Source: a virus
Strand: one strand, 5' to 3'
DNA: 39,918 bases
IMG/VR virus record: IMGVR_UViG_3300020202_000050
Location: 1-39,918 of that record
Below, in pieces: positions 1 to 39,918 of this stretch (its first letter is position 1; each line of letters begins with the position of its first letter). The notes under the pieces were generated by a model. It had not been told where the DNA came from. It did no database searches and saw only the letters and a list, made by a program, of their open reading frames with translations. The position numbers were made by a program, and so were the translations under genes.

Positions 1-76
1 CATTTCTCTCGTACTCATCGAATTCTATAGTCCCGCGAGGTGATAGGTAGGCGGTGTCTTCCTGGATGATCTTCAT
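1..76 (-). CDS. 5' fragment of the 97-aa protein gene at 39574-39867 (duplicate by circular overlap)
   Basis: The ATG at 76 begins MKIIQEDTAY, identical to the start of the gene at 39574-39867. Only the first 25 codons lie at this end because the sequence was opened here. On the circle this is the same gene, not a second copy. Confidence 0.9.
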   Translation of the reverse strand, partial: MKIIQEDTAYLSPRGTIEFDEYERN

Positions 77-127
77 GCATCAGAACGGGATCGAATCGAG
101 CGAATCATCCAACGGCGCCGCATGTGG
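1..127. repeat. terminal direct repeat, left copy (circular overlap)
   Basis: Identical base for base to 39792-39918. The repeat joins the ends of a circular sequence. It contains the start of the leftward gene that is complete at 39574-39867, and the end of the SSB-like gene. A length of 127 equals a common maximum k-mer of short-read assemblers, so an assembly overlap is more likely than a physical terminal repeat. Confidence 0.95.
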
Positions 128-724
128 TGCTACCGCGAGGCTGTTAGGACCATCAAGTTTTTTGCGACGATCCTTGATCGGATTGGCCAGAATGGTGGCT
201 ACGATCTTGTCGAGCTTCTCCGGCTTGGTCGCCTGTGCCAGGATCTCACTCGCCATGAAACCGGTATTGGCTTCGAACACAGCGGCGATCGTCATTCGGT
301 CCTGATCCTCGCCATTGTCGTCACGAGTTGAAAGCTCGCGCTGGAGCACCAGCCCGATCTTCTTGCCCATGAGCGCCGGATAGCCCTCGGCGCTGGCCTT
401 TACCATCCGTCGTTCGTTGTTGTCCCATACATCGAATTCAATGGGACCTTCGACAGCCTCTCTTACCTTCGCGCAACACAGGATGGCATTGACTATGCTA
501 TTCCCCATGAGGGCTTTACCAGCGGCGTTGACGGTATAAACATCGAGGTAGTTAGCCGTCGCGCCATCCTCGGTCTTTACAGAGAAGCCAACGCCCTCGG
601 TGCCGCGCTTACTCAATAGCTTCTGAGCACGAGTGATGGTGCAAATGTACTTGCCGGTATCCCGGATCACTGATGAGAAGTTGTCGGCCTTGCGGGCTTC
701 GTTTGCGTTCAGTGTCAAAGGCAT
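80..724 (-). CDS. phage single-strand DNA-binding protein (SSB-like, IPF tail)
   Basis: 214 residues. The last residues read DDSLDSIPF, an acidic tip ending in IPF that matches the C-terminal protein-interaction tip of bacterial SSBs (DDDIPF). The body is a mixed alpha/beta sequence of the size of phage ssDNA-binding proteins. A GGAG sits 8 nt before the ATG. It lies directly downstream of the Sak4-like ATPase gene, and SSB/Sak4 pairs form annealing-type recombination modules in phages. Role inferred: coats ssDNA during replication and recombination and recruits partners through its tail. The OB fold itself is not provable by eye. Confidence 0.75.
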   Translation of the reverse strand: MPLTLNANEARKADNFSSVIRDTGKYICTITRAQKLLSKRGTEGVGFSVKTEDGATANYLDVYTVNAAGKALMGNSIVNAILCCAKVREAVEGPIEFDVWDNNERRMVKASAEGYPALMGKKIGLVLQRELSTRDDNGEDQDRMTIAAVFEANTGFMASEILAQATKPEKLDKIVATILANPIKDRRKKLDGPNSLAVAPHAAPLDDSLDSIPF

Positions 725-737
725 TTAAGTCTCCAGT

Positions 738-1382
738 TCAAGCAGCTTGTGAAATCTCGTAGTAGGTAGTGATGGCGGCATCCACAGCCGCCAGATCGTT
801 ATCGATGTGCTCTTCCTCGAACATCGACATAGGCGTCTTAACCGTATCTGATCCACTGTTGCGGGTGCTGAACACGTAACGACCGTTGATCACCTGGGTG
901 CGCAGCACGATTGTGATGAGGCCTTCCACAGTGATCTTTTCATCCAGGAGCTTGCCGATCGTCTTGGCTTTGACCTGGCCGGTTTCTGTCGTGTCAGTGT
1001 GCGAGATCAGATAGACACGCTTGCTGGCGTCGAGCTCGCTAGCGGCCATCAGCACGTCATAGTAGTGGCGGGCCATTTCAGTGAACTTGGCGTATCCGGT
1101 CTCATGCGCTCGCGCCATGAACTCTGTTGCCAGCAGGTACTGCAGGTCATCCACTACGATCACAGGCTTGACGGTCTTCTTCATTGCTTCGCAAATCTGA
1201 TCGCTGCGATTACGTACAAGGATGTTTCCGCCGTCTTTAGTGACGGGTTTCCATTCCTTGTTGCGGAATGGCAGGGGCTTCGGAATCACCTGAATTAGCA
1301 GGGTTTGCGAGGGGTTCATGTTTCGGAGACTGGCAGACTTGCCAGTCCCCGATTGACCTAGAATCATTGTCGCGACGCTCAT
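738..1382 (-). CDS. Sak4-like RecA-fold ATPase (AAA_24 type), recombination
   Basis: 214 residues. Walker A GQSGTGKS is at residues 9-16 and a Walker B-like VIVVDD near residue 74. This is a compact RecA core with no extra domains, as in the phage Sak4/AAA_24 family, which promotes single-strand annealing together with a phage SSB. The next gene downstream encodes the SSB-like protein. AGGAG precedes the ATG by about 11 nt. Role inferred: homologous recombination or annealing of phage DNA during replication. It could instead be an uncharacterised DNA-repair ATPase of the same fold. Confidence 0.8.
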   Translation of the reverse strand: MSVATMILGQSGTGKSASLRNMNPSQTLLIQVIPKPLPFRNKEWKPVTKDGGNILVRNRSDQICEAMKKTVKPVIVVDDLQYLLATEFMARAHETGYAKFTEMARHYYDVLMAASELDASKRVYLISHTDTTETGQVKAKTIGKLLDEKITVEGLITIVLRTQVINGRYVFSTRNSGSDTVKTPMSMFEEEHIDNDLAAVDAAITTYYEISQAA

Positions 1383-1427
1383 AAGTTCGTTTAGCTCCTA
1401 AGTTCTTTCAGGTGGTATCATAGAAAT

Positions 1428-1649
1428 CTATGCAACGCTCGGCGGCTCAGGTTGATTCGGCCGCAGCTGCACGACTTTACGGATTCGAGCGGCCTCCTCA
1501 TCGATCATGCTGGCGATACGCTCAAGCCAGCAGTGCATCTGCGTGTTAGGCACCGTCTCAGGCAACCGGCTCTGAGCATCGATGAGATATTCGCGAATCG
1601 CTCTGGCATCGGTGACTTTCTGCTTAGTCGTGATGGTGACGTAGGTCAT
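1428..1649 (-). CDS. hypothetical protein, 73 aa
   Basis: Starts MTYVTITTKQKVTDARAIREY and ends in a proline-rich tail (NQPEPPSVA). The start at 1649 overlaps the stop of the upstream one-helix protein by 4 bp (ATGA), so it is preferred over an in-frame start 22 codons earlier. It is predicted mostly helical, with no motif I recognise. It is the last small gene before the recombination pair. Confidence 0.65.
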   Translation of the reverse strand: MTYVTITTKQKVTDARAIREYLIDAQSRLPETVPNTQMHCWLERIASMIDEEAARIRKVVQLRPNQPEPPSVA

Positions 1650-1774
1650 GAGCTTCGGCCCTTCCAAGCCTTGATGATCGTTGCGATGCCTTCTGCAAAT
1701 GCGCTTATCAACCACACGATTCCCAGGAAAACCAATATCCCGTTGCTGGTCGCGTATTCAAAGAATTGAGTCAT
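1646..1774 (-). CDS. small one-helix membrane protein, 42 aa
   Basis: MTQFFEYATSNG is followed by a hydrophobic stretch (ILVFLGIVWLISAFAEGIATII) and a short basic tail KAWKGRSS, so a single membrane span with a positive C-terminus. The start at 1774 overlaps the upstream stop by 4 bp (ATGA) and its own stop overlaps the next start. A much longer in-frame reading through the upstream gene is rejected because of this coupling. Function unknown. Confidence 0.7.
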   Translation of the reverse strand: MTQFFEYATSNGILVFLGIVWLISAFAEGIATIIKAWKGRSS

Positions 1775-1968
1775 AGGCCATGAAACTCCATGCACCGCAC
1801 CAGCCGCACCGTGGAGGCCTGCAGGCGCAGGGTGCTTTTCTTGCTGGCCACCAGCGCCCGCCCAAGAGCATCGCTCGCCATGTTCATGCACTGCGCTGAG
1901 CGGTTGAGCGTCTGCCGGAATGACAGCAGGCGCTTGCGCAGCTGGTGGTCGAATTCGAGGGGAGTCAT
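1771..1968 (-). CDS. hypothetical helical protein, 65 aa
   Basis: Starts MTPLEFDHQLRKRLLSFRQ. Basic and helical, with several Met/Cys residues and no recognised domain. It is coupled on both sides by 4-bp ATGA overlaps, with the DUF551-like gene upstream and the one-helix membrane protein downstream. Confidence 0.65.
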   Translation of the reverse strand: MTPLEFDHQLRKRLLSFRQTLNRSAQCMNMASDALGRALVASKKSTLRLQASTVRLVRCMEFHGL

Positions 1969-2423
1969 TTCGGCGGCTCCGGCAACGGCATCCAGTGAGT
2001 AGCGCTACCGTGGTAGGACATGTTTGAGATGCCCTGAGAATTTCTCGGCCAGCCATGGGATGCATAGCCGCACTCAATACCGTATGGCCCATAGAGAATG
2101 ACTTTGACGTTGCTTGGCGCTTCATCAATATCTCGCCATTCCCCTGTTGGTTCGCCGCTCCGCCCCTGCGCCTCCGTCAGCTTGCGGTGCAACTCGATGC
2201 GAGTTTCGACGTGCTCTCTGAGTTGGCGCTTCAGGCCATCGATCTCTGAAGTAGCCCACTGCTGCTGCTCTTTCAGGTTTTGCTCAAGCTCCGGGATCTT
2301 GCGGAGGAGGGCGGCCACAAGCTTCAGCTCCTCTTTCATCTCTGCAGGTATCGATGCGACGTTTGCAAAGTGCTCCACCACTCCGACCACCCGCTCCGCA
2401 TCCTCGAGCTTCACGTCAGTCAT
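1965..2423 (-). CDS. coiled-coil protein with C-terminal DUF551-like domain
   Basis: 152 residues. Residues about 30-90 form a charged helical coiled coil. The C-terminal third has the DUF551 signature: EWRDIDEAPSN, then a strand region with GYASHG, ending ATHWMPLPEPPK. DUF551 domains are common in phage and prophage accessory proteins and have no assigned activity. Joined to its neighbours by ATGA overlaps. Confidence 0.75.
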   Translation of the reverse strand: MTDVKLEDAERVVGVVEHFANVASIPAEMKEELKLVAALLRKIPELEQNLKEQQQWATSEIDGLKRQLREHVETRIELHRKLTEAQGRSGEPTGEWRDIDEAPSNVKVILYGPYGIECGYASHGWPRNSQGISNMSYHGSATHWMPLPEPPK

Positions 2424-2674
2424 GGCCGAATCCTCTTTCGAAAATCAATAACCAGCTTGCCGTAGCTGTCTAGCCTGGCGACGGCAACGTGGCTAGCCTG
2501 ATCCTTGCGCATTCCGACGGGCGTGCAGCGCTGGTGGCCGTTCCAGCGCTCTTCGACGCGCATGTTGTCGCGGCTTGTGTGGCAGAACTGAGCGTCCCTG
2601 GGATCTTTCCAGGTCGCGCCAACTACACTCGGCAGCCCAGGCTGATGGAAAAAGTTTGTCCAAGTGACGCTCAC
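2420..2674 (-). CDS. hypothetical protein, 84 aa (GTG start)
   Basis: Starts at GTG 2674 (reads MSVTWTNFFHQPG) with GAGGAG 5 nt upstream and a GTGA overlap with the preceding stop. The longer in-frame reading to 3019 is rejected because that part lies antisense-frame to two better-supported genes. It contains a Cys/His scatter (FCHTS, HQRC) that could bind metal. The C-terminal segment ends VIDFRKRIRP. Function unknown. Confidence 0.65.
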   Translation of the reverse strand: MSVTWTNFFHQPGLPSVVGATWKDPRDAQFCHTSRDNMRVEERWNGHQRCTPVGMRKDQASHVAVARLDSYGKLVIDFRKRIRP

Positions 2675-2850
2675 GACCGCTCCTCGTCTGTTGAAACCCC
2701 AAGATAGATCTCGTACAGCCTGCGAAGCCTCGCAGCGATGATCCGGTAGCGAGCCGCCGAGCCAGGCTTGCCGTCTCGCTCTTCGAGCTCCGCGCAGCGC
2801 TCGCACTCGTCGGCCATGGCGGGCGTGGTCTCTAGTTCGGCGTCTGTCAT
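2671..2850 (-). CDS. hypothetical small helical protein, 59 aa
   Basis: Reads MTDAELETTPAMADECERCA, then a charged helical region with SAARYRIIAARLRRLYEIY. It has a 4-bp ATGA overlap with the 116-aa gene upstream and a GTGA overlap with the gene downstream, which decides both boundaries. The composition (Glu/Arg-rich helix with a CxxC) fits a small DNA- or protein-binding helix. No family recognised. Confidence 0.65.
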   Translation of the reverse strand: MTDAELETTPAMADECERCAELEERDGKPGSAARYRIIAARLRRLYEIYLGVSTDEERS

Positions 2851-3197
2851 ATAAGGTCCTCAAGGCCGAGCGAATCCACATACCGCACGTCGGCCGAGTC
2901 CTCATCCTCCGCATCGCACTCCAACAGCTCGCGCAGGTCACGGTAGGCATCCCACTCATCCGCGCCGTGGCCGATAGGCAGGCCGAGGTCATAGTCCTCC
3001 TCGGTGCAGTGCCACTCACCCATGCAGTCTTGCCAGGTCACCACGCGCACCGTTTCGCCATTGGCAAGAGCCATGAAGTGCGGCACCTTCTCGCTTGAGT
3101 CATCGGCGCCTGGCGATGACTGCTGTTGTGGGCCCGCGTCGGTCGGCGCCGGGTCTAGGGGGGCGAGGGCGTGGAGAGTGGAGGCCAGGGCGTTCAT
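2847..3197 (-). CDS. hypothetical acidic protein, 116 aa
   Basis: The N-terminus is Ala/Pro/Gln-rich and looks disordered. The C-terminal half is very acidic (ELLECDAEDEDSADVRYVDSLGLEDLI). A strongly acidic small phage protein may mimic DNA or act as an adaptor, but that is inference only. Coupled by ATGA overlaps to the 20-residue membrane peptide upstream and the 59-residue protein downstream. Confidence 0.65.
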   Translation of the reverse strand: MNALASTLHALAPLDPAPTDAGPQQQSSPGADDSSEKVPHFMALANGETVRVVTWQDCMGEWHCTEEDYDLGLPIGHGADEWDAYRDLRELLECDAEDEDSADVRYVDSLGLEDLI

Positions 3198-3256
3198 ACA
3201 CCCACCAAAAGTTCGTTAACGAGAGGGATGGCGATCAGGGCGAGGGCGGTGATCAT
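3194..3256 (-). CDS. 20-residue hydrophobic membrane microprotein
   Basis: Reads MITALALIAIPLVNELLVGV and stops. It is almost entirely one transmembrane-length hydrophobic helix with one Asn and one Glu near the C-terminal side. Its start overlaps the preceding stop by 4 bp (ATGA), and its own stop overlaps the next start by 4 bp. That is the same coupling rule as the rest of this operon and is the main reason to believe it. Function unknown. Confidence 0.55.
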   Translation of the reverse strand: MITALALIAIPLVNELLVGV

Positions 3257-3501
3257 GTCTTCCTCAGCTTGTTGCTGAGTTCCATCACTGCACAAACTGC
3301 CTCTGCTGTTTCGTGCTCCAGGAATCCAACCTTGAGCCTCCCGGCCCCGCTGTGAGGATCGGACACGTCTCTAGGCTGAGCTAAGATGATTCCCGGTCTG
3401 CCAATTTGGGCTTCCGCTTTCGCATGCTCAAAGAGCTGCTTAAGCTGTGCCAGCTGCTTGCTACTCAGATCAAGAAACACGGTTTCTGGGTGTTCGCTCA
3501 C
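3253..3501 (-). CDS. hypothetical protein, 82 aa (GTG start)
   Basis: Starts at GTG 3501 (reads MSEHPETVFLDLSSKQLAQL) behind a GAGGAG, overlapping the upstream stop as GTGA. A second in-frame GTG ten codons earlier is less well placed. N-terminal helix rich in Lys/Gln/Leu, then a strand-rich region. No recognised domain. Confidence 0.65.
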   Translation of the reverse strand: MSEHPETVFLDLSSKQLAQLKQLFEHAKAEAQIGRPGIILAQPRDVSDPHSGAGRLKVGFLEHETAEAVCAVMELSNKLRKT

Positions 3502-3674
3502 GTGAATCTCCTCATCGCGTGTGAAGTCCACGGCAGCGCCTCACCCTGCACCGTGCGCACGATTCCCTGCAGGCGGCCGCGGCGAATCAGGCGGACACCG
3601 CGTTGTTGAAAAGTCAGGCGCCAGAGGCCGGCGGCTCGCTCGATGACGTCGGCGTATGGTTGGCGGTTACGCAT
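3498..3674 (-). CDS. hypothetical basic protein, 58 aa
   Basis: Reads MRNRQPYADVIERAAGLWRL, then a beta-like Arg-rich part (RGVRLIRRGRLQGIVRTV). Strongly basic, so nucleic-acid binding is possible but unproven. The stop overlaps the next start (GTGA) and the start overlaps the upstream gene end by 8 bp. Confidence 0.6.
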   Translation of the reverse strand: MRNRQPYADVIERAAGLWRLTFQQRGVRLIRRGRLQGIVRTVQGEALPWTSHAMRRFT

Positions 3675-3813
3675 TGGAGCCGGCTCGACGGAATGGGATC
3701 ACTTTCGCCGAATCGCGCTTGGCCGCGGGCTTCTGGAATGGAAGCTGAACAATCGGCTGACGCCGCTTCGGTACGCTCAGAAAGACCACCTTGAAATCGG
3801 ATTTGTAGTTCAT
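3667..3813 (-). CDS. hypothetical basic protein, 48 aa
   Basis: Reads MNYKSDFKVVFLSVPKRRQP and ends AKVIPFRRAGSNA. Short, rich in Lys/Arg/Pro, with a few strands. The ATG at 3813 overlaps the preceding stop by 4 bp, favouring this start over a longer in-frame one. Function unknown. Confidence 0.6.
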   Translation of the reverse strand: MNYKSDFKVVFLSVPKRRQPIVQLPFQKPAAKRDSAKVIPFRRAGSNA

Positions 3814-4001
3814 GCTTCCTCCGGTGCGGCCAGGCGCGCAAAGTCTTCTTGGGCTTCTTGTGGGGTCGGGAACCACTTCGAGCACTTCATCCACTTGCCG
3901 GTACGCGCATCCTTCTGGTGTACAGCGAAGCCACTGTCGTGGTCTTCGTTGAAGCACTGACGCACGGCGAAATTGGTGAGCAGGATGTGGGCGGGGATCA
4001 T
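3810..4001 (-). CDS. hypothetical protein, 63 aa
   Basis: Reads MIPAHILLTNFAVRQCFNED, with a central segment DARTGKWMKCSKWFPTPQEA that looks like a compact beta-beta-alpha unit. Coupled by ATGA overlaps to both neighbours. No recognised family. Confidence 0.65.
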   Translation of the reverse strand: MIPAHILLTNFAVRQCFNEDHDSGFAVHQKDARTGKWMKCSKWFPTPQEAQEDFARLAAPEEA

Positions 4002-4201
4002 GACTGCACCCCATTCCTAATTGAGTTTGCCGCCAACTCTGACTTCCGGACTTCGACGCCTGGGAATGGCAACTGGTCAGTCAGCCCTTTGGTGATTGCA
4101 TCCCTCGCCCAGCTCGGCAGGTGCTTGTAGTGAGGCAGCAGCGCTGAGACTCCCAAGTGCGCCATCTGTTGGCCGATAGACCGAAAGTACTTGGCGCTCA
4201 T
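3998..4201 (-). CDS. hypothetical protein, 67 aa
   Basis: Reads MSAKYFRSIGQQMAHLGVSALLPHYKHLPSWARDAITKGL. Helical. The start at 4201 is chosen because it overlaps the upstream stop as TGATG. An in-frame start 20 codons earlier lies inside the upstream gene. No recognised domain. Confidence 0.6.
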   Translation of the reverse strand: MSAKYFRSIGQQMAHLGVSALLPHYKHLPSWARDAITKGLTDQLPFPGVEVRKSELAANSIRNGVQS

Positions 4202-4305
4202 CACAGCACCCCCTGCAGCGCTCGCAGCACGCCGCCAATCGCCATCAGGTAGCCGCCGCACATCACTAGGGCGAGGCCGATTTCGCGGTGGAGGGCGTTA
4301 CTCAT
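4201..4305 (-). CDS. small membrane protein, 34 aa
   Basis: Reads MSNALHREIGLALVMCGGYL, then MAIGGVLRALQGVL. It has one hydrophobic span from about residue 9 to 27. The stop overlaps the next start as TGATG, and the start lies within the end of the gene upstream. A second membrane peptide of this leftward operon. Function unknown. Confidence 0.6.
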   Translation of the reverse strand: MSNALHREIGLALVMCGGYLMAIGGVLRALQGVL

Positions 4306-4474
4306 CGGAGTCTTCCTCTGAGAGCGAAAAGGCCTCGATGCTGACGCCAGTCTCACAACCCAGGAGGACGATGGACGTGCTGAACTCGCCGTGCAGGCAT
4401 CGAGACTCGACTTGGATGTCGCCGTACAGGTCCTGCTGCTCGCGGAGTTTTTCTATAAGGGCAGAGATCTTCAC
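4298..4474 (-). CDS. hypothetical acidic protein, 58 aa (GTG start)
   Basis: Reads (GTG) MKISALIEKLREQQDLYGDI, with a strand segment STSIVLLGCE and an acidic end SLSEEDSDE. This pattern (helix LIEKLREQQDLYGD followed by strands) recurs in small phage proteins of unknown function. GTGA overlap with the stop of the first PL gene. Confidence 0.65.
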   Translation of the reverse strand: MKISALIEKLREQQDLYGDIQVESRCLHGEFSTSIVLLGCETGVSIEAFSLSEEDSDE

Positions 4475-5205
4475 AGCTGCCTCCCCTGCGCCACGCAGTC
4501 GTATTGAGAGAAGGGGCGGATGCCCAGGCGGTGGTTCTCTTTGATGGCCCAGCCGTGGCCGACGATGGTCAGAACCTGGTAGGCACGGCGAGCCAGTGAC
4601 CATCTCTCAGAGCGCTGGGCCTTGTGGTCCAGCCACGTGCCGAGTGCCCAGTGGCCGGCGATGTACAGCGCGTTGGTCAGGAGCACCGTTGTGTGCGAGG
4701 GCTGATCGGATCCAAAGGCCAGCGAGGCGAGGTTGTTGCCTTCCCTGAGGCAGTCCGGTGCGCCGGCTATGGTCACCGTCTGCGCCGTGTCGAGCAGCAT
4801 CAGGCCGGTCATGAAGACCTGCATGTTCCGGCCGCCCTCGGTCTTGAAGCCGAGCATCGGTGCCTTGTGCGGGCGCTCGGCCGGCAGCTGGTGAGCGACG
4901 GTGGGGTTGGCCTGGAGATAGGCAGCTACGTTGCCCTCGACGTCCTTGAGGTCGGCGCGGGCGGCCATGCCGATCATCGAGCCGATGCACAGCAGGAGCA
5001 GCAGAGTGCGGGCTACGCACGCTTGAAACTCGACGTACCGACGGCGGGCGCGGCGCTCGAGCTCCTCGGCAATCTGGTCGAGCTCCTGGAGCTGAGTCTC
5101 AAGGATCGAGGAATACGGGTACTCCGCGATACGCCGCTGCAGGTCACCCTGGGCGCGCCGTAGCGTATCGGCTGAGAGGGCGGAGAGGAGGATCTGACTC
5201 GGCAT
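4471..5205 (-). CDS. membrane protein, first gene of the PL operon
   Basis: 244 residues from ATG 5205 (MPSQILLSALSADTLRRAQ). Residues about 10-60 form a charged coiled coil. A hydrophobic span (TLLLLLCIGSMIGMAA) follows near residue 70, then a larger C-terminal part with a second hydrophobic region (TVLLTNALYIAGHWALGTWL) near 185. The start at 5205 is chosen because the predicted PL transcript begins near 5230, so the in-frame ATG at 5265 would lie outside it. GGGGAAA precedes the ATG. As the first leftward early gene it could act in superinfection exclusion or early takeover, but no family is recognised. Confidence 0.65.
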   Translation of the reverse strand: MPSQILLSALSADTLRRAQGDLQRRIAEYPYSSILETQLQELDQIAEELERRARRRYVEFQACVARTLLLLLCIGSMIGMAARADLKDVEGNVAAYLQANPTVAHQLPAERPHKAPMLGFKTEGGRNMQVFMTGLMLLDTAQTVTIAGAPDCLREGNNLASLAFGSDQPSHTTVLLTNALYIAGHWALGTWLDHKAQRSERWSLARRAYQVLTIVGHGWAIKENHRLGIRPFSQYDCVAQGRQL

Positions 5206-5236
5206 CTGCTTTCCCCATCGGAGGTGATGGGGAGGG

Positions 5237-5265
5237 AGATTACCCGGGGGTAAAGCGACCGTCAA
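5237..5265 (-). promoter_or_regulatory. PL-like leftward early promoter
   Basis: Read on the minus strand: -35 TTGACG (5265-5260), 17-nt spacer, -10 TAATCT (5242-5237). Two operator-like inverted repeats overlap the spacer/-10 and the -35. The start point would be near 5230, about 25 nt before the first gene at 5205. It lies just beyond the terminator of the repressor operon, so it begins a new leftward transcript. Confidence 0.75.
5239..5254. promoter_or_regulatory. operator oL1 (16-bp inverted repeat)
   Basis: ATTACCC-GG-GGGTAAA, matching the perfect palindrome TTTACCC-AA-GGGTAAA at 6257-6272 in 13 of 14 half-site positions. It covers the spacer and -10 of PL, so a bound repressor would block polymerase. 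Confidence 0.75.
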
Positions 5266-5279
5266 TACCCGCAGGTAAA
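5264..5279. promoter_or_regulatory. operator oL2 (16-bp inverted repeat)
   Basis: AATACCC-GC-AGGTAAA, a weaker copy of the same operator. It overlaps the PL -35. Its centre lies 25 bp from that of oL1, close to the 24-bp spacing of the two sites at PR. Confidence 0.7.
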
Positions 5280-5289
5280 GTTTTTGAGC

Positions 5290-5315
5290 AAAAAAAGCCC
5301 GGCTCTTGGCCGGGC
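5290..5315 (-). terminator. rho-independent terminator of the leftward immunity operon
   Basis: On the minus strand, GCCCGGC (5315-5309), loop CAAGA, GCCGGGC (5303-5297), then seven T (5296-5290). A 7-bp GC-rich stem plus T-run. It lies 24 bp past the stop of the 40-residue membrane peptide and before PL, insulating the lysogenic transcript from the early operon. Confidence 0.85.
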
Positions 5316-5338
5316 GGTATAACCAGTTGAACGGGAAT

Positions 5339-5461
5339 CTAGTGACGCAGGTTCGCTATAGCGTTCGAGATCTCTTCGAGTTGTAATTCCAGCTTCCGGA
5401 TCCTGCTGTTTATGTCCCAGCCGACCAGAACCACTAGGATCGCGATGAACCAAAGCATCAT
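5339..5461 (-). CDS. small one-helix membrane protein, 40 aa, lysogenic operon
   Basis: Reads MMLWFIAILVVLVGWDINSR, then a charged helix (RKLELQLEEISNAIANLRH): an N-terminal membrane span with a cytoplasmic or periplasmic coiled-coil tail. The start ATG 5461 overlaps the lipoprotein stop by 4 bp (ATGA). Last gene before the leftward terminator, so probably made in the lysogen together with repressor and lipoprotein. Function unknown; surface exclusion is a guess. Confidence 0.7.
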   Translation of the reverse strand: MMLWFIAILVVLVGWDINSRIRKLELQLEEISNAIANLRH

Positions 5462-5775
5462 TGTGTCGCCGGCTGTACAGTCGGCGCTCCTTTGCAAGCG
5501 ATGATCAACGTGCGGTTTATGACCGACCCAGCGGTGAGGGTGCTGGGGTTAGCGGTCACCAGCACGCCACCATCAGTTGAAGAAGTGAAGGTGTCGTATC
5601 CACGCTCCTTGCATATGCCTCCCGCCTTCTTGAAGCACCCGGCCCAGCTGTTCGCGAGACCATCGCAGCTGATCGAGAATGCCTCGCGGCCATCCGGAGC
5701 ATAAGTCTTGCTTGCGAAGGTGCAGCCGCTAACCAGCGCCACGGCTCCCAGCGCGATTACGATTCTTTGATACAT
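5458..5775 (-). CDS. prophage-expressed lipoprotein, candidate lysogenic conversion factor
   Basis: 105 residues. Signal peptide MYQRIVIALGAVALVSGC with lipobox VSGC, so cleavage and lipidation at Cys18 are predicted. The mature part has five more Cys residues, four of which could form two disulfides. GGAG lies 6 nt before ATG 5775, and the start overlaps the repressor end by 47 bp. It sits in the repressor transcript, so it should be expressed during lysogeny. Phage lipoproteins in this position (Cor, Llp types) block phage receptors; that role is inferred from position only. Confidence 0.75.
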   Translation of the reverse strand: MYQRIVIALGAVALVSGCTFASKTYAPDGREAFSISCDGLANSWAGCFKKAGGICKERGYDTFTSSTDGGVLVTANPSTLTAGSVINRTLIIACKGAPTVQPATQ

Positions 5776-6199
5776 TCGCTTCTCCCTGTTTCTTTTTTCG
5801 TACGGGGCGACTCGGAACAATCTCCCGGGTGGCCAGCCCGACCATGTAGGTCGAAAGCAGCTCATCTGCCTTGCGCTTCGCGCTATCTGACAACCGCTCG
5901 TAAGTCTCCGGAGGAACACTAAAGGGCCAGTATTTTTGCCCTTTAGAATCATCATTCTCGGTATTTGGGTTGCTCATCCACCCGGGCATTTTCCCCATGA
6001 CTGCCTCGAGCTCTGTGGCCATATCGCCACTGATTGGCTTGATGCCCTTGCGCATCCTGCTCACATAGCTCTCGCTTAAGGGAGCCGCGCCCGGCGCGCG
6101 GGCGGCTGTGACACGCTCCGCCAAAGCAACCGCGCTGCCAGCTTGCTCGATAAGAAGTTCGAGTTTTTTGCGCCTGATGGCAGCTAGATCATTTTCCAT
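5729..6199 (-). CDS. CI-type repressor, HTH only, no S24 protease domain
   Basis: 156 residues from ATG 6199. Residues about 8-75 form an XRE-like helix-turn-helix domain (RRKKLELLIEQAGSAVALAE, then SESYVSRMRKG, then ELEAVMGKMPGWMS), the usual pattern of prophage repressors. The C-terminal part is short and ends in a very basic tail (PVRKKKQ, NRNRAGSRGAG). There is no room for the LexA/CI Ser-Lys autoprotease domain. It is divergent from the Cro-like gene across three operators. No ribosome site precedes the ATG, and a PRM-like promoter would start transcription at the ATG. Confidence 0.8.
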   Translation of the reverse strand: MENDLAAIRRKKLELLIEQAGSAVALAERVTAARAPGAAPLSESYVSRMRKGIKPISGDMATELEAVMGKMPGWMSNPNTENDDSKGQKYWPFSVPPETYERLSDSAKRKADELLSTYMVGLATREIVPSRPVRKKKQGEANVSKNRNRAGSRGAG

Positions 6200-6205
6200 C
6201 CGGCA

Positions 6206-6233
6206 ATGGTAGGCGTCTTTACTCCAAGGTAAA
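6206..6233 (-). promoter_or_regulatory. PRM-like promoter for the repressor (weak)
   Basis: Minus strand: TTTACC (6233-6228), 16 nt, TACCAT (6211-6206), each 4 of 6 to consensus. The -35 lies inside oR3. The predicted start is within 1-2 nt of the repressor ATG at 6199, giving a leaderless mRNA as for lambda cI from PRM. Weak on sequence alone; position is the main support. Confidence 0.4.
6218..6233. promoter_or_regulatory. operator oR3 (16-bp inverted repeat)
   Basis: TTTACTC-CA-AGGTAAA. It lies nearest the repressor gene and its right half coincides with the putative PRM -35. Centre 15 bp from oR2, sharing one end base with it. Confidence 0.65.
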
Positions 6234-6248
6234 TTCCCCTGGGGTATT
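6233..6248. promoter_or_regulatory. operator oR2 (16-bp inverted repeat)
   Basis: ATTCCCC-TG-GGGTATT. It overlaps the PR -35 (TTGACA at 6247-6252) by two bases. Centre 24 bp from oR1, mirroring oL2-oL1. Confidence 0.65.
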
Positions 6249-6274
6249 GACATCGCTTTACCCAAGGGTAAAGT
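6247..6274 (+). promoter_or_regulatory. PR-like rightward early promoter
   Basis: -35 TTGACA (6247-6252, consensus), 16-nt spacer, -10 TAAAGT (6269-6274). The predicted start is near 6281, and the Cro-like ATG is at 6282, so the first mRNA would be leaderless. oR1 fills the spacer and -10. Confidence 0.75.
6257..6272. promoter_or_regulatory. operator oR1 (perfect 16-bp palindrome)
   Basis: TTTACCC-AA-GGGTAAA. The half-sites are exact inverted repeats; it is the best of the five sites and is located within PR. It is the natural reference for the repressor/Cro recognition sequence. Confidence 0.8.
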
Positions 6275-6281
6275 CAGCCCG

Positions 6282-6539
6282 ATGGAAGAACTTCGCTCGT
6301 ACCTCAACTCGCTCTCCGTATCCGAGCAAGAGTCATTTGCATCGAGATGCGGAACTTCGCTCGCGTATCTCCGAAAGGGAATCTCTAAGGGGCACAAATT
6401 TGGCCCAGATTTGGTGATTGCCTTTGAGCGAGAGTCGGGTGGGGAGGTGACCTGCGAGTCTATCCGCCCTGACGTTGACTGGGCGTACCTGCGTAACTCG
6501 GTGATGCGGCCCAACGCATCCACAACGCCTCTGACTTGA
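6282..6539 (+). CDS. Cro-like regulator, YdaS-family HTH
   Basis: 85 residues. The order LRSYLNSLSVSEQESFASRCG, TSLAYLRKGIS, then IRPDVDWAYLRN is the YdaS/Cro-like pattern, where the last segment (RPDVDWAYLR) is typical of the family. It is the first gene rightward from PR, divergent from the repressor. No Shine-Dalgarno precedes the ATG, which lies at the predicted transcription start. Role by family and position: binds the oR/oL sites and turns down repressor and early transcription to allow lytic growth. Confidence 0.85.
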   Translation: MEELRSYLNSLSVSEQESFASRCGTSLAYLRKGISKGHKFGPDLVIAFERESGGEVTCESIRPDVDWAYLRNSVMRPNASTTPLT

Positions 6540-7366
6540 GGCAGCCTCGACATGCTCTCCCCCTCCCATCAAATCAGTCCATCCTTCGTGGACTTTCTGT
6601 GTAGTCCGATTCCTTCGAGTGGACGCTGCTCCAGTCGTCGCATGTCGGCAACATCGGACAATACTCATGTCTCTCGTGAGGGTTCTTTCACTTTGTCGCG
6701 CAATCCGCGGGAAAGGTTGCATGTGCATTGCAACAGGTTAAGGGAATCCCTGACACGCGGGCACCTGTACGAAGGTATCAATTCAGGAAATGACTGCAGT
6801 GCGAGTGTCATCTGGACGACACATGGCAGCTGTGAATCCGCAGCCGGCCCGGTGGACATGGGTTATGTCCGTCCTCAGACGGTTCTGACAGCGATCTCAG
6901 GGAATCCCGTAGTTTATTTGACCTCGCGAAAGTCGCTGGGCTGCACTCAAGCGCAAGCGCAACGCCTATCCAACTGTTCCAGTTCCGAGGAGGTGATGCC
7001 TCATGCCACGCGGACCACTGAGTCCCTACGACGCATCTGTGAGTCACCGCGGCGCGCGCATGCGGTAACAACACGCGCTGATGTTGAACAACCGAATTCG
7101 AGAGCCGGAGAGCAGAGGAGGGTCACGGCCTATCTGGGCACGAACTGTCACGTCGTCCCGGCTATCGATCCATTCAATGCTGCCCGCCACCAGCTTCGGA
7201 TCACTGGTGGAAGTAGCCGAGCTCAATGTCCGAGAAGGGCTCAGGTGAAAGTCACTTCAGTTGGCCGGGTGGCGCCATCCCCCTGCGTGCAAGCCCCTCG
7301 CTCATCGAGCGCTTGCACCTTCGCAGCTGGGACGAACGGCTGCGCTTTCTATAACGAGGTGGGCGC
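6540..7366. other. unresolved region right of cro (nut/antiterminator position)
   Basis: About 830 bp with no convincing gene. It holds one long open frame (6552-7370) of odd composition and several short frames that look as protein-like. One has a good AGGAGG (6988-6993) 9 nt before ATG 7003 (MPRGPLSPYDASVSHRGARMR, TAA at 7066); the same frame continues from 7081 to 7248 (55 codons, ending SLVEVAELNVREGLR). Another runs from 7226 to 7354 (42 codons, ending LIERLHLRSWDERLRFL). In lambda-like maps this is where nut sites, an early terminator and a CII-like gene lie. I see short hairpins but no T-run. Confidence 0.5.
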
Positions 7367-7370
7367 GTGA
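6552..7370 (+). CDS. doubtful 272-aa open frame
   Basis: Open for 819 nt and ending in a 4-bp GTGA overlap with the HTH gene at 7367, which argues for translation near its 3' end. Against it: Cys/Ser/Arg-rich low-order sequence, no recognisable domain, no Shine-Dalgarno at the first ATG, and competing short frames. It may be chance, or a decayed gene. Confidence 0.2.
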   Translation: MLSPSHQISPSFVDFLCSPIPSSGRCSSRRMSATSDNTHVSREGSFTLSRNPRERLHVHCNRLRESLTRGHLYEGINSGNDCSASVIWTTHGSCESAAGPVDMGYVRPQTVLTAISGNPVVYLTSRKSLGCTQAQAQRLSNCSSSEEVMPHATRTTESLRRICESPRRAHAVTTRADVEQPNSRAGEQRRVTAYLGTNCHVVPAIDPFNAARHQLRITGGSSRAQCPRRAQVKVTSVGRVAPSPCVQAPRSSSACTFAAGTNGCAFYNEVGA

Positions 7371-7603
7371 GAAAGCTCACCGACATCCAGCTGCGAATGC
7401 TCCGCTACCTCGATAGCGGCATGAGCTCGGAAGAGATCTCGAACCTGACCATGACCAACCCGAGCACGGTCAGGAATCACATCAGCCGGATCATGAAGAA
7501 GTCTCGCTGCCGATCTCTATTCCAGCTCGGCAGATGGGCCATGCGCAATGGGTATCTCCAAGTCGATACAAAAACGGTCACAGACCGGGAGTTGCGGGTA
7601 TGA
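7367..7603 (+). CDS. LuxR-type HTH-only regulator (first of a tandem pair)
   Basis: 78 residues from GTG 7367, GAGGTG 6 nt upstream. The sequence LTDIQLRMLRYLDSGMSSEEI, SNLTMTNPSTVRNHISRIMKK, then LFQLGRWAMRNGYL is the four-helix GerE/LuxR DNA-binding domain and nothing else; no ligand or receiver domain. It overlaps the next gene by 4 bp. Position between the switch and the replication genes suggests a delayed-early activator, perhaps of late transcription (inference). Confidence 0.8.
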   Translation: MRKLTDIQLRMLRYLDSGMSSEEISNLTMTNPSTVRNHISRIMKKSRCRSLFQLGRWAMRNGYLQVDTKTVTDRELRV

Positions 7604-7854
7604 ACAAGGGCGCAAAGCAGACCGTGTATCGAGAAACGCTGAAACCCGTGGATCTCAGCCCAAAGCTCAAAGAGATGCTCCGTCTTCTCGCCGCCGGCAA
7701 GACAACGCACCAATGCGCGCCTTTGCTAGGAATCACTGAGCGCAGCTCTGAGTGCTATCGCCAGAAGATCATGGAGCTCACCGGTTGTCGCACGCCTGTA
7801 ACTCTCGGTGTTTGGGCCGCTCAGCACGGCTACGCCCCTAGCGATAAATCCTAA
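7600..7854 (+). CDS. LuxR-type HTH-only regulator (second of a tandem pair)
   Basis: 84 residues from ATG 7600, ATGA overlap with the previous gene. The GerE-like order is LSPKLKEMLRLLAAGKTTHQ, CAPLLGITERSSECYRQKIME, then TLGVWAAQHGYA. The recognition helix is more diverged than in its neighbour (SSECYRQKI instead of STVRNHISRI), so it may bind a different site, or serve as a partner or antagonist of the first protein. The pair probably arose by duplication or by capture of related domains. Confidence 0.7.
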   Translation: MNKGAKQTVYRETLKPVDLSPKLKEMLRLLAAGKTTHQCAPLLGITERSSECYRQKIMELTGCRTPVTLGVWAAQHGYAPSDKS

Positions 7855-7864
7855 GGGGTAATTG

Positions 7865-7892
7865 TTGAGAGATATTTTCAGCCGTGTATAAC
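7865..7892 (+). promoter_or_regulatory. candidate rightward promoter upstream of the gene at 7901
   Basis: -35 TTGAGA (7865-7870), 16 nt, -10 TATAAC (7887-7892). Predicted start about 7899, two bases before ATG 7901, which lacks a ribosome site: another candidate leaderless mRNA. A GGGTAAT half-operator lies at 7856-7862, in the same relation to the -35 as oR2 is to PR. Confidence 0.5.
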
Positions 7893-7900
7893 ACTCACCG

Positions 7901-8074
7901 ATGAACCACTCAGAAGTCATCTGCCGCAGCTCTCCAGGCTATTTCGACCTGGCGTACGCCCTCGAGATGGCGGCCACCTGCAAGCGGCTCTCTGGTTTCG
8001 ACTTCCGGCCGTACTACTGCCGCTGCTGCACCAAGTACCACCTGAAGACCAAGAAGCAGAAGGAGCGGGTGTGA
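7901..8074 (+). CDS. small zinc-ribbon-like protein, 57 aa
   Basis: Starts MNHSEVICRSSPGYFDLAYA. The C-terminal part FRPYYCRCCTKYHLKTKKQ has a CxCC...H knuckle like the many small phage proteins ending in YxCxxCxxWHL. Likely binds zinc. The stop overlaps the next GTG (GTGA). No Shine-Dalgarno; see the promoter just upstream. Confidence 0.7.
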   Translation: MNHSEVICRSSPGYFDLAYALEMAATCKRLSGFDFRPYYCRCCTKYHLKTKKQKERV

Positions 8075-8370
8075 AAATCTACATCAGCGGACCCATCACC
8101 GGGATTCCCGATGGCAACAGACGCGCTTTCTCAATGGCCTCGATGCAACTCGACATCGCCGGCCACGAATCTGTCAGCCCGCATAACAACGGCCTACCGG
8201 CTGATGCGTCGTGGCAAGAGCATATGCGTGCCGATATTAGGATACTGATGGATTGTGAAGGCATGGCCTTATTGCCCGGTTGGCGCCAAAGCAAAGGCGC
8301 ACAGATCGAAAGAGACCTTGCCCTGAGCGTTGGCATTGTCGTGAAGCCGCTTGAAGAGTGGTTGCCATGA
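8071..8370 (+). CDS. DUF4406 protein (nucleoside deoxyribosyltransferase-like)
   Basis: 99 residues from GTG 8071. Opens KIYISGPITGIPDGNRRAF, the YISGPITG signature of DUF4406, a Rossmann-like family related to nucleoside 2-deoxyribosyltransferases. Later blocks ADIRILMDCEGMALLPGW and SKGAQIERDLAL also match the family pattern. Common in phages. A role in nucleotide salvage or modification is inferred from fold kinship, and activity is not established. Confidence 0.85.
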   Translation: MKIYISGPITGIPDGNRRAFSMASMQLDIAGHESVSPHNNGLPADASWQEHMRADIRILMDCEGMALLPGWRQSKGAQIERDLALSVGIVVKPLEEWLP

Positions 8371-8552
8371 CCGCCCCCTGGTGGCTCTACCGCCTAATCG
8401 TGCGCTGGCGCTCCTGGCGCAACATGGGCGCTCTGCTCAATCGCCGCGTCGAGGTCGAGAACGCACTGCTGGACGCATACAAGACCGGAAAGGGCATCGA
8501 TGCCGAGCAGTGCCGACTGCTGGCGTACAAGCTGGGAGTGCCGCAGCAATGA
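8367..8552 (+). CDS. hypothetical small protein, 61 aa
   Basis: Reads MTAPWWLYRLIVRWRSWRNM, then a helical acidic part and a C-terminal AEQCRLLAYKLGVPQQ. The N-terminus is amphipathic with many Trp/Arg and could sit on the membrane face. ATGA overlap with DUF4406, TGA/ATG overlap with the next gene. No family recognised. Confidence 0.65.
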   Translation: MTAPWWLYRLIVRWRSWRNMGALLNRRVEVENALLDAYKTGKGIDAEQCRLLAYKLGVPQQ

Positions 8553-8905
8553 GTCATCTCAAGAAGATACTCACGAGCGTCATTCTGGGCGCCAGAGACG
8601 GCTTTGCCATTTCGGGCTTCGTGATCACCATCCTGTGTGTCCTGGCCACGTGTGCAGGCTGCGCAGCTCGCCCAGCCCCGACCGCCTACCGCATCGAGCT
8701 CGAGGTCTACGTCCGTGACCCGCAAGCCCTGTGCCGGCGCGCCTGGGACATCGCGGTGCCACGGTTTGGGCTGTCAGTGGCCGAGGCTGTGACGATGACG
8801 CGCGGGGAGTTTGTGGCTTCGAAATGCCTGGCTGTTGTTTATCAGACAGCTGCCGTCGATGAAGTGGTGAGCGCTGGGATTCACGTCAAGGAGATATTGC
8901 AGTGA
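8549..8905 (+). CDS. membrane-anchored protein, 118 aa
   Basis: Hydrophobic segment FAISGFVITILCVLATCAGC at residues about 19-38, then a soluble domain (TAYRIELEVYVRDPQALCRRAW ...). It is either a signal anchor or an atypical lipoprotein: Cys residues close the segment, but the -3 to -1 residues do not make a canonical lipobox. ATG 8549 overlaps the previous stop. Function unknown. Confidence 0.65.
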   Translation: MSHLKKILTSVILGARDGFAISGFVITILCVLATCAGCAARPAPTAYRIELEVYVRDPQALCRRAWDIAVPRFGLSVAEAVTMTRGEFVASKCLAVVYQTAAVDEVVSAGIHVKEILQ

Positions 8906-9309
8906 GCAGATCTGGCTATTCAGATGACTTGGATGTTCTCCAGCTCGGTCGCTGGCGCGGGATCATTCGAAGCGCTAGCAAGGGGCAGCGCGGCCAGGCT
9001 TTCTTTCGCTCATTGGTCGAGGCCTTGGATGCCATGCCAGACAAACGTCTGGGCAAGGATGACATGGTAGATGACAGCGGCTGCATGTGTAGCTTGGCTG
9101 CTCTCGCCAAGCACCGCGGCAGTGATCCTGATCGCCTGAACCCTTACGACTACAAGTCTTTGGGCCAAGAATTCAACATCGCTCATCAGCTCGCGCGGGA
9201 AGTCATGTACCACAATGACCAGGGCACATGGAAACGTGAGACGCCCGAGGATCGCTGGTTGCGTATGCGTAACTGGGCCGCGGAGCAAGCAGGACTGCCA
9301 GCTGCATGA
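8902..9309 (+). CDS. hypothetical phage protein, 135 aa
   Basis: GTG 8902 overlaps the previous stop (GTGA). Sequence begins SRSGYSDDLDVLQLGRWRGI, then RGQAFFRSLVEALDAMPDKR and CSLAALAKHRGSDPDRL. This arrangement (small helical domain with GQxFFRxLxxALDAMPxKRL) is one I have seen in phage hypothetical proteins, but no function is known to me. Ends two codons into the next gene. Confidence 0.75.
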   Translation: MSRSGYSDDLDVLQLGRWRGIIRSASKGQRGQAFFRSLVEALDAMPDKRLGKDDMVDDSGCMCSLAALAKHRGSDPDRLNPYDYKSLGQEFNIAHQLAREVMYHNDQGTWKRETPEDRWLRMRNWAAEQAGLPAA

Positions 9310-9512
9310 CCCCCGACCCCCAGGACGCCGTCACGCTGGCCCAGGAGCTGCGCATGGACCCGGAGCTGGAGGCGGCCATCGCCATCACCAACGTCGAGCT
9401 CAATGCCGCACAGGCCGAGTTCGAGCGCGTGCGCGGCATCGTCAAGCTCGATGAGTACCTGCGGGTGTGGCGGCGGTTGGAAGACCTTAAGCGGCAGGCG
9501 GGGGTGCGATGA
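9306..9512 (+). CDS. hypothetical helical protein, 68 aa
   Basis: Reads MTPDPQDAVTLAQELRMDPE, then one long charged helix (ELNAAQAEFERVRGIVKLDEYLRVWRRLEDLKRQ), probably a coiled coil. Overlaps both neighbours by 4 bp or less. No recognised family. Confidence 0.65.
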   Translation: MTPDPQDAVTLAQELRMDPELEAAIAITNVELNAAQAEFERVRGIVKLDEYLRVWRRLEDLKRQAGVR

Positions 9513-9604
9513 ATTGCAGCGCGCATAGGTTAGCTACCGAAAAGGCGGTTTCCCGAGCCGCCCTGGCGCGCTGTTCTCTATCTCGGGGTGCTACGGGAGC
9601 GCGA
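9513..9604 (+). other. 92-bp leader before the HNH gene with a GC hairpin
   Basis: If the HNH protein starts at 9605, this stretch is untranslated. It holds an inverted repeat GGCGG (9544-9548)/CCGCC (9558-9562) with a 9-nt loop. It is the only sizeable gap in an otherwise tightly overlapping run of genes, so it may carry a control element. No known riboswitch is recognised. Confidence 0.35.
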
Positions 9605-10126
9605 ATGGCGAAGACATATTCGGAAAAGCTTCTGGATCCGAGGTGGCAGAGAAAGCGACTCGAGATCCTGGATAGATCAGGTTTCAGCTGTGAGTCTTGC
9701 GAGGCAACCGACAAGACCCTGCATGTGCACCACAAGCTGTACCGAAAGGGCGCAATGCCTTGGGAGTATTCCGACCATGAACTCGAGGCGCTATGCCATG
9801 AGTGTCATGAAGAGAAACACTCAGTTAGAAAGCGATTGGATGAAACGCTAGCGCGGCTCTCCGCCGGAGAGATTGAGCAGGTGCTAGGTTTCGCGCTTGG
9901 CTGCCTGGCACTTGAGGAGCTTTTCCCAGACGAGGTGGAGGAGGAGCTTAAAAATCATACGTACCAGCTCAATGGCTGGTCGGAGTCTCGAGGATTCTAC
10001 GCAAGGCTCGCATTTCCTGTTCAACCCGAAGAGCTGGAAGAGTTTATGTCGATAGAGCCGCTCGACAGCAGGGCTGTCTTCGAGATTACCGTCCATGGGC
10101 TGCCATCAAAGCGAGAAGAGCAGTAA
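9605..10126 (+). CDS. HNH endonuclease-domain protein
   Basis: 173 residues from ATG 9605 (MAKTYSEKLLDPRWQRKRLE). The HNH unit spans residues about 10-70: SGFSCESCEATDKTLHVHH, then LEALCHECHEEKH, with paired CxxC and the HVHH/ECH metal and catalytic positions. The acidic C-terminal half is unrelated to DNA packaging HNH proteins. An in-frame ATG at 9509 overlaps the previous stop, but the 32 extra residues are low-order and GGGAG lies 5 nt before 9605, so 9605 is preferred. Possible roles: free-standing nicking enzyme or replication-linked nuclease. Confidence 0.75.
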   Translation: MAKTYSEKLLDPRWQRKRLEILDRSGFSCESCEATDKTLHVHHKLYRKGAMPWEYSDHELEALCHECHEEKHSVRKRLDETLARLSAGEIEQVLGFALGCLALEELFPDEVEEELKNHTYQLNGWSESRGFYARLAFPVQPEELEEFMSIEPLDSRAVFEITVHGLPSKREEQ

Positions 10127-10932
10127 TGCGCCCATACGCAACCGTCTCTCCTTTGTTCTGGACCGGCGCCACCGGCAAGCGCCTGCGAAAAGATCCTGAT
10201 GCGCAGAGGGTTGCGTTTTATCTCATCACCAGCCCGCACTCCCATCAGAGCGGGCTGTACTACTTGCCAATGATGTACCTATGCCACGAGGTTGGCATAT
10301 CTCCGGAAGGGGCTTCGAAGGCCCTTCGATCGCTATCTGAAGATGGATTTTGCGTATACGACGAGACCTCGGAGTGGATCTGGGTCAAGGAAATGGCTGC
10401 TTGGCAGATAGGCCAAGGCCTGCAGGCTTCAGACAAGCGCTGCAAAGGCGTTCAGCAATACCTCCTGACAGTCCCCGAGTTGCCCTTCATCGCAGAGTTC
10501 ATCGCCAGGTACGGGGATGATTTCCACCTTTATATAGCCCCAGGCAAGGGATCAAAAAGCCCCTTGGAAGGGGCTTCCTCTGAACAGAACAGATCAGGAA
10601 CAGAACAGGAACACAACACACCAGAAGCTCGCGCCTCCGGCGCTGATGACAAACCTGCTCGCGCAAAGGGAACACGGATCGCTATCCCGTTCCCGCTGAC
10701 AGACGCGATGCGCTCCTGGGCTGCCGAACAGTACCCGAACGTCGATGTGAAGGCCGCTACGGCTGAGTTCGAGGATTACTGGGTCGGCGTGCCAGGGCCG
10801 AAGGGGTTGAAGCTTGATTGGGTTGCTACCTGGAGAAACCGGATCCGTGATGTCTCGCTTCGGCAGAAGCGGAATGGCTATGCAAGCCAGCAGATTGCAG
10901 CGGCGCCACGAGCGAGGGCCTTCGGAACATGA
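10126..10932 (+). CDS. phage replication initiator (lambda O-like, winged helix)
   Basis: 268 residues. The N-terminal part (residues about 10-110) has a winged-helix pattern: DAQRVAFYLITSPHSHQSGLYYL, HEVGISPEGASKALRSLSEDGFCVYDE. A Gln/Asn/Glu-rich linker (about 145-180) follows and then a C-terminal domain (PFPLTDAMRSWAAEQYPNVD ... FEDYW) typical of helicase-loading replication proteins. The next gene is DnaB-like helicase, overlapping by 4 bp. The linker DNA carries direct repeats, as lambda O carries its origin. Role: binds the origin and loads helicase. Confidence 0.8.
   Translation: MRPYATVSPLFWTGATGKRLRKDPDAQRVAFYLITSPHSHQSGLYYLPMMYLCHEVGISPEGASKALRSLSEDGFCVYDETSEWIWVKEMAAWQIGQGLQASDKRCKGVQQYLLTVPELPFIAEFIARYGDDFHLYIAPGKGSKSPLEGASSEQNRSGTEQEHNTPEARASGADDKPARAKGTRIAIPFPLTDAMRSWAAEQYPNVDVKAATAEFEDYWVGVPGPKGLKLDWVATWRNRIRDVSLRQKRNGYASQQIAAAPRARAFGT
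10555..10619. other. candidate replication origin: iterons and hairpin inside the initiator gene
   Basis: Three copies of an 11-mer GAACA(G/C)AACA(G/C) at 10582-10592, 10598-10608 and 10609-10619. Just before them lies a 20-bp inverted repeat (AAGCCCCTT-GG-AAGGGGCTT, 10557-10576). Direct repeats in the central linker of an O-like initiator gene are where lambdoid origins lie. Sequence evidence is repeats plus position; function is inferred. Confidence 0.55.
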
Positions 10933-12233
10933 GCGCCACAATCCTCGAAGCCGAAAACACCCTGCTTGGCCGGCTGATGCTGGACAACTCGCTGTTGCAA
11001 ACCGCAGAGCTCGCAGCGACGGATTTCCTCAGCGCCCAACACCGGCAGGTCTACGAAGCCATCTGCACGATCACGGCAGACGGCGAAGTTGCCGAACCCG
11101 TGACGGTCGCGGATTTCCTCGAGCGAGCCACCGGCCGGAAGTGGCTGCAGGTCACGACGGGCATGGTTGCGGACAACTTCCGGGGATCTGGCATCGACAG
11201 CTACGCCCGAGCGATCAAGACCGCGGCAAGAACGCGGCAAGCGCTGCAGATTGCCGCGGAGTTGCAGGAGGCTGCGAACAACGACGTTGCCGGCGCGGTG
11301 GACTACGCGATCCGCCAGCTGATGGCGATCAACGCGACCTCCCAGGACTGGCATTGCCACGTGAAGTCGGCGGTGGGTGCCGCGATTGACCTCATCGACC
11401 AAGCGCACCAGGCCGATGGCAAGCCGACCGGGATCAGCACCGGCATCCGTGACCTGGACGACAGCCTCGGCGGGATGCACGGCGGTGACCTGATCGTGGT
11501 TGCAGCTCGGCCGGCAATGGGCAAAACAGCCTGGGCGCTGAACACCATGCTGGGTTCTGGCGTCGCAACCGGCATGGTCAGCGGTGAGCAGGGACGCGCG
11601 CAGATCGGGATGCGCCTGATGGCAATCAACGGCTCCATCAGCTTGCACAACATGCGCCGAGGCAAGCTCGAGGATGCAGAGTGGGCCCGCATCAACGCCG
11701 CAGCCAATGCGCTCTCAGCGCGCCCAGTCTGGCTGTTCGATCGACCCGGGCCATCGATCCAGGACATCCAACGTCAGGCCCGTCGCTGGAAGTACGAAAA
11801 CAACATTCGGCTGCTGCTGGTGGATTACATCCAGAAAATCACCGGCGGTGAAGGCCGAGACATGCGGTTGCAAGTCGGTGACGTCGTAACGCAGCTGAAG
11901 AACATCGCCCGCGAGCTCGACATCGTGGTGGTGGCATTGGCGCAGGTGAGCCGTGACGTCGAGAAGCGGCCAATGGGGCAGGACGGCATGGGCCGGGTGC
12001 CGTACATGGGCGACATCGCAGAGTCAGGGCACATTGAGCGCGAGGCCGACCAGATCTACACGCTGTACCGCCCCTTCGAGTACGAGGCAGAGGAGCGATT
12101 TCGAGGCATCGCCTTCGCCAACGTCTGCAAGAACCGCCACGGCCCGACCGGGATCATCAAGCTGGCCTGGCGAGGTGAGTATCTGCAGTTTGGAGATCTT
12201 GCGCATACCGAGCGTCAATGGATGGCAGCATGA
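10929..12233 (+). CDS. replicative DNA helicase, DnaB family
   Basis: 434 residues. N-terminal DnaB domain (SATILEAENTLLGRLMLDNS ... DFLSAQHRQVYEAI). RecA-fold C-terminal half with STGIRDLDDSLGGMHGGDLI, Walker A ARPAMGKT near residue 198, catalytic SGEQ, Walker B LLLVDYIQ, DnaB motif VALAQVSRDVEKRP, and an arginine-finger region near the end. Length is slightly below host DnaB (about 470). Unwinds DNA 5' to 3' at the phage fork; loaded by the initiator encoded just upstream. Confidence 0.95.
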   Translation: MSATILEAENTLLGRLMLDNSLLQTAELAATDFLSAQHRQVYEAICTITADGEVAEPVTVADFLERATGRKWLQVTTGMVADNFRGSGIDSYARAIKTAARTRQALQIAAELQEAANNDVAGAVDYAIRQLMAINATSQDWHCHVKSAVGAAIDLIDQAHQADGKPTGISTGIRDLDDSLGGMHGGDLIVVAARPAMGKTAWALNTMLGSGVATGMVSGEQGRAQIGMRLMAINGSISLHNMRRGKLEDAEWARINAAANALSARPVWLFDRPGPSIQDIQRQARRWKYENNIRLLLVDYIQKITGGEGRDMRLQVGDVVTQLKNIARELDIVVVALAQVSRDVEKRPMGQDGMGRVPYMGDIAESGHIEREADQIYTLYRPFEYEAEERFRGIAFANVCKNRHGPTGIIKLAWRGEYLQFGDLAHTERQWMAA

Positions 12234-12457
12234 GCAAAAACAAACCAAAGACCGCAGCCGAAGCCCGCCGCTCCCGCAACGGCGGTGGGGGGTTCTTGGG
12301 GATGGAGGAGCTAGACATAGTGGCTGGCCCGGCCGTTGGAATTTGCAGTGCCTGCAATCGCAAGACGTGGCAGCCCAGGCATGTCGGGCATGCATGCATG
12401 TTCCCGTCGATGAACGGCGGCATATGCTACGGCGTACTGAATCCGATGCAGCCATGA
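12230..12457 (+). CDS. small Cys/His protein, 75 aa
   Basis: Reads MSKNKPKTAAEARRSRNGGG, then ICSACNRKTWQPRHVGHACMF: CxxC plus HxxHxC, a likely zinc site. ATG 12230 overlaps the helicase stop (ATGA). An in-frame ATG four codons upstream is less well placed. Function unknown. Confidence 0.7.
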   Translation: MSKNKPKTAAEARRSRNGGGGFLGMEELDIVAGPAVGICSACNRKTWQPRHVGHACMFPSMNGGICYGVLNPMQP

Positions 12458-12726
12458 CCCGCCCCAACGGACTGCCGAGTACCCTGACGTGGGCGGCTGA
12501 CCCTGAGCGCAAGCGTACGTGCTCGAACTTGGGCCACGTGATCACCGGGGCGCGTCGCATGAACCTTGTTGTCTACAACGCATGGGCCGGCGAGCCTCAC
12601 CAGAGCAAGCACCTCCATCAGGACTGCGGTGCCGATGGCCTCAAGTGGTGCAAGTTGGCCTGCGAGCGGCACGCCAACGCTACACCCCAACCCCAAAATT
12701 CAATCACTGAGGTGGCCGGCTCATGA
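12454..12726 (+). CDS. small Cys/His protein, 90 aa
   Basis: Reads MTRPNGLPSTLTWAADPERK. A Cys/His-rich centre (HLHQDCGADGLKWCKLACERH) suggests metal binding. ATG 12454 overlaps the previous stop by 4 bp and the stop overlaps the next start. Second of three consecutive small putative zinc proteins after the helicase. Function unknown. Confidence 0.65.
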   Translation: MTRPNGLPSTLTWAADPERKRTCSNLGHVITGARRMNLVVYNAWAGEPHQSKHLHQDCGADGLKWCKLACERHANATPQPQNSITEVAGS

Positions 12727-13007
12727 CGCTAACAGGCAATCGCTGCAGGTGCTCTGGATGTGGCGAGTACTTCAACTCGACCTCCATGTTCGATCGGCAT
12801 CGCGCAGGCGACTGGAAGGACCGAGGATCGAACCGCAGATGCCTATCACCTGCTGAACTGTCGGAGCGCGGTTATCTCAAGAACTCAGCTGGGTTCTGGA
12901 TACGCGAGGGAATGCCCGCCAGCCTTGGCAGGGAACGCGCCAGAGACGAGATATCAGTTTTCGAATGCCAGAGCACAGCCCATCAACCGCAGCAGGCGCT
13001 GCGATAG
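12723..13007 (+). CDS. small zinc-finger protein, 94 aa
   Basis: Begins MTLTGNRCRCSGCGEYFNST. The pattern CxCxxCGEYFNSTSMFDRHR, then NRRCLSPAELSERGYLKNSAGFW is a C2H2-like finger found in many phage genomes (finger, cysteine-loop, conserved GFW end). Binding of nucleic acid or protein is inferred from the finger. ATGA overlap with the preceding gene. Confidence 0.75.
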   Translation: MTLTGNRCRCSGCGEYFNSTSMFDRHRAGDWKDRGSNRRCLSPAELSERGYLKNSAGFWIREGMPASLGRERARDEISVFECQSTAHQPQQALR

Positions 13008-13018
13008 GAGACAGAGCG

Positions 13019-13393
13019 ATGTTCAATCAGCAGATCGATCCGAAGTACGCGAACGTAGTCAGCAGGGCCAAGGATCTCTCACAGCAAGGCGCTATCGGGC
13101 TACAGCCACAGGCATTCCAAGGATTCGAACAAGCTATGCCTGTGAATATTGCCGATACTCTCGTGGCTGTCGCAGCGGCCAGGCTGCAAGACCGTTGCGC
13201 AGGTATCTACTCTCTAGCCGACCGCCTGGAGCGCATTGCAGATCGCGTTTTTGGAGAGGTGGCCGACAAGGACCCCACTGGCAATGCGCCAAGTGGCCCG
13301 GGTCAGGCAGGGCAACTGGATCATGCTTTCAATTGCACCGATGCTGCACTTGCGCGAATCGAGCGTGCCGTGTCACGGCTGGAGCGTGTCTGA
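13019..13393 (+). CDS. hypothetical helical protein, 124 aa
   Basis: ATG 13019 (MFNQQIDPKYANVVSRAKDL) with GGAG 9 nt upstream; an in-frame ATG 18 codons earlier lies inside the previous gene. Helical, with a repeating basic pattern (LQDRCAGIYSLADRLERIADRVFGE) and a C-terminal helix ARIERAVSRLERV. I have no family. It shares a TGATG junction with the RyR gene. Confidence 0.65.
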   Translation: MFNQQIDPKYANVVSRAKDLSQQGAIGLQPQAFQGFEQAMPVNIADTLVAVAAARLQDRCAGIYSLADRLERIADRVFGEVADKDPTGNAPSGPGQAGQLDHAFNCTDAALARIERAVSRLERV

Positions 13394-13596
13394 TGAACCT
13401 CCCCGACATCGAACTCGTCTCCGCCAAAGTCCACGAAGCCTGGATGGACAGCAAGCGGGCGAAGGGCGTCACCTCGCGGCTGTCAGAGCTGGGCGAGGAG
13501 CTGATGGTGCCGTACGAGCAGCTCTCCGAGTCCGCCAAGGAACTTGACCGCGGCACGGTGCGCGCTGTGTATGCGGCGATCGAGGCGGCGCGATGA
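13393..13596 (+). CDS. RyR-domain protein
   Basis: 67 residues, one RyR domain: VHEAWMDSKRAKGVTSRLSE, LMVPYEQLSESAKELDRGTVRAVYAAIEAAR. The diagnostic VHEAW, LVPYexLs and K(E)LDR blocks are all present. RyR domains occur in animal ryanodine receptors and as free small proteins in bacteria and phages, where they probably bind nucleotide-like ligands or act in conflict systems; the phage role is not known. Coupled TGATG to the gene before and overlapping the resolvase. Confidence 0.85.
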   Translation: MNLPDIELVSAKVHEAWMDSKRAKGVTSRLSELGEELMVPYEQLSESAKELDRGTVRAVYAAIEAAR

Positions 13597-14075
13597 TCAC
13601 CATCGGCATCGATCCTGGCCTTACAGGCGCGATCGCTGCGGTAGACCAGAGCGGTCACTACGAAGTCCACGACCTGCCTGTGCAGCGCGACAAGTCACTG
13701 GCATGGATAGACGGCGCAGAATTGGGCCGCATCGTCAGGGCATTCGGTGCCGCGCACTACATGACCGGCATCATCGAACGCGTCTCAGCCATGCCAAAGC
13801 AGGGCGTCGCTAGCAGCTTTGGGTTCGGAGTCAACTTCGGCAGCGTGCTCGGAGTGATCCAAGGGCTTGGCATTCGCCTTGAGCTCGTGACGCCAGCCAA
13901 ATGGAAGCGTGAGATGGCGCTTGGTTCGGACAAGGACGCAGCCCTGCACAAGGCGCGGCTGCTGTTCCCGCTGGCTGACTTGCGCCTCAAGAAGCATGAC
14001 GGCCGCGCAGAAGCTCTTCTGCTCGCTCACTGGTACATCACCAAAGACAAGGGGAAGGCGAGGGCGGCGGCGTGA
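13593..14075 (+). CDS. RuvC-like Holliday junction resolvase
   Basis: 160 residues. GIDPGLTGAIAAVD at the N-terminus carries the first catalytic Asp, GIIERV carries the second-strand Glu, and KKHDGRAEALLLAHW carries the C-terminal Asp/His: the RNase H-fold RuvC pattern, with the VTPAKWKREMALGSDK segment typical of phage resolvases. Cuts branched replication or recombination products before packaging. Placed directly before the terminase genes. Confidence 0.9.
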   Translation: MITIGIDPGLTGAIAAVDQSGHYEVHDLPVQRDKSLAWIDGAELGRIVRAFGAAHYMTGIIERVSAMPKQGVASSFGFGVNFGSVLGVIQGLGIRLELVTPAKWKREMALGSDKDAALHKARLLFPLADLRLKKHDGRAEALLLAHWYITKDKGKARAAA

Positions 14076-14078
14076 GCA

Positions 14079-14118
14079 ATCTATCTGATAGACAATCAAT
14101 ATCTATCAAAACAATCAA
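14079..14118. repeat. imperfect direct repeat upstream of terS
   Basis: Two units share ATCTATC and ACAATCAA: 14079-14099 (six bases between) and 14101-14118 (three bases between). They fill the 50-bp AT-rich gap between the resolvase and small terminase genes. Candidate TerS binding (pac/cos) site or regulator site; no function shown. Confidence 0.55.
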
Positions 14119-14125
14119 GTAGCGT

Positions 14126-14455
14126 ATGTCTAGAGGTGGTAAAAGGCCGGGTGCAGGAAGGAGAGCGGGTGTGCCTAACAAGGCTACCAGCAATGCGCGA
14201 GAAGCGATTGCTCGCTTTGTTGATGGCAACGCCGATCAGCTTCAAGAGCTGTTGGATGAGATTCGAAGAGTCTATGGTGCAAAAGCCGCATGGGATTGCA
14301 TCATGGATCTCGTCGAGTATCACATCCCAAAGTTGCAGCGCGCCGAAGTCGAGATCCAGGGCGAGATGACCCTAAGGCATGCAAACGAGCTATCAGACGA
14401 CGAGCTTGCGAGTATCGCCGGCACAGGCAGCCAGCGAGTTGCTGAGACGGCGTAG
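14126..14455 (+). CDS. terminase small subunit
   Basis: 109 residues. The N-terminus MSRGGKRPGAGRRAGVPNKAT is the glycine-arginine opening typical of many phage small terminases. A helical part follows (AREAIARFVDGNADQLQELLDEI, GAKAAWDCIMDLVEYHIPKLQR) and a C-terminal tail. It recognises the packaging site and feeds DNA to TerL, whose gene overlaps its end by 77 bp. Confidence 0.8.
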   Translation: MSRGGKRPGAGRRAGVPNKATSNAREAIARFVDGNADQLQELLDEIRRVYGAKAAWDCIMDLVEYHIPKLQRAEVEIQGEMTLRHANELSDDELASIAGTGSQRVAETA

Positions 14456-15857
14456 CGCTCGTCGAAATGCCATCGACTTCGTTGCCTACACTACGCCCCG
14501 CTGGTCGCCAGGCCCGATCCATAGGGCGATCTGCGAGCAGATCGACCGAGTTCGCCGCAAAGAGATTGACCGGCTCCTTCTGCTCTGCCCGCCGCAGCAC
14601 GGTAAGTCCCAGATCAGCAGCCGTCGCGCACCAGCGCTGTTCCTTGCCGACGATCCGACCGAGGACATCATTCAGGTCTCTGCATCTGCAGAACTCGCTG
14701 AAGGCTTTGGTCATGACGTGCGTAACTGCGTCCGCAGCGAAGAGTTCCAACGACTCTTCCCCAAAGTCACACTCTCAGAGGACAGCAGTGCTCGCGGCCG
14801 ATGGCACACCAATCACGGTGGCAGTTACTACGCTGTTGGCGTCGGTGGACAGCTCTACGGACGCGGCGGGATGGCCATCATCGATGACCCTTTCGGCACC
14901 TGGGAGGACGCACAGAGCGAACTCCAACGCAACAAGGTCTGGGAGTGGTACACCGGCACTCTCTACAACCGCGTGCGCCCTGGGAAGCCAATCATCGTGA
15001 TCCAACACCGGATGCACGAGGATGACTTGGTGGGTCGGTTATTGGCGCAGCAGGCTTGCGGAGGCGATCGCTGGGAGGTCATCGAGCTGCCAGCGCACAT
15101 AGACAACCCTCCATGGCCGCAGCGCTATGACGGTGCCGCATTGGCTCGTATCCGGCAGAACATGGATAGACGCCAGTGGGCGGCGCTGTACATGCAGAAC
15201 CCGACGCCAGAAGACGGCACGTTCTTCAAGCGGGAGCAGTTCGAATTGTTCGACCCGTCCAAGGTGCCGGCATGCCACAAGTACCAGACCGGTGACTTTG
15301 CGGTGACAGAGGATGGCGGAGACTGGACTGAGATCGCTACGCACGGATACTTGAATGAGGACCTGTACCTCGCAATCGAGGGCTGGCGTGGGCGCACGAC
15401 GGCCGATGTTTGGATAGAGCAGCTCATTGACCAGGCAGAGCGGCAGAACCCCTTCGCATTTTTCGGTGAGTCAGGGCCGATTCGGCGGGCCATCGAGCCA
15501 TTCCTAACCAGGCGAATGCAGGAGCGCTCTGTGTTTGTGCCGTGCGAGTGGCTGACTCGTGGCAAAGACAAGCCAACCGAGGCGCGTCCGCTTCAGGCTA
15601 TGGCCGGACTCAAGCGCATCAAGATCGCAGACACGGAGTATGGTAACAACCTGTTGTCGCAACTCCTCAAGTTCCCGGCTGGTAAGCATGACGATGCCGT
15701 CGATATGGCTGTTCTGATGGCCAAGGCGGTCCATGAGGCCCACCCAGCCATCGTTAAGCCCAAGCAAGCGCCGCCGCCGCCAAAGTGGTCGGCTAAGCAG
15801 ACCATCAACGAAATGATTCAGCAGCACAGCCGCAAGCGTCGCGGGGGAGAGTGGTAG
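14379..15857 (+). CDS. terminase large subunit
   Basis: 492 residues. ATPase half: LLLLCPPQHGKSQISSR is the Walker A, QVSASAELAEGFG the adjoining motif, and GGMAIIDDPFG the Walker B with catalytic acid. Nuclease half (RNase H fold): YQTGDFAVTEDGGDWT with the first Asp and GKHDDAVDMAVLMA with the last Asps. Pumps and cuts DNA during headful or site-specific packaging. The start at 14379 overlaps terS; a later start is possible because conservation seems to begin near residue 25. Confidence 0.93.
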   Translation: MQTSYQTTSLRVSPAQAASELLRRRSARRNAIDFVAYTTPRWSPGPIHRAICEQIDRVRRKEIDRLLLLCPPQHGKSQISSRRAPALFLADDPTEDIIQVSASAELAEGFGHDVRNCVRSEEFQRLFPKVTLSEDSSARGRWHTNHGGSYYAVGVGGQLYGRGGMAIIDDPFGTWEDAQSELQRNKVWEWYTGTLYNRVRPGKPIIVIQHRMHEDDLVGRLLAQQACGGDRWEVIELPAHIDNPPWPQRYDGAALARIRQNMDRRQWAALYMQNPTPEDGTFFKREQFELFDPSKVPACHKYQTGDFAVTEDGGDWTEIATHGYLNEDLYLAIEGWRGRTTADVWIEQLIDQAERQNPFAFFGESGPIRRAIEPFLTRRMQERSVFVPCEWLTRGKDKPTEARPLQAMAGLKRIKIADTEYGNNLLSQLLKFPAGKHDDAVDMAVLMAKAVHEAHPAIVKPKQAPPPPKWSAKQTINEMIQQHSRKRRGGEW

Positions 15858-16196
15858 ATGAGCGATCGAATTCATGAGGCGGTTACGGTCGCCGAGCTGA
15901 CCGGCACCAACGACAACGACGTGCTGTGCACGGTCAACGCCAACGACTATGACACCTGGATCCTGGGCAGCACGGCCGGCGCCATGGATGTCTTCGTGAG
16001 CCTGGACGGGACGAACTTCCTGGCATCTGCAGTGGCGCTTGAGGACATGGTGTCCACGACGCCTGCGACACGCGTGGTCGTCACCGCTGCTGGAAGACCC
16101 TTCAAGCTTCAGATCAAGTGCAAGCTGATCCGCGTGCTCCAGAACGGCGCTACGGGTGTTGCTGGCGGCCGTCTGGTTGGCTATCGCACGACATGA
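15858..16196 (+). CDS. hypothetical small virion-region protein, 112 aa
   Basis: All-beta looking sequence: MSDRIHEAVTVAELTGTNDN, DTWILGSTAGAMDVFVSLDG, then RVVVTAAGRPFKLQIKCKLI. Such a strand-rich fold between terL and portal could be a minor head or decoration protein. The start directly follows the TerL stop and the stop overlaps the portal start (ATGA). No family recognised. Confidence 0.65.
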   Translation: MSDRIHEAVTVAELTGTNDNDVLCTVNANDYDTWILGSTAGAMDVFVSLDGTNFLASAVALEDMVSTTPATRVVVTAAGRPFKLQIKCKLIRVLQNGATGVAGGRLVGYRTT

Positions 16197-18232
16197 GCGA
16201 AGAGCAGGTCGAGCAGATCGAGCGCAAGCCGGCAGAGGAGCAGCCTGCCGACTTCGTGCGCCGCTGGCTGATGGAGTGGACGCTCGCCGACAGCAACGAG
16301 AAGACCTGGCGCGAGCAGGCGAAGCACTGCTACCAGATCTACGAGGGCGGGGCGCCGACGAAGGATGGGCACGCTCGAACCGATCGCAGCTTCAACATCC
16401 TCTGGTCGAACACCGAGACCTTGCTGCCCGCTGTGTACAACAGCGCGCCACAGCCTGATGTGCGTAGGCGTTTCCGGGATGCTGACCCGTTGGGCAAGGC
16501 TGTGTCGATGGTTCTCGAGCGCGCGCTGTCGTATGCGATAGACACCGAGGACTTCTACGACACTCTCGAGGATGCGGTCCTGGATTGCATCGTCACTGGG
16601 CGCGGCGTCGTGCGGGTGAAGTACGAACCGAAGTTCGCGCCGATCATGGATGCGGCTGGCGAGCCGATGATGCTGCCGTCTGAAGAAGGCCAAGAGCCGC
16701 AGGCGGCTGAGCAGAAAGTCTCCGAAAAGTGCGTGATCGAGCACGTGCAGTGGGATCGCTTCCGCCGCGGGCCTGGGAAGCGGTGGCGCCACGTGCCATG
16801 GATCGGATTCGAGCACGACTTCAACCGCGAGCAGCTCGTGGAGATGTTCGGCGAGGAGTTGGCGGCCAAGGTGCCGCTTAACTACCCCGAGGGCATGGAC
16901 AAGTGGAAGGACGAGGAGAAGAAGGCTTTTGGCACCGCCCAGGTGATCGAGATCTGGGACAAGGACACCATGCAGGTCATCTTCATCAGCACTGGCTGGA
17001 AGGACGGCCCGCTGCTGGTTGAGCAGGATCCGATGGAGATCGACGGCTTTTGGCCCATCCCCAAGCCCATGCTGGCTATCAAGAACGGCCGCAGCATTGT
17101 CCCGCGGCCGCTGTACCACATGTACGAGGTGAAGGCTCGCGAGCTCGAGCGCATCAGCCAGCGGATCAACGCCATAGTGCGGGTGTGCAAGGTGCGCGGC
17201 GTGTACGACTCGACGATGAGCGAGGTGACGAAGCTCCTGGATGAGGCCGACAACACCGACATGATCCCGGTGCAGAACACGGCCAAGTACTACCGCATGG
17301 GCGGCCTACAGAAGGCGATCTGGATGATGCCGGTGGGCGAGATCGCGAACGTCCTGGCAGCCCTCTACCAGGCACAGAACGAGTGCAAGCAGACGATTTA
17401 CGAGCTCACGGGTATTTCGGACGTGATCCGTGGTGCTACCGAGGCGAGCGAGACGGCCACGGCCCAGCGGCTCAAGGCACAGTTTGGCGGCCTGCGTCTC
17501 AAGACCCTGCAGCGCGAGGTGAAGCGCTTCGGGCGCGATGTGATGCGCCTCATCGCCGATGTGATGTGCAGCAAGTACGACTGGCAGACGTTCGCCGAGA
17601 TCACTGGATTGCAGTACCCGACGGCCCAGGAGAAGCAGGCCGCGCAGATGCAGCTTCAGCAGGCGCAGCGCACGCCGCCGCAGGTTGATCCCATGACCGG
17701 CCAGGCTATGCCGCCACCGCCCCCGGATCCGGCCATGCTCAAGGCCGCCGAATCACCGAGCTGGGAAGAGATCAGCGAGGTCATGAAGTCCGATCGCCAG
17801 CGCTGCTACAAGGTCGATATCGAGACCGACAGCACCATCGCCGAGACGCTCGAGATGGACATGGCGGGCATGCAGGAGGCGCTGACGGCGATCATGACGT
17901 TCATCAGCGGCGCCATGCCCGGGCTGCAGTCGGGGATGATCAGCATCGACCTGATCAAGTCGGTGGCGCTGTCGATTGCCAGGCGCGCGCGCATGGGCTC
18001 GGCCGTCGAGGATGCTATCGAGCAGATCCAGCAGCCGGCACCGCCGCAGCCTGATCCAGCGATGGTCCAGGCAGCCGACGAGGCCAAGGCCGGTCGAGAG
18101 GAGAGCGGCAAGGCCGTCGGCGAGGTTAAGGCCATGATCGAGAAGATGATGCAGGCCGTGCAGCAGCCAAAGCGCATTCGCGCGCAGGCGAATCAGATGG
18201 GCGAGATTGACGGAGAGTTGGTTGATGCGTAG
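16193..18232 (+). CDS. portal protein (podovirus, P22-like size)
   Basis: 679 residues from ATG 16193, overlapping the previous stop by 4 bp. Helical and acidic, with FVRRWLMEWTLADSNEKTWR near the N-terminus, NTETLLPAVYNSAPQPDVRR, and the long stem/crown helices. A Pro/Gln-rich insert (TPPQVDPMTGQAMPPPPPDP) precedes the C-terminal barrel-like helices. Length and position after terL match the large portals of P22-like podoviruses (P22 portal about 725). Forms the dodecameric ring at the DNA entry vertex. Confidence 0.88.
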   Translation: MSEEQVEQIERKPAEEQPADFVRRWLMEWTLADSNEKTWREQAKHCYQIYEGGAPTKDGHARTDRSFNILWSNTETLLPAVYNSAPQPDVRRRFRDADPLGKAVSMVLERALSYAIDTEDFYDTLEDAVLDCIVTGRGVVRVKYEPKFAPIMDAAGEPMMLPSEEGQEPQAAEQKVSEKCVIEHVQWDRFRRGPGKRWRHVPWIGFEHDFNREQLVEMFGEELAAKVPLNYPEGMDKWKDEEKKAFGTAQVIEIWDKDTMQVIFISTGWKDGPLLVEQDPMEIDGFWPIPKPMLAIKNGRSIVPRPLYHMYEVKARELERISQRINAIVRVCKVRGVYDSTMSEVTKLLDEADNTDMIPVQNTAKYYRMGGLQKAIWMMPVGEIANVLAALYQAQNECKQTIYELTGISDVIRGATEASETATAQRLKAQFGGLRLKTLQREVKRFGRDVMRLIADVMCSKYDWQTFAEITGLQYPTAQEKQAAQMQLQQAQRTPPQVDPMTGQAMPPPPPDPAMLKAAESPSWEEISEVMKSDRQRCYKVDIETDSTIAETLEMDMAGMQEALTAIMTFISGAMPGLQSGMISIDLIKSVALSIARRARMGSAVEDAIEQIQQPAPPQPDPAMVQAADEAKAGREESGKAVGEVKAMIEKMMQAVQQPKRIRAQANQMGEIDGELVDA

Positions 18233-18410
18233 CAAAAGCCTGAAGCTTGAGATGATCGAGTCGGATGTGATCGCCAGCCTTCGCAAGCCGACAGTCAGAG
18301 ACATGCCGACTTCATTCAGCGATCTTGTGAGCGGTGCATTTAGGGCCAAGCGCATCACTTACCGCCGGCACGGGCTAAACGGCGAGCTGCTGAAGCCCGC
18401 GAGCTGCTGA
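18225..18410 (+). CDS. hypothetical small basic protein, 61 aa
   Basis: Reads MRSKSLKLEMIESDVIASLR, then RITYRRHGLNGELLKPASC. ATG 18225 overlaps the portal end by 8 bp. Short and without a known domain; expressed within the head operon if real. Confidence 0.5.
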   Translation: MRSKSLKLEMIESDVIASLRKPTVRDMPTSFSDLVSGAFRAKRITYRRHGLNGELLKPASC

Positions 18411-18415
18411 AGCCT

Positions 18416-18520
18416 ATGCATCATCGATTCGAGGTTAAGGGTGGAGAAAGCCACAGCCAGGCAATAGCTCGCAACCTAACCAAGAGCAATTCACTGTTCG
18501 CGAGGCTGTGCAAGCAATGA
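18416..18520 (+). CDS. hypothetical microprotein, 34 aa
   Basis: Reads MHHRFEVKGGESHSQAIARN, then LTKSNSLFARLCKQ. Its stop overlaps the next start (ATGA), the coupling used throughout this genome. No ribosome site of note. Function unknown. Confidence 0.4.
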   Translation: MHHRFEVKGGESHSQAIARNLTKSNSLFARLCKQ

Positions 18521-18708
18521 GCAAAGGCGGGCTGGACAATTGGAAGGACGATATCAAGCCTGACGATCAAACGATGGGCGCAGATGGCGATCGGTATTGC
18601 ATTTGCGGCTCGAAGTGGAAGCAATGGCCGTCATGCACCATGTCTCAATGCATATTGCGCGATGGGCGCGCGAGAGTGCAGCTGGAGAGCAAAGATGCCT
18701 CGCCGTAG
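18517..18708 (+). CDS. hypothetical Cys-rich protein, 63 aa
   Basis: Starts MSKGGLDNWKDDIKPDDQTM, with RYCICGSKWKQWPSCTMSQC in the middle: four Cys that could form a zinc knuckle or disulfides. ATG 18517 (ATGA overlap); a second in-frame ATG lies three codons upstream. Overlaps the next gene by 14 bp. Confidence 0.55.
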   Translation: MSKGGLDNWKDDIKPDDQTMGADGDRYCICGSKWKQWPSCTMSQCILRDGRARVQLESKDASP

Positions 18709-19054
18709 ATACGTCTGGGATCCCCACGCCATCGAACCTCGCGACGGCAGCATCGGCTGCATGGTCGAAGTAAGCGCTGACTACCAGCAGACGACCGAGG
18801 TGCACTACGTGCGCGGTGACACGCCGGGCTACGTGAGTCCAGTGACAGGCAAGTGGATCGACGGCGCCAGAGCACGACGCGATGACCTCGCCCGCACTGG
18901 ATCGCGCCCGTGGGAGGGCATGGCGGCCGAGAAGGCGCACGCCCAGCGCCAGCAGCAGTACGTCGAGCAACGCTACGAGAAGCGGCTGGATGAGGCTGTG
19001 CGGCGCGCTTATTACCAGCTGTCGCCCGCGAAGCGACGGCATTTGGGGGGATGA
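18695..19054 (+). CDS. hypothetical head-operon protein, 119 aa
   Basis: Reads MPRRRYVWDPHAIEPRDGSI, a strand region with VHYVRGDTPGYVSPVTGKWI, then a long charged helix (AEKAHAQRQQQYVEQRYEKRLDEAVRRAYYQLSP). The layout (GYxSPxTGKWIDG followed by a helical tail) looks like a conserved podophage head-region protein of unknown role. ATG 19051/19054 of the next gene overlaps its stop. Confidence 0.65.
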   Translation: MPRRRYVWDPHAIEPRDGSIGCMVEVSADYQQTTEVHYVRGDTPGYVSPVTGKWIDGARARRDDLARTGSRPWEGMAAEKAHAQRQQQYVEQRYEKRLDEAVRRAYYQLSPAKRRHLGG

Positions 19055-19278
19055 TGCTGCTACGGATTTTCGGTGCTCCCTTGTGCTTTCTGCGGAAGAT
19101 CCATTGGACGGTTCAGTGGAGATTTCCCGCTAGAGGTGTAGAGGGGCACAACTACAGCTTGATCCCTAACACGAACCTTCCCAAGTGTCGTTCATGCGGG
19201 AAGATCGGGCGCCCCGTGCCTGATGAAGTGCGCCGGGAAATTGAACACGAACGACGTCGCACGTCTCCGGAGAATTGA
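19051..19278 (+). CDS. hypothetical small protein, 75 aa
   Basis: Reads MMLLRIFGAPLCFLRKIHWT, then NTNLPKCRSCGKIGRPVPDE with a CxxC and a charged helix at the end. A second ATG one codon later is equally good. It overlaps the preceding stop and ends one base before the scaffold start. Possibly zinc-binding; function unknown. Confidence 0.6.
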   Translation: MMLLRIFGAPLCFLRKIHWTVQWRFPARGVEGHNYSLIPNTNLPKCRSCGKIGRPVPDEVRREIEHERRRTSPEN

Positions 19279-20367
19279 ATGGCAGACAACGAACCGAGTA
19301 CCACCGAAACATCCACGAGTGCCACCGTCGAGACGACAGCGGCACCTTCGATGGAAGACACGATCCGGTCCACCCTGGCCGAGATCAAGACGCGAGGTAG
19401 CGATGACCAAGCGGGAGCGCCGGAGGCTTCGAAAGATCCTGAAGGCAGCCCAGGCCGAACTCGCGACCCTGCCGGCCGATTCTCCAAGGCCGCTGCTCCT
19501 GATGACGGTAAGCCAGGCACTCCAGCTGTCAAAGCCGAAGCGCCTGCCGCCACCGACACTCCAGTAGCGGACAAGTTCGCCGAGGCGCCGAAGTCGTGGA
19601 AGTCAGAGCGCAAGGCCGAGTGGGCCACGCTACCGCCGACCGTACGGGAAGAGATCCACCGGCGTGAGGAGGACTTCCACCAAGGCATCGAGAAGTACCG
19701 CGGCAAGGCGGCGACGTTCGACACCTTGGATGCTGTGATTCGTCCGCATGCCGACGTGTTTCAGGCGGCCGGACAGAACGCAGTAGAGAACATCAGTGGA
19801 TTGTTGAACTTCCAGCGCACTCTCTACAACGGGAGTGACGCAGAAAAGGTCTATACTCTATTGCAAATTGCTTCCAATGTTGGTATCAAGCCGGAAGCAA
19901 TAGTGGAGGGTCTAAACAACCCTCAGCGTGCGCCGGTTCAAGATCCGCGATACGACAGCCTCTTACGAGATCTTCAGGAAACGCGTCAGATCGTGAGCCA
20001 AGTGAAGCTGGCGCCGGTGATGTCTCAGGTCGAATCGTTCATGGCTGACCCTAAGAACGAATTCGTCGGCGAACCGGAAGTCCAGGCAGAGATGGAGCGA
20101 TTGTTGAAGTCGGGCAGTGTTCAGACGTTGCAGCAGGCCTATGACAAGGCATGCCGTCTGAGCGACTCAGTGCAAGCCAAGGTGGAAGCGCGCAAGCGCG
20201 AAGCTGAGGCGAAGCAAAAGGCGGACCTAGCCGCCAACGCCCGCAAAGTCTCTTCGATCAATGTTCGCACCCGTGGGGCGACCCCTGCCGGTTCAACAGC
20301 GAAGGGCACGATGGAAGACACCATCAGGGCACGTCTGGCCGAGTTAAAGGCTGAAGGACGCGCGTGA
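19279..20367 (+). CDS. capsid scaffolding protein
   Basis: 362 residues, placed directly before the major capsid gene. Low-order Thr/Ala/Pro/Lys-rich N-terminus (residues 1-100), central helical region (PPTVREEIHRREEDFHQGIEKYRGKA ...), C-terminal coiled coil (VQAKVEARKREAEAKQKADL) and basic end. The motif MEDTIR-LAE occurs twice: near residue 25 and again near residue 344. Highly charged helical proteins in this position act as internal scaffolds that direct procapsid assembly and then leave. Confidence 0.8.
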   Translation: MADNEPSTTETSTSATVETTAAPSMEDTIRSTLAEIKTRGSDDQAGAPEASKDPEGSPGRTRDPAGRFSKAAAPDDGKPGTPAVKAEAPAATDTPVADKFAEAPKSWKSERKAEWATLPPTVREEIHRREEDFHQGIEKYRGKAATFDTLDAVIRPHADVFQAAGQNAVENISGLLNFQRTLYNGSDAEKVYTLLQIASNVGIKPEAIVEGLNNPQRAPVQDPRYDSLLRDLQETRQIVSQVKLAPVMSQVESFMADPKNEFVGEPEVQAEMERLLKSGSVQTLQQAYDKACRLSDSVQAKVEARKREAEAKQKADLAANARKVSSINVRTRGATPAGSTAKGTMEDTIRARLAELKAEGRA

Positions 20368-20403
20368 TGGAGGCTATCACCGTGTTTGGAGCCTTGAACT
20401 ACC

Positions 20404-21390
20404 ATGGCAGTACCTGCCTCTACGTCATTTACGACGTTCACTGAGCTTGTATCGACGACTTTCCGCAATCACAAAGGCGAGTTCGTCGATAACGTTTCGA
20501 ACCACAACGCGCTGTTCCGGCGCATCACCGAGAAGGGCGGCGTCGAGAAAGAAGACGGCGGCCTTTCGATCACTCGAAACATCGATTTCGAGGACAACCA
20601 GACCTACCAGCGCTACAGCGGGTACGACGAGCTCAACATCTCCAATAGCGAGGTGTTGAGTTCGGTTGAATTCGCCTGGCGCCAGGTCGCGATCCACGTC
20701 ACGGCCTCAGGCGAGGAAATCCGCAAGAACAGCGGCGAATCCCGCATCGTCAATCTGGTCAAGTCTCGCCTTCAGAACGCCAAGCGCTCGATGGCGAATG
20801 GCATGTCTGCCGACTTCTACTCGGCCGGCTCGCTCACCAACCAAATCAACGGCCTGCAAGCGCTGATCTCCGATGCCGGCACCGGCACTGTCGGCGGCAT
20901 CAACAGCACGACCTTCACGTTCTGGCGAAACATCGTGCAATCGGCGGCTTCTCCCCTCCAGGGTGGCGGTGCCATCACTCCGAGCGCCACGACAATTGAG
21001 TCCTTGATGCTTCCGCTTTGGCTGCGTCTGACGCGTGGCGCCGATCACCCTGACCTCATCATCGCAAGCGAGAACTACTTCACTTTCTACGAGCAATCGC
21101 AGACCTCGTTGAAGCGGTACTCGCCGAACGATGACGGCCAGGGCGGCATGGTGAAACTGCGCTACAAGCAGGCCGAGGTGTGGCACGACACCGCGGCGTC
21201 GGGTATCCCGACCAGCCACATGTACTTCATCAACACCGACTTCTTCAAGTTCGTCGCCCACCAGGACGCCTGGATGGAGATGCTGGACGAGAAGAACTCT
21301 GTCAATCAGGAAGCCGTGGTTATGCCGATCATCACCATGGGCAACTTGATTGTCACCAACCGGAGCCTGCAAGGGCTCGTAGTGGCCTGA
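20404..21390 (+). CDS. major capsid protein (HK97 fold)
   Basis: 328 residues. N-arm MAVPASTSFTTFTELVSTTF, then YQRYSGYDELNISNSEVLSS (E-loop-like), FWRNIVQSAASPLQGGGAIT, ADHPDLIIASENYFTFYEQS and EMLDEKNSVNQEAVVMPIIT near the C-terminus. This is the capsid layout seen in BPP-1-like podoviruses and others with HK97-fold shells of about 330 residues. GGAG lies 12 nt upstream of the ATG. Builds the icosahedral shell with the decoration protein that follows. Confidence 0.9.
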   Translation: MAVPASTSFTTFTELVSTTFRNHKGEFVDNVSNHNALFRRITEKGGVEKEDGGLSITRNIDFEDNQTYQRYSGYDELNISNSEVLSSVEFAWRQVAIHVTASGEEIRKNSGESRIVNLVKSRLQNAKRSMANGMSADFYSAGSLTNQINGLQALISDAGTGTVGGINSTTFTFWRNIVQSAASPLQGGGAITPSATTIESLMLPLWLRLTRGADHPDLIIASENYFTFYEQSQTSLKRYSPNDDGQGGMVKLRYKQAEVWHDTAASGIPTSHMYFINTDFFKFVAHQDAWMEMLDEKNSVNQEAVVMPIITMGNLIVTNRSLQGLVVA

Positions 21391-21400
21391 GGAGACAGCC

Positions 21401-21892
21401 ATGGCATTCATTCCAACGAACCAAACGCTGGGCACTCAGCCGATCGCTGATACCTCAACCGAGCAGCGTCACCCACTGGGAACCATCACGACTGCCTACG
21501 ACACGACCTACGGCGGCGGCGAGTTTATCTACCTCAAGGGCGTGGCGACGACGGCTGTCGGATCGTGGGTCACCTACAACATGGACGATGGTACGACCGC
21601 GCTGTTGGCGGCCAACGCTATCGGCCCGGTTGCAGTCGCCATGTCCGCAAACGTGGCCAACCAGTACGGTTGGTATCAGATCCAGGGCAAGGCCGTGGGC
21701 CTCGTGCTTGCTGGCTTTGTCGATAACGCAAACGTCTATGCGACCGCCACCGCGGGAAGCGTGGATGACGCAGTAGTTGCGGGCGATCGCGTGAAAGGCG
21801 CGGTCGGCGCTTCTGCAATCGGCACGCCTGCTTCGGGACAAGCCGAGTTCGAGATCGCACGTCCCTTCATGGATGACGGCCTCGCGGCCTAG
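21401..21892 (+). CDS. capsid decoration / cement protein
   Basis: 163 residues; GAGGAGA 6 nt before the ATG, 11 bp after the capsid gene. Strand-rich: PLGTITTAYDTTYGGGEFIY, VGSWVTYNMDDGTTALLAAN, QYGWYQIQGKAVGLVLAGFV, GSVDDAVVAGDRVKGAVGAS. Small all-beta proteins at this position stabilise HK97-type shells (BPP-1 cement is a comparable case). Followed at once by a strong terminator, consistent with high expression. Confidence 0.75.
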   Translation: MAFIPTNQTLGTQPIADTSTEQRHPLGTITTAYDTTYGGGEFIYLKGVATTAVGSWVTYNMDDGTTALLAANAIGPVAVAMSANVANQYGWYQIQGKAVGLVLAGFVDNANVYATATAGSVDDAVVAGDRVKGAVGASAIGTPASGQAEFEIARPFMDDGLAA

Positions 21893-21910
21893 TTTGTGAG
21901 CAAACTCACC

Positions 21911-21942
21911 GGCTGCCGGATCGCTACCGGCAGCCTCTTTTT
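21911..21942 (+). terminator. rho-independent terminator after the capsid genes
   Basis: Perfect 9-bp stem GGCTGCCGG (21911-21919)/CCGGCAGCC (21927-21935), 7-nt loop, then TCTTTTT. It lies 19 bp past the decoration-protein stop and before the next gene. The only strong rightward terminator I find in the late region; it would lower tail-gene expression relative to capsid, like T7 T-phi after gene 10. Confidence 0.9.
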
Positions 21943-21953
21943 GGAGAACGACA

Positions 21954-22568
21954 ATGCATTTTCCGTCACAGGCCTTGCCGCCAGCGTTTCGCTTCGAGCG
22001 TCGAGCCATCGAGGACCGCGAGGCGTCTATCGCTGCCGGCGCGTTGGTCATGAAGGATGAGGATTGGGTGATCGTCCAGCAGCGCGGTAGCAAGGACGAA
22101 TCAGAGTTCCCAGCGCTGCAGTGGATTGCGCAGATGGAGCGCGCCTCCATTGACCGACCGCGCGAGATGCCCAGCAACTGGGTCCGCGGCTTCAAAGACG
22201 TCTATGCCGCGTTCAAGAAGGGGGAGGACTGTCAGGTTGATGGCTATCCCATCAAGAACTGGCCTGCCATCACTCCTGCCGAGGCCAAGAACTGCGCGCG
22301 CTGCGGGCTGCATGCCGTGGAGGACATCGCGCATGCGAACGAGGAGGTGCTACGGCAGCTCGGGCTCGGTTCACGCACCTTGCAACAGAAGGCCAGGGCG
22401 TTTCTCGAAGCGCGGGCCAACAACGGTGCTGCTTCAGAGCTCGCGCATTTGCGCAGCGAGAACGAGGCACAGAAGCAGCTGCTCGAGGAGATGCAAGCCC
22501 AGGTATCCGAGCTTAGAGCGCAAGTCAGCGCGCTGTCTGAGCCTCCGCCGAAGCGAGCTCGGGCCTGA
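21954..22568 (+). CDS. hypothetical virion-region protein with C-terminal coiled coil, 204 aa
   Basis: GGAG 7 nt before ATG. N-terminal part (FRFERRAIEDREASIAAGAL, VIVQQRGSKDESEFPALQWI), a central helix-hairpin-like region (ITPAEAKNCARCGLHAVEDIAHA ... LRQLGLGSRTLQQKARAFLE), and a coiled coil (SENEAQKQLLEEMQAQVSELRAQVSAL). Head-tail connection or internal protein likely by position. Its stop overlaps the next ATG. No named family. Confidence 0.7.
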   Translation: MHFPSQALPPAFRFERRAIEDREASIAAGALVMKDEDWVIVQQRGSKDESEFPALQWIAQMERASIDRPREMPSNWVRGFKDVYAAFKKGEDCQVDGYPIKNWPAITPAEAKNCARCGLHAVEDIAHANEEVLRQLGLGSRTLQQKARAFLEARANNGAASELAHLRSENEAQKQLLEEMQAQVSELRAQVSALSEPPPKRARA

Positions 22569-23296
22569 TGCGTACCTGCGTACAGATCGTCCAGGAGGCC
22601 TGTGCGAGCCTGGGTCTGGCGCAGCCCAACACCGCGGTCTCATCGACTGATTTCCAGATCATACAGATGCTGTCCATCCTCAATGAGGAGGGCAGCAAGC
22701 TGGCGCGCCGCCACGAGTGGCAGCTGCTGACGAACGAGGCCACCTTCACGACGCTCGCCGCTGCCTCGCAAGGCACGCTGACATCGATCATCGGCGCGAG
22801 CGCCAACTTCCGGAAGATCATCGATGAGACCATCTGGAATCGCACCACGGGCACGATCGTATTCGGTCCGGTCCAGCCGGAGGTGTGGCAAGGCCGGCTC
22901 GCCGTCACCACTGCAGGCCCGTATCCAGAGTACCGCATCCGCAATGGCACGCTCTTCTTCGACCCCGTACCCGCGGCGGGGGAGAGTTGCTACTTCGAGT
23001 ACGTTAGCTACAACTGGGCGACGACTGCGGACGGCGCTACTCGCAAGTCGCGCTTCACTCTGGATGACGATCTGCCGCTGTTTGACGATGAGGTGCTGCT
23101 GGCCGGCCTGCGGTGGCGGTGGAAGTCATCCAAGGGCCTCGACTTCCAGCAAGACTTCGACGACTACGAAGAGCTGGTCGCAGGGCTGATCACAGACGAC
23201 AAGACCGCGCGGCGCATCCGCCTCGATACCCTCATGAACTCCATCCGGGCGCCAGGCACGCCGTACGGCTCCTGGAACCTCTCGAGTATGGGCTGA
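22568..23296 (+). CDS. head-tail adaptor / tail accessory factor (gp4-like)
   Basis: 242 residues: MRTCVQIVQEACASLGLAQP, then LNEEGSKLARRHEWQLLTNE (N-terminal helical bundle), a strand-rich middle (PEYRIRNGTLFFDPVPAAGESCYFEYVSYNW) and a helical end. This order matches the tail accessory proteins that extend the portal channel in podoviruses (P22 gp4 is shorter at 166). Followed by a gp10-like hub gene through a TGATG junction. Confidence 0.75.
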   Translation: MRTCVQIVQEACASLGLAQPNTAVSSTDFQIIQMLSILNEEGSKLARRHEWQLLTNEATFTTLAAASQGTLTSIIGASANFRKIIDETIWNRTTGTIVFGPVQPEVWQGRLAVTTAGPYPEYRIRNGTLFFDPVPAAGESCYFEYVSYNWATTADGATRKSRFTLDDDLPLFDDEVLLAGLRWRWKSSKGLDFQQDFDDYEELVAGLITDDKTARRIRLDTLMNSIRAPGTPYGSWNLSSMG

Positions 23297-24870
23297 TGAT
23301 GCGCACGGCTGCACGTCGCACAAACCCGGCTCGCGCCAGGGTCGTCACCACGAGCAGCCAATTGGCGCCGGTGCGTGGTTGGAACGCACGTGACGGTATC
23401 GCCAACATGGAGCCGGGCTTCGCGGTCACGCTGGACAACTGGTTCCCGCTGACGGCTGAGATTCGCATGCGCAAGGGCTCGGCGGAGCACGTCACCGACA
23501 TCATGGCCGGCGTGGATCCAGCCGAGGTTGAGACGCTGATCACCTATAAGCCTCAGAGCGGCTCCCAGTCTCTTTGGGCGTGGGCCGATGACAGTATCTA
23601 CAACGTCACCTCTGCGGGCGCCGTAGGGGCTGCTGCAGTCACCGGCCTGACCAACGCGCGCTGGCAGGTGGTCAACTTCAAGACATCGGGCGGTGACTTT
23701 CTCATCGCGGTGAACGGTGCCGATGACCTGCGCTTGTACAACGGTGCGACGTGGGCCGCCATCAATGGCGTCTCTGTACCATCGATCACAAACGTCAACA
23801 CCAACACGCTGGTCCACGTCTTCATCTTCAAGGAGCGCGCCTACTACATCCAAGAGGACACGCTGACGCTGTGGTACGCCGCGGCCGGCGCGTTCGCTGG
23901 TGCGCTCACCTCGTTCCCGATCCGCTCATACATTCAGTCCGGCGGCTATCTCATGGCCGCGGGCAGCTGGACGCGAGATGCAGGTAACGGCCCGGACGAC
24001 TTCCTGGTCGCCATCACTAGCGAAGGCGAGGTGGTCGTATACAGCGGGACGGATCCGGCCAGTGATTTCGCGCTGGTTGGCGTCTACCGAACCGGCAAGC
24101 CCATCGGACGGCGCTGCATGATCAAGTTCGCCGGTGATCTGCTGATCATCACCACCGATGGCGTGATCCCAATGTCTCGGCTCGTAGCGCGTGAGCGCAA
24201 AGAGCAGGGCGTAGCGGTGACCGAGATCATCCAGGGCGCCATGGCCGATGCCGTGAGCGCCTACAGCGCCAACTTCGGCTGGGAGCTGTTCTTGTTCAGC
24301 GAGGCCAACATGCTGCTGCTCAACGTCCCGGTGGACACCGAGCAGGTGCAGTTCGTGATGAACACCTTCACGAAGGCCTGGTGTCGGTTCACCGACTGGC
24401 CGGCGAATTGCTTTGCGGAGTTGAATGGCGAGCTCTACTTCGGCATGGCCGGTGAGGTGCGCAAGGGTTGGACGGGCGTGCAGGACGTGGATGAGCTGGT
24501 GCGCGCTGAGGCGGTGTTCAACTTCACGTACTTTGGTGATCGCGCCAACCTCAAACAGACGACGCTGATGCGCCCCATCATGCGTTGGGACACGGCGCCG
24601 GCATCCATCAAGGTGGGGATCGACGCCGATTTCAACGTCCAGGCACCGACCAGCGACATCGTGAGTGTGTCCTCTGCTGGTTCCACGTGGGACGTGGCCG
24701 AGTGGGATGAAGGGTTCTGGGGCGGCGAGCCTGTGGTGCGCTCCAACTGGCTAACGGCCTGTGCCATTGGTTATGCGCTGAGCTTCCACATAGTGGTTGA
24801 GGTGACCCAGACGACCTGGGTGTCGCTGTCGTCTGTCGACATCGCTTACAAGCGCGGGAGCACGCTGTGA
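23296..24870 (+). CDS. tail hub / packaged-DNA stabilisation protein (gp10-like)
   Basis: 524 residues from ATG 23296 (a second ATG follows). Repeating strand blocks: VTLDNWFPLTAEIRMRKGSA, LWAWADDSIYNVTSAGAV, VFIFKERAYYIQEDTLTLWY, DFLVAITSEGEVVVYSGTDP, VQFVMNTFTKAWCRFTDWPA. A beta-propeller-like architecture as in P22 gp10 and related podophage stabilisation proteins, which plug the portal and anchor tail fibres. Overlaps the GNAT gene by 4 bp. Confidence 0.8.
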   Translation: MMRTAARRTNPARARVVTTSSQLAPVRGWNARDGIANMEPGFAVTLDNWFPLTAEIRMRKGSAEHVTDIMAGVDPAEVETLITYKPQSGSQSLWAWADDSIYNVTSAGAVGAAAVTGLTNARWQVVNFKTSGGDFLIAVNGADDLRLYNGATWAAINGVSVPSITNVNTNTLVHVFIFKERAYYIQEDTLTLWYAAAGAFAGALTSFPIRSYIQSGGYLMAAGSWTRDAGNGPDDFLVAITSEGEVVVYSGTDPASDFALVGVYRTGKPIGRRCMIKFAGDLLIITTDGVIPMSRLVARERKEQGVAVTEIIQGAMADAVSAYSANFGWELFLFSEANMLLLNVPVDTEQVQFVMNTFTKAWCRFTDWPANCFAELNGELYFGMAGEVRKGWTGVQDVDELVRAEAVFNFTYFGDRANLKQTTLMRPIMRWDTAPASIKVGIDADFNVQAPTSDIVSVSSAGSTWDVAEWDEGFWGGEPVVRSNWLTACAIGYALSFHIVVEVTQTTWVSLSSVDIAYKRGSTL

Positions 24871-25319
24871 GCGCGCGCTGGGGCCTCATCCAAGACCAGC
24901 CCGATGTGGTTGGCGCTTGGGTCTGTGAGCGCACTGGCGGCGCCTGGCACAAGGGCTGCGGCACTGCGCTGGGGTTCACCTTCGATGGAGCGCTGAAGGC
25001 CGGCGCTATCTATACGAGCTACACCGGTGCCGATGTGCAACTGGGCTTCGCAGTCGAGGACCGGCGCGTGTTCAACCGCGCGAGCATCTGGTTCGCCTTC
25101 TACTACCCGTTCCAACAACTTGGCTGCCGCCGCATCACAGCACGCGTGAATTGTGATAACGTTCGCTCGCTCGCACTCGTCGAGCATTTGGGCTTTGTCC
25201 GCGAGGCGACCCTCACAGACGCAGCTCCGAACGGGGATCAGATCCAGTTTCGGATGTTGAAGTCGGAGTGTCGATGGCTACGAGACAATCGTTACAAGCC
25301 CAGAGCCAAGGCGGCGTGA
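24867..25319 (+). CDS. GNAT-family acetyltransferase in the tail operon
   Basis: 150 residues, GTG 24867 (GTGA overlap). Strand/helix order ends with VNCDNVRSLALVEHLGFVRE, the conserved N-S-ALVE-LGF motif B of GNAT enzymes, preceded by FYYPFQQLGCRRITARV. The acetyl-CoA pyrophosphate loop (Q/R-x-x-G-x-G/A) is weak: RVFNRASIWFAFYYP sits at that place. It transfers an acetyl group in the family; here between hub and S74 protein genes, so a virion protein or host target is possible. Such genes recur in podophage tail clusters. Confidence 0.75.
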   Translation: MSARWGLIQDQPDVVGAWVCERTGGAWHKGCGTALGFTFDGALKAGAIYTSYTGADVQLGFAVEDRRVFNRASIWFAFYYPFQQLGCRRITARVNCDNVRSLALVEHLGFVREATLTDAAPNGDQIQFRMLKSECRWLRDNRYKPRAKAA

Positions 25320-25320
25320 C

Positions 25321-26649
25321 ATGACTTCGCCTAAGGCTCCAAAGCCGCCAGATGCCATCGGAGCTGCCCGCGAGCAGGGCCAGCAGAACATCAACGCGGC
25401 CCGTACGACCGCGGCCTTAAACCGCGTCAACCAAGTTGGGCCTGGCGGGACGGTGACGTTCTCGCAGGATCCAACCAATCCGGACCAATACACACAGACC
25501 ACTCAGCTTTCGCCTGAGCAGCAGCGCATCTACGACGCGCAGACTGGCGCCGCAGGCACTCGAGCCGAGGCTGCTGGCCGTAACTTCGACCTGTACGGTC
25601 AATCTCTGGGCCAGGGGCTGAATACTTCTGGGCTCCCAGCGCGCCAGTTCTCAGCAAATCCCACGGATCAGCAGACGGGCATCAACGCGAGCAGCGTTGC
25701 ACAGCGCCGAATCAGCACCATGGGTCTGCCTCAGCTGCCAGGTCAGGAGGATTTCAGCGGCGAGCGCCAACGCGTAGAGGATGCCCTGTACGGACGCAGC
25801 GCGCGGCGCCTGGATGACCAGTTTGGTCGTCGAGAGGAAGCAGAGCGCTCTCGGCTGCTCGCGAGCGGTCTCATCGAGGGAACCGAAGCCTACGAGCGGC
25901 AGATGCGAGACCTCAACGAGGCGCGCACGGATGCCTATGGCGACCTGAGAGATCGCGCCGTACTTGCGGGTGGCCAAGAGCAGTCTCGGCTGTTCGGCCA
26001 GCAGCTCCAGGCGCGACAGCAGGGCTTCGGCGAGCGCACCACGCAAGGGCAGTTCGCCAATCAGGCGGCCAACCAGAACTTTCAGAACGAGATGGCGCGC
26101 TCGGGCTTCTTCAACGATGCGCAGCAGCAGGAGTTCATGCAACGGCTCGCAAACGCGCAGCTTGGCAACCAACAGCGCGATGCGGGCATCAACGAGCAGG
26201 TCACAGATCAGCAGAAGACGCTTCAGGGTCTAGACTTCCTCTATGGCGGCAGTGGTGCGATGGTGCCGCAGGCGTTGGCTCCAGGCTCATCCGGTCAGGT
26301 CGCGCCGACCGACATTCAGGGCGCTATTCAGCAGGATTACAACAACCGCTTCGGCAACTATTCGCAGCAGGCGCAGCAGGCTCAGCAGCAGCAAGCAGCG
26401 CTGTCCTCTATCGCACTGGCCCTGGCGTTCTCAGACCGCCGCTTGAAGACCGATATCAAGCGCGAGGGCACAACGCCCAGTGGGCTGGGTATCTACAGCT
26501 ACCGCTACAAGGCTGGGGGCGAGCGCCAGCTTGGTGCGATGGCAGACGAAGTGAAGCAGATCTATCCGGAGGCCGTGGTCAAGCACGAGAGTGGTTACGA
26601 CATGGTGGATTACGGCATCGTCACCAGCCGCGAAATGGAGGATGCGTAA
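25321..26649 (+). CDS. virion protein with C-terminal S74 intramolecular chaperone
   Basis: 442 residues. N-terminal Gln/Ala-rich helical part (PPDAIGAAREQGQQNINAAR), long Arg/Gln-rich helices in the middle (RQMRDLNEARTDAYGDL, FGQQLQARQQGFGERTTQGQ), then from about residue 370 an S74 domain: FSDRRLKTDIKREG, YSYRYKAGGERQLGAMADEV, and MVDYGIVTSREM at the end. The Ser-Lys dyad (S-x4-K in SDRRLK) for self-cleavage is present. An adhesin- or injection-type virion protein that trimerises and then sheds its chaperone (inferred). Confidence 0.8.
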   Translation: MTSPKAPKPPDAIGAAREQGQQNINAARTTAALNRVNQVGPGGTVTFSQDPTNPDQYTQTTQLSPEQQRIYDAQTGAAGTRAEAAGRNFDLYGQSLGQGLNTSGLPARQFSANPTDQQTGINASSVAQRRISTMGLPQLPGQEDFSGERQRVEDALYGRSARRLDDQFGRREEAERSRLLASGLIEGTEAYERQMRDLNEARTDAYGDLRDRAVLAGGQEQSRLFGQQLQARQQGFGERTTQGQFANQAANQNFQNEMARSGFFNDAQQQEFMQRLANAQLGNQQRDAGINEQVTDQQKTLQGLDFLYGGSGAMVPQALAPGSSGQVAPTDIQGAIQQDYNNRFGNYSQQAQQAQQQQAALSSIALALAFSDRRLKTDIKREGTTPSGLGIYSYRYKAGGERQLGAMADEVKQIYPEAVVKHESGYDMVDYGIVTSREMEDA

Positions 26650-27929
26650 TGGCATTTGTGCCCCCATGGCTGCGCGGAGGCCAGAGCCCTGGCGCTCCGA
26701 CTGCGCCCGGTATGCCAACTCAACAGGGTGTAGACCGCCGTCGTGCAATGGCCGAAGCGTTGATGAAAGTTGGCCAGCAGGGCACGGGACTGTCTGGTCC
26801 CTGGGGTGGTATTGCCTCTGCGCTCGCCGGCGGACTTGCCGGCTGGCAGCAACGCAAGGCAGGTCAAGAGCAGATGGGCGTCGACGATCAGAAGAAGCAG
26901 GCCATCGCGAAAGCGCTCGCCGGCCTTGGCGGCGACCCGGCGGCTACTGCTGCCATCCAAGGCTTGCCGATCGAGCAGCAGCAGCAGACCGTCGCGCAGC
27001 TAGCAGCGCAGAGGATGAAGCCTCAGGAATTGAAGTGGCAGGATGCCGGCAATGAGCTTGTCGGGACGAATTCGGCCGGCGAAGTCGTTGCCCGTGTTCC
27101 AAAGGGAGTTGACCCGGCACTACGAAAAACCGAGTACAAGGACGCCGGTAACAAGTATGTGCCGTTTGATCCGTACGCTCCCAATCAGCAGGAGATCACC
27201 AAGAGCGTCACCCCCGACGCTAAGCTCTCAAGCGAGACGTCGAGGGCCAATGCGGGCCTGGCCAGCGAAACCTCACGTGCTAACGCGCAGCTCGCCGCAG
27301 AGACTGCCAGAGCCGGTCAGGAAGCCAGCGCCGGAAAGCAGTCACGCCGTGACACGGCAGGGCTCCGCAAGGAGTTCCGCAGCCTTCCATCTGTGAAGGA
27401 GTACGAGACGGCTCTGCCGATCATAGAGACGGCACGCAAGGCTCCGGACACCCCCGCTGGAGACCTGCAGGTCATTTACAGCGTGGGTAAGGTGCTAGAC
27501 CCGAACTCGGTTGTGCGCGAGGGCGAGCTGCAGCTGACTCAGAGTGCCACGCCATTCCTGCAGCAGATGATTGGCAAGGCACGGGCTGAAATCTCAGGAC
27601 AAGGGCGGCTCACACCAGAGACGCGCAAGAACTTGGTGGACATGCTGGACCAGCGTGTACAGGGCTATCAGCAGGCGTACAGCCGCGACTTTGAAACGTA
27701 CGGCGGCTATGCCCGGGACATCGGCGCCGACCCTGGCCAGGTCGTTGGAACTCGTCCTGAGACGGCATTCACGCCTGGCGGCTCACCGCCACTTGGCACC
27801 ACACCGTCTGCCGCTCTAGCCTCGGCGAATGGCGCGCCGCCGGTGCCGCAGCAGGCCGAGATGACGGCGACCGGGCCGAACGGTGAAAAGCTGGTGCTGA
27901 GGAACGGGCAGTGGCAACCGCTGCAGTAA
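26649..27929 (+). CDS. internal virion / DNA ejection protein with hendecad repeats
   Basis: 426 residues. N-terminal region MAFVPPWLRGGQSPGAPTAP and a hydrophobic stretch (WGGIASALAGGLAGW). Two strand blocks share a DAGN motif (WQDAGNELV, YKDAGNKYV). Three 11-residue repeats (SETSRANAGLA, SETSRANAQLA, AETARAGQEAS) lie at about 192-224, and a conserved helical core (LPSVKEYETALPIIETARK ... QLTQSATPFLQQMIGKARAE) follows. Position matches podophage ejection proteins. ATG overlaps the previous stop. Confidence 0.7.
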   Translation: MAFVPPWLRGGQSPGAPTAPGMPTQQGVDRRRAMAEALMKVGQQGTGLSGPWGGIASALAGGLAGWQQRKAGQEQMGVDDQKKQAIAKALAGLGGDPAATAAIQGLPIEQQQQTVAQLAAQRMKPQELKWQDAGNELVGTNSAGEVVARVPKGVDPALRKTEYKDAGNKYVPFDPYAPNQQEITKSVTPDAKLSSETSRANAGLASETSRANAQLAAETARAGQEASAGKQSRRDTAGLRKEFRSLPSVKEYETALPIIETARKAPDTPAGDLQVIYSVGKVLDPNSVVREGELQLTQSATPFLQQMIGKARAEISGQGRLTPETRKNLVDMLDQRVQGYQQAYSRDFETYGGYARDIGADPGQVVGTRPETAFTPGGSPPLGTTPSAALASANGAPPVPQQAEMTATGPNGEKLVLRNGQWQPLQ

Positions 27930-29728
27930 ATCAGATTCCGGCGCTGCCGCCTGGGTTCAAGCTGGATGAGCCGCAGCAGCCCCAGAGCGCTGGACCACCG
28001 CCGCTGCCGCCAGGCTTTGTGCTCGACGATCCGAATGCGCCAGCTCAGCAGCCGTTGCAGACTCCAGAGAGATGGCGCCTCGAGGACGAGCTCAAGCGCA
28101 ATCTCGCCGCTGCTGATCAGGCTGGAGAAAAACTCAAGCGTACCGAACTCGTTGCCGAGACGGCACGTCCGTTCCTGCGTGGCGCCACCGACCTTGCCGA
28201 TGGCGTCATATCTCTTCCAAAGCTAGCAGCGGCAGTGCCTGTAGGCGCTCTGAATCTGGCGGGCGCAAATATCCCGTCGCCTCTGGGCTTCTCGTTCAAG
28301 CAACTGGGATCGGATGGCGGCAAAGCGCTCGCCCCGCGTAATAGGGCGGAGCGCTACGCCAGTGCCGTCACTCAGGGCTTCGGTGGTGCACTTACCGGCA
28401 TCGGACTCGGAAGCTTGGCGGCAGGTGCCGGTGGTACGACCGGTGCTGTGGCATCGCAGTTCGCGGCGCAGCCAGCGCTGCAGAGCGTTAGCGCGGTCAC
28501 TGGAGGCGTTGCAGGTGAGGCGGCGCGCGATTCTGGGGCGGGGCCTATTGGGCAGACCGTCGCCGGAATTCTGGGCGCGATGGCTCCGGGGGCAGCGGCA
28601 GCCACAACGCAGAAGGCTGCGGCAGGATTGGCGCGTACACCGGAAGCGCAGCGTTTGCTCGATGCTGGCGTTGATCTGACTCCAGGACAGCTGAACCCTA
28701 AAGGTATGTACAACCAGCTCGAGGAGAACGTGAAGTCTCTCCCGGTGGTTGGCCCTATCGTCAGGAACTCCAGAGACAATGCGCAGGCTGGGGTTCAGCG
28801 TGCCGCCGTACAGCAAGGTGCCGCACCTGGAACGACGATCAGGCAGTCCGACCAAGCGACGATGCTGGACGACGCCTACCAATCATTTCAGCCGCTCTAC
28901 GACCAGGCCAAGGGCTTCCCTGTCAGGCCGGTCATCATGAATAACGGACAGAACGTCCCGCTTGATCGTGCGCTTCAAACATCCATAGCGAATCGAGGGA
29001 TCAGGGCGACTGATGACGACCGCAATGTCGTTCAAAACTTCGTCGATAACGAGCTAACAGCACCGCTATCAACTTCCGATGACCTGCTTCGCATCCGATC
29101 GAATGTTCGCGCGGAGGCCAGGGCTGCGGCCGCAGAAGGACAGATCGCGCAGGCGCGGCTCTTCCAGGAAGCAGATGCCGCTATCACGCAGGCACTCGAT
29201 TCGCAGTTGCCGCCGGATGCGCTGAAGGCATTGCGTACGGCAGACGCGAAGTATGGAGAGTACAAGATCGTCGAGCGGGCCGTTGCGAACTCGAAAGATC
29301 GACCCGAAGGCTTCACGCCCAACGACCTTTCCAATGCGGTCGCCACCGGTGGTCGCGGCTCTTCCCAAGGCTCCTATGCACGCGGAGGTGGTGGCCCGCT
29401 GCGCCAGCTTGCGGCTGATTCGAGAAAGGTTCTCGACTCTCGCTCACCGCCGACCGGCCAGCGAATCTTGGGACTGTTGGGTGGTGCAGTAACCGCTCCT
29501 GTAACGCTCCCGACCGTACTTGGCCTCAGTGGCACCCAAACCGGCCGCCGCATCGCCGCCGGCAACACAGATACGCAACGCGCAATCGCCGCAGCTCTCG
29601 CTGGCGTCAAACCAAGACAAGCCACGCGCCAGGGCGCAACAAACGAATTCATCGGCGACCTGACGGACCAAGAGCGCCTCGCCTTGGCCTTCCAGGAAGC
29701 GACGCAACGACGCAAGGAGAGACGCTGA
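27911..29728 (+). CDS. large DNA ejection / internal virion protein
   Basis: 605 residues from GTG 27911, inside the end of the previous gene. Two near-identical motifs LPPGFKLDEP and LPPGFVLDDP open the protein. A Gly/Ala-rich hydrophobic middle (GALTGIGLGSLAAGAGGTTGAVAS ... VAGILGAMAPGAAAATT) could insert in membranes. Helical C-terminal half ends in a very basic tail (EATQRRKERR). The features fit podophage ejection proteins that build a trans-envelope channel. Ends at the ATG of the next gene. Confidence 0.75.
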   Translation: MATAAVNQIPALPPGFKLDEPQQPQSAGPPPLPPGFVLDDPNAPAQQPLQTPERWRLEDELKRNLAAADQAGEKLKRTELVAETARPFLRGATDLADGVISLPKLAAAVPVGALNLAGANIPSPLGFSFKQLGSDGGKALAPRNRAERYASAVTQGFGGALTGIGLGSLAAGAGGTTGAVASQFAAQPALQSVSAVTGGVAGEAARDSGAGPIGQTVAGILGAMAPGAAAATTQKAAAGLARTPEAQRLLDAGVDLTPGQLNPKGMYNQLEENVKSLPVVGPIVRNSRDNAQAGVQRAAVQQGAAPGTTIRQSDQATMLDDAYQSFQPLYDQAKGFPVRPVIMNNGQNVPLDRALQTSIANRGIRATDDDRNVVQNFVDNELTAPLSTSDDLLRIRSNVRAEARAAAAEGQIAQARLFQEADAAITQALDSQLPPDALKALRTADAKYGEYKIVERAVANSKDRPEGFTPNDLSNAVATGGRGSSQGSYARGGGGPLRQLAADSRKVLDSRSPPTGQRILGLLGGAVTAPVTLPTVLGLSGTQTGRRIAAGNTDTQRAIAAALAGVKPRQATRQGATNEFIGDLTDQERLALAFQEATQRRKERR

Positions 29729-29976
29729 TGGCCGCCAACCCAGCCCGCGAGCGCGCCCGCCAGCACGTCTCGGAGGAGATCGTATCCGGCCTGCAGGAGC
29801 GCATCGCGCAGTGGCAGCAGGAGCGGTCACGCATCGAGGCGGTGATACAGCGCGAGGACCGCAAGCGTGATCGATATGAGTTGCTGGCCGAGTTGATTGC
29901 CGCTGCCGAGGCTGAGATTGCCGCAGCGACACAGCGCGCCGTGGGGCCGCGAGTTGACACTGGAGTCTTGCGATGA
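29728..29976 (+). CDS. small coiled-coil protein, 82 aa
   Basis: One long charged helix: ERARQHVSEEIVSGLQERIA, QWQQERSRIEAVIQREDRKR, YELLAELIAAAEAEIAAATQ. ATG 29728 overlaps the previous stop, and its stop overlaps ATG 29973 of the fibre gene. Candidate chaperone or linker for the fibre; not assignable to a family. Confidence 0.7.
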   Translation: MAANPARERARQHVSEEIVSGLQERIAQWQQERSRIEAVIQREDRKRDRYELLAELIAAAEAEIAAATQRAVGPRVDTGVLR

Positions 29977-31556
29977 ACCGTTACGCCAAGTTTGCCCTGA
30001 TCTGCGTCTCCTTCGCCTCAATGCCGCTGCTGATGGCGCCGCGCAATGGGGCAGGGACGTACTCACTGCCCGCCGGCAACCCAGTGGTCAGCGGCACCAC
30101 GATCTCGAGCACCGTGCACAACAACACGATGTCCGACATCGCAACCGCGCTGACGGCATCGATTTCCAAGGACGGCCAGACCACGCCGACCGCGAACCTG
30201 CCAATGGGTGGCTTCAGGCACACCAACGTCGGCAATCCCACCGTGCGCAGCCAGTACGGGACCGTGGATAACATCCAGGACGGTGAGTATGTGGTGCTGA
30301 GCTCGGTGGCCGGCACCAATACCGTCACCGCAGCGCTGTCACCCACGCCAACGGCTTACGTGGCCGGTATGCAGGTGGTACTCATCCCGGCGAACACCAA
30401 CACCGGCGCCACTACCCTCAATATCAGTTCCATCGGCGCGCTGGACGTGCAGAAGTGGGTGAGCGGGGCGCAGTCCAACATCGTGGCCAACGACTTGCGC
30501 GTCGGAGTTCCGGCCTACCTCGTACTCGATACCGGCGCAGATGACTGGATCCTGCTGAATCCGAACAGCGGGAATATCGGCGATGTGACGACTGGCACGA
30601 TGACAGCCACGACGGTCTCATCGACCAACCTCACAGTCACCAACATAAACGGCGTTGCGGCACCCGCTGCGGCGAATCCTTCTGCCACTATCGGGCTGAG
30701 TGCTGTGAATGGCTCTGCAACGAGCTTCATGCGCTCGGACGGCGCGCCAGCGCTTTCACAGTCGATTGCGCCGACGTGGACTGCTCACCACATCTTCAGC
30801 AACAGCTGGTCATCGGGGAATCCGGGAGCGGCTACGGTGTCGGCAGCGGTGCCATTTCTTGAGCTAGATGAATCTGATGCCGCTGCAGATAACCGGCGCT
30901 GGTCATTCAACATGAGGGCAAGCGAACAGTTCCTATTTCAGCTATCAAACGACGCACGAAATTCTTTCGGCACGGTCTTCAGCGTTGACCGCACGGGCAC
31001 TACCGTGGATCAGGTTACTTTCCCGACCGAGGGAAGCCGAGCTTTTGTCATCGGCACGGCAGGGACTACGATCAACAGCGCGCGCGCTCAGATTCGCACC
31101 ACTTCGGCTGCTGCCTCGCTCCAGGTATCCAATGCCACATCCAACCAGTACACCATCGTTAGCAATAACGAAGCTGGGAGCGGCGACAATCAGCATCTGG
31201 TATTCACTGAGGGCGCCACCATCCGCGGCAGCATCGACTACAACCGCGCCGGCGCGGCTATACGGTATAACACCACTTCAGATGCTCGCCTGAAGAAGAA
31301 CTTCAAATCAGCTCCTAGCGCTCGGCCCGTCATCGACTGCATTTTGGTTGAGTCCTTCGACTGGCGTGAAGGTGGAGAGCGCGTGAATCATGGTTTAGTC
31401 GCCCAGCGCCTGAACAAGTGCGCTCCATATGCGGTCAGTAAGGGTGATGTTTGGCAGATCGAGAAGGCCGCGCTGGTGCCCGCGCTGATCAAGTACGTCC
31501 AGGAGCAGGACGATCGTATCTCTAGGCTGGAGCGGCGACTTGAAAGGCTTCATTGA
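29973..31556 (+). CDS. tail fibre with C-terminal S74 intramolecular chaperone
   Basis: 527 residues from ATG 29973 (ATGA overlap, GGAG 8 nt upstream). A hydrophobic N-terminal leader of about 20 residues precedes APRNGAGTYSLPAGNPVVSG, the usual first block of such fibres, so an internal ATG at 30033 is possible. Beta-rich shaft (LTASISKDGQTTPTANLPMGGF, ANTNTGATTLNISSIGALDV). From about residue 430 the S74 domain reads SDARLKKNFKSAP, ILVESFDWREGGERVNHGLV, IEKAALVPALIKYVQEQD, with the catalytic S-x4-K. Binds the host receptor. Confidence 0.88.
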   Translation: MNRYAKFALICVSFASMPLLMAPRNGAGTYSLPAGNPVVSGTTISSTVHNNTMSDIATALTASISKDGQTTPTANLPMGGFRHTNVGNPTVRSQYGTVDNIQDGEYVVLSSVAGTNTVTAALSPTPTAYVAGMQVVLIPANTNTGATTLNISSIGALDVQKWVSGAQSNIVANDLRVGVPAYLVLDTGADDWILLNPNSGNIGDVTTGTMTATTVSSTNLTVTNINGVAAPAAANPSATIGLSAVNGSATSFMRSDGAPALSQSIAPTWTAHHIFSNSWSSGNPGAATVSAAVPFLELDESDAAADNRRWSFNMRASEQFLFQLSNDARNSFGTVFSVDRTGTTVDQVTFPTEGSRAFVIGTAGTTINSARAQIRTTSAAASLQVSNATSNQYTIVSNNEAGSGDNQHLVFTEGATIRGSIDYNRAGAAIRYNTTSDARLKKNFKSAPSARPVIDCILVESFDWREGGERVNHGLVAQRLNKCAPYAVSKGDVWQIEKAALVPALIKYVQEQDDRISRLERRLERLH

Positions 31557-31565
31557 GAGCGTCCG

Positions 31566-31868
31566 ATGAGCGACCTAGAAGACCGCCGCCGCGAGGCTCC
31601 CGATGGACCGGAAGACGACATGAGACAGGACGTGCACGTGGAGCAGCTCATTATCCCTTGGACCACCAAGCTGTCTCTTGGCGGGTTACTGGCGGTAGTC
31701 GCCGGTCTCGTCACGTGGAATCTCATCACCACGCTTGCCATTCAGGAGAGCCAGGCCAACGACAAGCGGGAGCTGTGGATAGAGATCGGCAAGCTCCAGG
31801 CGATGGATGCAGTCGTGGATGTACGATTGCGCTCGCTCGAATCCCGAGCTGAGAGGCAAGAAAAATGA
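31566..31868 (+). CDS. membrane protein with one span, 100 aa
   Basis: Charged N-terminus (MSDLEDRRREAPDGPEDDMR), a hydrophobic segment LGGLLAVVAGLVTWNLITTL at about 39-58, then a charged coiled-coil tail ending ESRAERQEK. ATG 31566 follows the fibre gene by 9 bp, and its end overlaps the next start by 4 bp. It precedes the lysis genes and may regulate holin or belong to the lysis set; function unknown. Confidence 0.7.
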   Translation: MSDLEDRRREAPDGPEDDMRQDVHVEQLIIPWTTKLSLGGLLAVVAGLVTWNLITTLAIQESQANDKRELWIEIGKLQAMDAVVDVRLRSLESRAERQEK

Positions 31869-32095
31869 ACCTGGTGCCAGAGCAGACGAAGGTGGAAGCG
31901 GGCGGCAGCTACGCGAAGGCCGAGCTCAACGATCGCACACCGCTATGGGTCGGCATCCTTGCATGGGGCGTGGCGATGTTATCGCTGGGGCTTTCATGGT
32001 GGGCGATCGACAAAGCCAATGCCGCCGAGACACAGCTTCTGCTGCTCCGCGAGGATATTCGGCAAATGACCATCGAACAGGCACGGGAGAAGTAA
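31865..32095 (+). CDS. membrane protein with one span, 76 aa
   Basis: Reads MNLVPEQTKVEAGGSYAKAE, hydrophobic segment WVGILAWGVAMLSLGLSWWA at about 28-47, then a helical tail (NAAETQLLLLREDIRQMTIE). Second one-span protein in tandem with the gene before, both with charged helical tails. Could be a holin-antiholin-like pair with the later holin (inference). Confidence 0.65.
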   Translation: MNLVPEQTKVEAGGSYAKAELNDRTPLWVGILAWGVAMLSLGLSWWAIDKANAAETQLLLLREDIRQMTIEQAREK

Positions 32096-32187
32096 TGGCA
32101 GACCAGCACGCGATCATCATCATTCGTCGAAGCTTTACACGGATGCGCGAAGCCGTTGCAGCAGCCTGGCGCTGGCTGGTCGGATGA
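32095..32187 (+). CDS. amphipathic microprotein, 30 aa
   Basis: Reads MADQHAIIIIRRSFTRMREA, then VAAAWRWLVG. The start overlaps the previous stop as TAATG and the stop overlaps the endolysin ATG (ATGA). Hydrophobic ends with a basic centre. It is too short for family assignment, but the double coupling inside the lysis cassette supports translation. Confidence 0.5.
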   Translation: MADQHAIIIIRRSFTRMREAVAAAWRWLVG

Positions 32188-32552
32188 GACACTTCAAGCA
32201 CGCCGAATTCGCGTGCCGCCATTGTGGTGAGAACCGCATGGACCCGGTGTTTCTGATGGACGTGGATGAACTCAGGCACCGCTTCGGCAAGCCGCTGGTG
32301 GTGAGCTCTGGATACCGCTGCCCGGCGCACAACTCGCGCGTCTCTAGCACGGGGAGCGACGGGCCTCACACCACGGGATTCGCCGTGGACTTCGCGGTAG
32401 ACCGTGGCGCCGCCGTCGAGTTGCTGCAGATCGCCCTGTCGATGGGCTTCACCGGTATCGGCGTCAATCAGAAGGGCGGCGGCCGGTTCTTGCACCTGGA
32501 CAAACTGCCTAATGCGCCTGGGCAGCCAAGACCAACGATTTGGAGCTACTGA
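32184..32552 (+). CDS. endolysin, M15 peptidase family
   Basis: 122 residues. Reads MRHFKHAEFACRHCGENRMD, VVSSGYRCPAHNSRVSSTGSDGPHTTGFAVDFAVD, and RFLHLDKL near the end. GPHTTGFAVDF holds the first zinc His and Asp, and FLHLD the last His of the M15 (D-Ala-D-Ala carboxypeptidase-like) fold. Cuts peptide bonds in peptidoglycan from the cytoplasm side after holin opens the membrane. No signal peptide. TGATG overlap with the holin gene. Confidence 0.9.
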   Translation: MRHFKHAEFACRHCGENRMDPVFLMDVDELRHRFGKPLVVSSGYRCPAHNSRVSSTGSDGPHTTGFAVDFAVDRGAAVELLQIALSMGFTGIGVNQKGGGRFLHLDKLPNAPGQPRPTIWSY

Positions 32553-32758
32553 TGAACGCAGTTGTCGAGCAGAAGCGAACCCCGGTGCAGCGCAAGGTCG
32601 CTGTTGGCGCCGCGGTGGGCGGGGCAGTCTCCGTTATCGTCTGGGCGTTGGATGCGTTCGCGGGCATCAAGGTCAGCGGAGAGGCTGCTGTGGGCCTGAG
32701 CACCGCACTTACCTTCGTAGCACAGTACTTCGTCCCGAACCAGGAGCTCGCCGAGTGA
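32552..32758 (+). CDS. holin-like protein, 68 aa
   Basis: ATG 32552 overlaps the endolysin stop. Short charged head (MNAVVEQKRTPVQRK), first span VAVGAAVGGAVSVIVWALDAF, a turn (AGIKVSGEA), second span AVGLSTALTFVAQYFV, then PNQELAE. Two spans and size fit a small class II-type holin. It forms the membrane lesion that releases the endolysin. Stop overlaps the Rz ATG (TGATG). Confidence 0.8.
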   Translation: MNAVVEQKRTPVQRKVAVGAAVGGAVSVIVWALDAFAGIKVSGEAAVGLSTALTFVAQYFVPNQELAE

Positions 32759-33279
32759 TGTTTCTCGCCAGGTATTGGCGCGTACTGGCGGTCGCCTCTG
32801 CCATTGGCGCAATCCTCTACGGCATCCAACTCGCCCTCGACAACGCAGAGCAGCGCGGCTACGACCGCGCCACAGCCGAGGGCAAGGCCGCCATCGCCGC
32901 CCTAGACGCTGCCACGGCCGCGCGTGAAGCCGAGGAGCGAGAGATCAGCCGGACCCACGATGTTGCTTACCAGGAGAAAAGCCGTGCTCTACAGAGCCAG
33001 ATTGACCGCCTTACCGCTCGCACTGTTGACATTGGCCGGCTGCGCGGCTGCGCCGATCGCGGTAGTGCCGCGGCAACAAGCCAAGCCAGTTCCACCCCCG
33101 TCACTGATGGAGCCGCCGGGCGAGCAATCGATGATTTGCCGGCTGGCGGAGATCATCGAGGCGGACTGGGGCTGCAGCTCATCAGGTACGCCGCAGCCTG
33201 CGAGCGGCAACGGCAACAACTGATAGGCCTGCAATCCTGGGTCAGCGATGTGCTGGAACCGACACACACACGGCCTTGA
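32758..33279 (+). CDS. Rz-like i-spanin
   Basis: 173 residues. N-terminal membrane span (YWRVLAVASAIGAILYGIQLA), then a long charged periplasmic helix (RATAEGKAAIAALDAATAAREAEEREISR ... SRALQSQIDRLTARTVDI), as in Rz. A second gene lies inside it in the +1 frame (Rz1). Links inner to outer membrane with Rz1 and completes lysis. Its 3' end overlaps the end of a convergent leftward gene by 38 bp. Confidence 0.88.
   Translation: MFLARYWRVLAVASAIGAILYGIQLALDNAEQRGYDRATAEGKAAIAALDAATAAREAEEREISRTHDVAYQEKSRALQSQIDRLTARTVDIGRLRGCADRGSAAATSQASSTPVTDGAAGRAIDDLPAGGDHRGGLGLQLIRYAAACERQRQQLIGLQSWVSDVLEPTHTRP
32984..33223 (+). CDS. Rz1-like o-spanin lipoprotein embedded in Rz
   Basis: 79 residues from GTG 32984 with AGGAG 9 nt upstream, wholly inside the Rz gene in the +1 frame. 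Signal LYRARLTALPLALLTLAGC with lipobox LAGC, so lipidated at Cys20. The mature part is proline-rich (VVPRQQAKPVPPPSLMEPPG), the hallmark of Rz1. It sits in the outer membrane and joins Rz across the periplasm. Fully embedded Rz/Rz1 architecture. Confidence 0.85.
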   Translation: MLYRARLTALPLALLTLAGCAAAPIAVVPRQQAKPVPPPSLMEPPGEQSMICRLAEIIEADWGCSSSGTPQPASGNGNN

Positions 33280-33475
33280 CCCTCACGCCCATCCCTTTGG
33301 TTGCCTCACCGCCCTCAAGAAACGCCACCATCACCTTGCCGGCGTTCTCGCATCGCTCGCGGGTGGGAAACCGGCCTGAGCTCGATGCCTGACCGGTGGT
33401 ACTGGTCGCGCCGATGCGCAGCTCCCATTCGACAGGCTGGGCGGTGGCGGCGGTGAGGATGAGCGCGGTAAGCAT
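33242..33475 (-). CDS. small exported protein, 77 aa, end of the leftward operon
   Basis: Signal-like N-terminus MLTALILTAATAQPVEWELR. The rest reads GRFPTRERCENAGKVMVAFL, GVRVKAVCVSVPAHR with two Cys. Its 3' end overlaps the end of the convergent Rz gene by 38 bp, and no terminator is seen between them. Exported role is predicted from the leader only. Confidence 0.65.
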   Translation of the reverse strand: MLTALILTAATAQPVEWELRIGATSTTGQASSSGRFPTRERCENAGKVMVAFLEGGEATKGMGVRVKAVCVSVPAHR

Positions 33476-33492
33476 GGCTGGATGCTATCCGC

Positions 33493-33636
33493 TCACCTGC
33501 CGCCGGTCTGTCGGTCGGAAGACATAGGAGGGTATAAGACATGCCAGCCTTTTCGGATGATATCGCTTCGCCTCCATAGCGATCCGGCGCCGAAGCCGGC
33601 TGCAAAAGCGAATGCCGCGATTATGATCTCAATCAT
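33493..33636 (-). CDS. small membrane protein, 47 aa
   Basis: Reads MIEIIIAAFAFAAGFGAGSL, then WRRSDIIRKGWHVLY and a polar tail. One membrane span. GGAGGGG lies 4-5 nt upstream and ATG 33636 overlaps the previous stop (ATGA). Function unknown. Confidence 0.65.
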   Translation of the reverse strand: MIEIIIAAFAFAAGFGAGSLWRRSDIIRKGWHVLYPPMSSDRQTGGR

Positions 33637-33809
33637 TTCCCCTCCCTCGGCCACCGCTCAATATCGATCTGGCCGTAGATCTCTTTCAGGTCTCGGATGG
33701 TATCGTTGAGCGCGTCGTGGAGCTGTTTGGGCGTGGGGTTTCGGATGTGCTCCACGCGTATCGCGATGCGCTCCTCGAGCCAGTCAATGTCTATCAGCTT
33801 ACCGGGCAT
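33633..33809 (-). CDS. hypothetical helical protein, 58 aa
   Basis: Reads MPGKLIDIDWLEERIAIRVE, HIRNPTPKQLHDALNDTIRD, LKEIYGQIDI. Start 33809 is taken as it gives a short overlap (16 bp) with the gene upstream; an in-frame ATG ten codons earlier exists. No recognised domain. Confidence 0.6.
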   Translation of the reverse strand: MPGKLIDIDWLEERIAIRVEHIRNPTPKQLHDALNDTIRDLKEIYGQIDIERWPREGK

Positions 33810-34003
33810 TGATGCTCGACCCAGTACCTTCCCTCGCACCTCGGACAGTAGCAGTTCATCACGGCTCTCGCCGCTTGCAGCTCCCGCAGCGCGGTGGCCG
33901 TATCCGCATGACGCTCCACGGTCTTGCGCATTGCGCCTGCCATGGATATGGCCGAGTGATCTGCGATCAAATCCGCGAGCCTCTCATCCGATATCTGCGT
34001 CAT
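33794..34003 (-). CDS. hypothetical protein with C-terminal zinc knuckle, 69 aa
   Basis: Helical N-terminal half (MTQISDERLADLIADHSAIS ... TATALRELQAARAVM), then NCYCPRCEGRYWVEHQC: CxCxxC ... HxC. This pairing of a helical domain with a zinc ribbon is frequent in small phage proteins. ATGA overlap with the gene upstream. Confidence 0.7.
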   Translation of the reverse strand: MTQISDERLADLIADHSAISMAGAMRKTVERHADTATALRELQAARAVMNCYCPRCEGRYWVEHQCPVS

Positions 34004-34188
34004 GGGGACTTCGCCTCAAGCGCGAGCACCTTCAGGCATTTGCCGCACTGATGCCATTCGCAGCCACCGCCAGTATGCTTGTGGGTAAGTGTCTTGGTGT
34101 GGCAAAACGGGCACACGCCAAGTTCAGCTACTGTCTGCTGTAGAGGCGTGAAAGTCTTGAGCTGAAAATTCATAGGTCCAATATTCAT
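34000..34188 (-). CDS. zinc-ribbon protein, 62 aa
   Basis: Reads MNIGPMNFQLKTFTPLQQTV, GVCPFCHTKTLTHKHTGGGC, then HQCGKCLKVLALE. Two CxxC pairs (CPFC, CGKC) about 25 residues apart make a zinc ribbon. A second ATG five codons later is possible. Coupled ATGA to the next gene. Confidence 0.7.
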   Translation of the reverse strand: MNIGPMNFQLKTFTPLQQTVAELGVCPFCHTKTLTHKHTGGGCEWHQCGKCLKVLALEAKSP

Positions 34189-34194
34189 TTGCCC

Positions 34195-34386
34195 TCACTT
34201 CCGAAACAACCTCTCAATCCCCCGCTGCACCTCAAGCATCTTCTCCGCCTCCGCCAGCTCCCGCTTGGCACCCTTCGTATCCCCGGCATCCAGCAGCCGC
34301 TTGGCAGCTAGCACATGAACCTCGAGTTCCCGCTGCGCATCGATGTGCGCTCGAATCGCGTCGATGATGTCGGGAGGGAGGGGCAC
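34195..34386 (-). CDS. hypothetical helical protein, 63 aa
   Basis: Reads MPLPPDIIDAIRAHIDAQRE, LEVHVLAAKRLLDAGDTKGA, KRELAEAEKMLEVQRGIERL. All helical and charged, a likely coiled-coil hairpin. It is separated by 6 bp from the zinc-ribbon gene downstream. Function unknown. Confidence 0.65.
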   Translation of the reverse strand: MPLPPDIIDAIRAHIDAQRELEVHVLAAKRLLDAGDTKGAKRELAEAEKMLEVQRGIERLFRK

Positions 34387-34401
34387 AGGGGGAGGTTACG
34401 C

Positions 34402-34527
34402 CTATCGCCATCGCCAATCCCAGCGCGCACGACGATCCTGAAACTCCAGGTTGTCCTTGTAGCGCATGTATCCCAAGGGAACGCACATGTAGTTGCGCAA
34501 CCAGTAGACCCGCTCTCGGGTGCTCAC
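34402..34527 (-). CDS. hypothetical basic microprotein, 41 aa (GTG start)
   Basis: Reads (GTG) MSTRERVYWLRNYMCVPLGY, MRYKDNLEFQDRRARWDWRW R. Rich in Arg, Trp and Tyr. The start GTG 34527 overlaps the HicB-like stop (GTGA). Composition suggests nucleic-acid contact; no family. Confidence 0.55.
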   Translation of the reverse strand: MSTRERVYWLRNYMCVPLGYMRYKDNLEFQDRRARWDWRWR

Positions 34528-34778
34528 GGCGCCACCCACGGGGTGGTGGGCTGGCAAGGGGCATCACCGAGCTGGTGACAAGTCTCCAAGTAATCATCCA
34601 CGGCATCTACGAAAGCCAACGCCAGTCCATCTATGCTGTCCGATGAGTACGTGACGACATCCTGGATGTGCAGCACGCGGCCGTGCCAGCAGTCATCGTC
34701 TCGCTCAACCGAGCCATGGTAGTCGAGATATTCCATGGAAGCGCCCACCCGCTGGCCACCGGTGGTGGGGGAGGTCAT
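34524..34778 (-). CDS. orphan HicB-like antitoxin-family protein
   Basis: 84 residues from ATG 34778. YLDYHGSVERDDDCWHGRVL, HIQDVVTYSSDSIDGLALAF and VDAVDDYLETCHQLG form the HicB partial RNase H fold (YxGSVExxxxxxxGxVL ... VDDYLE). HicB proteins neutralise the HicA RNase, but no HicA-like gene flanks this one and there is no separate DNA-binding domain. It may protect against a host HicA, or work as a regulator (inference). ATGA overlap upstream. Confidence 0.78.
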   Translation of the reverse strand: MTSPTTGGQRVGASMEYLDYHGSVERDDDCWHGRVLHIQDVVTYSSDSIDGLALAFVDAVDDYLETCHQLGDAPCQPTTPWVAP

Positions 34779-34990
34779 GGGGACACCGGAGCGATGATTT
34801 GGAGCTTGCTCTTCTTCGGCCTTTGTGCCGTCCGCCACGGACCCCACGTCTGACAGCCGTCGCATGAATAGCTGATCTGGCCGTAGCGTTTGCACTTCCA
34901 GATCTTGGAAGAACCGCAGTTGGGGCAGCCAAGTGTGCTGGCCACTTGCTGGCCAGTCTTGGTGGGGAAGGGAGGGGCGTCAGGCTGCAT
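34775..34990 (-). CDS. zinc-ribbon protein, 71 aa
   Basis: Reads MQPDAPPFPTKTGQQVASTL, GCPNCGSSKIWKCKRYGQIS, YSCDGCQTWGPW. CPNC ... CDGC pairs give a zinc ribbon. The segment PTKTGQQVAST resembles PTTGGQRVGAS at the start of the HicB-like protein encoded next, suggesting shared N-terminal docking or duplication. Overlaps both neighbours. Confidence 0.7.
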   Translation of the reverse strand: MQPDAPPFPTKTGQQVASTLGCPNCGSSKIWKCKRYGQISYSCDGCQTWGPWRTAQRPKKSKLQIIAPVSP

Positions 34991-35321
34991 CTTGTTTCAC
35001 CTCGATGAATTCGACGAGATTGCCATCGGTGAATTTGGCGCGGTAGCGAGGCAAGCGCTGCCCTCCCCCGGTCAGATATAGGTATCCGTGCCAGTTCTGA
35101 TCGACGTCGGCCCTGTCAATGACCCGGCGCATCGAGCCGCACAAGTGCATGATGCCTTTCTCCAGCGGGTAGCGCCGCTCGTTCCATGGGACGTCCTCCA
35201 TGTGCCACTCATCGCCGATCAGCCGGCGGTTTATGATCCGGTACTGGCTCATGTACTGGTCCGGGGTATCCTTGCACTGGTATTCCACGCCCTCGTGGAT
35301 CACGTAATCGAACATCCCCAT
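34980..35321 (-). CDS. hypothetical protein, 113 aa
   Basis: Start at 35321 (MGMFDYVIHEGVEYQCKDTP) with GAGGAA 8 nt upstream; an in-frame ATG 18 codons earlier has no such support. Strand-rich: YRIINRRLIGDEWHMEDVPW, GYLYLTGGGQRLPRYRAKFT, DGNLVEFIEVKQDAA. The MGMFDYV opening recurs in phage proteins of unknown function. First gene left of the attachment site. Confidence 0.7.
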   Translation of the reverse strand: MGMFDYVIHEGVEYQCKDTPDQYMSQYRIINRRLIGDEWHMEDVPWNERRYPLEKGIMHLCGSMRRVIDRADVDQNWHGYLYLTGGGQRLPRYRAKFTDGNLVEFIEVKQDAA

Positions 35322-35450
35322 GCTAGAATTCCTCGTGTGCCCAAATTTGTACTGCACACAGTCGAAAAACGGCACAAAAGGTCACATTCCAGTTCACTAC
35401 TGCACTACGGAAAGACGCTAACGCCTGAATCGACAAAGGATTTTCACAGC
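35322..35450. other. intergenic space left of attP
   Basis: 129 bp between the 113-residue protein gene and the tRNA-like block. No gene on either strand. It is where upstream sequence driving the rebuilt tRNA would have to lie after integration. I find no convincing promoter in it (only weak hexamers such as TTCACT and CTAACG). Confidence 0.5.
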
Positions 35451-35494
35451 GCCGGGGTAGCTCAGCTGGTAGAGCAACGCATTCGTAATGCGAA
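35451..35494 (+). other. attP: 5' half of tRNA-Thr(CGT)
   Basis: 44 nt run as a tRNA from its first base: acceptor strand GCCGGGG, TA, D arm GCTCAGCTGGTAGAGC, then ACGCATTCGTAATGCGA with anticodon CGT. The tRNA pattern stops after A35494, with no variable or T arm. CGCATT-CGT-AATGCG (35479-35493) is a palindrome in the anticodon stem-loop, the usual crossover site of tyrosine recombinases. It lies 30 bp from the integrase stop. Host target inferred: a thrW-type gene. Confidence 0.85.
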
Positions 35495-35524
35495 TTGCTA
35501 CAGAATAATAAGCTAGAAATTAAG

Positions 35525-36544
35525 CTATTTCCCGTCATTCCCGCCGCTTCCTGTGCCATTCCTTGTACGACGGTTGTCCGCGAACTGCGCGTAATCCGTT
35601 GGGCTGATGTGCCCATATCGGTCCACCAGCCTGGTATCTGACCAGCCCGCCAGCTCCTTGATGGCCGTTGCTGGCGTGCCCGCAAGCTTGTGCCACGCGG
35701 CCCAGGTATGGCGAAGGTCATGCAGCCGCAGCCCGGGGAAGCCAGCCCGCCTGCAGGCCTTACCCCAACAGGTCTTGAGTGAGCGCACTGGCGCGCGCCC
35801 GAGCTGGTCTGTGAACACGTATTCGCGATGCACGCCGCGTTGCTGCTCGAGCACCTCGAGCGCATCCGGTGGCAGCGGGAAACCGACAGCCCGCTTGCCC
35901 TTGAACTCGGAGGCTGCGATGCGGAATACCTTGGCTTCGAGGTCGACGTCCTCCCAGCGCAGCCGGAAGACGTTGCTTGCGCGGGCGCCGGTCGCGACAG
36001 AGAACCGGGTGATCTGCTTGGCGTGGTCTGGGAGCTCGCGCCACAAGGCCTCGAACTGCTCAGGCGTGATCCAGCGCGGGGCGGATTTCTCGACATGGAG
36101 GGCGGCTACTTTGGGGGCGTGCTGGAGCCATCCCCAGCGGACGGCAGCGGAAAGAACAGATGTCGCAACCGCCATGATTCGGTTGACCGTTCCGGGTCTG
36201 CGGCCGTCACTAAGACTCGCCTGTCCCGCGGCGAGCAGCGGACCGTCAATGTCGCCAAGAGCTTTCCCTCCCAGAAAACTCTCAAGGGCGTCGAAACCCT
36301 CTCGGTCGCGGTCAAGTGAACGCTTGTGGGCTTTCTCCTTGAGCCAGCGCTCTTTCGCGTCTTCCCAGGTGTGGATGACTTCGCCAAGTTCCTGCTCCTT
36401 CCAGATCTGATCTCTCAGCCGCCGTTCAAATTCTTCCGCAAGCGCCTTGCTAGCAGTGCCACACGAGACACGGACCTGCCGTTTCCTGATGGTGAACTTG
36501 CACCACCAGGTCGCTCCGGGCTTCTTACTGCGTTTGTACAGCAC
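35525..36544 (-). CDS. int: tyrosine-family phage integrase
   Basis: 339 residues from GTG 36544. N-terminal arm-binding part (LYKRSKKPGATWWCKFTIRK), core-binding SAM-like region (WLKEKAHKRSLDRDREGFDALESFL), and catalytic domain with Arg in TGARASNVFRLRWEDVD, LHDLRHTWAAWH (H-x-x-R-H) and the nucleophile Tyr in LVDRYGHIS. Recombines attP with the tRNA-Thr attachment site. The start lies inside the excisionase gene (130 bp overlap). Confidence 0.95.
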   Translation of the reverse strand: MLYKRSKKPGATWWCKFTIRKRQVRVSCGTASKALAEEFERRLRDQIWKEQELGEVIHTWEDAKERWLKEKAHKRSLDRDREGFDALESFLGGKALGDIDGPLLAAGQASLSDGRRPGTVNRIMAVATSVLSAAVRWGWLQHAPKVAALHVEKSAPRWITPEQFEALWRELPDHAKQITRFSVATGARASNVFRLRWEDVDLEAKVFRIAASEFKGKRAVGFPLPPDALEVLEQQRGVHREYVFTDQLGRAPVRSLKTCWGKACRRAGFPGLRLHDLRHTWAAWHKLAGTPATAIKELAGWSDTRLVDRYGHISPTDYAQFADNRRTRNGTGSGGNDGK

Positions 36545-36693
36545 TGTTGGTGTCTCAATAGTTGTTGTTCATCGAAGCGCCAGAATTTCCCCATCTTGAT
36601 TGCCGGCAGCTGACCAGTGCGCGCCCACTCACGAACCGTGGACGGCTCCACCGAGTAGCGCGCGGCAACTTGCTCGACAGTCAGGATGCTCAT
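36415..36693 (-). CDS. xis: excisionase / MerR-like HTH protein
   Basis: 92 residues. MSILTVEQVAARYSVEPSTV, REWARTGQLPAIKMGKFWRFDEQQLLRH is the winged HTH of the excisionase (HTH_17) family: the wing GQLPAxKxGKxWRF is diagnostic. The second half overlaps the integrase gene in another frame and is low-order. Directs Int toward excision or represses int. ATGA overlap with the gene upstream. Confidence 0.85.
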   Translation of the reverse strand: MSILTVEQVAARYSVEPSTVREWARTGQLPAIKMGKFWRFDEQQLLRHQQCCTNAVRSPERPGGASSPSGNGRSVSRVALLARRLRKNLNGG

Positions 36694-36905
36694 CCGCCCG
36701 CCGCCTCCCTCTCAATAGAAGATACAAATTCTTGGCATTCGATCTGATGTGGTCGCGTCGGGCCGACAAGATCATTGATTGATGCGGCGACAGATCGGCA
36801 GTACTCGACTAGCGGCTCGTAATGAAAGTGACGCATACCTTCACATGCCGCTATGTGACAGGCATGCTGAAGGCAGTACATTCCTGGTGGATAACCTGTT
36901 GCCAT
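36690..36905 (-). CDS. hypothetical His/Cys-rich protein, 71 aa
   Basis: Reads MATGYPPGMYCLQHACHIAA, CEGMRHFHYEPLVEYCRSVA. The cluster C..HACH.AACEGMRHFHYE could bind metal. The stop overlaps the excisionase start (ATGA). No family recognised. Confidence 0.6.
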   Translation of the reverse strand: MATGYPPGMYCLQHACHIAACEGMRHFHYEPLVEYCRSVAASINDLVGPTRPHQIECQEFVSSIEREAAGG

Positions 36906-36942
36906 CTCTCACCCCTCCCGCTCGCCTGACTTGCCCACAGCC

Positions 36943-37122
36943 TCAGATGACACGAGTATCAATCTCGCGCATCTGGGTGCAACGCCAGCCTTCCGGGTTC
37001 TTCATATCGCGACCAGCCTGCTTCTTTGCCTTCGCTACGGCTGCCTCGTCTGTTGAGGCCTTGACGATGTAGTCCATCTCGGCGCCGTCATCGTTGCGCA
37101 CCCTGATGTCATATGTTCTCAC
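36943..37122 (-). CDS. hypothetical protein, 59 aa (GTG start)
   Basis: Reads (GTG) MRTYDIRVRNDDGAEMDYIV, KASTDEAAVAKAKKQAGRDM, KNPEGWRCTQMREIDTRVI. Small alpha/beta unit of a kind common in phages. AGGAG 8 nt upstream, and GTG overlaps the previous stop (GTGA). Function unknown. Confidence 0.7.
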   Translation of the reverse strand: MRTYDIRVRNDDGAEMDYIVKASTDEAAVAKAKKQAGRDMKNPEGWRCTQMREIDTRVI

Positions 37123-37523
37123 TTGGTATTCTCCTGTTGGTTGCCCACCGCCTCCGCGATCAGCGGGGCGAGTTCTTCGGGTATCGGCGGTGGTTCGTAG
37201 TTTCGGTAATTAGCGGCCTGTTCCCATTCAACATGCAGCCACCGCACCGCCTCCAGCAGCAGGCGCTCGCGCTCCAGCAAGTTCTGGTGGTTGATCTCGG
37301 TGACAATCAACTCCTCGGCGCGCTCCTCGAATGGGATCTGCGGCTGATCTTCGTCGCGAGCAATGCAGTCTTCCATCGCTTCGATCTGCAGCCGAAGCAG
37401 CGATTCGCCCCGCTCCAACTCCGCCACGCGTTCGCGCAGGCGGGCGAGTTCGGCGTCTACTTCTGCGGTTTCGTACACCTCGGTGTCGCCGGTAAACTCA
37501 TAAGCCTTGTATTTCTCGATCAC
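37119..37523 (-). CDS. coiled-coil protein, 134 aa
   Basis: MIEKYKAYEFTGDTEVYETA, then a long coiled coil (VDAELARLRERVAELERGESLLRLQIEAME), a second helical stretch (INHQNLLERERLLLEAVRWLHVEWEQ) and an end region PPIPEELAPLIAEAVGN. One of five consecutive coiled-coil genes (37119-39392). Overlaps both neighbours by 4 bp. Confidence 0.68.
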   Translation of the reverse strand: MIEKYKAYEFTGDTEVYETAEVDAELARLRERVAELERGESLLRLQIEAMEDCIARDEDQPQIPFEERAEELIVTEINHQNLLERERLLLEAVRWLHVEWEQAANYRNYEPPPIPEELAPLIAEAVGNQQENTK

Positions 37524-37837
37524 TTTGCACCTCGGGCTGCTGCAAGAACACGGTCAACCTCTGCCAGCACCGGGCGGCGAAGATCCTGGCTGCTCCAATC
37601 GACAGGGGACATCTGACGGACCGAATACAGAGCCTCCCTCAGCCCCGCGTTCTCGGCGGCGAGGCGCTCACATTCTGCTCGATATATCTCAAGTGATACT
37701 TTGAATTCGCCCGACTCCTGCTCCAGCTGCGCGGTGCGGGCGCGGAGTTGCTCGATCTGCTCGGCGTGCTTCCGCTGGTAGCAGGCAATCGCCGATGCCG
37801 CAATCGCTTCGCCGTCTCTCTCGGTGAGTTCAGCCAT
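37520..37837 (-). CDS. coiled-coil protein, 105 aa
   Basis: MAELTERDGEAIAASAIACY, then QIEQLRARTAQLEQESGEFK and YRAECERLAAENAGLREALY: heptads, with an L-x6-repeat, and a C-terminal helix LAEVDRVLAAARG. The AENAGLREAL block recurs in similar form (AENAWLRDAL) in the next gene, so the two may be paralogues. Confidence 0.68.
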   Translation of the reverse strand: MAELTERDGEAIAASAIACYQRKHAEQIEQLRARTAQLEQESGEFKVSLEIYRAECERLAAENAGLREALYSVRQMSPVDWSSQDLRRPVLAEVDRVLAAARGAK

Positions 37838-38090
37838 TGCCGCTCTCCTGCTCCTTGTCTCTCGACTTGGAGAATGCGGCTAGGGCATCAATCGCAATCC
37901 CGCACGCTTCATGAAGCGGCGAGCATTCCGCGGTTGCCGGGCACATCTCTCCGATTCGGCGAAGCGCATCCCGCAGCCATGCGTTTTCTGCCGAAAGGCG
38001 AGATATTTCTCGCTCCGCTTCTCTAAGGCGATCTTGCAGGCTTATCGCAAGAGGCTCGAAAAGCTTGTCATTCGAATCTGAATTATTCAT
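37830..38090 (-). CDS. coiled-coil protein, 86 aa
   Basis: MNNSDSNDKLFEPLAISLQD, RLREAEREISRLSAENAWLR, DALRRIGEMCPATAECSPLH, EACGIAIDALAAFSKSRDKE. Helical, with three Cys. Similar heptad block to the previous protein. Overlaps upstream by 4 bp and downstream by 8 bp. Confidence 0.68.
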   Translation of the reverse strand: MNNSDSNDKLFEPLAISLQDRLREAEREISRLSAENAWLRDALRRIGEMCPATAECSPLHEACGIAIDALAAFSKSRDKEQESGNG

Positions 38091-38500
38091 TTCGAATTTC
38101 CCGGTTTCATTCCGTTAGCAATCCGACAGTCGCCCGCGTGCGCGTATGGCCATGGCGACAGGCATTCATTGCAGCCTGCGCTTTCCTTCTGCTCCCCCTG
38201 CGGCTGGGCGCGACGCTGCTGTTCCTCGGCTGCAATGCGCGCGTTGTCGTCGATGTGGCCTTGGCACAGCGCGCTCCCCGGCGCTGGATTGCCGTCGCAG
38301 TCCTCGTACGCGCAGAACTTGATAGTCCAAGGACTACCGGGATCAATCTTTGCCTGCGGCTGGGCGAGGGCCTCGCAGTCAGCGCAGATGCAATTGTTAG
38401 AGTGACCCTTAGTGCGCTTCAGTGCGGCGACCATCGTGCGCAGCGCGGCGTTCTGCAGCTGTAGATCCCGAATAAGGGCCTGCGCATCACACGGTGCCAT
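38087..38500 (-). CDS. Cys-rich protein with N-terminal coiled coil, 137 aa
   Basis: Start 38500 (MAPCDAQALIRDLQLQNAAL) preferred over an in-frame ATG 18 codons upstream, because it gives a short overlap with the previous gene. Coiled coil, then NNCICADCEALAQPQ, FCAYEDCDGNPAPGSALCQGHI and CNECLSPWPYAHAGDCR: three Cys clusters that look like zinc sites, the middle one similar to a DksA/treble-clef type. Function unknown. Confidence 0.65.
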   Translation of the reverse strand: MAPCDAQALIRDLQLQNAALRTMVAALKRTKGHSNNCICADCEALAQPQAKIDPGSPWTIKFCAYEDCDGNPAPGSALCQGHIDDNARIAAEEQQRRAQPQGEQKESAGCNECLSPWPYAHAGDCRIANGMKPGNSK

Positions 38501-39392
38501 TGCTGTTCTCCGTAGGCTGGGCGAGGGCGGCGACGCACCTCTCGTATATGGCACCGCCCACTACTGCCAGCGCAGCGATCTGGCGAATTTCGTTCTGCAA
38601 CTGCCGCTCGCGCTCCTGGGATTGCTTGTACAGCTCGAAAGTCCTCAGCCAGTTGTTGTGCTTCTCGTTCAGCTGCTCCCTCAACCCCCGCATCTCCGCC
38701 ACCATCACGTCATGAGCGTTACGGAACCGGGCGCAGTCTTGGGCGAGGGTGTCGTGGGCGCAGAAAAGCTCATCGAATCTGCCATTGATGGTCGTCATCA
38801 TCTCCTGCATATATGGCGAAAGCTTCAGGCCTTTGGCTTCAGATACGGCCCTGCGAATCGACTCGACCGCCTCATTCCGCTCCACCTCCACCGGCTTGCG
38901 CAGCTCCTCAATGTCAAGAATCTCGTTGCTGATCACGAAGGCATCGTGTTGCGAGTAACCGCGTTTCACCAGGAGCACGTACAGCTGCTCGACGATGTCT
39001 GACACCGGCTTGCGCAGCTCGGCGAGCTCCAACTGCAGGTCTCGTATCTGGAGCGCGTGCGCTTGCTCTCGCTTGATATATGCCGCAACGTTGAAGTCCT
39101 GAGTGGATAGCTTCTCGCGCAGCTCGGCGATGGTCGCGTAGCGCTGAGCCAGATCGTCCTGGAGGCGCAGGATCTCTTTGCTCTGGAGCTGGAGCTGGGC
39201 GTCGCGCTGGCGGATGGCTTGCAGAAGCAGTGTCACATGCCACTCTGCATGTATAGGCACCATCCCGTCGCAATACAAAATACGTTCAGGCGGAATATCC
39301 CGACGCTTCTCATTGCTGGGCCAGTCAAAGCGCAACCTTGCATACTCGGCGGAGATCGCCTGGATCTGCTCGTCTGTGATCTTCTCGCTCAT
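38487..39392 (-). CDS. long coiled-coil protein, 301 aa
   Basis: Almost wholly helical: EQIQAISAEYARLRFDWPSN, LQLQSKEILRLQDDLAQRYA, ATIAELREKLSTQDFNVAAY, QEMMTTINGRFDELFCAHDT and a final LAQPTENSNGTV. ELRKPV occurs twice (about residues 125 and 165) and an 18-bp DNA direct repeat underlies it (38889-38906 and 39003-39020). Largest of the five coiled-coil genes. Scaffold or adaptor role possible; no family. Confidence 0.7.
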   Translation of the reverse strand: MSEKITDEQIQAISAEYARLRFDWPSNEKRRDIPPERILYCDGMVPIHAEWHVTLLLQAIRQRDAQLQLQSKEILRLQDDLAQRYATIAELREKLSTQDFNVAAYIKREQAHALQIRDLQLELAELRKPVSDIVEQLYVLLVKRGYSQHDAFVISNEILDIEELRKPVEVERNEAVESIRRAVSEAKGLKLSPYMQEMMTTINGRFDELFCAHDTLAQDCARFRNAHDVMVAEMRGLREQLNEKHNNWLRTFELYKQSQERERQLQNEIRQIAALAVVGGAIYERCVAALAQPTENSNGTV

Positions 39393-39577
39393 ACAGCCTC
39401 CTTTGCCCGCTCCGCCGCCCGGCGATAGCGAGACTCCTGCTGCATCTGCTCGCCGCAGTAGGCGCGTGCGAAATCTGCTGCAGCCTTCGCGTCTTGCTCA
39501 GTCGAGAAGCCGATGCCCTGGTATCCGTACAGGAACCATTCGCCGTTGTAGTCGCGTCGTGGGGTTAGTGGATTCAT
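39389..39577 (-). CDS. hypothetical protein, 62 aa
   Basis: MNPLTPRRDYNGEWFLYGYQ, GIGFSTEQDAKAAADFARAY, CGEQMQQESRYRRAAERAKE. Strand-strand then long helix. ATGA overlaps on both sides. No recognised family. Confidence 0.68.
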   Translation of the reverse strand: MNPLTPRRDYNGEWFLYGYQGIGFSTEQDAKAAADFARAYCGEQMQQESRYRRAAERAKEAV

Positions 39578-39867
39578 GGTTCAACTTTCAGTTTCGGAGG
39601 TTGACGATATTCACCGCGACAGATCGCGTACCAGCGGATGGCGCTGCGCTGCCGAGTCTCGAGCTTGTCGAACACCGCGAAGTACAGGTCGTGCTTGTCC
39701 CGAAGTTCCAGGTGGATCGCGTAGCACTTCGCGCACAGTTCTTCCTCGGTGAGTCCAGCTTTGAAGGCATCCAGGAAGCGCGCCACATACTCATTTCTCT
39801 CGTACTCATCGAATTCTATAGTCCCGCGAGGTGATAGGTAGGCGGTGTCTTCCTGGATGATCTTCAT
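39574..39867 (-). CDS. hypothetical protein, 97 aa, spans the circular join
   Basis: MKIIQEDTAYLSPRGTIEFD, EYERNEYVARFLDAFKAGLT, EEELCAKCYAIHLELRDKHD, then a Tyr/Arg-rich end. Its first 25 codons lie in the terminal repeat and so also appear at 1-76. On the circle the SSB-like gene ends 3 bp upstream of it, continuing the leftward chain. Function unknown. Confidence 0.7.
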   Translation of the reverse strand: MKIIQEDTAYLSPRGTIEFDEYERNEYVARFLDAFKAGLTEEELCAKCYAIHLELRDKHDLYFAVFDKLETRQRSAIRWYAICRGEYRQPPKLKVEP

Positions 39868-39918
39868 GCATCAGAACGGGATCGAATCGAGCGAATCATC
39901 CAACGGCGCCGCATGTGG
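39792..39918. repeat. terminal direct repeat, right copy
   Basis: Exact copy of 1-127. Removing one copy gives a 39,791-bp circle in which the leftward operon runs unbroken from the SSB-like gene into 39574-39867. Confidence 0.95.

Follow-up and report, generated by a model that had tools for sequence, protein, structure and literature searches.

The question raised by this locus is what kind of switch a phage carries when its repressor has no autoprotease domain, and how such a switch would be released. An initial annotation of the window, the whole 39,918-nucleotide stretch analysed here, had described a lambda-style switch with five operators and a repressor of this kind. Our analysis makes it very probable that the locus serves a temperate phage as its immunity region, organized as a lambda-type bistable switch with a short, non-cleavable repressor. 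The locus itself is one more lambda-like switch with such a repressor, ordinary in kind; the interesting part is a family-wide exchange of the induction module on a fixed operator layout.

Operators, promoters and genes of the switch

The features of the window, by position, are:

5237-5265, minus strand: PL, TTGACG (5265-5260), 17 bp, TAATCT (5242-5237), read from the sequence, with the same design in relatives
5239-5254, no strand: oL1, ATTACCCGGGGGTAAA, covers the PL spacer and -10
5264-5279, no strand: oL2, AATACCCGCAGGTAAA, overlaps the beginning of the PL -35
5290-5315, minus strand: intrinsic terminator, ends the repressor operon just before PL
5458-5775, minus strand: small lipoprotein-like gene (phrog_5685, unknown function), same direction as the repressor
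5729-6199, minus strand: repressor P0001, 156 aa; HTH 1-76, WPF motif and helix 91-127, basic tail; no S24 domain
6206-6233, minus strand: putative PRM, TTTACC (6233-6228, part of oR3), 16 bp, TACCAT (6211-6206), read from the sequence, pattern present in 42 loci
6218-6233, no strand: oR3, TTTACTCCAAGGTAAA, would provide the -35 of the putative PRM
6233-6248, no strand: oR2, ATTCCCCTGGGGTATT, final 2 bases are the first of the PR -35; centre at about -42 of the putative PRM start
6247-6274, plus strand: PR, TTGACA-16-TAAAGT, from a promoter scan; -10 ends 7 nt 5′ of the cro ATG
6257-6272, no strand: oR1, TTTACCCAAGGGTAAA, covers the PR spacer and -10
6282-6539, plus strand: Cro-like P0002, 85 aa, YdaS family
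7367-7603 and 7600-7854, plus strand: two GerE (LuxR-type) HTH mini-proteins, in tandem, related to each other, with an ATGA overlap
35525-36544, minus strand: tyrosine integrase (Pfam, 1.6e-23)

All five 16-bp inverted repeats of the initial annotation were in place, with the mirrored start-to-start spacing it had reported (25 bp for oL1-oL2, 24 bp for oR2-oR1). oR3 and oR2 start 15 bp apart and have base 6233 in common. Scanning the 39.9-kb window with the pattern TTTACCCNNGGGTAAA, allowing up to 3 mismatches, gave four matches against 0.23 expected, a number reached by none of 100 shuffles; oR2, with more than 3 mismatches, was the operator absent from these matches. With a weight matrix built from the five sites, the motif scan that had been proposed as a check placed the operators at ranks 1-5 among all 16-mers of the window (18.4-24.0 bits), and each stayed in the top five after being omitted from the matrix. 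A sixth operator was rejected: the next 16-mer, at 7847, scored 9.8 bits, 8.6 below the weakest operator.

PR was the sole sigma-70-like promoter returned by a scan of positions 5150-6400. The annotation had placed operators over the spacer and -10 of both PL and PR, and both promoters are present with their operators, PL being weaker at its -10 (TAATCT), where only 3 of 6 positions match. PRM, whose -10 TACCAT is weak, was missed by the same scan; as read here, this -10 would lie 6 nt from the repressor ATG. A scan of 5100-7500 against Rfam gave no meaningful match.

The divergent gene had been called Cro-like, and P0002 indeed fits the YdaS family: it matched Pfam PF15943 with an E value of 1.1e-6 and 28.8 bits, slightly below the 30-bit cut-off, and the Cro profile matched the solved Cro chains 8co2 and 8c7k. 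The integrase is in line with a temperate phage, and the direction it has in common with the left operon points to a map that is circular or permuted. A 272-aa open reading frame (6552-7370, plus strand), located after cro and ahead of the GerE pair, has flat GC by codon position, no family match and no relative among the compared loci, and is possibly not coding.

In the mechanism that we propose, the short repressor would occupy oR1, oR2, oL1 and oL2 and shut off PR and PL, while from oR2, at about -42, it would activate its own weak PRM. Cro would bind the same sites, and its occupancy of oR3, which holds the putative PRM -35, would shut off repressor synthesis. Given their shared base and 15-bp spacing, oR3 and oR2 would probably not be filled by dimers together.

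Switch layout among relatives and known systems

A nucleotide search of phages with window positions 4800-9300 gave no match, and the repressor as query found nothing among viral contigs and phage records. With Cro as bait, 80 viral loci and 49 genome loci were collected, the latter mostly in Beta- and Gammaproteobacteria. The region upstream of Cro in 67 distinct loci was then searched, independently of any motif, for triples of inverted repeats sharing half-sites. Most of these relatives have three right operators at spacings of 15-16 and 22-26 bp, with geometries of 15/25, 15/24, 15/26 or 16/25 scoring best in 43 of the 67, and the triples mostly scored 10-20 bits over shuffles. Half-sites differ among phages (TTACC, CACC, TTAGC, ATCAT) while the spacing stays; conservation of the geometry is thus separate from that of the motif.

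For the left pair, the three right sites of a locus were made into a motif, which was run up to 3.5 kb beyond them. In 54 of the 67 scorable loci (near-copies included), pairs 23-27 bp apart scored distinctly higher than shuffles and were mostly accompanied by a promoter of the same design as PL. The lambda-style layout first described, with divergent repressor and Cro, several operators at PR/PRM and the same operators at PL, is borne out. It is not exceptional, since three right operators with a PL pair are the rule among relatives. In one subgroup (L063-L065, L071-L078, L102 and L105) the right spacing is wider, 21-22/23 bp, with a left pair at 23 bp; its repressors carry S24 wherever the gene is complete.

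The distances to the start codons are also kept. In 38 of 42 loci, 18-21 nt separated oR3 from the repressor ATG, and AAT was kept 9-7 nt 5′ of this ATG (29-30 of the 42 loci at each base). Shine-Dalgarno-like 4-mers preceded the repressor ATG in 7 of 42 loci, with about 9 estimated by chance. The cro ATG lay 8-11 nt past oR1, and thus 6-9 nt after the PR -10, in 31 of 42 loci; a minority (L066, L067, L070, L080 and mEp043) has a longer cro leader with a Shine-Dalgarno-like sequence. We infer from these sequences a family PRM of the form TTTACY (inside oR3), about 17 bp, NNNAAT, 6 nt, ATG, which would put oR2 at about -42 of PRM. This adds a point to the annotation: oR3 would give PRM its -35, and oR2 would be centred near -42 as in lambda. 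The short distances from -10 to ATG (6 nt for PRM, 6-9 nt for PR) suggest that the repressor and cro mRNAs are both probably leaderless, beginning at or near AUG.

Lambda CI/Cro has a similar arrangement of OR1-3 and left operators, PR, PRM and PL, OR2 near -42 of PRM and a leaderless repressor mRNA, but its CI self-cleaves whereas P0001 has no S24 domain. In lambda OR2 and OR3 are further apart, and the PRM -35 does not lie inside OR3 as it would in this phage. Escherichia coli phage mEp043 (PV340537) has a Cro 49% identical to P0002, the same repressor N-domain family and TTTACC operators with right spacing of 15/25 bp and a left pair at 25 bp; it differs in its 228-aa cI with an S24 C-domain, in a cro that is not near leaderless, and in the presence of N and cII.

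The closest studied system, likened by function and layout, is PaaR2/YdaS of CP-933P, a cryptic prophage of E. coli O157:H7 and a close functional match. It too has a short repressor, a divergent YdaS-type Cro and OR and OL operators over PR, PRM and PL; PaaR2 and YdaS are reported to bind a common region and to repress both PL and PR, low PaaR2 to activate PRM, the paaR2 mRNA to be leaderless and PaaR2 to have no peptidase motif (PMC8630535). By the same account it differs in having three OL operators against two in the window, the motif GTTTAGTAA, and an operon that includes a toxin-antitoxin pair and ydaT in the role of CII (PMC8630535). RacR-YdaS of the Rac prophage likewise pairs a short repressor with YdaS, has three repeats between the two genes, reported to be bound by RacR (PMC5700373), and has the PR -35 and -10 at operator edges; its operator spacing is wider, about 25/26 bp, and its repressor family is not shared. 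No homology of RacR to the repressor was found: RacR did not match the family N-domain repressor profile even at E 10.

The repressor and possible routes to induction

P0001 matched PHROG repressor families across most of its length (8.9e-11) and no Pfam family. The absence of an autoprotease domain was upheld: no Peptidase_S24 was found in P0001 or anywhere in the window, and a model of the S24 region built from long relatives did not match P0001 even at E 10. P0001 lacks the C-terminal Peptidase_S24 of autocleaving CI repressors and is like the Gifsy-type repressors in being short and without an autocleavage domain. An AlphaFold2 model gave two confident parts, the HTH (to residue 76) and the WPF motif and helix (to about 127), joined by a flexible linker and followed by a basic tail that is disordered (about 128-156). 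It contains helices only and no strands. The repressor is more than the HTH and basic tail first described, since residues 91-127 are predicted to be structured. The WPF motif also occurs in the short repressors of L010, L015, L023, L028, L087 and L095; in the last of these, a second open reading frame with a WPF-type motif (L095:4605-5339, minus strand) lies near the repressor gene.

With no S24 autoprotease in P0001, SOS self-cleavage is not the induction route. The initial proposal that induction must work another way is a consequence of the missing domain; no antirepressor, LexA site or partner protease was identified to say which way. On our reading it would most likely involve a small antirepressor acting on the repressor. 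None was recognized among the window genes scanned, and in a comparison of gene content between short-repressor and S24 loci no gene within 6 kb tracked the short repressors across relatives; the best of the many clusters compared had a p of about 0.001 and seems to be clade-driven, with nothing of the kind shared with the window. Gifsy GfoR/GtgR and DicA are alike in size (about 135-150 aa) and have no autocleavage, but antirepressors are known for them (PMC3121763, PMC10448788).

The strongest rival is that upon DNA damage a LexA-controlled antirepressor induces the prophage, an arrangement known from Gifsy (GfoA/GftA), phage 186 (Tum) and N15 (AntC). Inactivation in this way is established for repressors that are short and non-cleavable (PMC3121763), and the top Foldseek match of P0001 was the repressor of Salmonella phage SPC32H, solved with its antirepressor (Rep-Ant, 5d50); the sequence of this repressor also matches repressor profile A1 (6.5e-14). 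The likeness is, however, confined to the HTH and does not extend to the antirepressor-binding part, and no Ant homologue was identified in the window. Nor does the window contain a perfect CTGT-N8-ACAG, GTTC-N7-GTTC or TTAG-N6-TACTA box, although the LexA motif of the host may differ; matches to GAAC-N7-GAAC lie at 10.6-10.7 kb, among replication genes. LexA control is a credible possibility that falls somewhat short of probable.

Functional temperate phages usually possess an induction input. The phage could instead have no dedicated inactivator, its spontaneous switching being driven by competition from Cro or by turnover of the repressor; CP-933P and DicA/DicC show switching that is bistable and does not depend on an antirepressor (PMC8630535, PMC10448788). 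Those two are cryptic prophages, and spontaneous switching here is doubtful.

Still less likely is SOS-independent induction led by phage regulators such as the tandem GerE mini-proteins after cro. Modules of a transcription factor and a small protein, comparable LuxR/small-protein modules among them, inactivate CI in other phages (PMC10432266), and this phage encodes two small GerE proteins. They have no autoinducer-binding domain, sit in the predicted PR operon where lambda has cII, and are absent from relatives sharing the same switch; they may be CII-like. Finally, that the operators serve Cro alone or the repressor alone, or that the repeats arose by chance, is highly improbable given the scan statistics, the conserved right triple and left pair, and the shared binding region documented in CP-933P (PMC8630535), even though the sites in this phage come from sequence analysis.

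Exchange of the repressor C-terminus

Under the proposed mechanism, the repressor C-terminus would be an exchangeable input module, here the WPF motif and helix in place of an S24 autoprotease. Peptidase_S24 was matched by 26 of 73 repressors, with sharply bimodal domain scores; of the 70 distinct repressors, 41 are without S24 and 29 have it. A short non-cleavable repressor is therefore the majority type, and it is well known from Gifsy, DicA, RacR and PaaR2, not exceptional.

On a tree of the DNA-binding domains of the 70 distinct repressors, which has few columns and many unresolved forks, the S24/short label has to switch 13 times or more, with 3 of these changes forced by starred branches. 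The Cro tree shows 12 changes, just 1 of them forced. A single clade of S24 repressors was rejected (p-AU 0.0006). Matched pairs were also found. The repressors of L023 (143 aa) and L011 (231 aa, with S24) have DNA-binding domains 66% identical, and their consensus half-site is the same; L047 and L049 are 66-69% identical in this domain to L066, L067 and L083, and further pairs are L031/L032 (62%) and L079/L041 (59%). The repeated label changes and the rejected S24 clade indicate repeated exchange of the C-terminal input module on operators and a geometry that were retained.

We put forward, at even odds, a more general proposal. A fixed circuit (oR3 fused with the PRM -35, an overlapping oR2, two left operators and leaderless transcripts) would be combined with exchangeable C-termini, so that conversion of phages from SOS-cleavable to non-cleavable repressors and back would recur with no change of operators. 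Induction input and immunity specificity would then evolve separately, and oR2/oR3 exclusion, not affinity order alone, would set the switch. This family-wide pattern may have been described earlier, the literature search having covered open-access work. Natural pairs such as L023/L011 would offer a direct test of what the induction input contributes, with the operators nearly constant. A third kind of C-terminus was seen in the repressor of L084 (left of position 6001, minus strand), which at 287 aa is long, has no S24 and carries the same type of N-domain.
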